DNA of 54,502 nucleotides from Candidatus Thermoplasmatota archaeon (GTDB lineage: Archaea > Thermoplasmatota > SW-10-69-26 > JACQPN01 > JAIVGT01). Both the position numbers and the translations under genes were made by a program. The notes under the pieces are model-generated. The model was not told where the DNA came from and did not search any database. It saw only the letters and a list, made by a program, of their open reading frames with translations. Shown here piece after piece: positions 1 to 54,502 of this stretch. The DNA lies in NCBI GenBank assembly GCA_035541015.1, contig DATLFM010000019.1, positions 1 to 54,502 on the forward strand, read 5' to 3'. How positions within the stretch are numbered: position 1 is the first letter of the stretch; the number at the start of each line of letters is the position of its first letter.

Positions 1-462
1 GTGTGGCTCGTGCTGCCCGTCGTGGGCATCCGGCTGCCGATCTTCTGGGCCGGCGCCGTGGCGCTCCTTGCCAACACCGCCGCGTACCAGGCCGAGGCCA
101 TTCGCGCAGGCATCCAGGGCGTGCAGACGGGGCAGATGGAGGCGGCCCTCTCGTTGGGCTTCACGCACCCGCAGGCGATGCGGCACGTCGTCCTGCCTCA
201 GGCCTTCCGCACCTCGCTTCCGGCGCTGGGAAACGAGATCGTGATCCTCCTCAAGGACACCTCGCTCGTGAGCGTGATCGGGGTGGTCGAGCTCACGCAG
301 GTCGGCCGCATCTTCTCCGCGCGCACGTTCCTCGTGCTCGAAACCTGGCTTGGCGTCGCGGCGATCTACCTCGTCCTCACCTACACGCTTGCCCTCGTCC
401 TTCGCAGGCTCGAGGTGCGCGTGGCGATCCCGGGCCTTGGCGTGGGGGGTTCGCGCGCGTGA
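1..462 (+). CDS. Polar amino-acid ABC transporter permease, C-terminal part
   Basis: Inner-membrane permease of a polar amino-acid ABC importer (HisM/GlnP type). The window opens inside the gene, so the GTG at base 1 should not be taken as the start. About 153 residues remain. They hold the cytoplasmic EAA loop that docks on the ATPase (EAALSLGFTHPQAM, with the usual Gly and the following VVLPQAFR), the conserved LKDTSLVSVIGVVEL stretch typical of amino-acid permeases, and a last membrane helix rich in Leu, Val and Ala. The stop overlaps the GTG start of the ATPase gene (GTGA), so the two are translationally coupled. The periplasmic binding protein is presumably upstream and not visible. The family is clear; the exact substrate is not. 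Confidence 0.9.
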   Translation: MWLVLPVVGIRLPIFWAGAVALLANTAAYQAEAIRAGIQGVQTGQMEAALSLGFTHPQAMRHVVLPQAFRTSLPALGNEIVILLKDTSLVSVIGVVELTQVGRIFSARTFLVLETWLGVAAIYLVLTYTLALVLRRLEVRVAIPGLGVGGSRA

Positions 463-1232
463 ACGTCGAGCCGCTGATCCACGTGCGGGGCCTCGTCAAG
501 CGATTCGGCCCGACGCGCGTGCTCCAAGGCGTCGACCTCGACGTGCGCGAGGGCGAGGTCCTCGCGATCGTCGGGCCCTCCGGATGCGGGAAGAGCACGC
601 TCCTCCGCTGCCTCACGCGCCTTGTGGAGCCCGACGAGGGCACGGTGCGACTCGACGGCGTCGACGTGCGGTCCAAAGCGGCCGACCTGCGTCTCGTGCG
701 CGAGCGCTTCGTCATCGTGTTCCAGGCGTTCAACCTCTTCCCCCACCTGCGCGCCCGGGAGAACGTCACGCTTCCCCTCCTGCGGGTGCTCGGGCTCCCG
801 CGCGACAAGGCCAAGGCGCGCGCGACCGAGACGCTCTCGAAGGTCGGGCTCTCCGACAAGGCCGGCGCCTACCCGGGCGAGCTCTCCGGCGGCCAGCAGC
901 AGCGCGTCGCCATCGCCCGGGCGCTTGCGATGCGGCCGAAGGCCATCTTCTTCGACGAGCCCACGAGCGCGCTTGACCCCGAGCTCACGGGGGAGGTCCT
1001 GCGCGTCCTGCTCACCCTCGCCGACGAAGGCATGACCATGATCATCGTCACGCACGAAATGGCCTTTGCCAAGGAGGTGGCCAACCGCGCGGCCTTCATG
1101 GACGCGGGTCGCATCGTGGAGGAGGGCCCGGCGCGCGAGGTGCTCGAGAATCCGCAGCACGAGCGCACGCGCGCGTTCCTGGCGCGGTCGCTTTCGCGCG
1201 AGCGCGGAGGCGGGCCGACGCCCCCGTCATAG
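459..1232 (+). CDS. Polar amino-acid ABC transporter ATP-binding protein
   Basis: ATPase partner of the preceding permease, 257 residues, normal length for the GlnQ/HisP family. Start chosen at GTG 459, which overlaps the permease stop by four bases; upstream in-frame sequence is the shadow of the permease. Walker A GPSGCGKST lies at residues 39-47, then the Q-loop (FQAFNLFPH), the ABC signature LSGGQQQR, Walker B AIFFDEPTSALDP and the switch histidine in IIVTHEM. All catalytic elements are intact. The 3' end overlaps the end of the convergent phosphoesterase gene by six bases. Glutamine/glutamate-type substrate is likely from family, but cannot be fixed from sequence. Confidence 0.95.
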   Translation: MNVEPLIHVRGLVKRFGPTRVLQGVDLDVREGEVLAIVGPSGCGKSTLLRCLTRLVEPDEGTVRLDGVDVRSKAADLRLVRERFVIVFQAFNLFPHLRARENVTLPLLRVLGLPRDKAKARATETLSKVGLSDKAGAYPGELSGGQQQRVAIARALAMRPKAIFFDEPTSALDPELTGEVLRVLLTLADEGMTMIIVTHEMAFAKEVANRAAFMDAGRIVEEGPAREVLENPQHERTRAFLARSLSRERGGGPTPPS

Positions 1233-1925
1233 CCCCTTGCGGAGCCGGCGCGAGATCGCCTCGGGCAGCCCGGCCGCGCGGTTGGCGGCCTCGGTCGCGT
1301 CGACGTCGTAGGGCACGCGGACGATCGTGAACTCGGCCGTCTCGCCGTCCAGAAGGCCAAAGCTCGCCCGCGGGTCCCCGTCGCGCGGCTGCCCCACGCT
1401 TCCGGGATTGAGGAACCACGTGTCGTCCGCCTTGCGGCGCATCGGGATGTGCGTGTGGCCAAGCGCGACGAACGTGGGCTCGCCTGCGGACTTCGCAAGC
1501 GCGGAGAACTCGTCGATGCCCGCATCGGGGAACACGTACTCCATGAGCGGATCGCGCGGCGATCCGTGGTAGACGGCAAGCTCGCCCAATCCGACCTGGA
1601 AGCGGAGCGTCGCCGGAAACTCGGCGATCCGTTTGCGGTTCTCGGGCGTGAGAAGCTTTCGCGTGTGGTCCACGCCGGCGACGGCGCTCTGGTTAAACCC
1701 TTTTGGGGTCCCGCCCGTGGCGGCCCAGTCGTGGTTGCCAAGGATGCATCGGACGCCGCGTGAGAAGAGAAGAGCGAGACATTCGTTGGGCTGCGCGTTG
1801 TAACCCACGGTGTCGCCAAGCGAGAGTACGACATCCGGGCGCAAGCGATCACGGTCGATCGCCGCGAGGACGGCTTGCAAAGCTGCGAGATTCGAATGGA
1901 TGTCGGAGAGAAGCGCAACCCGCAT
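1227..1925 (-). CDS. Calcineurin-like metallophosphoesterase (YfcE/MJ0936-type)
   Basis: Soluble 232-residue phosphoesterase of the small archaeal/bacterial MJ0936-YfcE group. The two-metal site motifs appear in order: DIHSN near residue 8, GDTVGYN near 37, GNHDWA near 63 and GHTHIP near 157. Such enzymes hydrolyse phosphodiesters; the physiological substrate is usually unknown. The gene starts right at its first motif strand (MRVALLSDIHSN), so ATG 1925 is well supported. The AT-richer 298-base gap upstream carries one copy of an inverted repeat that is also found twice near 26.5 kb. It ends convergently, overlapping the ABC ATPase gene by six bases. Confidence 0.9.
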   Translation of the reverse strand: MRVALLSDIHSNLAALQAVLAAIDRDRLRPDVVLSLGDTVGYNAQPNECLALLFSRGVRCILGNHDWAATGGTPKGFNQSAVAGVDHTRKLLTPENRKRIAEFPATLRFQVGLGELAVYHGSPRDPLMEYVFPDAGIDEFSALAKSAGEPTFVALGHTHIPMRRKADDTWFLNPGSVGQPRDGDPRASFGLLDGETAEFTIVRVPYDVDATEAANRAAGLPEAISRRLRKGL

Positions 1926-2223
1926 GACCGGCTAGGGACCCCCCTTGGCTTCGAGTGGAAGGACGGATCGATCGGTGACGTGTGAAAACGTGAAATCGAT
2001 CGAGAGCCCGTGCGTTTAGCGACTTCACGTACATCAAACTTTCATAATCGCGTCCACATAATCGAACTCCCCAACGCGTCGGCGTGAACAGATAGTCTTC
2101 AAACTGCAGTACGATGATCATTCATCGCAACGTGGACACAACGGGCGGCCCAAGATCGCTCTCCACTCCCTTCAGCCGAAGCGGAGGGGTGGGCGGAAAG
2201 TATCGGAAACTTCCAGCCGCTTC
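1926..2223. other. AT-richer intergenic region, no convincing gene
   Basis: A 298-base gap between the hflX stop and the phosphoesterase start, visibly less GC-rich than its neighbours. It contains the inverted repeat at 2112-2127 and two self-complementary ATCGATCG blocks about 30 bases apart (near 1965 and 1995). A 90-codon frame on the minus strand (2121 to 1849) runs into the phosphoesterase gene in another phase and shows no family resemblance. I treat the region as the phosphoesterase promoter area, possibly with a decayed gene remnant. Confidence 0.5.
2112..2127. promoter_or_regulatory. Inverted repeat CGATGA-TCAT-TCATCG, third copy
   Basis: Perfect 6-base arms around a TCAT spacer. 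The same core, including the spacer and the following GCAA, recurs twice in tandem at 26514-26553 upstream of the thioredoxin-CcdA gene. The shared 18-20 base string at distant loci suggests a protein-binding site. Here it sits about 190 bases upstream of the phosphoesterase start. Confidence 0.5.
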
Positions 2224-3546
2224 TTACGCAGCCGCGCCTATAAGCTCGTCCAGGCCGTCGCGCGTCCGAGCCGAAACAAGGTGAACGCCGAGGAGCTCGC
2301 GCGCGTCCAACCGCGAGGCGACGGCGTCGACGAGCGGTTGGATCTCCCGACTTTGGATTGGCGATAGAAGGTCGGCCTTCGTCAAGACGACGCGGATGGG
2401 CGCGCGCTCCTTGGACCGGCGAAGAATCGCGAGGCTCGTCCGCATCTTCCGCTCGATCTCGGCGGGAGGGTCCGACGCGTCGAGGACGAGCCAGGTCTCG
2501 TCGGCAAGCGCGATCTCCTCGAGCGTTGCGTGGAAGGCCTCCACGAGAAACGGCGGCAAATCCTCGATGAAACCCACCGTGTCCGTCAATAAGACGCGGG
2601 GCTCCTCGTCGCGCTTGCTTCCGCGCACGCGCGCCGTTCGCGTCTCAAGCGTGGAGAAGAGCCGGTTCTCGACGAGCACCTCGCGGCTCGTGAGGGCGGA
2701 GAGCAGCGAGCTCTTGCCCGCGTTCGTGTAGCCTGCCAGGGCGACGAGCCGGAAGCCCCCCTTGCGCCGCGCCCGGCGTCGGCCCTCGCGCTCGCCGGCC
2801 AGCCGGACGAGCTCGCGCTCGATCCTCGTCTTGCGACGGCGGATCTGGTCGTAGTACTGGTCCACACCGTATTCGCCACCGCCCAGGAAGCCGGGGTGCT
2901 CGCCTTTCTTGGACCGCGCGATGTACTCGCGGACAAGCGGCATCTCGTACCGCAGCCGGGCGAGCTCGACCTGGAGCCGCCCCTCTTGGGTCGTGGCGCG
3001 CCGGGCGAAGATCTCGAGGATGAGGCGGACGCGGTCGAAGACGCGCACGGGCGGGGCCTCCTGCCGCGCGGCGCGGCGGCGGGCCGCCCCGCGGAGAGGT
3101 GCCGCGGCTCCGGAGCCGGTCGCAGTGCGCCGTGCTGCGGCCCCGGAGTCCGCCGCGGTGCGCGGTGCTGCCGCTCGGGAGTCTTCGGGGTGCGGTGCTG
3201 CGCCTCGGGCGTCGGCTGCGCTGCGCGGCGTTCGGTCGCCGCCGCGGCCCCCGTCGGGCTCGTCCCGTCGCCGCTCGCCGGCGACGGACACGGCTCCGAG
3301 CGCCCGCTCGATCGTGGCGACTTGCCCGGCGCGGAGGTCCGCGTCGAACACGACGAGATCGGATTCCGCCTCGCGCGCGACCCCGGCGACTTCGTCGAGC
3401 TTTCCGGAGCCAATGTACGTCGCAGGGTCGGGACGGTCGCGCCGTTGCCGGACGATCGACGCCACGTCGTAGCCCAGCGAGGCGACGAGCGCTTCGATTT
3501 CGTCCGTTTGCGAACGCATGGTGACGAGAACAGCGCGAGGGCGCAC
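2224..3546 (-). CDS. hflX: GTPase HflX with low-complexity repeat insertion
   Basis: Ribosome-associated GTPase HflX, 440 residues. The N-terminal HflX domain (YIGSGKLDEV, VVFDADL) is followed by the helical linker (VRVFDRVRLILEIFARRA, LQVELARLRYEMP, GFLGGGEYGVD) and a G domain with G1 GYTNAGKSSLL, G3 DTVGFIEDLPPFLVEAF and G4 TKAD. Between the N domain and the conserved VFDR segment there is an Ala/Arg/Gly/Pro-rich insertion of about 70 residues (about 92-166) built from degenerate 10-11 residue repeats, absent from typical HflX. GTG 3546 is chosen because AVLV follows at once and a TATA box centred near 3571 puts the transcription start on this codon, so the mRNA is probably leaderless. Divergent from the signal peptidase gene. 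Confidence 0.95.
   Translation of the reverse strand: MRPRAVLVTMRSQTDEIEALVASLGYDVASIVRQRRDRPDPATYIGSGKLDEVAGVAREAESDLVVFDADLRAGQVATIERALGAVSVAGERRRDEPDGGRGGDRTPRSAADARGAAPHPEDSRAAAPRTAADSGAAARRTATGSGAAAPLRGAARRRAARQEAPPVRVFDRVRLILEIFARRATTQEGRLQVELARLRYEMPLVREYIARSKKGEHPGFLGGGEYGVDQYYDQIRRRKTRIERELVRLAGEREGRRRARRKGGFRLVALAGYTNAGKSSLLSALTSREVLVENRLFSTLETRTARVRGSKRDEEPRVLLTDTVGFIEDLPPFLVEAFHATLEEIALADETWLVLDASDPPAEIERKMRTSLAILRRSKERAPIRVVLTKADLLSPIQSREIQPLVDAVASRLDARELLGVHLVSARTRDGLDELIGAAA
3060..3260 (-). repeat. Degenerate about 30-33 bp tandem repeats inside hflX
   Basis: At least four imperfect units of about 30-33 bases, each with a CCGGAGTC-like start and a GCGGTGCTGC-like end on the plus strand, at about 3110-3235. 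They stay in frame and encode the Ala/Arg-rich linker of HflX. The pattern suggests replication slippage expansion within a tolerant linker. Confidence 0.6.
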
Positions 3547-3565
3547 GCGCGGACATTCCTCGCAG

Positions 3566-3576
3566 CTTATATATCA
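3566..3576. promoter_or_regulatory. Shared bidirectional TATA box, hflX / signal peptidase
   Basis: The string CTTATATATC reads as a good archaeal TATA element on both strands. Its centre (about 3571) is 25 bases from GTG 3546 of hflX and 26 bases from ATG 3597 of the signal peptidase. That is the usual TATA-to-start distance, so both transcripts may start on or next to the start codon. No Shine-Dalgarno sequence precedes either codon, which fits leaderless expression. Confidence 0.65.
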
Positions 3577-3596
3577 TCGTGCCCGTAGCCGCCCTG

Positions 3597-4697
3597 ATGG
3601 TGGGCGCCGGCGTGAAGGACGTGGCCATCGCCGTCGCCGTCGTGGGCGGGGTTCTGCTGATCCTGTTCGCCTACACCGGCGTCTGGCCCCCCATGGTCGT
3701 CGTCGAGTCGGGCAGCATGATGCACCCGCCTTGCGGGGAGACGCGCGGCTCCGCGTGCGCGGGGTTCGGCAAGTTCGGGACGATCGATCCGGGCGACATG
3801 GTTTTCGTCAAGCGGGTGTCCTCGAATTCCGAGGTGGAAACGCTGGCGGACGGTCGGGACGTCCGCTACGGGCTGGCCGGCGACGTGCTCATCTATTACA
3901 GGGACAACGCGCGAAGCGGCCGGTTCGCCACGCCGATCATCCACCGGGCCGTCGCGTACATCGAGGTCACGGGGGCCGACGTGCCGGACGACGTCGCCGA
4001 CAATCCACCGGTCGGTTTCAGCTGCCGCGACTCGCACGTGGCCAACGCGCGCTATGCGTGGAAGTGGCGTGGACAGCAGTTCAGCACGACGGGCCTGCAG
4101 GGCGTCGTCATCCCGGAGATCGGCCTTGGCAGCCCGTCGGCCCCCTACAAGCCGTGCTGGTCCGGCTACATCACCAAGGGCGACAATCCGGTGACAAACC
4201 GGCCTCCGGACCAGATGCCATCGTGCATCACGCCCTCCTGCCAACCGATCCGGCTCGCGTGGATCGAGGGCAAGGCCGTGGGCGAGGTTCCGTGGTTTGG
4301 ACTCATCAAGCTTGCGCTCAGCGGGTCGCCCAACTACCGCTGCCCCGGGCAGCTTGGCGATCCGGCGTGCGTGAACGCGGTCGCGGTGGGCAACGCGTAC
4401 GCGCCGGGCGACCTGTGGGTCATGCTGGGCGTCTCGTTGGGTCTTCTCGTCGCCGTGCCCGTGGGCTTTGACATGGCCATGAACCGCATCCGGCAGCGGC
4501 GCGAGGGAGAGCGACCCGCGGCAAAGGACGGCGACGAGGCGCTCGAACGCACGCACGTGGACCACGGCCCGGGGATCGGCAGTCCTCCGTCCGAGGCCGG
4601 CGAACCGCCCGAGCCGTTCTGGCGGCGATTCTGGCCCCGCGAACCTCGCGAGCCGCCGCCCGAGTTCGACTCGGAAGACCGTCCACCGGGCCGTTGA
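3597..4697 (+). CDS. Signal peptidase I, archaeal S26B type, with long cytoplasmic tail
   Basis: Membrane serine protease that removes Sec signal peptides. One N-terminal membrane helix (IAVAVVGGVLLILFAYTGV) precedes the nucleophile Ser in VVVESGSMMHP (about residue 40). The archaeal/eukaryotic catalytic His replaces the bacterial Lys in TPIIHRAV (about 116), and the Asp is in YITKGDNP. A second membrane helix (VMLGVSLGLLVAVPVGF) is followed by a charged Pro/Glu-rich tail of about 75 residues that is unusual in length. I chose ATG 3597 over GTG 3579 because the TATA box at 3566-3576 would start transcription on that ATG. The several secreted and lipid-anchored proteins in this window are plausible substrates. 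Confidence 0.88.
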   Translation: MVGAGVKDVAIAVAVVGGVLLILFAYTGVWPPMVVVESGSMMHPPCGETRGSACAGFGKFGTIDPGDMVFVKRVSSNSEVETLADGRDVRYGLAGDVLIYYRDNARSGRFATPIIHRAVAYIEVTGADVPDDVADNPPVGFSCRDSHVANARYAWKWRGQQFSTTGLQGVVIPEIGLGSPSAPYKPCWSGYITKGDNPVTNRPPDQMPSCITPSCQPIRLAWIEGKAVGEVPWFGLIKLALSGSPNYRCPGQLGDPACVNAVAVGNAYAPGDLWVMLGVSLGLLVAVPVGFDMAMNRIRQRREGERPAAKDGDEALERTHVDHGPGIGSPPSEAGEPPEPFWRRFWPREPREPPPEFDSEDRPPGR

Positions 4698-4755
4698 CGA
4701 TCCGGGTTGCAGCCGGCCGGCCTCGCGCGCGCAAAAGCGCCGTCGTCGTCTGCGG

Positions 4756-6003
4756 TCAGAGGACCGCGGAAAGCTTCTGCTGCGGCAGCCGCGCGTTGCA
4801 AGCAAGCTCAAGCTGCGGCTCCTCGCAGAGGACCGCGCGCGTCTCGCCCGCGGGAACGGAGAGCTGGATCTCCTTCGTCCGCCCGTAGCGACCCTTCGAG
4901 ATCACGCGCGCAGTGAGGATCCCCATGATGTCAAGCTCGGAGAGGAGGTCCGTCACGCGCCGTTGGGTGAGCACGTCGGAACCCGTCGCCTTGCAAAGCT
5001 CGCGGTAGGTGTCGTACGACTCGCCGGTCGTAAGCCCCTTGCGCTGCGTGTGCTCCTCGCCCAGGATGACGGACAGGAGCACGAGCTTGCTTTGCATGGG
5101 AAGGGTGCGCACGACCTCGGTCACGCGGTCGATCTCGATCTTGTTCTGCGCGCGGCGGACGTGCTGCTCGCTCACGCGGCGCGCGCTCTCGCGCTCGGCG
5201 ATCTCGCCCGAGACGCGCAGGAGATCGAGCGCCCGCCTGGCGTCGCCGTGCTCCTGCGCCGCAAGCGCCGCGCACAGCGGGATCACGGCGTTCTCGAGCA
5301 TGCCCTCCTTGAAGGCGACGCCCGCGCGCTGCTTGAGGATGTCCTGGAGCTGGGCCGCGTCGTACGGGGGGAAGATGATCTCCTCCTCGCCCAGCGACGA
5401 CGTCACGCGCGCGTCCAGGAACTCCGTGAACTTGAGGTCGTTCGAGATGCCGATGAGGCTCACGCGCGCCTTGGACAGATCGGCGTTGATGCGGGTGAGG
5501 TTGTAGAGGACGTCGTCGCCGGCCTTGAAGACGAGCTTGTCGATCTCGTCGAGGATGATGATCGTGGCTCCGCCCGAGGCGTCGATCTTCTCGCGGAGCT
5601 TGGCGTAGACCTCGTCCGTGGGCCAGCCGGTGAACGGGATGCGCTCGTTCCAGTTGTCCGTGAGGGCGTTTGCGATCTGCGTGAGAACGCGGTACTGGGT
5701 GTCGACGACCTCGCAGTTGATGTAGATGAAGTTCACGCGGGCGCCGTTTGCCTTGCCGGCCTCGATGAGCTCCTTGCCGACGTACTTTGCGACGGCCGTC
5801 TTGCCCGTGCCCGTCTTGCCGTAGATGAACACGTTGCTTGGGGTCTCGCCGCGCAGCGCCGGGACAAGCGTCGAGGCGAGCTGGTTGATCTGGTCGGACC
5901 GGTGCGGCAGGTCCTCGGGCGTGTAGGTCGGCCGAAGGACCTCCTTGTTCCGGAAGATGGGCTCGGTACGTAGCAAGGCCTCGAAAAGGCCGTGACGAAG
6001 CAT
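4756..6003 (-). CDS. cdc6: Orc1/Cdc6 replication initiator
   Basis: AAA+ origin-binding protein, 415 residues, usual length. Walker A GKTGTGKT lies near residue 60, Walker B IIILDEID near 148, sensor 1 in GISNDLKF near 182, and the C-terminal winged-helix domain (about 310-400, with TQRRVTDLLSELDIMGI) binds ORB DNA. Start chosen at ATG 6003 rather than the longer frame from 6162, because a strong ribosome-binding site (GGGGAGGAG) sits about 8 bases upstream and the family begins with a segment like LFRNKEVLRP. The gene faces away from the polymerase D genes across an intergenic region with origin features, as expected for an initiator next to its cognate origin. Confidence 0.95.
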   Translation of the reverse strand: MLRHGLFEALLRTEPIFRNKEVLRPTYTPEDLPHRSDQINQLASTLVPALRGETPSNVFIYGKTGTGKTAVAKYVGKELIEAGKANGARVNFIYINCEVVDTQYRVLTQIANALTDNWNERIPFTGWPTDEVYAKLREKIDASGGATIIILDEIDKLVFKAGDDVLYNLTRINADLSKARVSLIGISNDLKFTEFLDARVTSSLGEEEIIFPPYDAAQLQDILKQRAGVAFKEGMLENAVIPLCAALAAQEHGDARRALDLLRVSGEIAERESARRVSEQHVRRAQNKIEIDRVTEVVRTLPMQSKLVLLSVILGEEHTQRKGLTTGESYDTYRELCKATGSDVLTQRRVTDLLSELDIMGILTARVISKGRYGRTKEIQLSVPAGETRAVLCEEPQLELACNARLPQQKLSAVL

Positions 6004-6183
6004 CCTGGACTCCTCCCCTGCTGCCTTTGGTTCGACTGCGATCTGGTGGACACTACGCCATGGGCGATGGTCCTCGACCCGACCGATCCCTTCCGGACCT
6101 TCCCTGGCGAGAAACCACGGAGCGTTCGCTAGCAAGGCAACGAAGTTGCCGCCCGCCTCCACCCCAGGTTCCCACCGTGCGAG

Positions 6184-6206
6184 GATGAGCGCGCGAAGCG
6201 CTCATC
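6184..6206. repeat. Perfect 9-bp hairpin GATGAGCGC-GCGAA-GCGCTCATC
   Basis: Perfect inverted repeat with a five-base loop in the spacer between cdc6 and the PolD small-subunit gene. It flanks the AT-rich candidate origin. It could be part of the origin, an attenuator in the cdc6 leader, or a regulator site; sequence alone does not decide. Confidence 0.6.
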
Positions 6207-6410
6207 GATACATGGGAAACAGCGGAAACATTGGAGAGCGGGCAAATCGATAAAGGTTCCGTATGGGCGTTTTCATAAAAAGAAACAAAATATTTTGGCG
6301 AGAATTCCAATCGCAGCGCAAGTTCCACTGGAAATTGCTGAAACAGCCTTCGCTTTTGAAACGTTCATGCCGCGTCCGCGCCATCGCGACGGCCACTGGG
6401 GACGGATGCG
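6207..6410. other. Candidate replication origin (oriC) with ORB-like element
   Basis: The spacer between cdc6 and polD genes contains GTTCCACTGGAAAT at 6322-6335, which matches the dyad core of the archaeal origin recognition box (TTCCANTGGAAAC). It is followed by GCTGAAACAGCC. Two direct GGAAAC(A) elements at 6215-6220 and 6224-6229 resemble mini-ORBs. An AT-rich tract at about 6275-6300 (ATAAAAAGAAACAAAATATTTT) lies between them and is the obvious unwinding element in this GC-rich chromosome. Position next to orc1/cdc6 is the classic archaeal arrangement. Origin function is inferred. Confidence 0.6.
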
Positions 6411-8366
6411 GTGAACGAGGGGGCAAGCGCGGGAGCCGTCGCAAGCGCCGATGCTCCCGTCGGGACGGCGCCGCGGGCGATTCCTGCCTCGGTGTATGCC
6501 CTCCTCGAAGAGCGCGGCGCGCTGCTCCATCCCGAAGCGGCGCGATACCTTGCCGCGTCCGCGCGACCGCTTGAGCTCCTGCGTGGGGCGCTCTCGCAAA
6601 ACGGCCACTTTCTCGTGACGCTCGACGTCCTGGAACGGGCGACCGAAAGCGTCGCGGGCGGTCGGGGTGCCGTCCCGAGCCCCGGCGTGATCGCCGGCAC
6701 GGCCGTCGGCCCGAGCCACGGGCCCGGCGGCGGCGCGGGAGCCGGCCCGACCGCGGGACCGACGTCCGACGTCCCCCGGAGCCCGTCGTCTCCCGTGCCC
6801 AAGGCCGAGCCTACTACGTCGTCGCTTCTCCTCACGATTCCGCGCTATCCCGCGCCGCTTTCCGTCGACCGCGTGCAGCCCCGAAGCGCCGCGGGGCGCG
6901 CCGACGCTAACGCCGGGACCCCCGCGGCGCGCGGCGCGGATCTCCTGGCGCGCCCGCTTCTGGATCCCTCGCTTGCCCAGGGGCCCAGCCGCCTGGTCGC
7001 GGCCACGGCGCTCTCGCTCGGCGCGGTCCCCGCTCCCTCCGTGTCCCCGATCGCGGCGCCCTCGCCCGTGGCGGGGCCCGGCATCCCCTTGCCGCCTGCG
7101 TCCATTCCCGTCGACCACCGCTTCGAGATCCTTCGGGACGTGACGGGCGCGAGCACGTGCACGGGCGAGATCAGCGACTTCACGAAGCTCTTCAACGACC
7201 GGTACAAGACGCTTCGTCGCATCCTCCGCCAGCGGCGCGAGATGGTGGGCGCCATGCCCATCGACCGCGTCCCGCGGGGCGGCGGCGACTCGGTCCGCGT
7301 GATCGGCATCGTGAACGAGGTCCGCACGAGCAAGAACGGTCACCGCATCCTCGAGGTCGAGGACGACACGGGCGTCGTGTTCGTGCTCGCCCCCGCGAGC
7401 GACCCCGATCTCCTGGAACTGGCCGAGACCGTGGCCCAGGACGAGGTGATCGGCGTCGTGGCCAAGACGGCCAAGCCCTCGAACGATCCCCGCAGCAAGG
7501 GCGACCTCCTCATCCTGCAGGACCTCGTCCGCCCGGACGTTCCCGTCACGCACGAGTCGCCGCGCGCGCAGCGCCCGGCTTCGGTCGCCTTCGTCGGCGA
7601 TTTTCATTTCGGGAGCCGCGCCTTCCTCGCGGACCGCTGGGATCGCTTCGTGGCGTGGATGAACGGGACGCTCGGCGACGCGCAGCAGCAGGCGCTTGCG
7701 GCCCGCGTCCGGTACCTCGTCGTGAACGGCGACGTCTGCGACGGGATCGGCATCTACCCTGGTCAGGAGGGTGACCTTGCGATCCCCGACGTCTTCGAGC
7801 AGTACCGATTCGCCGGCGAGCAGCTCGCGCGTCTGCCCTCGCGCGTGAAGATCTTCGTCCTCCCGGGCGCGCACGACGCGGTGCGTCCGGCCGAGCCGCA
7901 GCCCGCCTTGGGCGAGACGCTTCGCAAGACGTTCCCCTCGAACGTCGTCTTCGTCGGCAACCCGTCGTTCCTGTCGATCGAGGGCGTCTCCATCCTCGCG
8001 TACAACGGAAAGGGAATCGACGACTACGTGACGACGGTGAAGGGCTTGTCGGCAAGCCAGCCGTTGACGGTCATGGCGGAGATGCTCCGGCGACGCCACC
8101 TTTGCCCCATGTATGCGCACGACACGCCCATCGCGCCCGAGCACCGGGACCATCTCGTGATCGATCCCATCCCGGACATCTTCGTGACCGGCCACGTCCA
8201 TCGAGCGGGCATCGGATCGTATCGCGGCATCACGCTCGTCTCGTCGAGCTGCTGGCAGGGCCAGACGAACCGGCAGAAGATGCTGGGCCTCCAGCCCGAG
8301 CCCGCGCGCGTGCCGGTCGTCGACCTGCAGACGGGCAAGGCGCAGCTGCTGAACTTCGATCAGTAG
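6411..8366 (+). CDS. polB: DNA polymerase D small subunit (DP1), 3'-5' exonuclease
   Basis: Proofreading subunit of the archaeal replicative polymerase PolD, 651 residues. An N-terminal helical region (about 1-75) is joined by a long Ala/Pro/Gly-rich linker (about 80-235) to an OB-fold (about 270-365) and a calcineurin-like phosphoesterase domain. The metal-site motifs are present: GDFHFGS near 396, NGDVCDG near 440, LPGAHD near 485 and TGHVHRAG near 593. GTG 6411 is the only sensible start in the frame; the ribosome site is weak. It partners with the large subunit encoded at 8982-12503. Its stop overlaps the end of the convergent small membrane-protein gene by seven bases. Confidence 0.96.
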   Translation: MNEGASAGAVASADAPVGTAPRAIPASVYALLEERGALLHPEAARYLAASARPLELLRGALSQNGHFLVTLDVLERATESVAGGRGAVPSPGVIAGTAVGPSHGPGGGAGAGPTAGPTSDVPRSPSSPVPKAEPTTSSLLLTIPRYPAPLSVDRVQPRSAAGRADANAGTPAARGADLLARPLLDPSLAQGPSRLVAATALSLGAVPAPSVSPIAAPSPVAGPGIPLPPASIPVDHRFEILRDVTGASTCTGEISDFTKLFNDRYKTLRRILRQRREMVGAMPIDRVPRGGGDSVRVIGIVNEVRTSKNGHRILEVEDDTGVVFVLAPASDPDLLELAETVAQDEVIGVVAKTAKPSNDPRSKGDLLILQDLVRPDVPVTHESPRAQRPASVAFVGDFHFGSRAFLADRWDRFVAWMNGTLGDAQQQALAARVRYLVVNGDVCDGIGIYPGQEGDLAIPDVFEQYRFAGEQLARLPSRVKIFVLPGAHDAVRPAEPQPALGETLRKTFPSNVVFVGNPSFLSIEGVSILAYNGKGIDDYVTTVKGLSASQPLTVMAEMLRRRHLCPMYAHDTPIAPEHRDHLVIDPIPDIFVTGHVHRAGIGSYRGITLVSSSCWQGQTNRQKMLGLQPEPARVPVVDLQTGKAQLLNFDQ

Positions 8367-8863
8367 AAGCCGGTCACGGCCACGATCATGATGCCAAAGG
8401 CCGTCAGCAGCAGGATCATTCCGAGCATGCTGATGGGTGGAAGCGACGCCATGATCCTTTGGAACTCCGGCGGCGGGGGGCCCGGCGCGGTTTGCGCCTC
8501 GAGGAGCGCCCGGGCCCGCTTCATCTTCGGGAAGAAGACCACGAGGCCCAGGAGCCAGACCACAAGCGCAAGGACGAGCGCGGCGACGAAGAGGTACGAG
8601 TGCGTCGAGCCGCGCACCCAGGCTCCGATCCCGAACATGTAGCTGTACAGCAGCACGCCAAAGACGATCGTGCCCGCGGCCGCCATCTCGCCGTACTTGT
8701 AGATCGGCAGGGTGTAGGTCAGGAAAAAGTCGCGGCGGGACGGCGGCTGCATCTTCTCCAGACGGGGGAACAGCACGAAATTGGCAAACAGGATGGCGCC
8801 CAGCCACATCACGCCCAGAAGAATGTGCGCGAAGCGGAGCACCACGGCGACGGCGTCGGTCAC
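8360..8863 (-). CDS. Four-helix membrane protein, CopD/DUF2269-like
   Basis: Small integral membrane protein of 167 residues with about four hydrophobic helices, starting with a segment around HILLGVMWLGAILFANFVLF, the histidine-tryptophan pattern seen in CopD-like and DUF2269-like families. The start is GTG 8863: a GGAGG sits just upstream and the first helix begins ten residues later. A longer frame to 9109 lies inside the polymerase large-subunit gene and is rejected. It sits between the two PolD genes but on the other strand, so it is not in their operon. Function is unknown; a role in metal or heme handling is only a guess. A similar protein is encoded at 25795-26319. Confidence 0.75.
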   Translation of the reverse strand: MTDAVAVVLRFAHILLGVMWLGAILFANFVLFPRLEKMQPPSRRDFFLTYTLPIYKYGEMAAAGTIVFGVLLYSYMFGIGAWVRGSTHSYLFVAALVLALVVWLLGLVVFFPKMKRARALLEAQTAPGPPPPEFQRIMASLPPISMLGMILLLTAFGIMIVAVTGFY

Positions 8864-8981
8864 GGTCGTCCTCCGCGCGCAAGATTTCGAGGATGCGATT
8901 TCAACCTTGCGGAGTGGAAGCCGTTCCGAAACCGCTTTGGGTCCCCGCGGGCATCGGGTCCGGCACAGGGGTCTTTTCGGG

Positions 8982-11900
8982 ATGGGAGCGCGCGTCGAGG
9001 ACCCCGCCGAGGACATCGCCGAGCGCGACGAGGCGGAGGTCGAGAAGGACTTCGAGGTCCCCGAGGTCGCCCTCGCGTCCGCTTCGAGCGTCGCGATGTC
9101 CGCGGCCATGCGGGCCTACTTCGACGCCCTCAAGCGCGAGCTCGACCGCTCGTACGACGTGGCCCGCAAGGCGCGGGCCAGGGGCCTCGACCCCGCGCTG
9201 GAGCCTGAGATCCCCATGGCAGAGGACCTGGCCCAGCGCGTCGAGGAGCTCGTGGGCCCGCCCGGCGTGGCAGCCCAGGTCCGAGAGCTTGCCGCCGCCG
9301 GCAAGAACCGCGAGGAGCTCTCCCTCATCGTCGCAAAGGACGTGGCCGCCTCGACCTTCGCCGCGACGCAGAACAAGGAGAAGGCGGTCGACCAGGCGGT
9401 CCGAACCGGCCTTGCGATCCTCACCGAGGGCGTCCTCGTCGCGCCGCTTGAGGGCGTGGCGGGAGTGCGCATCCTCCGAAACGACGACGGCACCGATTGC
9501 GTGGCCGTCTCCTACGCGGGGCCCATCCGCGCGGCCGGCGGCACGGCGCAGGCGCTCTCGCTTCTCATCGCCGACGTCGTCCGCCGCGAGCTCGGCCTTG
9601 GCCGCTACGTCCCCACGGCGCAGGAGATCGAGCGCTACAAGGAGGAGGTGGCGGCGTACAAGACGGTCATGCACCTGCAGAGCAATCCCACGCCGCAGCA
9701 GGTCGAGCTCATCGTCAAGGGCTGCCCGGTGTGCATCGACGGCGAAGGAACGGAGGAGGAAGAGGTCTCCGGCTACCGCAACCTGCCGCGCTTCCAGACG
9801 AACAAGATCCGCGGCGGCATGGCGCTTGTCCTCTCCGACGGCATGATCCTCAAGGCGAGCAAGATCCAAAAGCACGTCAAGAACCTGCGGATGGACGGCT
9901 GGGAATTCATCGACTCGTTTGCCAACAAGGACAAGGGCGCCGACGCCCAAGGCCAGATGACCGACGCGCAGGGCCGCACGATCATCCAGGCGGACTGGAA
10001 GTTCGTGTCGGAGATCACGGCGGGTCGACCCATCCTCGCGCACCCGTCGCGCAAGGGAGGCTTCCGCCTCCGGTACGGCCGGGCGCGCACGGGTGGCATC
10101 GCCTCCACGGCGATCCACCCAGCGACCATGGTGCTCTGCGACGATTTCCTCGCGCTTGGCACGCAGATGAAGATCGAGCGCCCCGGCAAGGCGACCGTCG
10201 TCACGCCGTGCGACGGCATCCAAGGCCCGACCGTCGTGCTCGACAATGGCGACCTTGCCTACGTTTCCAACACGGCGGATGCGCGGCGGCTTCGCGCGCG
10301 CGTTCGCCGTATCGTCGATCTTGGCGACATCCTCGTCCCCTACGGCGAGTTCGCCGAGAACAACAAGCCCATGCCGCAGAGCCCGTACGTGCACGAATGG
10401 TGGGCGTTGGAGGCGGCCAAAGCCTCGGAGCGCGGGCAGCCGGGCGCGCCCGCCCGACCCGCGTCCATCGAAGAGGCCCTCCGCCTCGCGGGAGAGCTTG
10501 GACTTCCTCTGCATCCCGACTGGCTCCTGTGCTGGCACGACGTTCGCGCCGACGACGTGCGGAAGCTCTCCGCGTGGGTGGAGGCGGACGGCCGATGGGT
10601 CTCGCACGAGGACGTCGTCACGCTTTCGCTTCCCGCCGATCCCACCATGAAGGAGCTCCTCGTGGAGCTTCTGGCGCTCCACCACCAGCGCGGGGATCGT
10701 CTGCTCCTCGACCCGGACCGGACCGCGCCTGCGCTCCTGCTCGGGCTTGGCCTCGATCCGGTCGCGCCCATGGCCGCGGCGCCGGATACCCCCATCCCGA
10801 GGCGCCGCTCGTGGGACGGCTACCTTGGCCCCAACCATGCGCTCGCGCTCGCGTCGCACCTCGCCGGGGTCGAGGTTCGCGCCCGCTCGCCGTTTCGCGT
10901 GGGCGCGCGCATGGGTCGCCCGGAGAAGGCCGCCGAGCGCAAGATGAGCCCGCCTGTGCACTCGCTGTTCCCCATCGGCAACGAAGGCGGGCTCCAGCGG
11001 CTCGTGCGCGACGCGGCGAAGGCCCACCAGAAGAGCCGCGACGGCACCGAGCGCGCGGGCTTCGAGGTCGAGATCGGAATGCGCCGGTGCCCCTCCTGCG
11101 GGAAGCGAGACTTCACGAACCTTTGCGAATGCGGCGGGCACACGCAGCCCGAGCGGGGGCGTCCGGAGAAGGCCTGGGTGAACCTCGCAGCCCGCATCGA
11201 AGCGGCCCAGCGTCGACTCGACCTCGCCCGGCTCCCGGAGACGATCAAGGGCGTGGTGGGGCTCGTGAGCCCGACGAAGACCCCCGAGCCCTTGGAGAAG
11301 GGTATCCTCCGCGCCAAGCACGAGGTCTACACGTTCAAGGACGGCACGATCCGCTACGATATGACGGACGTGCCGCTCACGCATTTCCGTCCCCGCGAGA
11401 TCGGCACGCCGGTCGAGCGCCTCCGCGAGCTTGGCTACACGCACGACGTCGGCGGCGAGCCTTTGTCGAACGAGGAGCAGATCCTCGAGCTTCGCGTGCA
11501 GGACCTCATTGTGAGCCGCGATTGCGGGGAGTACCTGCTGCGCGCGGCGCAGTTTCTCGACGAGCTCCTCGAGCGCTTCTACGGCCTGCCGGCGTTCTAC
11601 CGGGCGCAGACGCCCCACGACCTCGTCGGGCACCTCTTGGCGGGGCTTGCGCCCCACACCTCCGGCGCGGTCGCCTGTCGGCTCATCGGCTACACGTCGG
11701 GCCAGGCGATGCTCGCGCACCCGTTCTACCACGCGGCCAAGCGCCGCAACTGCGACGGCGACGAGGACTGCGTCATGCTCCTCCTCGACGGCCTCCTCAA
11801 CTTCAGCCGCGTGTACCTGCCGGAGAAGCGGGGCGGGCTCATGGACGCGCCGCTTGTGCTCACGACGCGGATCGATCCCTCCGAGATCGACAAGGAGGCG

Positions 11901-12503
11901 CACAACCTCGACGTGGGCACGCGCTACCCGGCGGCCTTCTACGAGGCGACCATGCGTCACGCGGACCCCAAAGAGGTTCGCAAGGCCATGGACACGGTCG
12001 AGTCGCGCCTTGGGACCGAGCGGCAGTACGAGGGATTCGGCTACACGCACGAGACCTCGGATCTGGGCGAGGGCCCCACCGTGTCGGCGTACAAGTCGCT
12101 GGGCAAGATGACCGACAAGGTGGACGCGCAGCTGTCGCTTGGCGCCAAGATCCGCGCCGTGGACGTCGCCGACGTGGGCGCGCGCGTCATCGAGTACCAC
12201 CTGCTGCCCGATCTCGTTGGCAACCTCAAGGCGTTCTCGCGTCAGCGCGTCCGGTGCACGAAGTGCAACGCGAAGTTCCGGCGCATCCCGCTCAAGGGGG
12301 TCTGCCTCAAGTGCAAGAACAACCTCACGATGACCGTCTACGAGGCCTCCGTCAAGAAGTACCTCGAGGTCTCCAAGCGCATCGCCGAGCGCTACGGCGT
12401 GAAGCAGTACACGAAGCAGCGCATCGATCTCGTCGAGGAGGCGATGAAGTCGCTGTTCACAAACGACAAGGTCAAGACGACGACGTTGGCGGATTTCCTG
12501 TAG
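8982..12503 (+). CDS. polC: DNA polymerase D large subunit (DP2), catalytic
   Basis: Catalytic subunit of PolD, 1173 residues, full-length. The N-terminal region holds the conserved AARxxG-like stretch (KARARGLDPALEPEIP, DLAQRVEEL) and GPIRAAGGTAQ. The two double-psi beta-barrel regions follow, with the catalytic acidic cluster NCDGDED near residue 922 and LPEKRGGLMDAPLV after it. Zinc-binding segments are at about 703-716 (CPSCGKRDFTNLCECGG) and about 1091-1111 (CTKCNAKF, CLKC). No intein is seen in the active-site region, where many DP2 genes carry one. ATG 8982 adds an acidic lead of about 38 residues before the conserved start; a later start near 9097 is possible. Confidence 0.95.
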   Translation: MGARVEDPAEDIAERDEAEVEKDFEVPEVALASASSVAMSAAMRAYFDALKRELDRSYDVARKARARGLDPALEPEIPMAEDLAQRVEELVGPPGVAAQVRELAAAGKNREELSLIVAKDVAASTFAATQNKEKAVDQAVRTGLAILTEGVLVAPLEGVAGVRILRNDDGTDCVAVSYAGPIRAAGGTAQALSLLIADVVRRELGLGRYVPTAQEIERYKEEVAAYKTVMHLQSNPTPQQVELIVKGCPVCIDGEGTEEEEVSGYRNLPRFQTNKIRGGMALVLSDGMILKASKIQKHVKNLRMDGWEFIDSFANKDKGADAQGQMTDAQGRTIIQADWKFVSEITAGRPILAHPSRKGGFRLRYGRARTGGIASTAIHPATMVLCDDFLALGTQMKIERPGKATVVTPCDGIQGPTVVLDNGDLAYVSNTADARRLRARVRRIVDLGDILVPYGEFAENNKPMPQSPYVHEWWALEAAKASERGQPGAPARPASIEEALRLAGELGLPLHPDWLLCWHDVRADDVRKLSAWVEADGRWVSHEDVVTLSLPADPTMKELLVELLALHHQRGDRLLLDPDRTAPALLLGLGLDPVAPMAAAPDTPIPRRRSWDGYLGPNHALALASHLAGVEVRARSPFRVGARMGRPEKAAERKMSPPVHSLFPIGNEGGLQRLVRDAAKAHQKSRDGTERAGFEVEIGMRRCPSCGKRDFTNLCECGGHTQPERGRPEKAWVNLAARIEAAQRRLDLARLPETIKGVVGLVSPTKTPEPLEKGILRAKHEVYTFKDGTIRYDMTDVPLTHFRPREIGTPVERLRELGYTHDVGGEPLSNEEQILELRVQDLIVSRDCGEYLLRAAQFLDELLERFYGLPAFYRAQTPHDLVGHLLAGLAPHTSGAVACRLIGYTSGQAMLAHPFYHAAKRRNCDGDEDCVMLLLDGLLNFSRVYLPEKRGGLMDAPLVLTTRIDPSEIDKEAHNLDVGTRYPAAFYEATMRHADPKEVRKAMDTVESRLGTERQYEGFGYTHETSDLGEGPTVSAYKSLGKMTDKVDAQLSLGAKIRAVDVADVGARVIEYHLLPDLVGNLKAFSRQRVRCTKCNAKFRRIPLKGVCLKCKNNLTMTVYEASVKKYLEVSKRIAERYGVKQYTKQRIDLVEEAMKSLFTNDKVKTTTLADFL

Positions 12504-12520
12504 AGGCGAAAAGAAAAGGA

Positions 12521-12548
12521 TGCGCGGTGGCCGCGTGGCCACCGCGCA
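12521..12548. terminator. Bidirectional terminator-like hairpin, 12-bp stem
   Basis: A perfect 12-bp inverted repeat with a GCGT loop lies between the convergent ends of polC and the aquaporin gene, preceded by an A/G-rich run (GCGAAAAGAAAAGG). Such a hairpin could end or protect transcripts from both sides. Archaeal termination mostly needs T-runs, so an RNA-stability role is equally possible. Confidence 0.6.
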
Positions 12549-12563
12549 GGTCGTTCGACGAAT

Positions 12564-13295
12564 CTACGCTCGGACTTCCATGGCGCGCTTGGGCGCGACC
12601 CAGGCGGTGGGCTGCTCTTCGGAGGCAAAGCGCCACACGAAGGCCCCCAGGAGGCCGCCGACAACGGGGCCCACCACGTACGCCATGGCGAACTCGGCCG
12701 TGAGGACGTTGTTCGCGTTGAACAGCGCCGGCCCGAGGCTGCGAGCGGGGTTCACGCTTGCCCCCGTGAGGCCCATGGCGGCAAAGTGGATGCCGGCCAA
12801 GGCGAGGCCGATCACGAGCGGGGCGTAGGCCTGCAGGTTGGGGCGCGAGACGGCCGCGAAGATGGCGACCACGAAGAGCGCCGTGAGGAAGATCTCACCA
12901 AGGAGCGCGCCCGTGGCCGTGATGCCGGTCCAGTTGGTCGCCGTGCCGCCGATTGCCGTCATGGCGGTGGTGCTCGCCGTTCCGCCGACGGCCCACATCG
13001 CGTACAGAACGCCCGCGGCGATCGTTGCGCCGATGATCTGGCAGACGACGTAGGGCACGACGTCTTGCGTCGAAGTCTTCTTGTTCAACCACATCGCGAT
13101 CGTCACGGCGGGGTTGAAGTGGCCGCCCGAGAGGGGGCCAAAAGCCACGATGCCGATCGTCAACGCCAGCCCGAAGGCGAGGGCGATGCCGACGTAGCCC
13201 GCGCCGCTCAAGATCGCGGCGCAGCCGAGGAACACCAGGGTGAACGTCCCGAGCATCTCGGCCACGTACTTCTTCCAGCTTTGCGTCTCCGTCAT
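12564..13295 (-). CDS. Aquaporin / MIP-family channel
   Basis: Six-helix water or small-solute channel of 243 residues. Both half-helix NPA motifs are intact: GGHFNPAVT after the second helix and ASVNPARSLGPAL near the C terminus, the Arg after the second NPA being the selectivity-filter arginine. The SLGPAL ending resembles AqpZ/AqpM-type water channels more than glycerol facilitators, but specificity is not certain. Start set at ATG 13295, eight bases after a GGAGGT ribosome site, rather than the in-frame ATG at 13328. A TATA-like TTTATG on the minus strand around 13372 would give a leader of about 50 bases. Divergent from the thioredoxin-like array. Confidence 0.93.
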   Translation of the reverse strand: MTETQSWKKYVAEMLGTFTLVFLGCAAILSGAGYVGIALAFGLALTIGIVAFGPLSGGHFNPAVTIAMWLNKKTSTQDVVPYVVCQIIGATIAAGVLYAMWAVGGTASTTAMTAIGGTATNWTGITATGALLGEIFLTALFVVAIFAAVSRPNLQAYAPLVIGLALAGIHFAAMGLTGASVNPARSLGPALFNANNVLTAEFAMAYVVGPVVGGLLGAFVWRFASEEQPTAWVAPKRAMEVRA

Positions 13296-13513
13296 GTTGA
13301 CATACCTCCGACCTTCGGACATTTTCAAACAGCCCGAAGAGCCGGCCGCTTAACATCCGGACCCCACCATAAATTCCGCGATCCGACTCGCGAACATTTC
13401 CGTACATGTCAACATTCGAAAAAGACGCACTTATGTACATTCCTGTCCGGAACCCAGTCCGCGCCGGGGCGTCCAACGAAGAGCTACAATCTGGAAGAAC
13501 AGGCTCACAAAAC

Positions 13514-13521
13514 CTATATAG
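13514..13521 (+). promoter_or_regulatory. TATA box of thioredoxin-like array, first unit
   Basis: CTATATAG centred near 13518 predicts transcription from about 13544. AGGAGG at 13548-13553 then lies at the very start of the message, nine bases before the TTG start at 13563. Confidence 0.7.
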
Positions 13522-13562
13522 TTAGAACAGGACTCGTTGCCGGCCTCAGGAGGCTTGAGGAC

Positions 13563-14960
13563 TTGGCATTCGGGAAGCTGGCAGCATTGGCCATTGCGGC
13601 AGCGGTCGTGGCCGGATCCGGCGTGGCGCTCTTTGCGCTCAACGGGAGCGGGGGCGACGCGCCTGTGGAGCCGGCATCGACGACCACGCCCCCGGCGCAA
13701 CGTCCGGTCGACCTTTCGCCGATCCGCGACGTGCTTCTTGCGCAAAGCTTCGTCTTCAACCCGCTTTCCATCCAGCCCCTGGCCAAGACCGTGTTCACCG
13801 TGGACGCGGCCAAGGGCTACAACATGGTCCAAGTGGACATCGCAGGCGACCTCCAGGGCGCGTATGCGACCGCGTTGCCCTCGATCAAGATCAAGGACCC
13901 GAGCGGAAGCGTCGTCGTCGACTACAGCCGGCAAGCCCGCTTCGGCTACCCGTCGATCCCAGCCAACCCCGTCACGGGCCCCTACGAGGCGCGTCCCTTT
14001 ACGATCGCTTCCCTGTGGAAGTTCGCGCCGGGAGAGTACACGGTCGAGGTAAGCGGCGTCTCGACGCCCATCACGCTCAGCATCTTGGGCCTTCGCGGAG
14101 CCGCGCCCGACTTCACGCTTGCCGACGCCCTCGGCAAGGGCACGATCCAACTTTCCGAGCTTCGCGGCAAGGCCGTCATCGTGGACCTCTTCGCCACGTG
14201 GTGCGGCCCCTGCAAGGCGCTCATGAAGACGTTCGCCGAGATCTACCCGCAGTACGCGCGCGAGCAGCTGGAGATCGTGAGCGTCGACGTCGACCCCGCC
14301 GAGAGCGATGCGGACATTCGCTCGCTGTTCGAGAGCAATGGCTGGGCCTGGTACGCCGGCATGGACGACGGTACGGTGGATGCAAACTACGGATCGGGCT
14401 ACATCCCGACGATGGCCGTCGTCAACGCGCAGGGCCTGCTCGTCTACCGCCACATCGGAAGCGGCATCACCGCAGAGGAGCTCAAGGCGATCATCGACCA
14501 CGCGATCGCCGGATCGCCGGTTGCGACCGCCAGCTCGGCCGTCTCCGCGCTTGTCGTCACGAACCTGCGCCTTGCCAAGCCCGCCGTGCAGCCCGGCGAC
14601 GACCTCGAGTTCCGCGCCGACGTGAACGACGCTGGCCTTGTCACGGAATCGTACTTCACCGTCTGCCGCGCCGACCCGCCGCCGTACACGTGCTTTGCCA
14701 AGGTCCCCATGACGCTCCAGGGAACGACGCTTGTCGGAACGACCGCGGGCAACGCGGAAGTCCCCAAGCTCGAGAACGGCTGGGACATGGAGCTCCACCT
14801 GTTCGTGCGGGACGCCACCGGCAAGCGGCACGAGTACCCCGAGAACGACGCCTACCGCTTCACCGTCGGCGCGTCCTCGGCCGCCGCCGTCCCCGGGCTT
14901 GAGCCCCTGCTCGCCCTTTCGCTCCTGGGCGCCGCTGCCCTTGTCCTCCGGAGGCCGTAA
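13563..14960 (+). CDS. Membrane-anchored TlpA-like thioredoxin protein, paralog 1, with C-terminal sorting tail
   Basis: Extracytoplasmic thiol-disulfide protein, 465 residues. The N-terminal membrane helix (ALAIAAAVVAGSGVALFAL) is followed by a beta-rich domain (about 45-180) and a TlpA/ResA-like thioredoxin domain with TWCGPCKALM and the cis-Pro segment GYIPTMAVV. Unlike the next four paralogs it continues with a beta domain of about 115 residues and ends in VPGLEPLLALSLLGAAALVLRR, which resembles a PGF-CTERM archaeosortase tail with Leu for Phe. TTG 13563 is chosen as start: AGGAGG lies nine bases upstream and the helix begins at once, as in the paralogs. Two bases separate it from paralog 2. 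Likely substrates are cysteines of exported proteins; direction of transfer is unknown. Confidence 0.85.
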   Translation: MAFGKLAALAIAAAVVAGSGVALFALNGSGGDAPVEPASTTTPPAQRPVDLSPIRDVLLAQSFVFNPLSIQPLAKTVFTVDAAKGYNMVQVDIAGDLQGAYATALPSIKIKDPSGSVVVDYSRQARFGYPSIPANPVTGPYEARPFTIASLWKFAPGEYTVEVSGVSTPITLSILGLRGAAPDFTLADALGKGTIQLSELRGKAVIVDLFATWCGPCKALMKTFAEIYPQYAREQLEIVSVDVDPAESDADIRSLFESNGWAWYAGMDDGTVDANYGSGYIPTMAVVNAQGLLVYRHIGSGITAEELKAIIDHAIAGSPVATASSAVSALVVTNLRLAKPAVQPGDDLEFRADVNDAGLVTESYFTVCRADPPPYTCFAKVPMTLQGTTLVGTTAGNAEVPKLENGWDMELHLFVRDATGKRHEYPENDAYRFTVGASSAAAVPGLEPLLALSLLGAAALVLRRP

Positions 14961-14962
14961 AC

Positions 14963-15907
14963 ATGCTGAAACGAACCGTCGCCATCGGAATCGCCGCCGT
15001 CCTCGTCGCCACCTCGGCCGCCGCGCTCGTCGCGCTGCAGCCGCCGGCGGCAAGCGAGGAGCCCGTGAACCCGCAATCGCAAACGTCGCCGGCGGAGCCG
15101 CCGGTTGCGGAATCGAAGCTTCTGACGCCCGTCGAGGACGTGCTCTTGGAGCTTCCCGCCGCGCTTGCGCCGGTGGCCGTGCCGCTGGACCTCGTGTACA
15201 ATTTCAAGGTTGACAAGGAATACGGCATCCTTCGCGTGGAGGTCCTTGGGCCCGGCGGCGCCGGCCTGCTCAACAACGCCGACGTGAAGGTGATCGGGCC
15301 CTCGGGCGACGCCGTGATCCACTATTCGGGCAGCGATCTCCTCATCCCCAACAAGCGCGACCCGACGAACGCGAAGCCCACGATCCTCGGCTTTGCGCTC
15401 AACCCGGAGCCGGGCGCGTACAAGCTGCAGCTTCAGGGCGTCTCGTCGGCCTTCAAGCTCACGGTGTGGGGCATCGCGGGCGTCCCCGCGTTCGAATTCG
15501 CGATCGCCGACGCCTTTGGCAAGGAGGCCGGCACGCTGTCGGACCTGCGCGGGCGCGTGGTCATCATCGACCTCATGGCGACCTGGTGCGGGCCCTGCAA
15601 GGCCGCCATGGACGTCTTCAACGAGGTGTACGGCGAGTACAGCCGCGACGAGTTCGAGATCGTGAGCGTCGACGTCGACGCCCGCGAGAGCGAGGACGAC
15701 CTGCGCACCCTCTTCGAGAAGGAGGGTTGGGCGCAGTGGTACGCCACGATGGACGATGGCACGGTGAACGCCGAGTACGGATCGGGCTTCATCCCGACCA
15801 TGGCGATCGTCGATCCCAACGGCGTGCTCATCTATTACGAGATTGGCATGAAGATGAACGCAGACGAGCTCCGGGATCTCATCAACCGGGCGCTCGGAAA
15901 GCAATAG
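14963..15907 (+). CDS. Membrane-anchored TlpA-like thioredoxin protein, paralog 2
   Basis: 314 residues, with the array's common plan: N-terminal signal anchor (VAIGIAAVLVATSAAALVAL), Ser/Pro/Glu linker, beta-rich domain (about 55-185, containing VKVIGPSGDAVIHYSG and PGAYKLQLQGV) and thioredoxin domain with TWCGPCKAAMD and GFIPTMAIV at the cis-Pro site. The active-site Trp, both Cys and the Pro are intact, so a redox function is expected outside the membrane. It lacks the extra C-terminal domain and tail of paralog 1. Start ATG 14963 is two bases after the paralog 1 stop, and the two are surely co-transcribed. Confidence 0.85.
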   Translation: MLKRTVAIGIAAVLVATSAAALVALQPPAASEEPVNPQSQTSPAEPPVAESKLLTPVEDVLLELPAALAPVAVPLDLVYNFKVDKEYGILRVEVLGPGGAGLLNNADVKVIGPSGDAVIHYSGSDLLIPNKRDPTNAKPTILGFALNPEPGAYKLQLQGVSSAFKLTVWGIAGVPAFEFAIADAFGKEAGTLSDLRGRVVIIDLMATWCGPCKAAMDVFNEVYGEYSRDEFEIVSVDVDARESEDDLRTLFEKEGWAQWYATMDDGTVNAEYGSGFIPTMAIVDPNGVLIYYEIGMKMNADELRDLINRALGKQ

Positions 15908-15926
15908 GGCATCGGGAGGTCAACGC

Positions 15927-16886
15927 ATGAACGGGAATCTACTGATCGTGGGTGTCGTGGCCGCCTTCGTGGTTGGAGCCGCCGCGCTTGTCGCGGTGTC
16001 GCCGCCGCCGGCGAGCGAAACGGGTGAAGAACCGTTGTCGACCGCAGCGCTGGGCGAGGAGACCTCGACGGCCGCGCGTCCGCTGGATCCGGCCAACGAC
16101 CTCCTCTTCAAGGCGAAGTTTGCCGCGCCGCCGACGGCCTTGGCGGGGACCACGAAGTTCACCGACAGCTTCACCGTGGACCGCGACTACAATTTCCTTG
16201 AAATCGGAACGGGCGACGAGGGCGTCTGGGCGCCCGCCGTGAACGTGTACAAGATTCGCGTGTACGACCCCGAGGGAACGCTCGTGGCCGACACCGACTG
16301 GTCCGGCGGCCTGTTCCCCTGGGTTTCGCTCCCCAACGACCGCACGTGGCCGAGCGCCTCGGTCGTGGCCCCCGCGCACGGCACCTACGCGATCGAGGTC
16401 GAGCTCTCCGCGGGCTTGACGGCCATCGTTTCGGCCAGCGGCATCGCGGGCCCCGGCGCCGACTTCTCCACCGAGGACATCCTGGGCAAGGGAACGTTCA
16501 CGCTCTCGGAGCACCGCGGCAAGGTCGTGCTCATCGACCTCATGGCCACCTGGTGCGGCCCGTGCAAGCGCGCCATGGCCACGCTCGCCGAGGTCTACGA
16601 GTCGTACGATCGGTCCCAGTTCGAGATCGTGAGCGTCGACGTGGACACGGACGAGACGGAGGAGGACCTCCGCAACTTCATGCAGACGTACGGCGGCGTC
16701 TGGTACGCCGGCTTCGACGACGGCCCGCGGTTTGGCGGCACCGTCTCGAAGGGCTACGGCACCGGAGCGATCCCCACGATCGCCATCATCGACCCGGCCG
16801 GCAACTGGATCTTCCGCCACGTCGGAAGCGACATCACCGCAGACGAGCTGCGGGCCATCATCGACGGCGCGCTCGCGAGCGCCTGA
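15927..16886 (+). CDS. Membrane-anchored TlpA-like thioredoxin protein, paralog 3
   Basis: 319 residues. Signal anchor (LIVGVVAAFVVGAAALVAV), acidic linker, beta-rich domain (YNFLEIGTGDEGVW, KIRVYDPEGTLVADTDW, HGTYAIEVELSAG), then thioredoxin domain with TWCGPCKRAM and GAIPTIAII. The beta domain is much closer to that of paralogs 4 and 5 than to 1 and 2, so this copy links the two halves of the array. A GGGAGG about eight bases before ATG 15927 supports the start. Last gene of the first transcription unit: a 139-base gap with its own TATA box follows. Confidence 0.85.
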   Translation: MNGNLLIVGVVAAFVVGAAALVAVSPPPASETGEEPLSTAALGEETSTAARPLDPANDLLFKAKFAAPPTALAGTTKFTDSFTVDRDYNFLEIGTGDEGVWAPAVNVYKIRVYDPEGTLVADTDWSGGLFPWVSLPNDRTWPSASVVAPAHGTYAIEVELSAGLTAIVSASGIAGPGADFSTEDILGKGTFTLSEHRGKVVLIDLMATWCGPCKRAMATLAEVYESYDRSQFEIVSVDVDTDETEEDLRNFMQTYGGVWYAGFDDGPRFGGTVSKGYGTGAIPTIAIIDPAGNWIFRHVGSDITADELRAIIDGALASA

Positions 16887-16979
16887 CGCCCCGCATCGGC
16901 GCCGTCGCGCAGGCGGCGGCGCCGGCGGGCAACTTCCCATCTTCCAGCGGAGCCGCCGGGAGCTGGGGGATCAGAATTC

Positions 16980-16987
16980 TTAAATAG
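16980..16987 (+). promoter_or_regulatory. TATA box of array, second unit
   Basis: TTAAATAG centred near 16983 predicts transcription from about 17009. GAGGAGG at 17013-17019 then lies six bases before the ATG at 17026. This splits the array into a 1-2-3 unit and a 4-5-unknown unit. Confidence 0.7.
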
Positions 16988-17025
16988 CCACTCGCTCCCT
17001 CGAAACCGGGTCGAGGAGGCCTAGG

Positions 17026-17967
17026 ATGTTTCGCGCCAAGCCCGCAGCAGCGCTCGCAGTCGCCCTGTTCGTTGTCGGCGCGGCGATCGTCGCCACCCCG
17101 CCTCCGGTTCCGCTGGAGCAGGCCGCTGTCTCCCACACGCGCGAGGATCCGCCCGCGATCGGCGGACGACCGTTGCCGCCGGCCGACGACCTGCTGTTCG
17201 ATCAGCGGTTTGAGGGCTCGGGCGCGGGCGGCAAGCACTCGTTCGAGTCCTCCTTCACGGTCGAGCGCGAGTACAACTTCCTCGAGATCCGGCTGGGTGC
17301 CGACGGCCTCATGGGCGCCGGGTGGACCTACGAGGTCCGCATCCTCGATCCAGAGGGGAACGTCGTGGCGGACCTGGAATACGACATCGGCCCCTTCCCC
17401 TGGTACGGCCTCCCATCGATGGGAGTGACGAGCGACACCTCGCCGGCGGCGTCCGTTCTCGTGCCTCTCCAAGGCTCGTACGCGGTCGAGCTTGAAGTCT
17501 CGGGCGGGATGACCGCCATCGTTGCGGTCCGAGGCGTCGCCGGCAAGGCCGCCGACTTCACGATCGACGACGTCCTCGGGAAGGGCACCTTCCGGCTGTC
17601 CGAGCAGGCGGGCAAGGTCGTGCTCGTCGAGCTCATGTCCACCTGGTGCTCGATCTGCCAGCGAATGGCCCCGAAACTCCAGACGATGTACGAGTCCTAC
17701 GACCGAGCGCGCTTTGAGCTGGTGGGCGTGGACACGGATGTCAAAGATACGAAGGAAGGCCTGCGCCACTTCATGGAGTCCCACGGCGCGACCTCGTACG
17801 CAGGCATGGACGACGGCACCGTGATCAAAGCCTACGCGGGCGGCCAGACCGGATGGCCCCGTTGGGCCGTCGTCGACCCCGCTGGAAACTGGATCTACGC
17901 CAACGCGGGCGAGGTTCCGATCGAGGAGCTGCGCGCGGCGATCGACGCTGCGCTGGACGGGCGTTGA
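17026..17967 (+). CDS. Membrane-anchored TlpA-like thioredoxin protein, paralog 4 (CSIC)
   Basis: 313 residues. Signal anchor (ALAVALFVVGAAIVATP), beta-rich domain (YNFLEIRLGADGLMGAG, VRILDPEGNVVADLEYD), and thioredoxin domain. The active site is TWCSICQRM instead of CGPC, which in thioredoxin folds shifts redox potential. At the usual cis-Pro position the motif is GWPRWAVVD instead of GxIPT. This copy is therefore expected to differ in partner or role from paralogs 1-3. It has its own TATA box and ribosome site. Paralog 5 starts three bases after its stop. Confidence 0.83.
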   Translation: MFRAKPAAALAVALFVVGAAIVATPPPVPLEQAAVSHTREDPPAIGGRPLPPADDLLFDQRFEGSGAGGKHSFESSFTVEREYNFLEIRLGADGLMGAGWTYEVRILDPEGNVVADLEYDIGPFPWYGLPSMGVTSDTSPAASVLVPLQGSYAVELEVSGGMTAIVAVRGVAGKAADFTIDDVLGKGTFRLSEQAGKVVLVELMSTWCSICQRMAPKLQTMYESYDRARFELVGVDTDVKDTKEGLRHFMESHGATSYAGMDDGTVIKAYAGGQTGWPRWAVVDPAGNWIYANAGEVPIEELRAAIDAALDGR

Positions 17968-17970
17968 GCG

Positions 17971-18927
17971 ATGGCGACAAGGAGAATCGTCGTCGCCGGT
18001 CTCGTCGCCGTGGTGGTGGGCCTTGGCGCCTTCGCGTTGCTGGCGCCGCCTCCGCCTGCCGGGGACCTGCAGGCCACGAGCGAACGCGAACCGACCGTCG
18101 CCGAGCTACCCCTCGCGACCGCCGACAAGGTGTTCCACCGGACCTTCGAGCCCCCCATCCTGTCGGCCGAGACGGTGCTCCGTTACTCGGACCGTTTCAC
18201 GCTTTCGAAAGACTACAACTTCGTCGAGGTGGGCCTCGGCAAGGAAGGCACGGCCACGACGCAGACGACGTTCAACGTTCGGATCATCGGCCCCGACGGC
18301 ACGGTCGTATCCGACGTGCGCTGGCCCAACGACCGCCCCGAGCTCGTCTACGGCTGGAATCCCCTGGACCGCAACGAAGCCACGTGGTTCATCCGGGACT
18401 CGGTCATCGCGCCGCCGCGCGGCGAGTACCGCCTGGAGGTGGAGGCGTCCCGCGAGATCGCCCCGCGCGTGACGCTCCAAGGCTTCGCCGGCGCCGCGGC
18501 CGACTTCTCGACGCAGGACGTGCTGGGGAAGGGAACGTTCCGGCTCTCCGAACAGGGCGGCCGCGTCGTCGTCATCGACATCATGACGACATGGTGCTCG
18601 CCGTGCATCGAAAGCATGCCGATGCTCGTCGACGTGTACGAAGCGTACCCGCGCGACCGGGTCGAGTTCGTGACGCTCGACCACGATCTGAAAGAGTCGG
18701 AGCAGACGCTTGCCTCGTTCATGCGCGATCACGGAGCGACGTGGTACGCCGGATTGGACCGAGAGCAGGTGGTGTGGGCCTACGCGCAGAAGGGCACGAG
18801 CCGACCGTTCCTCGCCGTGATCGATCCCGCGGGCCAATGGATGTACCGGCTGGCCGGCGAGGACCTGTCGCCCGACGACCTTCGCAAGGCGATCGACGCG
18901 GCGCTGGGGCACGGAAGGAGCCGTTGA
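17971..18927 (+). CDS. Membrane-anchored TlpA-like thioredoxin protein, paralog 5 (CSPC)
   Basis: 318 residues. Signal anchor (IVVAGLVAVVVGLGAFALL), beta-rich domain (YNFVEVGLGKEGTA, VRIIGPDGTVVSDVRW, RGEYRLEVEASREI) and thioredoxin domain with TWCSPCIESM. The cis-Pro stretch is TSRPFLAVIDPAG. The conserved entry into the thioredoxin domain (DVLGKGTFRLSEQGG) is nearly identical to that of paralogs 3 and 4. Start ATG 17971 lies three bases past the previous stop; a GGCG-rich but weak ribosome site suggests translational coupling. Followed after one base by the gene at 18929. Confidence 0.83.
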   Translation: MATRRIVVAGLVAVVVGLGAFALLAPPPPAGDLQATSEREPTVAELPLATADKVFHRTFEPPILSAETVLRYSDRFTLSKDYNFVEVGLGKEGTATTQTTFNVRIIGPDGTVVSDVRWPNDRPELVYGWNPLDRNEATWFIRDSVIAPPRGEYRLEVEASREIAPRVTLQGFAGAAADFSTQDVLGKGTFRLSEQGGRVVVIDIMTTWCSPCIESMPMLVDVYEAYPRDRVEFVTLDHDLKESEQTLASFMRDHGATWYAGLDREQVVWAYAQKGTSRPFLAVIDPAGQWMYRLAGEDLSPDDLRKAIDAALGHGRSR

Positions 18928-18928
18928 C

Positions 18929-19450
18929 ATGGGCTTGTTTGGCGGACGCAAGCAAGAGCCATCCGCGAGGAATCCCGAGGAGGCGCGGGAGAATGCCATC
19001 GACGCCTGGCGTGAGATGCTCGTGAAGGATCTCGAGAGGAGGTTCGAGGAGCCTTTCGTCTCGCGTGCGCTTGGCGCCGCGATCGCAAAGAGCGTCAAGG
19101 TGCTTTGTCGCGAGGCTCCAGAAACCGCAAAGCAGGCGGGGCCAACGGGCCTCGCGGAACACGCCCTTGGCCAAATCGCGTCGAGGCGCGACATCGTCGT
19201 CAAGGACGCGGCGAAGACCATCATGGCGATGTACGCCACCGTGGTCATGCCCTCGGACCCCGAGATCGTCGCGTTGGCGGAGGCGAGCGGCCGGACGGGG
19301 CTCATGCGGGAGTACTTTTTCGCCGAATTCGCGGAGAAACAAATGCCGCAGTGGATCGGACTTGCCGAGGCCGGGTACGAAGAGGCCTTGACCGTCGCCA
19401 CGGCGAAGGACTCCAAAGACCGGCTCGCAGCCCACCTTCTGAAAGCCTAG
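18929..19450 (+). CDS. Small soluble helical protein, unknown function
   Basis: 173 residues, no membrane segment, no cysteine pair. It contains one Cys (VLCREAP) and is predicted by eye to be largely helical (REMLVKDLERRFEEP, DAAKTIMAMYATVVM, MREYFFAEFAEKQM). I do not recognise the family. It begins one base after the stop of thioredoxin paralog 5 and shares its transcription unit, so it may be a cytoplasmic partner of that array, but nothing in the sequence shows how. It ends 33 bases from the convergent CDF-like gene. Confidence 0.7.
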   Translation: MGLFGGRKQEPSARNPEEARENAIDAWREMLVKDLERRFEEPFVSRALGAAIAKSVKVLCREAPETAKQAGPTGLAEHALGQIASRRDIVVKDAAKTIMAMYATVVMPSDPEIVALAEASGRTGLMREYFFAEFAEKQMPQWIGLAEAGYEEALTVATAKDSKDRLAAHLLKA

Positions 19451-19483
19451 AGGCCCTTCGCATTCGCGCGCTGCGGCCCCCGA

Positions 19484-20128
19484 TCAGCAGCAGTCCTTCC
19501 CCTGCCACGCGTCCTTCGCTTCCTTGGCAAGCGGAACCGTGATGAGGAGCGCGGCCACCGGGTCGGCCCACCACCACCCGAAGGCGGCGTTCAATCCGAC
19601 GCCCGCAAGCACGATGGCCGAGAGGTAGAAGCACGCCTGCGTCTGGGCCGCGTCGGCGACCACGGCGCGGCTGTGGAGGGAACGTCCCAGGGCGCGCTTG
19701 GCGCGGGCAAGGTAGCCCATGACGACGAGCGAGACGGCCGCAAGCGCGATCCCGACGAAGCTCGGCTCCGGTTCGCGGCCTTCCCACAGCGCGGTTGATG
19801 CCTCCACCCCGACGTAGGCCGCAAGGGCCAGAAGCGAGATCGCCACGAGCTTCTGCGCCCGCCGCTCGATGCGCTCGGCGGTCTCGGGGTCGGCCGCGCG
19901 CCGATGGGCGAGGAATCGCCACACGATCACCGCGCCCGAGGCGCTCTCGACGAAGCTGTCCACGCCAAAGCCGAGGAGGACCACGCTTCCGGCGGCAAGC
20001 GCGGCGAAGATCGCGACGGCGCCCTCGACGACGTTCCATCCCACGGTGAGGTAGGCCAGGCGCAGGCCGCGGCGGGAGAGCTCGGCTTGGCTATCCTTTC
20101 CCGTCTCCCGAAGAACGGCGTTGGCCAT
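19484..20128 (-). CDS. CDF-like cation efflux membrane protein
   Basis: 214-residue membrane protein of the cation diffusion facilitator superfamily, with about six hydrophobic segments. Metal-site candidates are Asp and Glu in GFGVDSFVESASG (second helix) and the VVADAAQTQACFYLS segment (fifth helix), followed by WWWADPVAALLI. It lacks the C-terminal cytoplasmic domain of classical CDF proteins and ends in KDCC, a possible metal-binding tail. This layout resembles a short actinobacterial-type group I remember, which would fit transfer between lineages, but I cannot verify that. It follows copZ after seven bases in the copper operon, so a copper-related or divalent-metal export role is inferred. 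Confidence 0.82.
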   Translation of the reverse strand: MANAVLRETGKDSQAELSRRGLRLAYLTVGWNVVEGAVAIFAALAAGSVVLLGFGVDSFVESASGAVIVWRFLAHRRAADPETAERIERRAQKLVAISLLALAAYVGVEASTALWEGREPEPSFVGIALAAVSLVVMGYLARAKRALGRSLHSRAVVADAAQTQACFYLSAIVLAGVGLNAAFGWWWADPVAALLITVPLAKEAKDAWQGKDCC

Positions 20129-20135
20129 GATCTCG

Positions 20136-20399
20136 TCACGCGGGCCGGGCTTCGTACCCGGTGTCGGCCACGGCTTTCACGAGCGCATCCACGGGCGTGT
20201 TGGGGTCCGCGTCCACGCGCGCCTCGCCCTTCTTGAGGTCCACGTCGGCTCGGTGCACGCCCGGAACGCCCCGCAGCGCGTCGCCCACGTGCCGCACGCA
20301 GTTGGCGCACGTCATGCCGTCCACCTTCAAGGTCACCAGCTTTCCCTTGGGGGCCGCGGGTGCGGTTTCCTCTTTCTTTCCGAACGAGAACCAGCTCAT
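20136..20399 (-). CDS. copZ: Copper chaperone CopZ-like, HMA domain
   Basis: 87-residue cytoplasmic metallochaperone. After a 20-residue lead ([12 protein letters not shown], then Ala/Pro/Lys) comes a complete HMA ferredoxin-like domain with the Cu(I)-binding [11 protein letters not shown] motif at residues 28-38, and a GYEA end typical of the fold. The start codon overlaps the copA stop by four bases (ATGA), so it is translated with the ATPase to which it would deliver Cu(I). The domain resembles the N-terminal HMA domain of the adjacent CopA ([15 protein letters not shown]), suggesting an origin by duplication within the operon. Confidence 0.92.
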
Positions 20400-22729
20400 A
20401 GGGGGACCTCCGTCGGCGCCGTTGCGGGCGCGGCCGTTCGCGGGCGCCTCGCCGCGCGGCGCCGGATGTGGGGAACGTAACGGCCCAAGAGGCGGCTGTT
20501 GGCCACGACGCTCACGCTCGAGAGCGCCATCGCGCCGGCCGCAAACGCCGGGTGCAGCGTGACGGGCGAGCCGAAGACGGGCCAGGCCGTGAAAAGGCCC
20601 GCCGCCACGGGGATGAGAACCGCGTTGTAGCCGAAGGCCCATAGCAGGTTCTGGCGAATCTTGCGCATGGTCGCGCGGGCAAGCGCCAGCGAGGCGGGCA
20701 CGTCGGCGGGGTCGTCCCGCAGGAGGATGATCTCGCCGGTCTCCTTGGCCACGTCGGTGCCCGCGCCCATGGCGATGCCCACGTCCGCCCGGGCGAGCGC
20801 GGGAGCGTCGTTGATGCCGTCGCCCACCATGGCCACCACGCGGCCCTTCTCCCGCAGCTTGGCGATCTCCTCCGCTTTGCCGTCCGGCCGCACGCGCCAA
20901 AGCACGTTTCGCACGCCGGCTTGCGCCGCGATGGCCCGCGCCGTGCGCTCGTTGTCGCCCGTGATCATCCAGAGGTCGGCTGGCGCAAGGGCGGCGACGG
21001 CTTCCCGCGCGCCGGGCCGGAGCGTGTCCGCGAGGGCCACGACGCCCGCCACGCGGTCGTCGAGGGCGACGAAAACGACGGTCTTGCCCGCCGCCTCGAG
21101 TTGTGCGGCCGAGGCTGCAAGCTCGGGCGGCGGCGCGCCGACGAGCTCCGCCGTTCCCACGGCGACGCTGCGGCCGGCGACGACCGCGCGCACGCCCTGT
21201 CCGGGAACGGCCGAAAAGTCGGACGGGCGCACGACGGAAAGGTTCCGCCGCGTCGCCTCCCGCACGACCGCGGCGGCCAGGGGGTGCTCGCTTGCCGACT
21301 CGGCCGACGCGGCGGCCGCAAGGAGCGCGGTTTCGTCGACCCCCGGGCTCGTCGCGAGGTCCGTCACGCGGGGGGTTCCCTGCGTGAGCGTGCCCGTCTT
21401 GTCGAAGACGACCGTGTCCACGCGCGAGGCGCGCTCGATGGACTCGCCGCCCTTGAACAGGACGCCGAACTGCGCGGCGCGCCCGGTTCCCACCATGATC
21501 GCAAGCGGCGTGGCAAGCCCAAGCGCGCAGGGGCAGGCGATGATGAGGACCGCCACCGACGCCAAGAGCGCGAAGGCCAGCGGCTCGACACCAATTGCGA
21601 GCGCCGTGTCGGCACCCGGCCCATTCCAATACGCGAAGGTCGCGGCCGCAAGGACCATGACGACCGGGACGAACCACGCGCTCACGGTGTCCACGTAGCG
21701 CTCGATGGGCGCCCGGCGCGACTGCGCCTCCGACACGAGCCGGACGATGGCGGCAAGCACCGTGTCCTCGCCCACGCGGCGCGCCTCGAACACGACGCTT
21801 CCGTTCTGGTTCACGGTGCCGGCGACGACCTCCGAACCGGGGCCCTTCTCGATCGGCACGCTCTCGCCGGTGACCATGGACTCGTCCACGCTCGTGCGCC
21901 CTTCGAGCACGACGCCGTCCACGGGGATCTTCTCGCCCGGCCGGACGACCACGCGATCGCCCACGGCGACCTCGGCCGCGGCCACTTGCGCTTCCGCGCC
22001 TTCGCGCAGGACGCGCGCCGTGAGCGGGCGAAGCTCCAGGAGCCGGCGCACGGCCGCGCTCGCGCGGCTCTTGCCCAAGGCCTCGAGGTACTTGCCAAGG
22101 AGAATGAGGGCGATGACGGCGGCTGCGACCTCGAAGTAGATCGCGTGGCCCGGCAAGGCCTCGGGAGCGAGAACCTCGGTCGCCGAGTACCCGAACGCGG
22201 CCGTCGTTCCGACGGCGATGAGCGTGTCCATGTTCGCGCGCCGGTTGCGAAGGGCCTTCCACGTCCCGACGTAGAAGACGTACCCCACGCCAAACTGCAC
22301 GGGCGTCGTGAGCGCAAGCTGCAGGAGATCGAAGCCGGGGAAATCGAGGCCCGCGAACATGTGCGCCATGGCGAGCACGACGACCGGGGCCGCAAGCGCC
22401 GCCGCGACGACGAACCTCCGCCATCGCGCGTTCACCTCGCGCTCGCCTTGGTGCTCGTCCTGCGCGTCGAGGACCGTGTAGCCGGCGCCCTCGACGGCCG
22501 TCGCCAGCGCCTCGACCCGCACGTCCGGCTCGGCGAGCACGGTCGCCTGCTCCAACGCCAAATTCACGCGCGCCTCGCGCACGCCGGGGACCTTCTGGAG
22601 GGCGTTGCCGACGTTGCGCACGCAGCTTGCGCACGTCATGCCGCCGATCGAGAGGGTGACGTGGGAGACCCCGTCCGACCGGCGGTCTGCCGAGGGGTCT
22701 GCGGCGGCCGGGTCGGGAGACTGCTTCAT
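20396..22729 (-). CDS. copA: Cu(I)-exporting P-type ATPase CopA
   Basis: P1B-1 copper-exporting ATPase, 777 residues. One N-terminal HMA domain (GMTCASC at about 30-36), then the eight-helix transport core. The ion-binding CPC in [13 protein letters not shown] is near residue 396, the phosphorylated Asp in [11 protein letters not shown] near 443, the P1B hallmark HPLAAAV follows in the N domain, and [10 protein letters not shown] is near 635. [11 protein letters not shown] and the Met/Ser signature of helix 8 support Cu(I). It is the first gene of a copA-copZ-CDF unit. It diverges from the TRASH-domain regulator across 78 bases that contain a near-perfect palindrome, so control by that regulator is likely. 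Confidence 0.96.
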
Positions 22730-22765
22730 GGAGACAGGGTAGGGGCCGGGGGGCTATGTGCCTTC

Positions 22766-22785
22766 GGCTTGACAAACGTTAAGCC
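22766..22785. promoter_or_regulatory. Palindrome GGCTTGAC-AAAC-GTTAAGCC, likely copper operator
   Basis: Eight-base arms with one mismatch in the copA/regulator divergent gap, nested within a wider GGGGGGCT (22748-22755) / AGCCCCCC (22782-22789) pair. On the minus strand CTTAACG may be part of the copA core promoter, so a bound regulator could block or recruit the transcription machinery. Assignment to the adjacent TRASH regulator is inference from position. Confidence 0.6.
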
Positions 22786-22807
22786 CCCCCGTCGGCCTTC
22801 CGCGGGC

Positions 22808-23407
22808 GTGAAGCTCGACGCGCTCGACTCCCGCATCCTCGAGATCCTCCGGCAGGACGCCCGCGCGTCGTACCGGGAGATCGCCCGCCGCACCGGCTCC
22901 ACGACGCCCACGGTCGCGCGCCGCGTCCGCGCCCTGGAGGAGCTTGGCGTCATCCAGGGGTACGGAGCGCGCGTCGAGTTCGTGCGCATCGGCGGCGTCG
23001 AATCGCTGCTGCTGCTCTCCCCTTCGTCCGGCGCGACGGAGCGCCTGCTTGCCGCGCTTGGGGCGGAGCCCGCCGTCGCCGAATCCCTCGAGCTCGACGA
23101 CGGCACGGTGCTCGCGCGCCTCCTCACCGGAAGCGAGGAGGAGGCGGCCGAGGTCCGCCGCCGCATCGCGAAGCTTCCGTTCGTGCGCGAGGCGGACGCA
23201 CGCCGCGTGCGCTCCGGCAGCCGGCGAGCCGGGCGCGGCTTCGGGACGGGCCGCGCGACGCTCGAGATCCGCTGCTTCCTCTGCGGGGGCCCCCTCCCCG
23301 AGGAGCCCGTCAGCGCTCGGATCGGCGGCAAGCGGGGCTACTTCTGCTGCACGACCTGCCGCGGCGTCTTCCGCGACCGCTACCGGCGCTTGGCGGCAGG
23401 GCGATGA
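22808..23407 (+). CDS. Lrp/AsnC-type regulator with C-terminal TRASH metal-sensing domain
   Basis: 199-residue transcription factor. The N-terminal helix-turn-helix (LDALDSRILEILRQDARAS, then TTPTVARRVRALEELGVI) is of Lrp/AsnC type; a middle effector/dimer region spans about 55-135; and the C terminus (about 150-195) is a TRASH domain with CFLCGG and YFCCTTCRGVF, the treble-clef cysteine pattern that binds metal in archaeal copper regulators such as CopT/CopR. Divergent from copA and overlapped by the cupredoxin gene (ATGA), it is the obvious copper sensor of this locus. GTG 22808 is the start giving a complete HTH; no ribosome site is visible, so the mRNA may be leaderless. Confidence 0.92.
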   Translation: MKLDALDSRILEILRQDARASYREIARRTGSTTPTVARRVRALEELGVIQGYGARVEFVRIGGVESLLLLSPSSGATERLLAALGAEPAVAESLELDDGTVLARLLTGSEEEAAEVRRRIAKLPFVREADARRVRSGSRRAGRGFGTGRATLEIRCFLCGGPLPEEPVSARIGGKRGYFCCTTCRGVFRDRYRRLAAGR

Positions 23408-23940
23408 GACGACCCAAGGGCTTTGTTCCCCGCGCCGTATGCCGCGCCGTGCGCTTCCTCCCGGCCGCCGTGCTCCTTGCCGCCTGCGTCCTCGCGCCGA
23501 GCGCGGAGGCCGCCACCGTCGAGCGGACCGTCCGCGCGCTCGAAGGCGAGGCGTGCGGGAACGCGACCGGCTACTGCTTCGACGTCGCCGAGATCCGCCT
23601 CGCCGCCGGCGACCGCCTGCGCGTCGTGTTCGAGAACCCCGCCGCAAACGCGGACGTGCACAATTGGTGCGCCGACGTCGGCCTCGACCACCACTGCGCG
23701 CCGGCGCACCACGCGCTCGCCCGTCCCGGCGATCCGCCCGCAAGCGTCGAGTTCCGCCTGCCCGTCGCCGGCGCGTTCGACTTCTACTGCGACCCGCACC
23801 GCGCCGTGGGCATGAACGGCGTGATCGTGGTCGAGGGAGCTTCGGGCGGCGAGCGGCGGCAGCCGGGATTCGAGCTTTCGCTTTTCGCGGTCGCCGTTCT
23901 GGGCGCGCTCACGCTTGCGACGCGGGCGCCAAGGGCGTAG
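23404..23940 (+). CDS. Secreted cupredoxin (halocyanin/plastocyanin-like) with PGF-CTERM-like tail
   Basis: 178-residue exported blue-copper-type protein. Signal peptide (FLPAAVLLAACVLAPSAEA) at about 18-36; cupredoxin fold with the first copper His in DVHNWCADV and the C-terminal ligand loop FYCDPHRAVGMNG (Cys, His, Met spacing typical of type 1 copper sites). Extra cysteines (EGEACGNATGYCF, HHCAP) may form disulfides, possible clients of the thioredoxin array. The C terminus QPGFELSLFAVAVLGALTLATRAPRA-like region begins with PGF and a hydrophobic helix ending in Arg, as in archaeosortase-processed PGF-CTERM proteins. The ATG overlaps the regulator stop, so electron carrier and regulator share an mRNA. 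Confidence 0.9.
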   Translation: MRRPKGFVPRAVCRAVRFLPAAVLLAACVLAPSAEAATVERTVRALEGEACGNATGYCFDVAEIRLAAGDRLRVVFENPAANADVHNWCADVGLDHHCAPAHHALARPGDPPASVEFRLPVAGAFDFYCDPHRAVGMNGVIVVEGASGGERRQPGFELSLFAVAVLGALTLATRAPRA

Positions 23941-23999
23941 GGGCCGTGCCGACGTCGCCACATTCAAGGTCCGGCGGGCCGGTCCCCGCAAGAGCGTCC

Positions 24000-24923
24000 A
24001 TGCCACCCACTCGCGCGTTGCGCGCCTTTGAGGCCCTCGGCGTTTCGCTCGTTGTCCTTCTGGCGGGCTGCCTTGGCAACCAGGAACGTCCGGGCGGGCC
24101 TTCCGCAGACTCGAGCCCCGGCGAACCCGCAAGCCGCTTCGTCCACATCCACGGCGTGGCCGTCGATCCCGGCGACCCGACCGTCCTCTTCGTCGCGACG
24201 CACGCGGGCCTCATCCGCGGCACCAGCGGAGACCGGTGGGCCTACGTTGGCGCGGACCGCTCCGATTTCATGGGTTTCACGCTGCACCCAGACGACAATC
24301 AAACGGCGTGGTCGAGCGGGCATCCGGCCGGCGGCGGCAGCCAGGGCGTGCGGCAAACCACCGACGGCGGCCGGACTTGGAGGGTCGTCGCGCTGGGCGG
24401 GCAGGTGGACTGCCACGGCATGGCGGTCGCGCGCGCGAACCCGGACATCGTCTACTGCGCGCACAGCGGAACCGGCTTTTACCGGACCGCCAACCGGCAG
24501 GACTTCGAACGCGTGGCCACGAACGGGCTCGCCGAACCGGCGCTCGTCCTTGCCACGCCCGCCGCCGCGGAGAATACGGTGTACGCGGGCGGCCTCCACG
24601 GCTTGCAGCGCAGCACGGACCGAGGCACGACGTGGACCACCGTCGCCGGAGAAGGGCATGCGGTGACGGCGCTTGCCGCCCACCCGGAGGACGCCTCCGT
24701 GCTCTTCGCCTACTTCCTGCGGGCCGGCGGACTCCAGCGAAGCGAAGACGCTGGAGAGACCTGGATTCCCGCCGGAACCGGCCTCCCGGCGGATGCCGTC
24801 GTCACCGCGCTTGCGATCGACCCGTCCAATCCGGACAGCCTCTATGCGAGCGCCATCACGACGATCTGGCAAAGCGCGGATGGCGGCGCGAGCTGGCACG
24901 TCCTGCGGCGGGGCGACCCCTGA
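24000..24923 (+). CDS. Lipoprotein with Asp-box (BNR/sortilin-like) beta-propeller
   Basis: 307-residue exported protein. A hydrophobic leader ending in VLLAGCLGN forms a lipobox, so Cys near residue 22 is probably lipidated. The rest is a propeller with Asp-box repeats S/T-x-D-x-G-x-x-W seen four times: TTDGGRTW, STDRGTTW, SEDAGETW and SADGGASW. Such propellers occur in exo-sialidase-like and Vps10-like proteins, but no catalytic residues for a sialidase can be named here. An early VHIHGVAVDPGDP segment carries two His that could bind metal. ATG 24000 follows a 59-base gap; location between a cupredoxin and copper-storage genes hints at a surface role in copper or redox handling. Confidence 0.82.
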   Translation: MPPTRALRAFEALGVSLVVLLAGCLGNQERPGGPSADSSPGEPASRFVHIHGVAVDPGDPTVLFVATHAGLIRGTSGDRWAYVGADRSDFMGFTLHPDDNQTAWSSGHPAGGGSQGVRQTTDGGRTWRVVALGGQVDCHGMAVARANPDIVYCAHSGTGFYRTANRQDFERVATNGLAEPALVLATPAAAENTVYAGGLHGLQRSTDRGTTWTTVAGEGHAVTALAAHPEDASVLFAYFLRAGGLQRSEDAGETWIPAGTGLPADAVVTALAIDPSNPDSLYASAITTIWQSADGGASWHVLRRGDP

Positions 24924-25005
24924 CGAGCCCAGAATCCTCATCCGGCGCGCGGGCGGAATCGCCGGCGTCGGAACGCTTAAACCCGTCCGCGCGCGTGGAG
25001 CCTCG

Positions 25006-25314
25006 ATGCCCCATCGGCTCGAGCTCTTCAGCAGCGGCTGCCCGCTTTGCGTCTCGTTCCAGCGCGAGGTCGAGGTCGGCAAGTGCGGCCCGTGCGAGCT
25101 CGAGGTGATCGACGTGCGCGACCCCTCCGCCAAGCCCCGCATGGAAGCCTACGGCGTCCGCGTCGTCCCCACGCTTGTCGTCGACGCGGCGATCAAGGTC
25201 GAAGGGCGGCTCGACCAGCCGTGGATGTGCGGCGACGAGTTCTACGCCATGCTTGCGCAAAGGTATCCATTGGCCAACGCCAGGCTGAAGGAACGATCCG
25301 GCCCGACGCGCTGA
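25006..25314 (+). CDS. Small thioredoxin-fold protein with two CxxC motifs
   Basis: 102-residue cytoplasmic protein. The thioredoxin-fold active site is SSGCPLCVSF (Cys 12 and 15) and the cis-Pro loop is GVRVVPTLVV. A second pair, CGPC at residues 27-30, lies on the first helix, which is unusual and could bind metal or relay electrons. The C terminus contains WMCGDEFYAM. CTTAAAC centred near 24977 is 28 bases from ATG 25006, so the message is probably leaderless. It resembles small glutaredoxin-like proteins found near metal-resistance genes. Its neighbours suggest copper or redox housekeeping. Confidence 0.8.
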   Translation: MPHRLELFSSGCPLCVSFQREVEVGKCGPCELEVIDVRDPSAKPRMEAYGVRVVPTLVVDAAIKVEGRLDQPWMCGDEFYAMLAQRYPLANARLKERSGPTR

Positions 25315-25429
25315 CGACGGGACCCATCGCTTTCGGATGGATGTCCGGCACGCTACGCAAGGCGTCGACCAACGCGCGAGCCGCACCGTCGAACCTTACG
25401 TGCGCGGCGCCGCTGCCCGCCCGATCGCC

Positions 25430-25783
25430 ATGCCCACCCCGCAAACTCAGACGCTTGACCGCGAGATGCAGAACTGCCTGGACGCGTGCACCGACTGTTT
25501 CGAGACGTGCGAGCGCACGCTCGCCTATTGCCTCTCGAAGGGCGGCGACCACGCCCGGCCCGAGCACATCGCCCTGCTCATCGACTGCGCGCGCATCTGC
25601 GAGACCTCCGCGGGCTTCCTCGCCCGCGACTCGCCGCTCCACGGCGCGGTCTGCGGCGCGTGCGCGGAGGCGTGCGAGCGTTGCGCCGAGAGCTGCGAGC
25701 GGCTGGCCGACGACCCCGTGCTCAAGGAATGCGCCGACGTGTGCCGCAAGTGCGCCGCCTCGTGCCGCTCCATGGCCGGCTGA
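25430..25783 (+). CDS. Four-helix-bundle copper-storage protein (Csp/DUF326-like)
   Basis: 117 residues with 16 cysteines arranged on helices: NCLDACTDCFETC, DCARIC, VCGACAEACERCAESC and ECADVCRKCAASC. This Cys-lined four-helix bundle is the hallmark of Csp copper-storage proteins, which bind many Cu(I) ions inside the bundle. There is no signal peptide with start ATG 25430, so it would be a cytosolic Csp3-type store. A longer frame from 25337 adds 31 residues without family resemblance and is rejected. The gene sits in the copper region downstream of copA, its regulator and the cupredoxin. Confidence 0.9.
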   Translation: MPTPQTQTLDREMQNCLDACTDCFETCERTLAYCLSKGGDHARPEHIALLIDCARICETSAGFLARDSPLHGAVCGACAEACERCAESCERLADDPVLKECADVCRKCAASCRSMAG

Positions 25784-25794
25784 CGTGGCGCCGC

Positions 25795-26319
25795 CTACGC
25801 GCGCGCCGCGCCGGTCTCCTCGCGCTGCTTGCGCCAGCCGTACCGCGTGAGCCCGGCCGGCTTGTACACGTTCAGCAGCTGGACGAGGAGGAGGATCGCA
25901 AGCCCTCCCGCCGAGTGCGGCAGCGTCCCGGGAAGCGCGCGAAGCTCGTCGAAGGTCGTCGCGGGGTCGGCGGCGGTCGCCGCGAGCGCGCGGATGGTTC
26001 CCAGCTCCACCCAAAGCACGGCCACGGCCGCGACGGTCAAGAGGAGCGAGACGACGACCCAGTAGTGACGGAACAGCCCCCATCGCGTCCCGAGCGCAAG
26101 CAGGACGCCGGTCGCAAGCGCCGCCAGCGAAAGCGGGAGGATCACGTTCGACGCGACGAGTTCCATGGAAGCGTATGCCGCCCGAAGCGTCGATTCCTCG
26201 CCGCTCGTGGCCACCGCGACGTCGAGCGCGAGGTACGCGAGCACGGCGCCGATCCAGCCCACCGAGACGGTCAGGTGCGCGGAAAGGAGGAGCTTGCGCA
26301 GCGCCGGCGGTAGGATCAT
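25795..26319 (-). CDS. Four-helix membrane protein, DUF2269/CopD-like
   Basis: 174-residue membrane protein with about four helices, starting RKLLLSAHLTVSVGWIGAVLAYLALDV, where the His and Trp pattern matches CopD/DUF2269-like families and the protein at 8360-8863. Further helices are VILPLSLAALATGVLLAL, WVVVSLLLTVAAVAVLWV and AILLLVQLLNVY. ATG 26319 is used: it overlaps the upstream stop in an ATGA and the first helix follows closely, while the longer frame to 26475 runs through the upstream gene. Convergent with the Csp gene. Metal-related function is suggested by location only. Confidence 0.78.
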   Translation of the reverse strand: MILPPALRKLLLSAHLTVSVGWIGAVLAYLALDVAVATSGEESTLRAAYASMELVASNVILPLSLAALATGVLLALGTRWGLFRHYWVVVSLLLTVAAVAVLWVELGTIRALAATAADPATTFDELRALPGTLPHSAGGLAILLLVQLLNVYKPAGLTRYGWRKQREETGAARA

Positions 26320-26468
26320 GGCGAGTGCCCGCCGGACGGCGGCCCGTGCATCGCGGGGCCGTGGCCGGTGAGAAGGAGGGCGGCGACGACAAGCCCGGCG
26401 GCCAGCGCGACGAGCGCGAGCGCCTTCACCCAAACGGGAGCGCCCGGGTACTCCGCATCGCCTGGCAT
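26316..26468 (-). CDS. Small single-helix membrane protein, His-rich tail
   Basis: About 50 residues from ATG 26468: a short lead with YPGAPVWVK, one membrane helix (ALALVALAAGLVVAALLLTG) and a Gly/Pro/His tail (HGPAMHGPPSGGHSP) that could bind copper. The YPGAP-WVK plus helix plus HGP pattern resembles small bacterial membrane proteins that I recall near copper genes; this is memory, not a search. Two in-frame upstream ATGs (26528, 26546) lie inside the inverted repeats and are less likely starts. Its stop overlaps the start of the four-helix protein gene, so the two form an operon divergent from the thioredoxin-CcdA gene. Confidence 0.65.
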   Translation of the reverse strand: MPGDAEYPGAPVWVKALALVALAAGLVVAALLLTGHGPAMHGPPSGGHSP

Positions 26469-26513
26469 GAGCCAAGGATGCGCGGCGTCTCGAAAAAGGC
26501 TGCGAAAGACCTC

Positions 26514-26531
26514 GCGATGATCATTCATCGC
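26514..26531. promoter_or_regulatory. Operator-like inverted repeat, copy 1 (GCGATGA-TCAT-TCATCGC)
   Basis: Perfect seven-base arms around TCAT. It is followed 22 bases on, start to start, by a second copy, so both face the same side of the helix. The pair lies between two divergent operons and next to the TATA element at 26582-26589. Confidence 0.65.
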
Positions 26532-26535
26532 AACT

Positions 26536-26553
26536 GCGATGATCATTCATCGC
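26536..26553. promoter_or_regulatory. Operator-like inverted repeat, copy 2
   Basis: Same 18-base sequence as copy 1. It ends about 30 bases upstream of the TATA element reading toward the thioredoxin-CcdA gene, a position suited to an activator. For the leftward operon, whose TATA would be TTTAAATA on the minus strand, the same sites lie just past the predicted start, suited to a repressor. Confidence 0.65.
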
Positions 26554-26581
26554 ACGCCTTGGCAAGATCGTCACGACAATC

Positions 26582-26589
26582 TATTTAAA
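26582..26589. promoter_or_regulatory. TATA element between divergent redox/membrane-protein operons
   Basis: TATTTAAA on the plus strand (TTTAAATA on the minus). Rightward transcription would start near 26610, just before GGAGG at 26612-26616 and ATG 26622. The near-symmetric box could also drive the leftward small-membrane-protein operon. Confidence 0.65.
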
Positions 26590-26621
26590 GCGACCTTTCC
26601 ACTGCCCGCCCGGAGGCTTGC

Positions 26622-28757
26622 ATGCCGCTCAGTCGCCTCGCCGTCACGCTCCTCGTCTCGGTTCTCCTCGTCGGTGCCATTCCGGCGGGCGGCCACCACA
26701 GTGAGACGCTTGCCATGGACGGGGGCGTCCCCCTCTACGCCGGCTCCGGCGGCTCGCTTGCCGTCGCCCCGCCTGCCGATTCCGCCCTTGCCTTCGACGG
26801 AGTCTCCGGCCTCTCGCCGCTTGGCGGCGGCGCAACCTGGCAGGAGATCGCCACGTTTGCGACCGCGCCCCTTGCGGCGCCCCTTTCCGTGAACGGCCCC
26901 CTGCACGCGGCCGTCGTCGCGCAGAGCCGCAACCCCATCCAGCGCGAGACCCAATTCCAACTCGAGTTCGTCTCCGGCGGCCAGACGCTCGCGACGGTCG
27001 TCACGCAGACCATGGCGCTCATGAACCACCCGATGGAGTGGCTCGGCCAGGCGCCGGCGGACTTCGTCGTCCCCGCCGAGGGGTCGCTTTCCGTCACGCT
27101 GCGCGTGAAGACGCTGGGCGGAGGCGGCGAGATCCTGCTTGGCAAGGAAGGCACGCGGTTGCTCCTTCCCGGCTCGCTCCTGTCCGCGCGCCTGGAAGGG
27201 GTGGACGTGCGCGGCGGGATCGTGCACGCCCGCGGCGTGGTGGACGCGCCTTTTGGCGGTGCCACGGTGGACCGCGCCGTCGTGCACGCGATGGGACCCT
27301 TCGGAAGCGAGGAGTCCGCGCGCGCGGCGGAGATGGACGGCAGCGTTCCCATGCTGGGCATGGACGCGCCGCTTCGGCTGCTCGACGCCGAGGGCGGCCG
27401 CGCGCTCGAGTGGGAGTGGGACGCCCGCGGCGTGAGGCCCGGGCACTACCAGGTCATGCTCATGGCCAAGGACGTGACGGGCGCGTGGGTGCACGCCATC
27501 GGCGTCGTCCAGATCCGCGAGACCAACGCGCTCGCCGACGTCTTCGGAGGAATCGCCGAGGCGCTCGGGCTCATCGTGAAGCCGAGCCCCGCGCCCGACT
27601 TCACGGTCCGCACGAGCGACGGCGAGGTGATCCGGCTCTCGGACCTTCGCGGCAAGGTCGTCGTGCTCGACTTCATGGCCACGTGGTGCGTGGCGTGCAA
27701 GAAGCTCATCCCGCCGCTCAAGCAGATGGACGCCAAGTACGGCGACGACGAGATCGTCATCCTGGGCATCGACATCGACCTCACCGAGGACGACGCGATG
27801 CTCAACGAGTACCGCGTGAAGTACGGCACGACGTGGCGCTACGCCATGGACACGGACAAGCTCGCGGACAAGTACGGCGTGTCGGAGATGCCCAAGGTCG
27901 TGTGGATCAACAAGAAGGGCGAGGTGAGCCACGTGATGACGGGCGCGCCCTCGTTCAACGAGTTCGACGCGACCTACAAGGCGTCGGCGGCCGGCGTCGT
28001 CACCGTCTCCTCGGCCGGCGGCGGCTCGGGCTTCCTCGTGCTTGCGTTCCTCGCGGGCGTCTCGGGCTTCTTCAGCCCGTGCGCGTTCCCGCTCCTTCCC
28101 GGCTACATGAGCTACTACCTCGGAAAGCAGAGGCCCGACGCGGCGCTCGACGCCAACGCCCGCAGGCGCGCCGTGCGCAAGGCCGCCGTGGGCGGCACGC
28201 TTGCGGCGGTGGGCATCGTGCTCGTGTACCTCATCGTGGGCGGTGTGATCGCGCTCACGGGCAACGTCGTCAAGGAGTACGTGGCCTACCTTGGCCCCAT
28301 CGTGGCCGTCTCGCTAGTCGTGCTTGGCTTTGTGATGCTGACGAGCTGGACGCTTCCGACGTACCGGATCGGCCAGGCGCTGGGACCGCTCTCGCGCGCC
28401 GTTCGCTCGAAGTCGATCGAGGGCCAGGAGGGCAGCAACCTCGGCCTGTTCGCCTACGGCGTGGGCTACGGCTCGGCGAGCCTGGGGTGCCACGCGCCGC
28501 TGTTCATCGCCGTCGTCCTGGGGGCGCTCCTCGTGGGCGGCTTCGTCGCGGCGCTCACCGCCTTTGCGCTCTACGGGCTTGGCATGGCCGTCTTCATGGT
28601 GGGCGTGACGGTCGCGCTCGGCTACACGCAGGGCGCCTTCGTGAAGCGCCTGCGCAACGCGATGCCGCTCATCAAGAAGGTGAGCGCGATCGTGCTCATC
28701 GTCGTCGGCGTGTACCTCACGTGGTACTACACGATGCCGCTTCTGGGCGGCTATTGA
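26622..28757 (+). CDS. Secreted domain-thioredoxin-CcdA fusion (thiol reductant exporter)
   Basis: 711 residues. Signal peptide (LAVTLLVSVLLVGAIPAGG), an extracytoplasmic beta-rich region (about 25-315), a TlpA-like thioredoxin domain (about 325-450; TWCVACKKL near 356, cis-Pro in SEMPKVVWI), then a CcdA/DsbD membrane domain of about six helices (about 468-711). CcdA cysteines are in FFSPCAFPLLPGY and ASLGCHAPLF. CcdA moves electrons from cytoplasmic thioredoxin across the membrane; here the acceptor is fused on its N-terminal side, whereas DsbD carries its thioredoxin at the C terminus. It could thus reduce the five array proteins at 13.5-18.9 kb. GGAGG five bases before ATG 26622 fixes the start. 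Two tandem inverted repeats lie upstream. Confidence 0.93.
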   Translation: MPLSRLAVTLLVSVLLVGAIPAGGHHSETLAMDGGVPLYAGSGGSLAVAPPADSALAFDGVSGLSPLGGGATWQEIATFATAPLAAPLSVNGPLHAAVVAQSRNPIQRETQFQLEFVSGGQTLATVVTQTMALMNHPMEWLGQAPADFVVPAEGSLSVTLRVKTLGGGGEILLGKEGTRLLLPGSLLSARLEGVDVRGGIVHARGVVDAPFGGATVDRAVVHAMGPFGSEESARAAEMDGSVPMLGMDAPLRLLDAEGGRALEWEWDARGVRPGHYQVMLMAKDVTGAWVHAIGVVQIRETNALADVFGGIAEALGLIVKPSPAPDFTVRTSDGEVIRLSDLRGKVVVLDFMATWCVACKKLIPPLKQMDAKYGDDEIVILGIDIDLTEDDAMLNEYRVKYGTTWRYAMDTDKLADKYGVSEMPKVVWINKKGEVSHVMTGAPSFNEFDATYKASAAGVVTVSSAGGGSGFLVLAFLAGVSGFFSPCAFPLLPGYMSYYLGKQRPDAALDANARRRAVRKAAVGGTLAAVGIVLVYLIVGGVIALTGNVVKEYVAYLGPIVAVSLVVLGFVMLTSWTLPTYRIGQALGPLSRAVRSKSIEGQEGSNLGLFAYGVGYGSASLGCHAPLFIAVVLGALLVGGFVAALTAFALYGLGMAVFMVGVTVALGYTQGAFVKRLRNAMPLIKKVSAIVLIVVGVYLTWYYTMPLLGGY

Positions 28758-28764
28758 GGCGACC

Positions 28765-30837
28765 ATGGCCTCTCGACGAAGGTCGGCCGGCGTGCTCGTC
28801 GCGCTTCTTGCGGCGCCCTTGCTTGCCGGCTGCCTTGGGCCCGAGCCCGTCGAGCCGGCGGAGGCGCCGGGTGCGACCCCGCTCGACCTTGCAAGCCTTA
28901 CGCTTCCGGCGGGCGCCTTCGTCGAGGCGACCGCGCGCGGCGCGCTCGTCACGCTGCGCGACGTGCCGCTTCCCTTCGAGCAGCGCTTCACGATCCCGGA
29001 GGGCGTCACGCTCGTTCGCCTGACGGCCGCGGTGCCCGAGGGACTGCCGATCCTCACCCACATGCGGAACGCGGACACGGACCGTCGACGCTGCAATGCG
29101 AACCCCGTCGAGGACGGCTGGGCCCCGCGTCTCTCCGTCCATTCGTGCTCGGCGCTCACGGCGGTGGACGATCTGCCCGCCGAGTGGGTCCTGCGGGCCT
29201 GGAGCGCGCGGGCACCGAGCGCCCATTGGCTCACGATCGAGCTCGTCACGGCGCCGGTCGACGGGCTTGCGGCGCTTCTCGACCTCGACGCCCTCGCGAA
29301 GCCCGTGCACGATCTCCTGCCGACCGAGGAGGTGTGGATCGAGGCGCACGACGGCGCGAGGCTGTACGCGCAGCTCACGCGGCCCGCCGTCGACGGTCCC
29401 GTGCCCGTCATCGTCAGCTCGAGCCCGTACAACGGGCCCCAGCACGCGGCCGGGAATCCCAGCATGTGGGCGTACTTCGTGAAGGATTGGGCCAAGCGCG
29501 GCTACGCCGTGCTGTCGGCCGACGTGCGCGGGACCGGCAGGTCCACTGGATGCATGGAGGTATGGGGGCCCAACGAGCAGCGGGACCAGGCCATGCTTGT
29601 CGAGTGGGCCGCCGCGCAGTCCTGGAGCGACGGCAACGTCGGCTTCTACGGCCAGTCCTACGTCGGAACCACGCCCACGCAGGCGGCCGTCCTGGCGCCC
29701 CCCGCGCTGAAGGCGATCATCGCCGTCGCGCCCGTCATCAACGCCTACGACGACTGGCACTTCGGCGGCGTCCCCAACGGCGAGAACGTCGGAAGCCCGA
29801 TCGGCTACCAGTCGGGCACCGGTTTTCTCGAGAACGTCGAGCCCGCCAGGCCGCAATACCTCGCAACAAACGCGGTCTCCGGGTTCTGCGACCCCGCGCT
29901 CACCGCGCGCGCCAACGATCCGCGCGCGATCTACGACGCCTTCTACGCGGAGCGGAACTTCTCCGCTCGCGCCAAGGACGTTCGCGCGGCCGTCCTCTAC
30001 ACGCAAGGCTTCGAGGACACGAACGTCAAGAGCACGATGGCCGTGCACTGGTTCCACGCGCTGCCCGGTCCCAAGCTCGGGCTGTTTGGCCACTGGGCCC
30101 ACCAGCACCCCGCGCGGCCGGACCAGGAGGTCCTCTTCCTCGCGTGGATGGAGCAGCATCTCAAGGGCAAAGCGGTCGGGGTGGACCGTCTCCCGAACGC
30201 CGACCTTCTCACGAACGCGGGCACGCACCGGTTCGCCGACGCGTGGCCGCCCCGCCCCGGCGACGAAGGCGTGCGCACCGATCGTCTGCACGCCGACTTC
30301 GCGGCGGGCGCGCTCTCGCCCCGCCCCGCGTCGGGGTCCGCGCGCGTCCTGTCGACGCCCACGCCCCTGTCGCTTCCGGCGCTGCAGCCCGCTTTGCCTT
30401 CGCTTGCGCTCGAAGGCTCGGCGGTCGACGGGCTTGCCCTCTCCGGCACGCCGCACCTTCGCCTGAAGGTCTCGCTCGAAGGCGCGCGCAACGCCCACGT
30501 GGCCGCCTACCTCTACGAGGTCGAGCCCCAAGGGCGGGCCACGCTTGTCACCTTCGGCATGTTCAACCTCGCGCATCACCGCGGGCACGACCGCTACGAG
30601 CCCCTGTCGCCCGGGCAGACCGTCGAGGTGAGCCTGCCGATGCTCCCGACGGAATACGTGTTCGCCCGGGGGAACGCCCTGCGGCTTGTCGTGCGCGCGG
30701 CCCACCACGACGATTGGTTCCTGGTGCAGCCGGGAGAGCCGGGCGTCATCGTCCTGCACGCCGACGGCACGGCGCTCGAGCTTCCGGTGGCCGACGGCGA
30801 CCTCTACCGGCCGCTGCCCGAAAGCGCGCGCCTGTGA
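28765..30837 (+). CDS. CocE/NonD-family alpha/beta hydrolase lipoprotein (X-Pro dipeptidase-like)
   Basis: 690-residue exported hydrolase. The leader ends in APLLAGCLGP, a lipobox. The catalytic domain shows SSSPYNGP, the nucleophile elbow GQSYVG, the acid Asp in QGFEDTNVKS and His in FGHWAHQH; the C-terminal half (about 480-690) is the jelly-roll domain of this family (PHLRLKVSLEG, EYVFARGNALRLVV). The family includes cocaine esterase, alpha-amino-acid ester hydrolases and X-Pro dipeptidyl peptidases, so the substrate may be peptides or esters. ATG 28765 lies seven bases after the thioredoxin-CcdA stop and may be co-transcribed. Two Cys close together (RRRCNANP, VHSCSAL) could form a disulfide. 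Confidence 0.9.
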   Translation: MASRRRSAGVLVALLAAPLLAGCLGPEPVEPAEAPGATPLDLASLTLPAGAFVEATARGALVTLRDVPLPFEQRFTIPEGVTLVRLTAAVPEGLPILTHMRNADTDRRRCNANPVEDGWAPRLSVHSCSALTAVDDLPAEWVLRAWSARAPSAHWLTIELVTAPVDGLAALLDLDALAKPVHDLLPTEEVWIEAHDGARLYAQLTRPAVDGPVPVIVSSSPYNGPQHAAGNPSMWAYFVKDWAKRGYAVLSADVRGTGRSTGCMEVWGPNEQRDQAMLVEWAAAQSWSDGNVGFYGQSYVGTTPTQAAVLAPPALKAIIAVAPVINAYDDWHFGGVPNGENVGSPIGYQSGTGFLENVEPARPQYLATNAVSGFCDPALTARANDPRAIYDAFYAERNFSARAKDVRAAVLYTQGFEDTNVKSTMAVHWFHALPGPKLGLFGHWAHQHPARPDQEVLFLAWMEQHLKGKAVGVDRLPNADLLTNAGTHRFADAWPPRPGDEGVRTDRLHADFAAGALSPRPASGSARVLSTPTPLSLPALQPALPSLALEGSAVDGLALSGTPHLRLKVSLEGARNAHVAAYLYEVEPQGRATLVTFGMFNLAHHRGHDRYEPLSPGQTVEVSLPMLPTEYVFARGNALRLVVRAAHHDDWFLVQPGEPGVIVLHADGTALELPVADGDLYRPLPESARL

Positions 30838-30845
30838 GTTTCCGC

Positions 30846-31811
30846 TCAGCGGAACTTCCGCGCGAGGACCGCCGCGCCCACCGCGCCGGCGTCGTCGCCA
30901 AGCTCCGCCGGGACCACGCGCACCGACTCGCGCGAGGCGGGGAGCGCCCGCTCCTCCACCGCGCGCGCGACGGCGCCCACGAGGCGCGGCAAGCCCACGA
31001 CGACGCCGCCGCCCACGATGAGGATCTGCGGATTGAACGCGTTGACAAGGCCCACGCAGGCGGCCGACAGGGCCTCGGCGGCGTCGTCGACGACGCGCCG
31101 GGCCAAAGGGTCGCCGTCGTGGTCGGCGCGCGCGACAAGAGCGCTCGTCACGGCCGCCGGGTCGCCGCCGGCAAGGTCGAGCAGGAGCTTCCCGGCCCGG
31201 GAGTCGGCCGCGGCCATCTGCATGGCGCGGCGTGCGATCGCCCATCCGCCCGCGTAGGCTTCGACGCACCCGCGTCCCCCGCAGCTGCACGCGGCCCCGC
31301 CCACGGCCACAGGCACGTGGCCAAGCTCGCCTGCAAGCCCGGAGACGCCCTGCAGCAGCCGTCCGCCGGAGACGACGCCGCCGCCGATTCCGGTCCCCAC
31401 GTACACGCAGACGAGGTCCTCGGCGCCGCGTCCGGCGCCGTGGTTCCACTCGCCAAGCGTGGCCGCACGCACGTCGTTTGCGAGCACGACGGGAAGCCCC
31501 GTCCGCGCGCGAAGCTTCTCGCCGAACGGAACGTCCCGCCAGCCGAGGTTGGGGGCGAAGCGGACGACGCCCTTGTCCGCGTCGACCTGCCCGGCCACGC
31601 CCACGCCAAGGCCCGCCGGTGGGACGTCGGATTTCGAGCGGACGCGGTCGACGCATTCCGACACAACGGCGGCGACGCGCTCGGGCGGACGCTCGTCGCC
31701 CAGCGCTTGCCGTTCGGCGGCAAGGATGCGGCCGTCCGGAGCGACGAGTGCGGCGCGCACGTTGGTCGCCCCGACGTCCACGCCGACGGTGGGCGCGTCA
31801 CGGGCGGTCAA
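30846..31811 (-). CDS. ROK-family sugar kinase, probable glucokinase
   Basis: 321 residues. N-terminal phosphate loop VGVDVGATNVRAAL, substrate segment GVAGQVDADKG, catalytic LANDVRAATLGEW, YVGTGIGGGV, GELGHVPV and the ROK zinc motif CSCGGRGCVEAYAG. ROK enzymes phosphorylate glucose or related hexoses. TTG 31811 is used as start because it overlaps the GH57 stop (TTGA) and puts the phosphate loop ten residues in, as expected. Last gene of the GH15-GT4-GH57-kinase operon, so it would capture glucose released by the glucoamylase. Convergent with the hydrolase gene, with eight bases between. Confidence 0.9.
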   Translation of the reverse strand: MTARDAPTVGVDVGATNVRAALVAPDGRILAAERQALGDERPPERVAAVVSECVDRVRSKSDVPPAGLGVGVAGQVDADKGVVRFAPNLGWRDVPFGEKLRARTGLPVVLANDVRAATLGEWNHGAGRGAEDLVCVYVGTGIGGGVVSGGRLLQGVSGLAGELGHVPVAVGGAACSCGGRGCVEAYAGGWAIARRAMQMAAADSRAGKLLLDLAGGDPAAVTSALVARADHDGDPLARRVVDDAAEALSAACVGLVNAFNPQILIVGGGVVVGLPRLVGAVARAVEERALPASRESVRVVPAELGDDAGAVGAAVLARKFR

Positions 31812-33016
31812 TGGAGCGCCTTCCCCCCCGTCCGGGCGAGGAGCTTTGCCCGCAGGTCGCGGATCGCGTTCTGGTAGTTCACGAAAGCTTGGTAGGGCGA
31901 GTCGTACGGCGAGAAGTACGTGTGGATGTCCTGGTCGCCCATGTGCTTGGTCGTGCAGTAGTACAGATGGTCGCTCGTCTGCAGCAGGCGCCAGGCGTGC
32001 GTGAGGGCCGGGTCGTTGGCCTCGCGCACGAGCGGCGCCATCTCGCGCAGCTCGTTGAAGCAGAGGTGCTGCATCTCGTTGTGAAGCCACGCCGAGACGT
32101 CCCGCTCGGTGTCGGCCCACGAGATGGCAAAGGGCACCTCGATCTCGCCTACGGGCTCGTTGTGTTGCACGACCTCCGATGGCGTCACGAAGGAAACGTG
32201 CGGATGGGCGAGCGCAAAGCGTGGCAGGTGGCGCAGGAAGTCGAAGATGCCCGATTCGGGCCAGTTGTGCTCGCCGAAGGTCTCGTAGTCCATGAACAGG
32301 TTGACGCTTGCGCCTTCGGCCTGGGAAAGCCAGCTCGCGTACTTGTCGGCGGTGAGCGGCCACTCGGGCCACGAGGGGCCCGTCGAGAAGCGGAAGGCAA
32401 CGTCGTCCGAGAGCCGGTAGTTCTTCAGAAGGACCTTGAGCTTGCTTCCGGCGCGCGCGGGGCGATACACGTAGTTGGGCGATCGCCAGCCGAGGATCTT
32501 CTCGGTCCCCTCGGTCATCATGGCGTCGTAGCCGAGCGACTCGATCGTGCCCGCGATGCGGTTGTCGTAGATGAGCTCGGTGTTCCGGAAGATCCGCGGC
32601 TCGGCGGAGAGCTCGCGTTTCATGAGCTCCCGGTGCTCGCGAATCTGCTCCCGGTACTCGCTCTGGTCCTCCCAGAGACCCGCGAGGGAGTGGTAGTACG
32701 TCTCCTCCAGGAACTCGACGCAGCCGGTCCGCGCGAGCTCACGGAAGCTGTCCATGACCTCCGGGCGGAACCGGTTGGCCTGCTCGACGAACGTGCCCGA
32801 GAGCGAGAACGCCACCTTGAACCGCCCGCCGTGCTCGCGGATGAGATCGAGGAGCAGCCGGTTGGTCGGGAGGTAGCACTTGTCGGCCACGCGGTCGAAG
32901 ATGGCTTTGTTCTTCGCGTGGTCCCAGTATCGCTCGACGGGGATCGAGTCGAACACGCGAAGCCGCGCCAAGCGCATGGGCTGGTGGACCTGAAAATAGA
33001 AGCACACCGCCGTCAA
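31808..33016 (-). CDS. GH57 alpha-amylase / glucanotransferase
   Basis: 402-residue glycoside hydrolase of family 57, the size of the archaeal MJ1611-like group. It begins with the diagnostic CFYFQVHQPMRL. Other landmarks are FEEETYYH-type sequence (EFLEETYYHSLAGLW), FRNTELIYD with the likely nucleophile Glu, and FMDYETFGEHNW with the likely acid/base Asp. Acts on alpha-1,4-glucans, by hydrolysis or transfer. Start TTG 33016 overlaps the upstream stop as TTGA; an in-frame GTG at 33007 is the alternative. Cytoplasmic (no leader), consistent with turnover of internal glycogen together with the neighbouring GT4 and GH15 enzymes. Confidence 0.92.
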   Translation of the reverse strand: MTAVCFYFQVHQPMRLARLRVFDSIPVERYWDHAKNKAIFDRVADKCYLPTNRLLLDLIREHGGRFKVAFSLSGTFVEQANRFRPEVMDSFRELARTGCVEFLEETYYHSLAGLWEDQSEYREQIREHRELMKRELSAEPRIFRNTELIYDNRIAGTIESLGYDAMMTEGTEKILGWRSPNYVYRPARAGSKLKVLLKNYRLSDDVAFRFSTGPSWPEWPLTADKYASWLSQAEGASVNLFMDYETFGEHNWPESGIFDFLRHLPRFALAHPHVSFVTPSEVVQHNEPVGEIEVPFAISWADTERDVSAWLHNEMQHLCFNELREMAPLVREANDPALTHAWRLLQTSDHLYYCTTKHMGDQDIHTYFSPYDSPYQAFVNYQNAIRDLRAKLLARTGGKALH

Positions 33017-34200
33017 CTGGCGTACCCCCGCGCCGGCCGTCCCCGTCCCAGCACGCCCTCGTACACGTCCTTCGTCTTGCGTCCGCAGGCCGCCCAGGTG
33101 AACTTGCGGACCTCGAGCGCGCCGTTGCGCCCGAGGGTCTCCCGCAGGACGCGGTGGTCCAGAAGCGAGAGGACGAGGTCGGCCATCTCGTCGGCGTCCC
33201 AATAGTCGGTCTTGAGCACGTGCGCGAGGTTCTCGCCCACGCCCGTCGTCTTGCTCACGATCGTCGGCAAGCCCGAGGTCATGGCCTCGAGCACGCTGAT
33301 GCCAAAGGGCTCGGAGACCGACGGCAGCACGTAGACGTCGGACTGGCGGTAGACCTCGGGAAGGCGGTCCTCGGGCACGTACCCGGCGAACGTGACGTTG
33401 CGCGCGATGCCCTCGTGCGCGGCGAAGCGCACCATCTCCCCGAGCATCTCGCCCTTGCCGGCCACCACGAACTCGACGTCCCGCCGCGAGCGGAGAACGC
33501 GACGGGCCATCTCCATGAAGTGCATGGGCCCCTTCTGGCGCGAGACGCGCGAGAGGAACAGCACGCGCCGGCGCACGGCGCCGTAGTCCCGCTCCGCCGC
33601 GGTGGAGAACTTTGCGAAGTCGACCCCGTTGTGGACGGGCACGAGGCGCGAGCGATCGGCGCCGTAGAGGCGGGCGAGCTCGTGGCCCGTGTAGCGCGAG
33701 ACGCTGATGACGGCGTCGGCCTCCCGCGAGACGCGGCGCTCGACGTCCATGATCCACGACTGAGGGTAGAAGCCGGCGCTTCGGTCCCACTCCGTCGAGT
33801 GGCAGGTCCAGACGAGCGGCTTGCCCGTGACGCCGCGCAGGTGCAGGGCGGCCGGCGCCGTGATCCAGTCGTGGGCGTGGATGAGGTCGGCGTCGTGGGA
33901 TCGGAATTCGCGGGCCAGGCGCGCGTTGTACTGCGCGACGGCGTCGTTGAACGCCGCATCGTAGCCGCGCTTGCGGGTGCCTCCGTACGGGGAAGCGATC
34001 GGTTCGGCCTCGACCTCGATGATGTTGAGGTGCCTGTGCGCGTCGGCCACCCGAAGGTCCCCCTCGGCGGCGACGCGGGGCATGTAGAAGTCGATCTCGA
34101 CGCCAAGCTTGGCAAGCTGGAGCGTGAGCTCGAGGCAATGGACGCCAAGGCCTCCCGCCAGGAACGGCGGGAACTCCCAACCGATCATCGCCACCTTCAT
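33013..34200 (-). CDS. GT4/GT5-like glycosyltransferase, probable glycogen synthase
   Basis: 395 residues, GT-B fold. The N-terminal MIGWEFPPFLAGGLGVHC carries the Gly-rich loop of glycogen synthase-like enzymes; HAHDWIT-type sequence (LIHAHDWITAPA) and HNGVDFAKF follow; the nucleotide-sugar site is FGISVLEAMTSGLPTIVS. Archaeal homologs next to GH57 and GH15 genes act as glycogen synthases, using UDP- or ADP-glucose. The gene starts 13 bases after the GH15 stop with a GGAGG-type site (AAGGAGGCTGTCCC) before ATG 34200, and its stop is overlapped by the GH57 start. Confidence 0.9.
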   Translation of the reverse strand: MKVAMIGWEFPPFLAGGLGVHCLELTLQLAKLGVEIDFYMPRVAAEGDLRVADAHRHLNIIEVEAEPIASPYGGTRKRGYDAAFNDAVAQYNARLAREFRSHDADLIHAHDWITAPAALHLRGVTGKPLVWTCHSTEWDRSAGFYPQSWIMDVERRVSREADAVISVSRYTGHELARLYGADRSRLVPVHNGVDFAKFSTAAERDYGAVRRRVLFLSRVSRQKGPMHFMEMARRVLRSRRDVEFVVAGKGEMLGEMVRFAAHEGIARNVTFAGYVPEDRLPEVYRQSDVYVLPSVSEPFGISVLEAMTSGLPTIVSKTTGVGENLAHVLKTDYWDADEMADLVLSLLDHRVLRETLGRNGALEVRKFTWAACGRKTKDVYEGVLGRGRPARGYAS

Positions 34201-34213
34201 GGGACAGCCTCCT

Positions 34214-36091
34214 TCATTCGGTGCGGTCGTCCGCCACGCCCTCGCGATGGCGGCGGTACTTGTTCACGACGTCGGCGAACGTCGAATGGCTCCAGGTGAG
34301 CGGCGTCACGGACGTGTGCTCGCCCGTGCGGCCGTCCAGCTGCTCGGGCAGGAGGAACGTCTGCGAGGCGGTGTCCGCCGCCCACTCGATGAGCTCAAGG
34401 CATCGCTTCTCTCGGCCCAGCAGCAGGTGCGCCTCGGCCAGCCACAGCGTGCAGATGATCCACGGGTTCTCCTTGCCGTAGTACGTGTCGTTCTCGTACC
34501 GCGCAAGCCCGCCCACCTCCGCGTTCCACAGCCGCGCCTCGATGGCCTGCACGAGGCGCTCGGCCCGCTTGTCGGAGGGCTCGAGCACCCCGAGCTTCAC
34601 GGCAAGGAGCGTCGAGGCGTCGATCGTCTCGTCCAGGGGATCGATGGACTTCCGGAAGCAGCCGCGCGCGTCGTCCCAGAGGTGCTCGAGGGTGGCCTCG
34701 CGCATGCGGCGCGCGACCTGGTGCCACCGGGTCGTCTCCTTGCCGAGCTGCTCGCCGATGCGGGCCGCGCGCTCGAGGCCGTGCGACACGGCCGCGCACG
34801 TGTAGGCGTTGACCGTCTTGCGCTCCTCCCACAGGTCGAAGCTCGGCTTGGGCAGCCCCCGCTCGTCGACGAAGCTCTCGAGCCAGTTGGCGCCCTTCTT
34901 CACCATGGGCCAAAGCTCGAGGAGCTGGTCGAGGTCGCCGTGGCGCTTGAAGTGGTGCCAGGCGGCGGCGAGCACCGTGGCCGTCTGGTCGGCCTGGATG
35001 AAGGGAGGAGGATGCCACGTGCTGCCCACGGTGCCGTCCGGGAAGTGGCGGTGCAGGAAGTAACCCTCGTCCTCCTGGCACTTGGCCGCGAACTGGAGGA
35101 ACCGGTGCGCGTACTCGTACAAGCCCACCTCGTCCATGGCCTTGCTGATGTAGCCGCCGTCGCGCCACCAATTGTACGTGTACGTGTCTCCGCTGCCCTT
35201 GAGCGTGCGCGGGTCGGGCGAGGCGACGACGGCCCCGTTCACGGAGGCGCAGTCGCGCAGCAGGAAGACCGTGCGCTCGTACACGTCCTGGGCCGTGCGG
35301 GAGAGGTCGGCGGGGATCCGCAGGCTCTTGTTCGAGAGCCAGTGGCGCCAGAAGTCGATCGCCTCGCGCGAGAGGCCCGCCGGGTCGCGGCGCGAAAGCA
35401 TGGCGTAGAACGCGTTCACCGCGTGGCGGCTTTGGCCCACCATCACGAGCAGGTAGACGATCGCCTCGCCGTCGGGTTGCACCTCGACGTCCCACTGCAC
35501 GACCGAGTCGGCCGCGCCGTGGCTGATGAGGCCGCCCTCGAGCTTGCCGTCCTCGGCGTCGACGTGCGAGCCGCGCAGGCCCTTCAGGGTGTGCTCGCCG
35601 CAGGTGAACCCGGTGAAGTCGGGGCGGCCCCAGAGCTGGAAGTAGAAGTTGCGCTTGTAGTGGTTCACCGTCTTTCGCTCGCTGTCCCAGTAGCAGGTGT
35701 CCTGGTACATCGATTCCTGGATGGTAAGCGATTGATAGTGGAAGACACGAAGCTTGCGCACGCGCGGCCCGTGGTTCCGGACGCGAATGCGCCGGATGAC
35801 GAGGTCGTGGTTGGAGTGGACCATGTCGGTCACGCGCACCTCAAGCTCCGTGCCGTGGTAGGCCGTCTCGGCCGCGTTCGATTGCGCCACGAGCGACTGC
35901 TCGATCCGCCAGCCCGTGGGGCCCGGCTCGGAGAGCCACGAGAAGCGGCGCGTCTCGGCGTCGAAGATCCCAAGGCGGACCTCGCGGAGATGTTGGTACT
36001 GACCCGCGTACGGGTAGTACAGCTGGGCCCAGTTGCCAAGCTCGTCGACCGTGAGTAGGATGCGCGAGTTGCCGGCGAGCATCGTGATCAT
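34214..36091 (-). CDS. GH15 glucoamylase
   Basis: 625 residues; releases beta-D-glucose from the ends of alpha-glucans. An N-terminal beta-supersandwich (about 1-260) precedes the (alpha/alpha)6 barrel. Landmarks: YNWWRDGGYISKAM, FIQADQTATVLAAAW, DLWEERKTVNAYTC with a catalytic Glu, and YYGKENPWIICTLWLAEAH with the second Glu. No leader, so it is cytoplasmic like archaeal glycogen-degrading glucoamylases. First gene of the four-gene operon. TTTATAC on the minus strand at 36127-36134 would start transcription near 36105, about 14 bases from ATG 36091; ATG 36082 is an alternative start. Confidence 0.93.
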   Translation of the reverse strand: MITMLAGNSRILLTVDELGNWAQLYYPYAGQYQHLREVRLGIFDAETRRFSWLSEPGPTGWRIEQSLVAQSNAAETAYHGTELEVRVTDMVHSNHDLVIRRIRVRNHGPRVRKLRVFHYQSLTIQESMYQDTCYWDSERKTVNHYKRNFYFQLWGRPDFTGFTCGEHTLKGLRGSHVDAEDGKLEGGLISHGAADSVVQWDVEVQPDGEAIVYLLVMVGQSRHAVNAFYAMLSRRDPAGLSREAIDFWRHWLSNKSLRIPADLSRTAQDVYERTVFLLRDCASVNGAVVASPDPRTLKGSGDTYTYNWWRDGGYISKAMDEVGLYEYAHRFLQFAAKCQEDEGYFLHRHFPDGTVGSTWHPPPFIQADQTATVLAAAWHHFKRHGDLDQLLELWPMVKKGANWLESFVDERGLPKPSFDLWEERKTVNAYTCAAVSHGLERAARIGEQLGKETTRWHQVARRMREATLEHLWDDARGCFRKSIDPLDETIDASTLLAVKLGVLEPSDKRAERLVQAIEARLWNAEVGGLARYENDTYYGKENPWIICTLWLAEAHLLLGREKRCLELIEWAADTASQTFLLPEQLDGRTGEHTSVTPLTWSHSTFADVVNKYRRHREGVADDRTE

Positions 36092-36126
36092 GCGTGGGCG
36101 CCGTGTCGGCGTAGGTCACCATCCGG

Positions 36127-36136
36127 GTATAAATTC
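36127..36136 (-). promoter_or_regulatory. TATA box of glycogen operon
   Basis: GAATTTATAC read on the minus strand, centre near 36131, within the 78-base gap after the GH35-like gene. It predicts a short leader before the GH15 start at 36091, so the GH15 operon can be transcribed apart from the GH35 gene. Confidence 0.6.
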
Positions 36137-36169
36137 ACGGTCGACCGGGGGAACCGCACGCGTCGCCCG

Positions 36170-38824
36170 TTACGCCTTGCCGTTCCCGCGCACGGTCACG
36201 GCGCCCCCGCGCGAGAGATCCTGCATTTCGATCTCCACGCCCGCGTCGACGCGCCGCCAGGGCACGTTGCCGCGCGGCGAACCCACGGACGAGGCTTCGA
36301 GCGGCAACCGGACGCGCACGGGACGCGCGGGCGCGTGGGCGATCGAGACGCGCCACCGGTCGGGCCCGACCTTGGCCACGCAGAGGTCGCACGGCGCGTC
36401 CGCCGACCACGCGCCGCCGGGTTCCTCCAGAAGCGGCGGCACCGCCACGGAGTCGTTGTCGTTCACGCACTTGAGCAGGAGGCTTCGCGCGCGGCCTCGC
36501 TCGAAGGAAACCGCGCAGACCGTCTCCGGCACGAGCCCCACCCGGAAGCGGTCGTGGCGGCCCGAGGCGCCCGTGAACTCGACCTCGACCACGCGGGGAG
36601 ACGGGTTGCGGCCCACGACGAAGAGGTGCTCCACGTCCGCGTTGCCAAGCCCACCGTATTGCCACGCGTAGACGGATGGGGCGGAAGGGACCGCGCGCGC
36701 CCACGCCAACCGGGCGTCGGAGTAGCGTTGCGCCACCTTGCGGACGAGCTCGCGGTTGGCGCCGACGCGGTCCAGCGGGTCGCCGCTCAAGGAGGCGTAC
36801 CACGGGTGGAATCCGAGGTAGATCCCGGTTCCCTTGCCGTAGGCGCGAACGTACCCGATCGTCTCGACCTCCGCGCGCGCGACGGCGAGCGCGTCGTCGG
36901 GACGGTCCACGGCCACGATCCAGTCCCACGCGCGTCCGATCGTTCCGCAGCCGTCGAGCGTGACCTCGAGGTTTTTACCGTCTGGAAGTTCGTGGAACCG
37001 CCGCTCGCGGTGGCCAAAGAGGCGCCGCAGCGGGTGGTCTTCCGTGGGCACGAGGTGCTCGTCCAAACGGGGCAGGAGGCCGGTCCAAAGAAGCGTGCCG
37101 CCGCGCGCGACGAACTCGACGAGCTTTGCCTGCGTGCCGGCGTCCATGTACTCGTATCCGCCCACGCAGAGCATCTTGTACTCGGCGATCCGGGAGACGG
37201 GCTCGTCGTAGACGTTCACCTGACCCGCGCCAAGCTGCGCGTCAAGCGCGCTCTCCAGGAACGCCTCCAGGCCGCGGTAGGCGACGCGCGGGCAGGCGCG
37301 GAATCCCGACGCGCGCCACGGATGCTCGTCGACGGCCCCGTGCGGCGCCCACGCACCGGCCCAGGCGTAGGGCGGGTAGACGGCCCAGGCGAGGTCGGCG
37401 CGCGAGGGGCCCACGAAGCTGTCGCCCTCGGCCTCCAGGTAATCGGCAAGCTGCCGGACGGTCCAGAACTTCGCGTCGAGCGAGCCGTCGGCGTGGATGG
37501 GCGCGTGCGGCGGATAATCGAGGTCGGCACGCGTCCAGGCGGGAAGCCCGCCGTAGTGCGTCGGCAACACCTGTCCGTGGAGATTGTCGTCCCGTCGCCA
37601 CGCGCGCGTGCCGACCATGGTGTAGACGTTGAGCCCCGTGGCTCCGCCGGCCACAAAGAGCGCGCTTTGGAAGTAGCTTGGCTGCACCCATTCGTAGGCG
37701 GGGTCGTAATAGTCGCTGAAGCCCCAGTTCTCCTCCAGGTTGACGCCGCGCTCGCGCGTGGCCGCGAGCACGTACTGCAGGAACGCCTTGGGCTGGTGGC
37801 TTGCCACGCCGCCCCAGTTCGTGTACCCCCAGCGAACGCCGTGCCCGGAATGCCAGGCCACCTTCGAGTACCAGCCGTCGTTCGAGCCGGCATGCGTCTG
37901 GTAGGCGTTGCCGTTGGGCGCGTAGTTCATGAACACGGGCAGGTCCGTCGGCATGCCCCCCTCGAACAGGTAGGCCCGGTAGCGGCGGATCACCTTCTCG
38001 TACAGGACGTGCGTGTAGCGGCTTCGGTCGAGGTACGTCAGCATGCCGGCGGGCGAATCGGCCGCGCGAAGCTGGCGCGGGCTTGGAACCTCCGCCCAGC
38101 GCTCGTGGCGGGTCCCGTGGAGCGCATTGTAGCGCGCAAGCGACTCGTACGCCGCGGCCAAAAACTCGTGCCAGAGCGCGGTGCTGCTTCGGCTGTACCC
38201 GTAGTTCGGGATGATGCCGCTTGCCGCGTCGCTGTAGAGGCCCTCGTTCAGGAGCTGGATCGCCACGATGGGGCCCTTCGGGCTTGCAAAGGGCCCGATC
38301 ACCTCGCGCGCCACCATGGAGAGCCAGTCCCGCACGTACTCGTTGAACGCGGCGTCCAAGGGCGCCGGAAGCTTGCGGTGGGATTCCGGCACGCGCGGGT
38401 TCTGGATCCACCGGTACGGCTCGCCGTCGCCCATGAGCTCGGGCTCGATGCTCGGGTTGCGGTCCGGGTCGACGTACGTCGGAAGCCCGCCGAAGCGAAG
38501 CTCCGCGTGCACGAAGGGGCCCGGCTTTGCGATCACGGCGAGTCCCCGCTCCTGGCACAGCCGGAGGAAGCCCTTCACGTTCCGGTTGGGCTGCGTGCGA
38601 CCGTCGAAGTCGTACGCGCCGTGACCCCGCAGCGGATCCTCGGGCGCATGATGGCGCCACGGAATGTAGCACGTGACCACGGGCACGCCGGCGCGGAGGA
38701 ACTCGTCCAGGCGCGGTCCCCAATTGTCCGCCTCGTCCCGGTAGTAAGGGTAGTCGCCCGAGAGGAGGAACCGGGGCCGGCCGTTGTGGACGAACACCCC
38801 GCGATGCACATCGACTGCGCTCAA
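36170..38824 (-). CDS. GH35-like beta-galactosidase family hydrolase
   Basis: 884 residues, no leader. The barrel begins at once: FLLSGDYPYYRDEADNW, LDEFLRAGVPVVTCYIPW, GLAVIAKPGPFVHAELRFGG, all typical of GH35/GH42-clan enzymes. The probable acid/base Glu is in VAIQLLNEG and a candidate nucleophile is in NLEENWGF. A middle domain resembling a trimerisation/Rossmann-like region (KMLCVGGYEYMDAGTQAKLV) and C-terminal beta domains follow. Likely beta-galactosidase or a related beta-glycosidase. The start is TTG 38824: GGGAGGA lies six bases upstream, and the codon overlaps the stop of a small zinc-finger gene as TTGA. Confidence 0.87.
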   Translation of the reverse strand: MSAVDVHRGVFVHNGRPRFLLSGDYPYYRDEADNWGPRLDEFLRAGVPVVTCYIPWRHHAPEDPLRGHGAYDFDGRTQPNRNVKGFLRLCQERGLAVIAKPGPFVHAELRFGGLPTYVDPDRNPSIEPELMGDGEPYRWIQNPRVPESHRKLPAPLDAAFNEYVRDWLSMVAREVIGPFASPKGPIVAIQLLNEGLYSDAASGIIPNYGYSRSSTALWHEFLAAAYESLARYNALHGTRHERWAEVPSPRQLRAADSPAGMLTYLDRSRYTHVLYEKVIRRYRAYLFEGGMPTDLPVFMNYAPNGNAYQTHAGSNDGWYSKVAWHSGHGVRWGYTNWGGVASHQPKAFLQYVLAATRERGVNLEENWGFSDYYDPAYEWVQPSYFQSALFVAGGATGLNVYTMVGTRAWRRDDNLHGQVLPTHYGGLPAWTRADLDYPPHAPIHADGSLDAKFWTVRQLADYLEAEGDSFVGPSRADLAWAVYPPYAWAGAWAPHGAVDEHPWRASGFRACPRVAYRGLEAFLESALDAQLGAGQVNVYDEPVSRIAEYKMLCVGGYEYMDAGTQAKLVEFVARGGTLLWTGLLPRLDEHLVPTEDHPLRRLFGHRERRFHELPDGKNLEVTLDGCGTIGRAWDWIVAVDRPDDALAVARAEVETIGYVRAYGKGTGIYLGFHPWYASLSGDPLDRVGANRELVRKVAQRYSDARLAWARAVPSAPSVYAWQYGGLGNADVEHLFVVGRNPSPRVVEVEFTGASGRHDRFRVGLVPETVCAVSFERGRARSLLLKCVNDNDSVAVPPLLEEPGGAWSADAPCDLCVAKVGPDRWRVSIAHAPARPVRVRLPLEASSVGSPRGNVPWRRVDAGVEIEMQDLSRGGAVTVRGNGKA

Positions 38825-38943
38825 TGGCGTCCTCCCTGCCGGTGGAGATGGTGGGCCGGACCCTCGTGCACGAGCCGCCGGTGCAGCACGAGCGCGTGGG
38901 CCGATGCGAACTCCGCCAGGCAAGCGGCGCAACGAAGCGTCAT
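38821..38943 (-). CDS. 40-residue C2H2 zinc-finger microprotein
   Basis: A short open frame with ATG 38943 and a stop overlapping the GH35-like start (TTGA). The product contains one perfect C2H2 finger, C-x2-C-x12-H-x4-H, beginning RCAACLAEFASAHAL at residues 4-18, followed by a His-rich tail (HEGPAHHLHRQGGRH). GGTGAGG precedes the ATG. A full finger with no stop codon and coupling to the next gene argue that it is real, though it is below usual gene-calling length. A DNA- or RNA-binding regulator of the sugar gene is possible. Another mini-finger is encoded at 41526-41717. Confidence 0.72.
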   Translation of the reverse strand: MTLRCAACLAEFASAHALVLHRRLVHEGPAHHLHRQGGRH

Positions 38944-38959
38944 GGCCTCACCATGACGC
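38937..38959. promoter_or_regulatory. Inverted repeat GCGTCATGG-CCTCA-CCATGACGC at zinc-finger gene start
   Basis: Perfect nine-base arms with a five-base spacer, overlapping the ATG of the zinc-finger microprotein. Position suits an operator for autoregulation or a hairpin hiding the ribosome site. Confidence 0.55.
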
Positions 38960-39052
38960 CGGCCGCCCAGGGAATCCCTTTGGGACGTCCCCCGGCGGCG
39001 TCAAGCGTCCCCGAAACCTTACCCGCCGGCGCGCGGACAATCGTCGGTGACC

Positions 39053-39418
39053 ATGCGGTACGTCACGGTGGACGAAGCAAAGCGCCGCATCGAGGCCGAC
39101 GGGCGGGTCGTCGTGCTGGACGCGCGGGCCTCCGAGCGGTACGGGCAGGGCCGCGTGCCCGGCGCCATCAACCTGCCCGCCGACGCGCCCGACCTCGCGC
39201 GGCGGGCGCGGGATCTCGTCCTCGACACGCAAGCGACCATCCTCGTGTACGCCGAGAACTCACGGTCCCCGGAAAGCCGCCAGGTCGCGCGCACGATGGA
39301 CGCCATGGGGTACCGCGACGTCCTGCTGTTCGACGGCGGGTTCTCGCAGTGGGCCGGCGCGGGCCATCCGGTCGAGCCCTCGGAGACGCCCGAGGAGCCC
39401 GACGCGGCGCGACTCTAG
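39053..39418 (+). CDS. Rhodanese-like domain protein lacking the catalytic Cys
   Basis: 121 residues, one rhodanese domain (MRYVTVDEAKRRIEADG, VVLDARASERYGQGRVPGAINLP, ILVYAENSRSPES). The active-site loop normally starts with Cys; here the position is Ala in VYAENSRS, so sulfur transfer by the usual persulfide route is not possible. The protein at 40639-41001 is its close paralog and keeps Cys. ATG 39053 is preferred to GTG 39047 because both paralogs then begin MRY. Its stop overlaps the end of the convergent glucose dehydrogenase gene by four bases. A binding or regulatory role is likely. Confidence 0.85.
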   Translation: MRYVTVDEAKRRIEADGRVVVLDARASERYGQGRVPGAINLPADAPDLARRARDLVLDTQATILVYAENSRSPESRQVARTMDAMGYRDVLLFDGGFSQWAGAGHPVEPSETPEEPDAARL

Positions 39419-40497
39419 TCCATGGCGCCCCACGCGAGCGCCTTCTTGACGACGCGCTCCTCGCCGAAGGCCTCCTCGGCCTGCCACGGGGCAAACGTCC
39501 GCGTGATGGCGGCCCGCGGAAGATCCCCCCAACGCGCCCGCATCATGCTCAAGGCCGCAAGCGCCCGCTCGAAGTGCTCCCGGCGGCTGTTGACGGAGCC
39601 CATGATCGCTCGGTTGCCCAAGACAAGATCGCGCAGGACCGCCGCCGGCAGGCGTGCATGCGCCTGGGGCGAGGGAAGGCCCAGCTGCACGAGGAGACCG
39701 TTTGCCGCAAGCGCCGCCGCCGTTTGGACGGTGACGTCCGGATTCCCGGTCGTCTCGAACGCAACGTCGAAACCGCCTCCCGCGCGGGCGGCCTCGCCAA
39801 GCGAAGTTTCGCGGACGTCCACGTGCGCGGCGCCCACGCGGGCAAGGAGCCTACCGCCGGGCTCCTCGGGGCCGCTGCGATCCGCGCCCACCACCTTTGC
39901 GCCTTCGAGCGCCATCCGCATCGCGGCAAGCCCCCCGAGGCTGCCGATGCCGACGACAAGCACGCGGGCGCCTTCGAACGAGCCGGCAAACCACGGCAGG
40001 CGAGCCTGCACGCGGCGCGCCTGGTCGAGGGCCTTCTCCACGATGGACAGGGGCTCGGCGAGCACGGCCGCCCGCCCGAGCTCCGGCGGCGCGCGGACGA
40101 GGCGCTCGGGCGCCTCGACGAAGAGATCCTGCATGAAGCCGTGCGCCTGCTTGATGCCGCGCTCGACGTACGCGTCGGTCTCGCAGTGATCCGGCGCGCC
40201 GTGGGCGCAAGCAAGGCACCGGTCGCAGCCTCGTCGAACGAGCGGGACGACGAGATCGCCGGGAGCCAGGCCCGACCCGGCCGGCGCCGCGACCACTTCG
40301 CCGAGCGCCTCGTGGCCGAGCACGAGCTCCCCTTCGCCCGGCGGAAGCCTGCCCTCGCCCGCGACGACCTCCTCGTCCGTGCCGTCGATGCCCGTCCACA
40401 GCGTGCGGACGAGCGCTTGGCCCGGCGCGGGGGAAGGCTCCGGCAGCTCGGCAAGACGCGGCTCGCGGCGTCCGGGGCTCCAGACGACGGCGCGCAT
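39415..40497 (-). CDS. gdh: Glucose 1-dehydrogenase, archaeal zinc-dependent MDR type
   Basis: 360 residues; oxidises glucose to gluconolactone with NAD(P)+, first step of the archaeal Entner-Doudoroff variants. Order: catalytic domain with GIDGTDEEVV, VLGHEALGEV, structural zinc site C-x2-C-x2-C-x7-C in RGCDRCLACAHGAPDHC, then LAEPLSIVEKAL; Rossmann domain with VVGIGSLGGLAAM. Where Sulfolobus-type enzymes have Cys as catalytic zinc ligand (GICGAD), this one has Asp (GIDGTD), as in Haloferax glucose dehydrogenase. ATG 40497 gives the conserved MRAVVW start. It links the glucoamylase products to oxidation as an alternative to the ROK kinase. A perfect palindrome lies 65 bases upstream. Confidence 0.92.
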   Translation of the reverse strand: MRAVVWSPGRREPRLAELPEPSPAPGQALVRTLWTGIDGTDEEVVAGEGRLPPGEGELVLGHEALGEVVAAPAGSGLAPGDLVVPLVRRGCDRCLACAHGAPDHCETDAYVERGIKQAHGFMQDLFVEAPERLVRAPPELGRAAVLAEPLSIVEKALDQARRVQARLPWFAGSFEGARVLVVGIGSLGGLAAMRMALEGAKVVGADRSGPEEPGGRLLARVGAAHVDVRETSLGEAARAGGGFDVAFETTGNPDVTVQTAAALAANGLLVQLGLPSPQAHARLPAAVLRDLVLGNRAIMGSVNSRREHFERALAALSMMRARWGDLPRAAITRTFAPWQAEEAFGEERVVKKALAWGAMD

Positions 40498-40561
40498 GCG
40501 GGGACGTTTCCCGGCGCGCTCATCCCGGTTGGGGGACGCTTGCGGGCGGCGCGCCCGCCCG

Positions 40562-40583
40562 TTACTGCGCAGATGCGCAGTAA
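40562..40583. promoter_or_regulatory. Perfect palindrome TTACTGCGCA-GA-TGCGCAGTAA
   Basis: Ten-base perfect arms with a two-base centre in the gap between gdh and the second rhodanese gene. TACT at one end and AGTA at the other recall sugar-responsive TrmB sites, but the inner spacing is longer than the published halophile motif. It overlaps a TTGTTTAC element that may be the gdh TATA box on the minus strand. Confidence 0.7.
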
Positions 40584-40638
40584 ACAAGCGACGACCGTCC
40601 CCCAAACGTGATGTCTTCGGGCCCGCGCGCCGTTGTCC

Positions 40639-41001
40639 ATGCGCTACATCGACGCGCAGGAAGCCAAGCGGCTCATCGAGACGGATCCCAACGTGATCGT
40701 GGTGGACGCGCTGGGGCCGGAGAGCTTCGCCAAGCGGCACCTTCCCACGGCGGTCAACCTCCCCGCCGAAGCGCCCGACTTCGAGCGGCGCGCGAGGGAC
40801 GAGATCCTCGACGTCCGCGCTCCGGTGATCACGTATTGCTCCGGGCCGACGTGCGAAACGAGCAAGAGGGCCGCGCGCAGGCTCGAGGCCATGGGCTACG
40901 AAAACGTGCTCGAGTTCGAGGGCGGCCTCGAGGCGTGGGCCAACGCCGGATTCCCGTTCGAGCGCTCCGGCCCAAGGACGCAAGCGTCGCAGGGAATCTA
41001 G
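40639..41001 (+). CDS. Rhodanese-like sulfurtransferase
   Basis: 120 residues, single rhodanese domain with MRYIDAQEAKRLIE, VDALGPESFAKRHLPTAVNLP and an active-site loop YCSGPTCETSKRAA that retains the first Cys. Paralog of the Cys-less protein at 39053, with the gdh gene between them on the other strand. ATG 40639 is chosen over TTG 40633 to match the paralog. It could transfer sulfane sulfur or act in thiol defence next to OsmC. No leader, so cytoplasmic. Confidence 0.9.
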   Translation: MRYIDAQEAKRLIETDPNVIVVDALGPESFAKRHLPTAVNLPAEAPDFERRARDEILDVRAPVITYCSGPTCETSKRAARRLEAMGYENVLEFEGGLEAWANAGFPFERSGPRTQASQGI

Positions 41002-41028
41002 CCGGACTCTTTGCGCAAGCGGGGCGGT

Positions 41029-41460
41029 TCAGGCGGTCCGAGCCGTCATCGTGATCTTGGTGCCTGGCGCCAGAAGGCGCGAGATGGGGCAGCCGTTCTT
41101 GGCTTTTTCCGCCGCTTGCTCGAAGGCCTTGGCGTCGCCGCCGGCGATCTTCGCCTTTGCGTCGAGGTGGATGTTCGTGACCGAGAAGCCCGCGTCGGTC
41201 TTCTCGAACTTCACGGTGGCCGTGACGTCCACGCGCTCGGGCGTGAGCCCGGCCTTGTCGATCTCGTTGGAGAGGGCCATCGAGAAGCAGCCCGCGTGCG
41301 CCGCGGCGATGAGCTCCTCGGGATTGGTGCCGGGCGTCCCCTCAAAGCGCGTCGTGAAGGAGAGGGGCAGGTTCTGGATCGCCTTGCTGCCCGTGCTGAC
41401 TTGACCCTTGCCGTCCTTGAGCTTGCCCGTCCACGTCGCGTTTGCCGTGCGGTTGAGCAT
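41029..41460 (-). CDS. OsmC/Ohr-family peroxide-reducing protein
   Basis: 143 residues. OsmC-type fold with both redox cysteines: AHAGCFSMALSNEI near residue 60 and KNGCPISRLLAPG near 125. It begins TANATWTGKLKDGKGQVSTG, typical of OsmC rather than Ohr. Such proteins reduce organic hydroperoxides using dithiol partners. ATG 41460 fits the family start. A long hairpin (41476-41517) separates it from the upstream zinc-finger gene. Convergent with the rhodanese gene, 27 bases apart. Confidence 0.92.
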   Translation of the reverse strand: MLNRTANATWTGKLKDGKGQVSTGSKAIQNLPLSFTTRFEGTPGTNPEELIAAAHAGCFSMALSNEIDKAGLTPERVDVTATVKFEKTDAGFSVTNIHLDAKAKIAGGDAKAFEQAAEKAKNGCPISRLLAPGTKITMTARTA

Positions 41461-41475
41461 GCGTTCGAAGCCTCG

Positions 41476-41517
41476 GGGCGGCCATGGTGCTTCAAGACTA
41501 GAAGCTTGTGGCCGCCC
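41476..41517. terminator. Two-part hairpin between mini zinc-finger gene and osmC
   Basis: Outer arms GGGCGGCCA and TGGCCGCCC (nine perfect pairs) enclose inner arms GCTTC and GAAGC with an AAGACTA loop. It could end the zinc-finger transcript or shape the osmC leader. Confidence 0.5.
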
Positions 41518-41525
41518 GGAAGCCC

Positions 41526-41717
41526 TCACCGGTTCTGGCCGGTCCGGGAGCCGCCGCCGGTCTGGCCGCCGCCTGTCCCGCCGGTCGTCCCCGTCGTTCC
41601 GCGCTGGCCCCCGCCGACGGTCTTGCCCACGCCGGCTTCGGGGTGGGAGATCTGGTTGTGCGTGCGCAGCTCCTGCTCGTTCGGGAAGTCCTGGTTGCAC
41701 ATCTGGCAGCGGACCAA
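41526..41717 (-). CDS. Mini C2H2 zinc-finger protein with Gly/Thr tail
   Basis: About 63 residues. One C2H2 finger, C-x2-C-x12-H-x4-H, in RCQMCNQDFPNEQEL followed by RTHNQISH, then a flexible tail of Gly, Thr and Gln (GGQRGTTGTTGGTGGGQ). The start is uncertain: TTG 41717 follows a GGTGA element and gives a finger-first protein; TTG 41768 or the full frame to 41876 would add residues without recognisable fold, and the latter overlaps the thioredoxin gene. It may be a nucleic-acid-binding regulator; it shares the mini-finger design with the gene at 38821-38943. Confidence 0.7.
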   Translation of the reverse strand: MVRCQMCNQDFPNEQELRTHNQISHPEAGVGKTVGGGQRGTTGTTGGTGGGQTGGGSRTGQNR

Positions 41718-41817
41718 CGAATCACCGTCCGTCCGACGTCGAAAGGCTTCGAAAAAGGCTTGTCGCAAACCTGCGGTCGAGTCGACCGGCGGACGCGTAG
41801 CGGCTTGAGCCTTGCTC

Positions 41818-42168
41818 TCAATTGAGCAGGAAGTCCTCGATGTGCTCGACGAGCGTGGCCGCGTTGGCCGCGGCAAACTCGTCCACCTTCTTGCCCTTGC
41901 GGTAGAGCACGGTGTGCGGAAGCAGCGCGAGGTCGGCCAGCCACGGCTGCGACTTCTTCAACTCGAGCCCGCCGGGCTTGTCGAGCGTGAGCTTGCCAAA
42001 GACGATGCTCTTGAAGTGGGGCTTTCGGACGAGCTGCTCGATCTCCTCGTTGTACGGCCCGCAGTTTGCGCAATCGGTCCGCCCCACGACGAGCACCGCC
42101 TTCTCCGCCTTCATCAGATCGGCGAAGTTGCGGTCGTGGATGGCGTGGTGGACGCCGGGGGAAAGCAC
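41818..42168 (-). CDS. Thioredoxin-like protein with CxxC (CANC)
   Basis: 116 residues, no leader. The fold is visible as AVLVVGRTDCANCGPYNEEI with active site CANC, a middle FGKLTLDKPGG strand, and LLPHTVLYRKGKKVDEF where LPHT holds the cis-Pro. The non-standard CANC pair and missing Trp before Cys set it apart from general thioredoxins; it may be a special donor, for example for OsmC encoded nearby or for the CcdA domain at 26.6 kb. GTG 42168 is the best start, with no clear ribosome site. A CCCACGTGGG palindrome lies shortly upstream. Confidence 0.82.
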   Translation of the reverse strand: MLSPGVHHAIHDRNFADLMKAEKAVLVVGRTDCANCGPYNEEIEQLVRKPHFKSIVFGKLTLDKPGGLELKKSQPWLADLALLPHTVLYRKGKKVDEFAAANAATLVEHIEDFLLN

Positions 42169-42254
42169 GCAGACCGTTACTCGCCCACGTGGGGTAAGGC
42201 TTTCGAAATGCGCCCAAAGCGATCCTGCTTGGCCCCGGGGCGTTTTCCGGTCTT

Positions 42255-43901
42255 TTAGAGCCCGGCGCTTCCCGGCAGGACGGGCGCGGGCTCGTCGCTT
42301 GGCTGCGGCAGGGCCGCGCGCGAGAGCACCGTGTCGAGGGCCGCCGGCGCAAGGCGCAGCCGCACGCGCGGCCCAAGGCGCTCCCGCTCGACCACGCCGA
42401 CGGCGTTCAGCCGGTCCACGTGGTGCTTGGCAAGCGTGCGACGGATGCCCGCCTTGCGCGCCGCGTGGGCCTGCTGGATGCCGGCGTTCCAGGCGAGCAC
42501 GCGGAGCAGGCGCTCGACCGTCGGGTGTCGCAGGGCGGCCAGCGTCGCGCGCTCGACCGGATCGTACCGGCCTCCGTTCTCGAAGCAGCGGATGCGTCCT
42601 TGCGCGCGCTCGGTTCGAATGTGGCCGGCCTCTTCGAGCATGCGGAGGTGGTGCACGACGCTCGTGTAGTGGATCCCAAGCGCGTCTCGGACCTCGGCGG
42701 GCGTGACGGCGGGCTTTTGCGCGACCAGGGCAAAGACGCGCGCGCGGTTGGCGTTTTCCAGCGCGTCGGCGGCCCCGATGCGCCGCGACAGGAGCCACGC
42801 GGGCACAGCGAGCATTGCCAGAATGAGAAGCCCCAGTGCAAGGGGCGGCGCGTCGGGCGCAGGGGCTGCACGGGCGGGCACGGCCATCGACCCGGCCGAC
42901 GGCCCGCCCAGCGGCAAGGTCCCGGAGGGTCGCAGCTTCGGTGAGGGATCGAGCGCTTCGAACGCGGCCCGCCCCTCGTCGGCGGCGGCCTTCTCGGCTT
43001 CCGACGTCAGCTCGTCCCTTCCTCCGGCGGAGTACGCCGTTTCCGAGTCTCCCGTCTTGGGAGAGGCGCTCGTGTACACGCGAAGGTCAGGAACGTCGAG
43101 GCGCACGCGAGCGTCGGGAACCTCGTCGAACGCTTCCAGCGCCGCGTTTGCGGCCGCCCGCGTCGCCGCCGAGGCAGCCTCGCCGGCGGAGCGGACGGGG
43201 CCCGTTTCGACCGCAACCTCGACGACGGGCCTTGGAAGCCCCGTCTGCACGCGTTCGTGCGGAACCAGGCGACCTCCGTCGTGGAGCGTCGCCCTCAGGT
43301 ACGCCCGGGCAAACGAGGCCGCCACGGCGTAGTTCTCCCGAAGCTCGTCCCCCAGGCTCGGCGAGTAGCAGGGCGAACCTTCGCCGCACCAAGGAGGAGT
43401 GATCCTCAACCGGTTCAGCTCGCGGGTCACCTTCCGCACGACTTCGTCGGCGTGGGGCTGGACCTCCCGCCAGGCCCCTTCCATCGCCGTTCCCGAGCGG
43501 CCAAACAGTTCTTCGACGACGACGTCCAGGAGAAGCGAGAGGGCGCGATACGTCTCGGCGGTGTCGAGGCGCACCGAAGACGACTCCACCGGCGGCTCTG
43601 GAAGCGAAAGATCGAGGTCCTCATCCGCCACGTGCGCGCGGGCGCGCGAAGGAGAGGCCGAGACCGTCGCGCCGCGCTCGTCGAGGCGCCAGCCGGCCAA
43701 GGCCTCGTCGTAGCTTCGGGCCAGGGGCGGCAGGGGGGCGAGGGCCTGCCCGGCGGCGGCGCGCGCATCGAACTCGATGGCGGGAAGCGGCAAGGGCGAA
43801 TCGACGGCCAGAACCCGCGTGCCGTCGTGCGAAACCTCCGCGGTCCCGCCCGCCGCCTGCGGGAGGATCAGCAGCAGCAACGCGACCGCCCACGCTCGCA
43901 T
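42255..43901 (-). CDS. Membrane-anchored winged-helix transcription regulator with external sensor
   Basis: 548 residues. Signal sequence (WAVALLLLILPQAAGG), an extracytoplasmic domain of about 340 residues, a membrane helix (PPLALGLLILAMLAVPAWLL, about 360-380), and two cytoplasmic winged-helix units: VFALVAQKPAVTPAEVRDALG with HYTSVVHHLRMLEEAGHI, and a second around ATLAALRHPTVERLLRVLAW with IRRTLAKHHVDRLNAVGVV. A one-component membrane regulator: outside signal, inside DNA binding. The sensor contains PPWCGEGSPCYSP near residue 171, a likely disulfide loop. ATG 43901 is used because the leader follows at once; GTG 43919 is possible. Divergent from the secretome genes it may control; a 33-base nested palindrome lies in the gap. 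Confidence 0.85.
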   Translation of the reverse strand: MRAWAVALLLLILPQAAGGTAEVSHDGTRVLAVDSPLPLPAIEFDARAAAGQALAPLPPLARSYDEALAGWRLDERGATVSASPSRARAHVADEDLDLSLPEPPVESSSVRLDTAETYRALSLLLDVVVEELFGRSGTAMEGAWREVQPHADEVVRKVTRELNRLRITPPWCGEGSPCYSPSLGDELRENYAVAASFARAYLRATLHDGGRLVPHERVQTGLPRPVVEVAVETGPVRSAGEAASAATRAAANAALEAFDEVPDARVRLDVPDLRVYTSASPKTGDSETAYSAGGRDELTSEAEKAAADEGRAAFEALDPSPKLRPSGTLPLGGPSAGSMAVPARAAPAPDAPPLALGLLILAMLAVPAWLLSRRIGAADALENANRARVFALVAQKPAVTPAEVRDALGIHYTSVVHHLRMLEEAGHIRTERAQGRIRCFENGGRYDPVERATLAALRHPTVERLLRVLAWNAGIQQAHAARKAGIRRTLAKHHVDRLNAVGVVERERLGPRVRLRLAPAALDTVLSRAALPQPSDEPAPVLPGSAGL

Positions 43902-43969
43902 GTCCTTCCGCTCTCCCACCCCCCTTTCGAATCACGGTCCTTAACGCTTTCTGTACCGGCGACGGGCGC

Positions 43970-44002
43970 GTCCAACGGAATTCGGACGAATCGCCGTTGG
44001 AC
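43970..44002. promoter_or_regulatory. Nested palindrome GTCCAACGG ... CCGTTGGAC
   Basis: Perfect nine-base outer arms enclose a second palindrome, TTCG-GA-CGAA. It lies in the 179-base gap between the membrane regulator and the PQQ-type propeller gene, the natural place for an operator of that regulator. Two AACGCTTT-containing strings flank it (near 43943 and 44025). Confidence 0.65.
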
Positions 44003-44080
44003 AAGGATCGTGCTAGGCGATCAACGCTTTTTGGAACGTCGCTAAGAGCGCCGCGGTCGTAGCCGGCCTCGGGAAGAGCC

Positions 44081-45724
44081 ATGTTGCGAATCCTGCCCTT
44101 GGCGTTTGCGCTGTTGATCGTGCCCTGGGGGGCCGCCGCCCCAAGCCTCGTCGGGACGGAAGCCGGACCCGTGAAGAACGTCTGCGCGGACCCGCGAACG
44201 GTCTTGGAAGCGCAGCCCTGCGCGCGCTGGATCTCGCGAGCGAATGCGGGCGAGCTCAGCACGCACGGCGCGATCGCCGTGAGCCCCGACGGCACGCTTG
44301 TCGTGGCCACGGGCAAGGGACAGACGAGCGCGTGCGGGTCGCAATGCTTCGTCGGAATCTCCGGCATGGACATGCTCACGGTCGCCTACGACGCGAAGAC
44401 CGGCGCCCGGCGGTGGTCGGCGACGTACGGCGGAAGCGGCGACTTCGTGGACGTCGGAATGGCCGTCGCCTTCGATCCTTCGGGCACGCGCGTGTACGTG
44501 GGAGGGTTCGTGTACTCCGCCGGCACGGGATACGACGAGGCGCTCCTCGCCTACGACGCCGCGACGGGAGCCCCGGCCTGGTCGCGCGTGGAATCGCGAT
44601 TCCCCGAAGGGGATCTGGAGCTCGTGAACGCCCTTGCGGTCGCGCCCGACGGACGCGTGTTTGCAGCAAGCAGCGCCTTTGGCACGGGCGAGTCGGCCCG
44701 GCTTGCCGTCTACGATGGCGCCACCGGAACCCGGCTTGGCCATGCGGACTTTCCGCGCACGCTGCTGTGGGACGTCGTGCGGTCCGACGAGCAGGTCGTC
44801 GTCGTGGGCGGGCGCGCCCCGTCGGCCGGGCAGAGCCTTGCGCCCTTCGTGCAGGCCCTGGATCCGCAGCTCTTGCCCTCCTGGTCCGCCTCGCTGGCCG
44901 TCTCGGGACGGGCCTTTGCGTCGCGCGTGGCGCTCGCCGGCGAGCGCGTGCTCGTGGCGGGCAACGCGGCAGACGCGCTGGGGCACCACGACTTCGTGGC
45001 CGCCGCGCTCGACGCCGCGACGGGTCAGGTCCAGTGGCTGGAGCGCCACGCCGCCTCCGGGCGCATGAACGACGCGGCCGTCGCAGGCGGAAGCTTCGTG
45101 CTTGCGGGCGAGGCCCTGTCCGCAAACGGGAACGGCTCCGTCCACCGGACGATCGCGTACTCCGTCGAGGACGGCTCCGTGCGGTGGATGCAAAGCCACG
45201 GCAGCGGCGCGGCCCTCGACGCCGCGCACGGCATCGCCGCCTCCGCGGACGGTTCCTTCGTCGTGGTGACCGGGGAAAGCCAGTCGGCCGCGCTGCGGTC
45301 GGGCCTTCTGTCCTGCTCGCCCATCTCCCTGCCCGAGGAGGCCTGCGCGCCAACGAGCGACGTATTCACGGTCGCGTATCGCGCCTCCGACGGCGCCGTG
45401 CTGTGGAAGGCGGCGCTCGACGGGGCGGGTCGCGGGGACGACGTCGGGCTCGCCGTCGCGCTTTCAGGCTCGGCCGTCTACGTGGGAGGACACCTTTCCG
45501 GAACCGGCGCCGGCTGTCTTGCCTCGATCTCGTACACCCTGCAGGGTCGCGAAGAGAGGGTGTGTGCCGGGCCCCAGCGCCTCTGCGCCGGGCCGGGCGA
45601 CTGCCTGATGTCGCCGGCGCGACAGGACGCGTTCCTGCTCCGCTACGACGCCACGGCGGCCGCGGCCCAAAACGGGCCGGTCCAGCGCGTTTCGGAGAGG
45701 GATCATCCCCCGGCACGGCTCTAG
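44081..45724 (+). CDS. Secreted PQQ-type beta-propeller protein
   Basis: 547 residues. Signal peptide (LPLAFALLIVPWGAAA). The body is made of PQQ-like propeller blades with the signature YDAKTGARRW, YDAATGAPAW, LDAATGQVQW, SVEDGSVRWM and RASDGAVLWK. No quinone-dehydrogenase ligands are evident, so a binding or scaffold role is more likely than catalysis. Cysteines cluster in SACGSQCF and VCAGPQRLCAGPGDC, probably disulfides. First gene of the secreted-protein unit; ATG 44081 directly precedes the leader, and the protease gene follows after six bases. Confidence 0.87.
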   Translation: MLRILPLAFALLIVPWGAAAPSLVGTEAGPVKNVCADPRTVLEAQPCARWISRANAGELSTHGAIAVSPDGTLVVATGKGQTSACGSQCFVGISGMDMLTVAYDAKTGARRWSATYGGSGDFVDVGMAVAFDPSGTRVYVGGFVYSAGTGYDEALLAYDAATGAPAWSRVESRFPEGDLELVNALAVAPDGRVFAASSAFGTGESARLAVYDGATGTRLGHADFPRTLLWDVVRSDEQVVVVGGRAPSAGQSLAPFVQALDPQLLPSWSASLAVSGRAFASRVALAGERVLVAGNAADALGHHDFVAAALDAATGQVQWLERHAASGRMNDAAVAGGSFVLAGEALSANGNGSVHRTIAYSVEDGSVRWMQSHGSGAALDAAHGIAASADGSFVVVTGESQSAALRSGLLSCSPISLPEEACAPTSDVFTVAYRASDGAVLWKAALDGAGRGDDVGLAVALSGSAVYVGGHLSGTGAGCLASISYTLQGREERVCAGPQRLCAGPGDCLMSPARQDAFLLRYDATAAAAQNGPVQRVSERDHPPARL

Positions 45725-45730
45725 GAGCGC

Positions 45731-48157
45731 ATGCACGCCAAGCGCGCGATCACGATCGTGCTCCTGCTCTCGACAGGCTTGGTTCCGCCGGTGCCCGCCG
45801 CAGCGTCGGCGGGCGCCGAGCCTCCTGCGCACGGGGCCGTCTCGGAGACGGGCCGTCTTGTCGTCGGTCTTTCCGGTCCGCACGGCTTGGGGGTGGGCGA
45901 CCGCTACCTGGGGCTATCCGTGGAGACCGTCGACGAGCGCCTCCATTTCCTCGTCGTGTCGCCCCTGGACCCCCGCGCGTTCCGCGCGCAGGCGCAAGCC
46001 GACCCGCGCGTCCGGTACGTGGAGCCCGAGCGCCGGATCCCGCTGCTGGACGCGTGGCCGGACGATCCCCGGTTCGGCGCGCAGTACGCTCCCATGAACG
46101 TGGGCGCGCCGGCGGCCTGGGCCCTGTTCCCCGGCGACGGCTCGTCGGCCGTGTGCGTCGTGGACACGGGCCTTCGCGCCACGCACGAGGAGTTCGCGGG
46201 CCGCTTCCTGGGCGGATACAACTACGTGGGCTACAACACGGACGTCTCCGATGGCATGGGCCATGGAACGCACGTCGCCGGCATCGCCGCGGCGACCGTG
46301 GGCAACGGGCTTGGGATCGCGGGCATGGGCAACGTCGGCCTCTACGCGGTCAAGGCCGGCAGTGACCGGTACATCCTCACCACGGCCGCCGCAAGCGGCA
46401 TCGCATGGTGCGCCAACGCGCCCGTCGAGCGGACCGTGATCAACCTGAGCTTTGGCTGCCAGTCGTGCGACGACCGCGCGATCTCGGACGCGATCGAGTA
46501 CGCCGTGCAGACGAAGGGCCGCATCGTGGTGGCCGGGGCGGGCAACGACGGCTGCCAAGACTGCGTGCTGCACCCCGCGCGCCACCCCGATGCGATCGCG
46601 GTCGGATGCACCACGCGCGCGCGAGGCCTCTGCCCGTTCTCCGCCCGCGGCCCGCAGGTCGAGGTGTCCGCGCCGGGCTTCTCCGTCCTGAGCACGCTGC
46701 ATGTGAGCGATCTCGCCTACGGGCGCATGAGCGGAACGAGCATGAGCGCGCCCCACGTGGCCGGCGCCCTTGCGCTTGCGTGGGGGCACCTTCCGCACCT
46801 CACGGGACCGCAGCTTCGCGCGCGCCTTGCCGCCACCGCGCACGACCTTGGAGCGCCGGGACGCGACGACGGATTCGGGCACGGCGAGCTCGACGTGGGC
46901 TGCCTCCTTTCCGGAGCGCAGCCGTGCCCCCGGCCGCCCGAAGCGGCGTGCGGCTGGGCACCCAACGATTGCTTCGCCGACGCCCGCCTGGTGGACGGCG
47001 TGCCGTTCTCCGATCGGCGCGGCACGGCGGGCGCCGGCGCAGAGCCGGGGGAGCCGCGCGCGTGCGCAAAGGGCGGCGGGCCCGTTGGCTCGACCGTCTG
47101 GTACGCGCTTGCGGTCGACGAGGACGTCGACCTCGTGGCGGACACGACCGGCTCCGACTTCGACACGGTCCTCGCCGTGTATCGCGGCAGCGCCTTGTCG
47201 GATCTTGCGCTTCTGGCCTGCAACGACGACGCTCCCGGCGCGCTTTCCTCCCGCGCGTGGTTCCCGGCGCGCGCGGGCGAACGATACTACGTCCAGGCGT
47301 CGGGGGTGGGCGAGGACTTTGGCGATCTTGCCTTCCGGGTTCGACCGATCGCGCCGCCGGCGCCTTGCCCGGAGGCGAGCGTCCCGGCGGACTGCTTTGC
47401 GGCCGCGACCGAGCTTCGCGGCGTGCCCGCGACCCACCGGCGGGACACGCGCGGGGCGACGCTTGAACCCGAGGAGCCGCGACCCTGCGGCGGCATGGGC
47501 GCGACCGTCTGGTACCGGTGGACCGCCGAATCCGACGGCTTCGTGGAGATCGACACGCGCGAGTCGGGATTCGATACGGTCCTTGCCGTGTACGCCGGGC
47601 GATGGGGCGCGCTTGAGCCCTTGGCCTGCAACGACGATGCCGCCCCCGGCGTCTTGCAGTCTCGCGTGCGGCTCGACGTGCAAGCGGGCAACGCGTACTT
47701 CGTCCAAGCGGGCGGGTCCCTGGGCCGCCAGGGCGATCTTGCGATCCGTTTCGGAGGCTGCCCGGGCGTTCGGGGCGACTGCTTTGCCCAGGCGGAGGCG
47801 GTGACGTCAACGCCGTACGTCGACGTGCGCGACACGGGAGGCGCGACGAACGAACCCGGCGAGCCCGCCGGCTGCGCGAGCTCGATCGGAGCGAGCCTCT
47901 GGTACCGATGGGAACCCGCTCGCAGCGGGCGCGCCGCGGCAACCACGCTTGGATCCTCGTACGACACGATGCTTGCGGCCTACCGCGGCGACGACCTCGC
48001 GGCCCTTTCGCTTGTCGCCTGCAACAACGACCTTGCCCCGAAGATCGCGCAGTCGAGGCTCGACTTCCCCGTGGAGGCGGGGACAACCTATTTCGTGCAG
48101 GTCGCCGGCCCCCATGGCGCAAGCGGCCGCCTCGTGCTCACGCTTGCCGTCGCATGA
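45731..48157 (+). CDS. Secreted subtilisin-like protease (S8) with three PPC-type domains
   Basis: 808 residues. Signal peptide (ITIVLLLSTGLVPPVPAAAS), an I9-like propeptide (about 40-105, with FLVVSPLDPRAF), then the S8 domain: Asp in CVVDTGLRATHEEF, His in GHGTHVAGIAA, oxyanion Asn in VAGAGNDG and Ser in GTSMSAPHVAGALAL. After about residue 395 come three repeats of about 130 residues, each with a CFA(D/A)A-like entry, an EPGEP or EPEEP turn, a GSTVWYAL / GATVWYRW / GASLWYRW strand, FDTVLAVYRG-like and ACNDDA-like strands: pre-peptidase C-terminal type domains. Many Cys suggest disulfides. Six bases after the propeller gene, hence co-transcribed. Probably degrades protein outside the cell or matures its neighbours. 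Confidence 0.93.
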   Translation: MHAKRAITIVLLLSTGLVPPVPAAASAGAEPPAHGAVSETGRLVVGLSGPHGLGVGDRYLGLSVETVDERLHFLVVSPLDPRAFRAQAQADPRVRYVEPERRIPLLDAWPDDPRFGAQYAPMNVGAPAAWALFPGDGSSAVCVVDTGLRATHEEFAGRFLGGYNYVGYNTDVSDGMGHGTHVAGIAAATVGNGLGIAGMGNVGLYAVKAGSDRYILTTAAASGIAWCANAPVERTVINLSFGCQSCDDRAISDAIEYAVQTKGRIVVAGAGNDGCQDCVLHPARHPDAIAVGCTTRARGLCPFSARGPQVEVSAPGFSVLSTLHVSDLAYGRMSGTSMSAPHVAGALALAWGHLPHLTGPQLRARLAATAHDLGAPGRDDGFGHGELDVGCLLSGAQPCPRPPEAACGWAPNDCFADARLVDGVPFSDRRGTAGAGAEPGEPRACAKGGGPVGSTVWYALAVDEDVDLVADTTGSDFDTVLAVYRGSALSDLALLACNDDAPGALSSRAWFPARAGERYYVQASGVGEDFGDLAFRVRPIAPPAPCPEASVPADCFAAATELRGVPATHRRDTRGATLEPEEPRPCGGMGATVWYRWTAESDGFVEIDTRESGFDTVLAVYAGRWGALEPLACNDDAAPGVLQSRVRLDVQAGNAYFVQAGGSLGRQGDLAIRFGGCPGVRGDCFAQAEAVTSTPYVDVRDTGGATNEPGEPAGCASSIGASLWYRWEPARSGRAAATTLGSSYDTMLAAYRGDDLAALSLVACNNDLAPKIAQSRLDFPVEAGTTYFVQVAGPHGASGRLVLTLAVA

Positions 48158-48207
48158 GATTCGGACAACCGTAATGCCGCACTCGCGCGTTCGCGCCGCC
48201 GATCCCC

Positions 48208-48693
48208 ATGCGAACCACGCTTGCACGCCCGGCCTTGCTTCAAGCCGCCGCCCTGTTTTGCCTCCTCGGGCCGCTTGCGGGAGCGGCGCTTGCGAGTCCG
48301 TCCGAGCCCGTGTTCGTTTGCACGCGCACGATCGTCGTGGGGCATCCGGCGACGGCCGTCACAAGCGTGACGGAGCAGCGACAAGGCCCCTGGTCACCGA
48401 CGATCCGAAACGCCATTCCGGAGGGCATCGACGGCTTCTACTGCGACCTTGCGTCCACGCTGTGGGGCTCGCGGGTGACGACGGTCACGGACAACGGCGG
48501 AGTCTCCCACGACCTCGACATCCATTTCTTCGGCGAGCGCCAGCCCAACGGGCAGTCCGGTCCGTACCTGGGCGGATGCGCCACCAACGCCCCCGACGAG
48601 GTGTGCACGGTACCCGTGGACGCCCGGCAGGTCCTGGTCGTCGCGTACAGGGGCCTTCGCATGACCGTGACGGTCGCAAGCGGATTTGCCTGA
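48208..48693 (+). CDS. Small secreted Cys-containing protein, unknown
   Basis: 161 residues: leader LLQAAALFCLLGPLAGAALA, then a mostly beta-rich body with four cysteines (VFVCTRTI, GFYCDLAS, GGCATNAPDEVCTV), likely two disulfides. I do not recognise the family. It follows the protease after 50 bases and precedes two more small exported proteins, so the four are probably one transcription unit or regulon. Confidence 0.72.
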   Translation: MRTTLARPALLQAAALFCLLGPLAGAALASPSEPVFVCTRTIVVGHPATAVTSVTEQRQGPWSPTIRNAIPEGIDGFYCDLASTLWGSRVTTVTDNGGVSHDLDIHFFGERQPNGQSGPYLGGCATNAPDEVCTVPVDARQVLVVAYRGLRMTVTVASGFA

Positions 48694-48763
48694 GCTCGAC
48701 CGGGTCCAACGGCGTTCGGAAAACCTCCATCCCGTCGGGTTGGCTTGCCCGAACCGGGGAAGC

Positions 48764-49237
48764 ATGCAACGGAATCTCGTGACGCTGATGTTCGTGGGCT
48801 TGTTCCTGGGAACGCTCGCTCCGGCCGAGGGTACGGGCGCACCCGTGCCCCCGTTCGTGAAAATCCTGCAGCCGACCGCAAACGAGCAGGTCGCCGGCGC
48901 GATGTGGGTCGTGGTGCGCGCGGGCCACGACTCGGGCACGATCGCGCGCTTGGACCTGCGCGTGGACGCGGGCGGCCCCGGATATCAGGAGCACGACATC
49001 ACGCGGGAACGGTGCGGGGACCGCCGCGTATCGCCGCTGGGCGCCGATCCCGACGACTACTGCTACCTCGTGATGCTTCCCGGCTATCGGATGGCCTACA
49101 CGCGCGTCGACGTGGTCGCCGTGTCGAGCGACGGGCTCTCTGCGCACGACGCGGTCCAGGCGAGGGTGGTCTACCCGCTCAGCCTCTGGCACAAGCTTCA
49201 CACGTGGTGCGGCGAGGGCTCCGTCGTCTGCCTCTAG
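48764..49237 (+). CDS. Small secreted protein ending in WCGEGSVVCL
   Basis: 157 residues from ATG 48764 (CGGGGAAG just upstream). Leader LVTLMFVGLFLGTLAPAEG, then an Ig-like or fibronectin-like body: VKILQPTANEQVAGAMWVVV, IARLDLRVDAGG, TRVDVVAVSSDG. These phrases are typical of the Big/Ig-like folds found in surface proteins. The last residues are HTWCGEGSVVCL; the external sensor domain of the membrane regulator at 42255-43901 contains the very similar WCGEGSPC. A third cysteine pair is in ERCGDRR and DDYCYLV. Function unknown. Confidence 0.75.
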   Translation: MQRNLVTLMFVGLFLGTLAPAEGTGAPVPPFVKILQPTANEQVAGAMWVVVRAGHDSGTIARLDLRVDAGGPGYQEHDITRERCGDRRVSPLGADPDDYCYLVMLPGYRMAYTRVDVVAVSSDGLSAHDAVQARVVYPLSLWHKLHTWCGEGSVVCL

Positions 49238-49241
49238 GCGC

Positions 49242-49694
49242 GTGCGAAGCTTGCGTCGATCTCTGGCACTTGCGATCCTCGTCGCGGCCTGCGTGTTTTC
49301 GGCAGGCAACGGATCGGCCGCACCGCACTTCCGCGGCTCGGCGGCGGACGGCTACGTTGCCGGCCCCGCCTCGCCGTTTCGCGGGTGTCTCGAGCCGCCC
49401 GTCGCCTGCGCGCGCGTCCCGCCGGGGGTCGATCTTGCGCGCATCCTGTTCGAGGACCTCCGAGGAGCGCCGGTGCGCCGAGGCCTGGCATCGGCGCACG
49501 ACGCGGAGGGCCACGAGCTCGCCCGCGTCGAATTTGCGGCGGGGACGTTCGTCATGCTTCCGACGGGGACGGCAAGCGTGCGGGTGAACGCGCTCGCTTG
49601 GCCATCCTCGCCTTGGAGCGTGCCGCTGGCGGGCAACGTGATCTTTCACTTCTACGAGGAGCAGCCGCAGGCCGAAGATCCGCCCCGCGGTTAG
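49242..49694 (+). CDS. Small secreted protein, unknown
   Basis: 150 residues from GTG 49242, four bases after the previous stop. Leader SLALAILVAACVFSAGNGSA, then a body with a cysteine pair in FRGCLEPPVACARVPPG, RVEFAAGTFVMLPTGTASV and an acidic end. No family recognised. Last gene of the secreted-protein run, overlapping the end of the convergent small CxxC gene by four bases. Confidence 0.68.
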   Translation: MRSLRRSLALAILVAACVFSAGNGSAAPHFRGSAADGYVAGPASPFRGCLEPPVACARVPPGVDLARILFEDLRGAPVRRGLASAHDAEGHELARVEFAAGTFVMLPTGTASVRVNALAWPSSPWSVPLAGNVIFHFYEEQPQAEDPPRG

Positions 49695-49855
49695 TCTCCC
49701 CCGCCCCAATCTTCCTGCAACCGCTCCTTCCACTCCTCGTGCTGCGCGCGGCAGGAGGGTTTGCCGTCGAGGTGGACGAGGAAGCCCAGGCCCGGATCGG
49801 CGATGTGTCCTCCGCAAAACATGCAGGCGTCCAGCGTGGTCGTGGCGACGGTCAT
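49691..49855 (-). CDS. Small CxxC protein, zinc-ribbon-like
   Basis: About 54 residues from ATG 49855 (a TTG at 49918 would add 21 poorly conserved-looking residues). It carries DACMFCGGHIADP and a later GKPSCRAQHEEW, a C-x2-C plus Cys/His set that could hold one zinc. Charged C terminus (KERLQEDWGGGD). Archaeal genomes hold many such mini zinc proteins of unknown role. Confidence 0.6.
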   Translation of the reverse strand: MTVATTTLDACMFCGGHIADPGLGFLVHLDGKPSCRAQHEEWKERLQEDWGGGD

Positions 49856-50234
49856 CGGGAGCCCCGATGCGCGACCGTCCTCGCGGGAGTTAGAATTGTC
49901 GATCGAATTCGTGGGCAAATGACCGGGTTTTTCGAGGCGGCGCGGTCAGTTGTCCGGACGCTGTCCGGCGGGGGCTCGCGTCTCCGACGCGCGGCGGGCC
50001 GGTTGCACCGGACGCACGCGAAACGATTTGGCAAGCGTTTTGTGCCGCCAGGCGCGTCCGCGGGCAGGCGGCGTGCGGGCGGCTCCATCAAGCGCCCGCT
50101 TGCTGGCTTGGCACGCTTCGCGCTCCCTAAATATGCTCAAGCCCTTGTGCGCTAGGGCTTGGGGTGCGCTTGCTTGGACCACGCAATCCATAGCACAACG
50201 TCTTAAGCCTTCTTGGCAATTGGAACCTGTCAAC
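49856..50234. other. Long gap upstream of nrdR with promoter elements
   Basis: No convincing gene in about 380 bases. Two TATA-like strings point toward nrdR: CTAAATATG at 50127-50135 and CTTAAG at 50202-50207, the latter about 30 bases from the ATG. Between them is the inverted repeat at 50138-50161. The canonical bacterial NrdR box was not seen. The first part (49880-49925) is the promoter area of the small CxxC gene. Confidence 0.5.
50138..50161. promoter_or_regulatory. Inverted repeat CAAGCCCT-TGTGCGCT-AGGGCTTG
   Basis: Eight-base perfect arms and an eight-base spacer, 74 bases before the nrdR start and just after a TATA-like element. It may be the binding site for NrdR or another regulator of the reductase operon, or a leader hairpin. 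Confidence 0.5.
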
Positions 50235-50747
50235 ATGAAGTGCCTCTATTGCGACTGCCAGGACACGCGCGTCATCGACTCCCGCGAGACGGGCACGATG
50301 GACGCCATCCGCCGGAGGCGCCAGTGCATCGCCTGCGGCAAGCGCTTCACGACGTACGAGCGGGCGGAAGCCCCCTCGGTCCTCGTGACAAAGCGCGACG
50401 GGCGCGTGGAGGACTTCGACCGCGACAAGCTCGAGGCCGGCCTCCTCAAGGCCTGCCAGAAACGGCCGATCCCGCGCGCGGCGCTCGAGGCCCTCATCGA
50501 GGGTATCGAGGAGACCGCGCGCGAGGCCGGCGACGGAGGCCCGCTTGCAACAAGCCGGATCGGCGAGCTCGTCCTCGAGGGCTTAAAGAAGCTCGACGAG
50601 GTCGCCTACCTGCGCTTTGCAAGCGTCTACAGGGAGTTTGGCGACGCCGACGCCTTCCGCAAGGAGGCGGCCGAGCTTCTGGCCCGAAAGACCGGCGAGC
50701 GCGCGGGGCGTCCGGAAGTTCCGGCGAACCCGCGCGCAGGAACGTGA
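50235..50747 (+). CDS. nrdR: Transcriptional regulator NrdR
   Basis: 170 residues. Zinc ribbon at the N terminus (MKCLYCDCQDTRVIDSRE, then RRRRQCIACGKRFTTYER) followed by an ATP-cone domain (VTKRDGRVEDFDRDKLEAGL, ELVLEGLKKLDEVAYLRFAS). NrdR senses ATP/dATP and represses ribonucleotide reductase genes. It is almost universal in bacteria but uncommon in archaea, so its presence here is notable. The start is certain from the zinc-ribbon beginning. Its stop overlaps a GTG in frame with nrdJ, and the reductase is the next gene, the expected target. Confidence 0.95.
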   Translation: MKCLYCDCQDTRVIDSRETGTMDAIRRRRQCIACGKRFTTYERAEAPSVLVTKRDGRVEDFDRDKLEAGLLKACQKRPIPRAALEALIEGIEETAREAGDGGPLATSRIGELVLEGLKKLDEVAYLRFASVYREFGDADAFRKEAAELLARKTGERAGRPEVPANPRAGT

Positions 50748-50773
50748 CGACGACAACCGTGGAGGGGAGCATC

Positions 50774-53368
50774 GTGAATCGGATGGAAACGAAGGCCGCA
50801 AACGTCCTTGCCGAGCTGCCGGAGCCCAAGATCAGCGACAACGCCCGCAAGGTGCTCGAGCGCCGCTACCTCAACAAGGACGAGTCCGGCAAGCCCGTCG
50901 AGACGCCCAAGGAGCTGTTCTGGCGCGTCGCGTGGAACATCGCGCAGGCCGAGCGCAACTACGGCGCCGACGACGAGGCCACGCTCGAGTGGGCCAAGAA
51001 GTTCTACGCCCTCATGGCCGACCTCGACTTCCTGCCCAACAGCCCGACGCTCATGAACGCGGGCAACGAGCTCCAGCAGCTCTCCGCCTGCTTCGTGCTT
51101 CCCGTCGCCGACAGCATCCCCGGCATCTTCGACGCGCTCAAGTGGCAGGCCATCATCCACAAGAGCGGAGGCGGCACGGGCTTCTCCTTCTCGCGCCTGC
51201 GCCCGAAGGAGGACTTCGTCAAGAGCACCATGGGCGTGGCCTCGGGCCCCGTGTCGTTCATGAAGATCTTCGACGCGGCGACCCAGCAGGTGAAGCAGGG
51301 CGGCAAGCGTCGCGGCGCCAACATGGGCATCCTGCGCGTGGACCACCCGGACATCCTCGAGTTCATCGACTGCAAGGCGAAGCTCGAACCCGAGAGCCAG
51401 AAGATCCACGACGAGCGTCGCGCCGAGCTTGAGAGCTTCGGCGTCCCGGCCGCCGAGCGGGAAGCGAAGCTCAAGCTGCTGCACCGCTCGCTCCTGTCGA
51501 ACCAGATCAAGAACTTCAACATCAGCGTCGCCCTCACGGACGCCTTCATGGAGGCCGTCGCGCGCGGCGACAAGTACGACGTCGTGAGCCCGAGGACCGG
51601 CGAGGTCGTCCGTCAGCTCGACGCCCGCGAGGTCCTCGACAAGATCGCGGGCAACGCCTGGGTCGCCGGCGAGCCCGGCCTCTTCTTCGTCGACCGCAGC
51701 AACGAGAAGTGCCCCACCACGCACGTCGCGCCCATCGAGGCCACGAACCCGTGCGGCGAGCAGGACCTCCAGCCCATGGACTCGTGCAACCTCGGATCGA
51801 TCGACCTCGACAAGCACGTGAAGCCCGTCGGGCGGGGCGCCTACGAGATCGACTGGGACAAGCTCGAGCGAAGCGTCCGCCTGGCCACGCGCTTCCTCGA
51901 CGACGTCATCGACATGAACGCGTTCCCGATCCCCGAGATCCACAAGATGAGCCACGGCAACCGGCGCATCGGCCTTGGCATCATGGGCTTCGCGCGGATG
52001 CTCTTCAAGCTCGAGATCCCCTACGACGGCAAGGAGGGGCTCGCGATGGCGCAGAAGGTGATGAAGTTCATCAACGACACGTCCGTCGACGAGTCGGTCG
52101 AGCTCGCCAAGGCGCGCGGCGTCTACGGCAACTGGTACGGCGGCAAGCACGAGAAGCAGGGTGTCCGCCGCCGCAACTCGTACGTCACGACGATCGCGCC
52201 CACGGGCACGCTCTCGATGATCGCGGACACCTCGGGCGGGTGCGAACCGGAGTTCTCGCTCATCTGGTACAAGAACGTCATGGACGGAACGCACCTTCCC
52301 TACGTCCTCGACTACTTCATCGAGGTGGCCAAGCGCGAGGGCTTCTGGCGCGAGGACCTCCTGCAGAAAATCCTCGACAACCGAGGCTCGGCCCGCGGCA
52401 TCAAGGAGATCCCGGAGAAGTGGCAGAAGGTCTTCGCCGTTTCCTTCGACGTCACCTCGGAGATGCACGTGCGCATGCAGGCCGCCTTCCAGGAGCACGT
52501 CGAGGCCCAGGTCTCGAAGACGATCAACATGCCCCCCGAGGCGACGGTCGAGGACGTGAAGAAGGCGTACGTGCTCGCCTACGAGCTTGGCTGCCGGGGC
52601 ATCACGGTGTACCGCGACGGCTCGCGCGACGACCAGGTCATGAACGTGGGCGTTTCCGCGAAGGCCGCGACGACCACGAAAGTTGAGGTCGTCCGCGACG
52701 ACTCCACCGCGCAGCCGGCCGCCGGCAAGCTCGTGAGCCCCGAGCCGCCCGCCGCCAAGCCCAAGACGATCGTCCCCGTCGAGCCCGTGGGGCACGGGAT
52801 CCTCAAGCCCAAGCCCCGCCCGGACATCATCACGGGCACGACCCAGCGCATCGAGACCGGATACGGCCCCCTCTACCTCACGATCAACGAGGTGGAGGGG
52901 CGTCCCTTCGAGGTCTTCGCGCAGATCGGCCACGGCGGCGGCTACACGGCGTCGTTCACGGAGGCCGTCGCGCGCCTGGCCTCGCTTCTCCTGCGAAGCG
53001 GCGTCCCGGTGCAGGAGGTCATCGACCAGCTCGAGGGCATCCGCTCGCCGAAGATCGCCTGGCACCGCGGCACGAAGATCAACTCCGTGCCCGACGCCAT
53101 CGCCTTTGGCCTGAAGAAGTGGGCCTCGGGGGAGCTCCACAAGAGCGTGCAGGTGCGCGTGGACAACTACGCGCCGCTTGCCCCCGACGTCGCGCCCGCC
53201 AAGGGCGCCGTCAAGGTCGTGGCCGACGACGAGCGCGAGAAGGAAGGCGACGACCTTCGCGAGCTCGTGCGGTTGGGCATGAACCCCGAGTGCCCCGAGT
53301 GCGAGGCCATCCTCGCCTACGAGGAAGGCTGCGTGAAGTGCCACTCGTGCGGGTATTCGGAGTGCTAG
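50774..53368 (+). CDS. nrdJ: Class II (adenosylcobalamin-dependent) ribonucleotide reductase
   Basis: 864 residues; makes deoxyribonucleotides with a B12-derived radical. Landmarks: PNSPTLMNAG and QQLSACFVLPV (redox Cys near 106), GGGTGFSFS, the NPCGEQ loop near 324 carrying the thiyl-radical Cys, SCNLGSIDL near 337, and IAPTGTLSMIA. The tail has an NrdJ-type domain (GPLYLTINEVEGRPFEVF) and a zinc-ribbon end CPECEAILAYEEGCVKC. The start GTG 50774 is chosen because GGAGGGG lies six bases upstream; earlier GTGs at 50744 and 50759 and ATG 50783 are alternatives. Follows nrdR after 26 bases. Needs no oxygen, but works in aerobes too. Confidence 0.96.
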   Translation: MNRMETKAANVLAELPEPKISDNARKVLERRYLNKDESGKPVETPKELFWRVAWNIAQAERNYGADDEATLEWAKKFYALMADLDFLPNSPTLMNAGNELQQLSACFVLPVADSIPGIFDALKWQAIIHKSGGGTGFSFSRLRPKEDFVKSTMGVASGPVSFMKIFDAATQQVKQGGKRRGANMGILRVDHPDILEFIDCKAKLEPESQKIHDERRAELESFGVPAAEREAKLKLLHRSLLSNQIKNFNISVALTDAFMEAVARGDKYDVVSPRTGEVVRQLDAREVLDKIAGNAWVAGEPGLFFVDRSNEKCPTTHVAPIEATNPCGEQDLQPMDSCNLGSIDLDKHVKPVGRGAYEIDWDKLERSVRLATRFLDDVIDMNAFPIPEIHKMSHGNRRIGLGIMGFARMLFKLEIPYDGKEGLAMAQKVMKFINDTSVDESVELAKARGVYGNWYGGKHEKQGVRRRNSYVTTIAPTGTLSMIADTSGGCEPEFSLIWYKNVMDGTHLPYVLDYFIEVAKREGFWREDLLQKILDNRGSARGIKEIPEKWQKVFAVSFDVTSEMHVRMQAAFQEHVEAQVSKTINMPPEATVEDVKKAYVLAYELGCRGITVYRDGSRDDQVMNVGVSAKAATTTKVEVVRDDSTAQPAAGKLVSPEPPAAKPKTIVPVEPVGHGILKPKPRPDIITGTTQRIETGYGPLYLTINEVEGRPFEVFAQIGHGGGYTASFTEAVARLASLLLRSGVPVQEVIDQLEGIRSPKIAWHRGTKINSVPDAIAFGLKKWASGELHKSVQVRVDNYAPLAPDVAPAKGAVKVVADDEREKEGDDLRELVRLGMNPECPECEAILAYEEGCVKCHSCGYSEC

Positions 53369-53494
53369 ACCCTCGCTTCCACTGCACCCGTTCGACCCGC
53401 GCCTGAACCGGCTGTCACGACGCGAGCAACGGACACGCCGTCGGGTTGCCGCACCCGTACCCGAGCCTATGGCTCACGGGCGCGATGGCAAGGC

Positions 53495-53851
53495 ATGCGC
53501 TGGGGAACCTCCGGGATCGCGGTTGCACACCGCCGCGCCGAACGCCTCCTCGCCCGCTTCCACACCGAATACCCGGAAGCCTCCCGCCTGGGCGTCGTGG
53601 TCGAGCTCGCAGGGAGCCGGCCACGACTCCTTTTTGCCAAAGGGCACGGGCCGCCGCGAGGCATCGTCCGCGTCGTGCTCTGCCGAAAAACGGGCCTTCG
53701 CGCCCGCGCCGTGCCCGCGCACGTCACGCGCGAGGAGGCGAAGGCCGTCGAGGACCTCTGCGAGGCCCTCTCCGAGTCCATCCTCGGCGCGCCGTTTGCC
53801 GCCCCGCCGATCGCCGTCTCGCCCCGCGCGGTGGGCCGCGTCGCGCGCTGA
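53495..53851 (+). CDS. Small protein, unknown
   Basis: 118 residues, soluble, basic, Ala/Arg-rich: RAERLLARFHTEYPEASRLGV, then strands VVELAGSRPRLLFAKG and GIVRVVLCRKTGLRARAVPAH and a helix VTREEAKAVEDLCEALSE. The order resembles a small alpha/beta domain, but I do not recognise it. ATG 53495 is the only start with a plausible frame. The 126 bases between nrdJ and this gene show nothing clear. Confidence 0.55.
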   Translation: MRWGTSGIAVAHRRAERLLARFHTEYPEASRLGVVVELAGSRPRLLFAKGHGPPRGIVRVVLCRKTGLRARAVPAHVTREEAKAVEDLCEALSESILGAPFAAPPIAVSPRAVGRVAR

Positions 53852-53895
53852 TCCGTTCCGCACGCTTCTTGCCGGGTCCCGCGCATGCGTCTTGC

Positions 53896-54502
53896 ATGCG
53901 CGCGAAGTCGCACGTCGTCGAGCTCGGCCCCGGCCGCGCCACCGTGCTCGACCTTGCGCCCGGCCTTGCCGGCGAGGCCGACCGGGTGGGGGCGGAGATC
54001 GCGCGCCTCGATCCCGGCGCGCTTGCCGTGGATCTCGACCTTGCGACCTGCGGCGCGCTTGCCGCGCGCAGGCCCGCCGTCCCGTGGCTCCTGCAGGCCG
54101 CCTGCGAGGCGGTGCAACGGGGTGCGCCGGGCGAGGATCCGCTCCTTGCCTACCGCGCGTGCGCCAAACGCGCGCGCGAGAAGGACGTTCCGCTCGTGCC
54201 GCTCCTCCCGGCCGACGACGCGGGCTTCCTCCTGCGCTGGCGGGCGCGGCGCGCGCTCGCGCGGGCGCCGCTTCCCTCCACCGTTCCCGACGGGCGCCTG
54301 CTGGACCTTCGCCACGCCATGGAGGCGATGCCCGAGCTCGCCTTGCGCCTTCGCCGCGAGGAGATCGAAGCCGCGCGGCGGTTGGCGCGCCTTTGCGTCG
54401 CGGAGCAGCGGCCGCGCGTCGTCGCGCTGATGGCCTACCCGCGGTCGCTTCGCGTCTGCGGCCTTGCGGTCGAAGAGGCGGCCAAGCTCCTTGGCCATGG
54501 GG
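53896..54502 (+). CDS. Unknown protein, 3' end beyond the window
   Basis: An open frame from ATG 53896 (MRAKSHVVELGPGRATVLDL) runs without stop to the window end, giving 202 residues so far. Reading frame statistics by eye favour it over the antisense frames: third positions are mostly G or C and the product alternates charged and hydrophobic runs (LARLCVAEQRPRVVALMAYP). LDPGALAVDLDLATCGAL recalls the VAVELD region of TraB-like proteins, but that is weak. Function unknown; the gene is truncated by the window edge. Confidence 0.6.
   Translation, partial: MRAKSHVVELGPGRATVLDLAPGLAGEADRVGAEIARLDPGALAVDLDLATCGALAARRPAVPWLLQAACEAVQRGAPGEDPLLAYRACAKRAREKDVPLVPLLPADDAGFLLRWRARRALARAPLPSTVPDGRLLDLRHAMEAMPELALRLRREEIEAARRLARLCVAEQRPRVVALMAYPRSLRVCGLAVEEAAKLLGHG

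Follow-up and report, generated by a model that had tools for sequence, protein, structure and literature searches.

How archaea keep the cysteines of exported proteins reduced is little described, and a review of archaeal redox and thiol biology makes no mention of TlpA (PMC7278568). A locus in which five genes for membrane-anchored TlpA-type thioredoxins follow one another raises the question of what such a set is for, and whether it belongs with the copper genes beside it. The window (the whole stretch of 54,502 nucleotides analyzed here) is one contig (C19) of an archaeal genome of 2.2 Mb that is 96% complete, and its GC content is 69%.

Five consecutive genes share one domain plan

The array comprises five consecutive open reading frames on the plus strand, P1 to P5 (Table 1), separated by 2 (P1/P2), 19 (P2/P3), 139 (P3/P4), and 3 (P4/P5) nt. 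P1 starts with a TTG codon downstream of an AGGAGG Shine-Dalgarno sequence. A hydrophobic N-terminal segment was read from the sequence in all five proteins, and a beta domain of approximately 120 residues lies between this predicted anchor and the thioredoxin domain. Full-length identity of P2 to P5 to P1 was 30 to 41%, and a profile of the beta domain matched every array copy at about 1e-37 or better; their likeness is therefore not due to chance. Open reading frames, Pfam, and the beta-domain profile thus bore out the common plan of anchor, beta domain, and thioredoxin domain that the earlier note had proposed for the five genes. The segment DxLGKGTxxLSE, said there to be conserved, was found exactly in P1, P3, P4, and P5, whereas P2 reads DAFGKEAGTLSD. 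P1 carries an additional C-terminal region of approximately 120 residues ending in a hydrophobic tail (PGLEPLLALSLLGAAALVLRR), which had been overlooked, as had four further members of the family, one of them with reversed domains.

Table 1. Positions and predicted content of the array, its neighbors, and the dispersed family members
Feature	Position	Strand	Description
TATA-like box CTATATAG	13514..13521 (A/T run at 13515)	+	48 nt upstream of P1
P1	13563..14960	+	465 aa; anchor, beta domain (predicted jelly roll), ResA-type thioredoxin (CGPC); subfamily A
P2	14963..15907	+	314 aa; anchor, beta domain, thioredoxin (CGPC); subfamily A
P3	15927..16886	+	319 aa; anchor, beta domain, thioredoxin (CGPC); subfamily B; structure modeled
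TATA-like box TTCTTAAATAG	16977..16987 (A/T run at 16980)	+	46 nt upstream of P4
P4	17026..17967	+	313 aa; anchor, beta domain, thioredoxin (CSIC, two-residue insertion before cis-Pro); subfamily B
P5	17971..18927	+	318 aa; anchor, beta domain, thioredoxin (CSPC, two-residue insertion before cis-Pro); subfamily B
173-aa protein	18929..19450	+	no known family; starts 1 nt after P5
CopZ-like HMA chaperone and CopA-type P-ATPase	20136..22729	-	neighbors of the array
Lrp/AsnC-TRASH regulator, cupredoxin, sortilin/BNR protein, small thioredoxin-like protein, Csp-like DUF326 Cys-rich protein	22808..25783	+	
TATA-like box TATTTAAA	26582..26589	+	40 nt upstream of TlpA-CcdA fusion
TlpA-CcdA fusion	26622..28757	+	signal, beta-rich region, TlpA domain (CVAC), CcdA membrane domain
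Dispersed member C42	L124:8504-9430		same layout as array; subfamily B
Dispersed member C55	L125		same layout; lipobox LLAGC; subfamily A
Dispersed member C57	L126:6521-7450		same layout; cis-Pro lost; subfamily A
Dispersed member C114	L127:5385-6362		thioredoxin first, beta domain after (E 5.7e-30)

The thioredoxin domains are of the ResA/TlpA type

The AhpC-TSA model scored 39.6 to 54.5 bits in P1 to P5 (Pfam cutoff, 26 bits), the Redoxin and Thioredoxin_8 models were also above cutoff in all five proteins, and the Thioredoxin model was above cutoff in four of the five. Each array member has an intact CxxC motif and cis-Pro. The closest solved proteins by sequence profile were ResA proteins (PDB 4nmu, 3e-23; 1st9, 4e-21), and an AlphaFold model (mean pLDDT, 71) matched ResA structures with a TMt of 0.80 to 0.88 (0.88 for 1st9). 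TlpA complexes with ScoI or with cytochrome oxidase subunit II and pneumococcal Etrx1/Etrx2 were also among the structural neighbors of the model. The cutoffs of the NCBIfam models were not reached (ResA NF002854, 50 to 68 of 170 bits, with a best score of 67.9; TlpA NF047696, 34 to 58 of 230; DsbE TIGR00385, 21 to 38 of 123). Judged by profiles and model, the predicted thioredoxin fold of P1 to P5 is of the ResA/TlpA type; the CGPC active sites would be compatible with isomerase roles as well.

ResA of Bacillus subtilis and B. anthracis (1st9 and 4nmu), the best match in both sequence and fold, resembles the array proteins in CxxC and cis-Pro and has an outward-facing membrane anchor of the kind predicted for them, but it has no beta domain, and its gene stands singly in an operon for cytochrome c. 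TlpA of Bradyrhizobium (1jfu, 4txo, and 4txv), the reductant of ScoI and of the CuA site of CoxB, combines an anchor, predicted for the array proteins as well, with a thioredoxin domain; unlike the array proteins, it lacks the beta domain and works with Sco, which was not found in this genome.

The beta domain is an undescribed sequence family with a common predicted fold

No Pfam family matched the beta domain above its cutoff, the best subthreshold scores being those of the Hemicentin galactose-binding-like family (E 0.0012) and PPC (PF04151; E 0.031), and identity with a known Pfam family was rejected. Also rejected were DUF4369 (no match) and, by hhalign, homology to the PPC domain of a subtilase encoded in the window (probability, 0.2%) or to the beta-rich part of the TlpA-CcdA fusion protein (probability, 8.7%). 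Modeled by itself from the five window sequences, the domain is predicted to form an antiparallel sandwich of eight strands (pLDDT, 80.8). The top Foldseek match of this model was the archaeal subtilase Tk-SP (3afg; E 3.3e-4; TMq, 0.54; 16% identity); CUB and GOLD domains were among those ranked after it. Tk-SP possesses a calcium-binding beta-jelly-roll domain (PMC3599501), and we place the match on that domain by our own reading of the 127-column alignment. The fold is thus predicted, with moderate strength, to be a jelly roll, a resemblance that is no proof of descent. While the predicted fold resembles the jelly-roll and PPC domains of secreted subtilases, the array domain differs from these in its low identity and in being joined to a thioredoxin rather than to a protease. 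The earlier note had not recognized the domain; its sequence indeed falls in no described family, whereas the fold predicted for it is a common one among extracellular domains.

The array is part of a nine-member family

Besides P1 to P5, the genome encodes four dispersed members, and the beta domain is attached to a thioredoxin in all nine copies. The CxxC motif is intact throughout. The order of the two modules is reversed in C114, so the same modules occur in both orders, and, with cis-Pro lost in C57, some members may be noncatalytic. In a tree of thioredoxin domains, the nine members formed a monophyletic group (support, 0.97) with two subfamilies, A (P1, P2, C55, and C57) and B (P3, P4, P5, and C42), and with C114 outside both. 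Both subfamilies are represented in the array, each as a contiguous block.

A profile search of 390 Thermoplasmatota genomes yielded no strong match to the beta domain in the 389 others. Just three weak matches (E 2e-4 to 7e-4) occurred in these; L137 and L138 fall within unrelated secreted or membrane proteins, and the third, L139, is a candidate. Neither was the domain found in the sole other genome sampled from the same family, which is 76% complete, and the restriction to one genome may partly reflect sparse sampling (seven genomes covered in the class). Five genes in a row exceed any TlpA run in 60 relatives and in eight Bacteroidota genomes. We interpret the array, from its sequences, as a lineage-specific, domain-shuffled expansion of putative ResA/TlpA reductases. 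Bacteroidota have DUF4369-TlpA lipoproteins, in which a beta-rich N-terminal domain at the cell surface is combined with a TlpA domain, a layout like that of the array. In the eight Bacteroidota genomes sampled, however, no five-gene array was present, and DUF4369 is unlike the beta domain of the array. The DUF4369-thioredoxin layout is mentioned in PMC13404670.

Predicted transcription units and probable electron supply

A/T runs of six or more occur just 11 times in the window, and three of these precede P1, P4, and the TlpA-CcdA fusion by 40 to 48 nt, within TATA-like boxes (Table 1). Their positions support transcription of the array as two units and of the fusion on its own, in agreement with the two promoters that had been assigned to the array. 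The predicted units are P1 to P3 and P4 to P5 plus the gene for the 173-aa protein, which is probably cotranscribed with the latter two. Two copies of a 19-base inverted-repeat motif, which is absent upstream of the array, directly precede the fusion promoter, and a third copy, with one mismatch, lies at 2111.

The CcdA fusion that the earlier note had reported was confirmed, and its CcdA domain retains both conserved cysteines. In B. subtilis, CcdA is established as the source of electrons for ResA and StoA (PMC9145763; PMC6696091), and the fusion is the probable donor of the array proteins, although 7.7 kb of other genes part it from the array. A Pfam DsbD_TM search hinted that the genome had no other CcdA, but C96 carries a TlpA beside a diverged CcdA, which refutes this; the second CcdA could be the real donor. 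Of the six other class genomes, five (G001, G002, G003, G005, and G006) have a TlpA-CcdA pair, as does the genome under study (G000:C96). Among other Thermoplasmatota, two TlpA genes precede CcdA at L165 and a TlpA-CcdA fusion at L164, while L045 has the fusion alone. TlpA adjoining CcdA, at times in tandem, is thus a recurring arrangement. These loci resemble the one described here in that a single TlpA gene or a pair of them leads up to CcdA, free-standing or fused to TlpA, but their arrays are shorter and have neither the beta domain nor copper genes nearby. A dedicated extracytoplasmic thiol system, as had been proposed, is supported by intact ResA/TlpA active sites near an extra TlpA-CcdA fusion and by the pairing of TlpA with CcdA across the class; the reductase activity of P1 to P5 and their reduction by CcdA are putative.

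Copper and other candidate roles of the array

The copper genes reported beside the array were confirmed at 20136 to 25783, with cupredoxin at 23449 to 23940 and Csp at 25337 to 25783, and a gene for a cation-efflux protein is also among the neighbors. The array might serve copper-site maturation as a unit with this copper block, keeping the cysteines of CuA (in COX2), cupredoxins, and Csp reduced in place of Sco, a reading that we regard as doubtful. In its favor, besides the adjacency, the genome encodes COX1 to COX3, with a CuA motif (CAEYCGGAHSAM) and a second cupredoxin domain in COX2 (on C95), while no match to SCO1-SenC was found in it; moreover, TlpA has such a role in Bradyrhizobium, where it reduces CuA cysteines (PMC9145763; PMC6696091). 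The missing Sco is nothing special to this genome, however, since only three of the seven class genomes had matches, all on TlpA-like genes; three of the six relatives had none, and none of the six has an array. Neither does the family show the ligands of Sco or PCuAC, with no His or Met invariant across it, and cysteines other than those of CxxC are absent from the mature array proteins except for two in P1. Joint control of array and copper genes is not apparent from A/T runs, of which the copper block contains none of six or more, and a common regulatory motif was rejected because no 9-mer was specific to the promoters of both. The dispersed paralogues lie away from copper genes, next to arginine-biosynthesis, gyrase, RNA-polymerase/carboxypeptidase, and translation genes. 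Copper adjacency of TlpA/CcdA loci was looked for in the six class relatives and not found, CopA being on another contig or, in one genome, about 22 kb away, and no copper genes were near the tandem TlpA-CcdA loci of other Thermoplasmatota. The copper-site maturation suggested by the earlier note drew on adjacency, and the genes around the dispersed paralogues, together with the separation of TlpA/CcdA loci from CopA in relatives, leave that suggestion unsupported beyond this adjacency. In G001, a cupredoxin-like gene read by eye (C369; L191:3269-3724) lies approximately 0.8 kb from the TlpA-CcdA pair, a weak hint towards copper. We judge as unlikely the more specific proposal of a Sco-free archaeal pathway in which a dedicated TlpA-CcdA fusion powers five TlpA paralogues, each directed by its jelly roll to its own exported cuproprotein (CuA of COX2, cupredoxins, and Csp).

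Three further readings leave copper aside. Defense against extracellular oxidative stress, with electrons passed to surface peroxiredoxins or methionine sulfoxide reductases as by pneumococcal Etrx1/Etrx2, would fit the structural resemblance to those proteins, the large copy number, and an aerobic organism with a heme-copper oxidase; no gene for Msr or a secreted peroxiredoxin adjoins any family member, however, and we hold it to be distinctly unlikely. That the array consists of CcmG/ResA paralogues reducing apocytochrome c is suggested by ResA being the closest characterized relative and by CcmF-, CcmC-, and CcmE-like genes in the genome. Yet these genes are not near the array, and the DsbE/CcmG model scored far below its cutoff. 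Because the CcmF-like protein on C7 is encoded beside its own TlpA, with CcmC/CcmE-like genes on C30, a thioredoxin of its own is probably available to cytochrome c maturation, and the array would be surplus to that pathway, making this role very unlikely. A recent neutral tandem duplication, yielding copies without distinct functions, would account for the tandem order and for subfamilies in contiguous blocks, but it is highly improbable: the copies are only 30 to 50% identical and yet all five have kept CxxC and cis-Pro, which indicates that they are old and selectively maintained, and there is no pseudogene among them.

Proposed function and significance

The likely explanation is that P1 to P5 are lineage-specific, membrane-tethered, outward-facing disulfide reductases that carry a jelly-roll module and are fed by CcdA. 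Electrons from the cytoplasm would cross the membrane via CcdA, in the fusion at 26622 to 28757, the second CcdA on C96, or both, and would reduce the CxxC motifs of the array proteins; these would in turn pass electrons to disulfides of exported proteins. The C-terminal ResA/TlpA domain would perform the thiol chemistry, and the beta jelly-roll domain may be a spacer or a module that binds clients. As both the CxxC dipeptide and the loop preceding cis-Pro vary among the copies, changes in active site and groove may have specialized them for different clients or redox potentials. Putative clients may include cysteine-ligated copper sites of the neighboring proteins and of COX subunit II.

The locus offers a defined set of nine proteins built on one reductase fold, with the new accessory domain placed either before or after it, and a likely electron donor is encoded alongside. 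Should the clients of the copies differ, the family would show how adding a domain specializes a general reductase; confirmation of copper clients would account for the assembly of a CuA oxidase in the absence of Sco.

Repeated motif and gene neighborhoods

Directly upstream of the promoter of the TlpA-CcdA fusion gene, the inverted-repeat-like motif GCGATGATCATTCATCGCA occurs twice, the two copies lying 22 bases apart, and a third copy with one mismatch is found elsewhere in the window. The chance expectation for this motif is 0.02, and it is possibly a regulator site.

In G037, another Thermoplasmatota genome, a contig ends with a TlpA-CcdA fusion that is preceded by two tandem TlpA genes. 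Contig C96 of the window's genome (G000) encodes a TlpA lipoprotein with a diverged CcdA that had no match in a search with Pfam DsbD_TM; a similar pair is kept in most genomes of the class. On C7, a CcmF-like protein is encoded divergently from a 435-aa lipoprotein ending C-terminally in a TlpA domain (CVTC). COX subunit II on C95 contains the CuA motif and a C-terminally fused second cupredoxin domain with apparent type 1 copper ligands.

Among the dispersed family members, that on C114 has the swapped order of N-terminal thioredoxin and then beta domain, and that on C57, adjoined by a secreted zinc carboxypeptidase gene, has another residue at the cis-Pro position (KLTSF).

Within the array's neighborhood, a soluble protein matching no family is encoded from 1 nt after P5, the last array gene, and its gene probably belongs to the P4-P5 operon.

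Coordinates of the features described
Feature	Location	Position
GCGATGATCATTCATCGCA, two copies	window	26514-26554
GCGATGATCATTCATCGCA, third copy	window	2111-2129
173-aa protein	window	18929-19450
TlpA genes, TlpA-CcdA fusion	G037	L164:5763-7663
TlpA lipoprotein, CcdA	G000:C96	L173:9659-11097
CcmF-like protein, lipoprotein	G000:C7	L174:2100-6184
COX subunit II	G000:C95	L169:8061-9470
Family member	G000:C114	L127:5385-6362
Family member	G000:C57	L126:6521-7450
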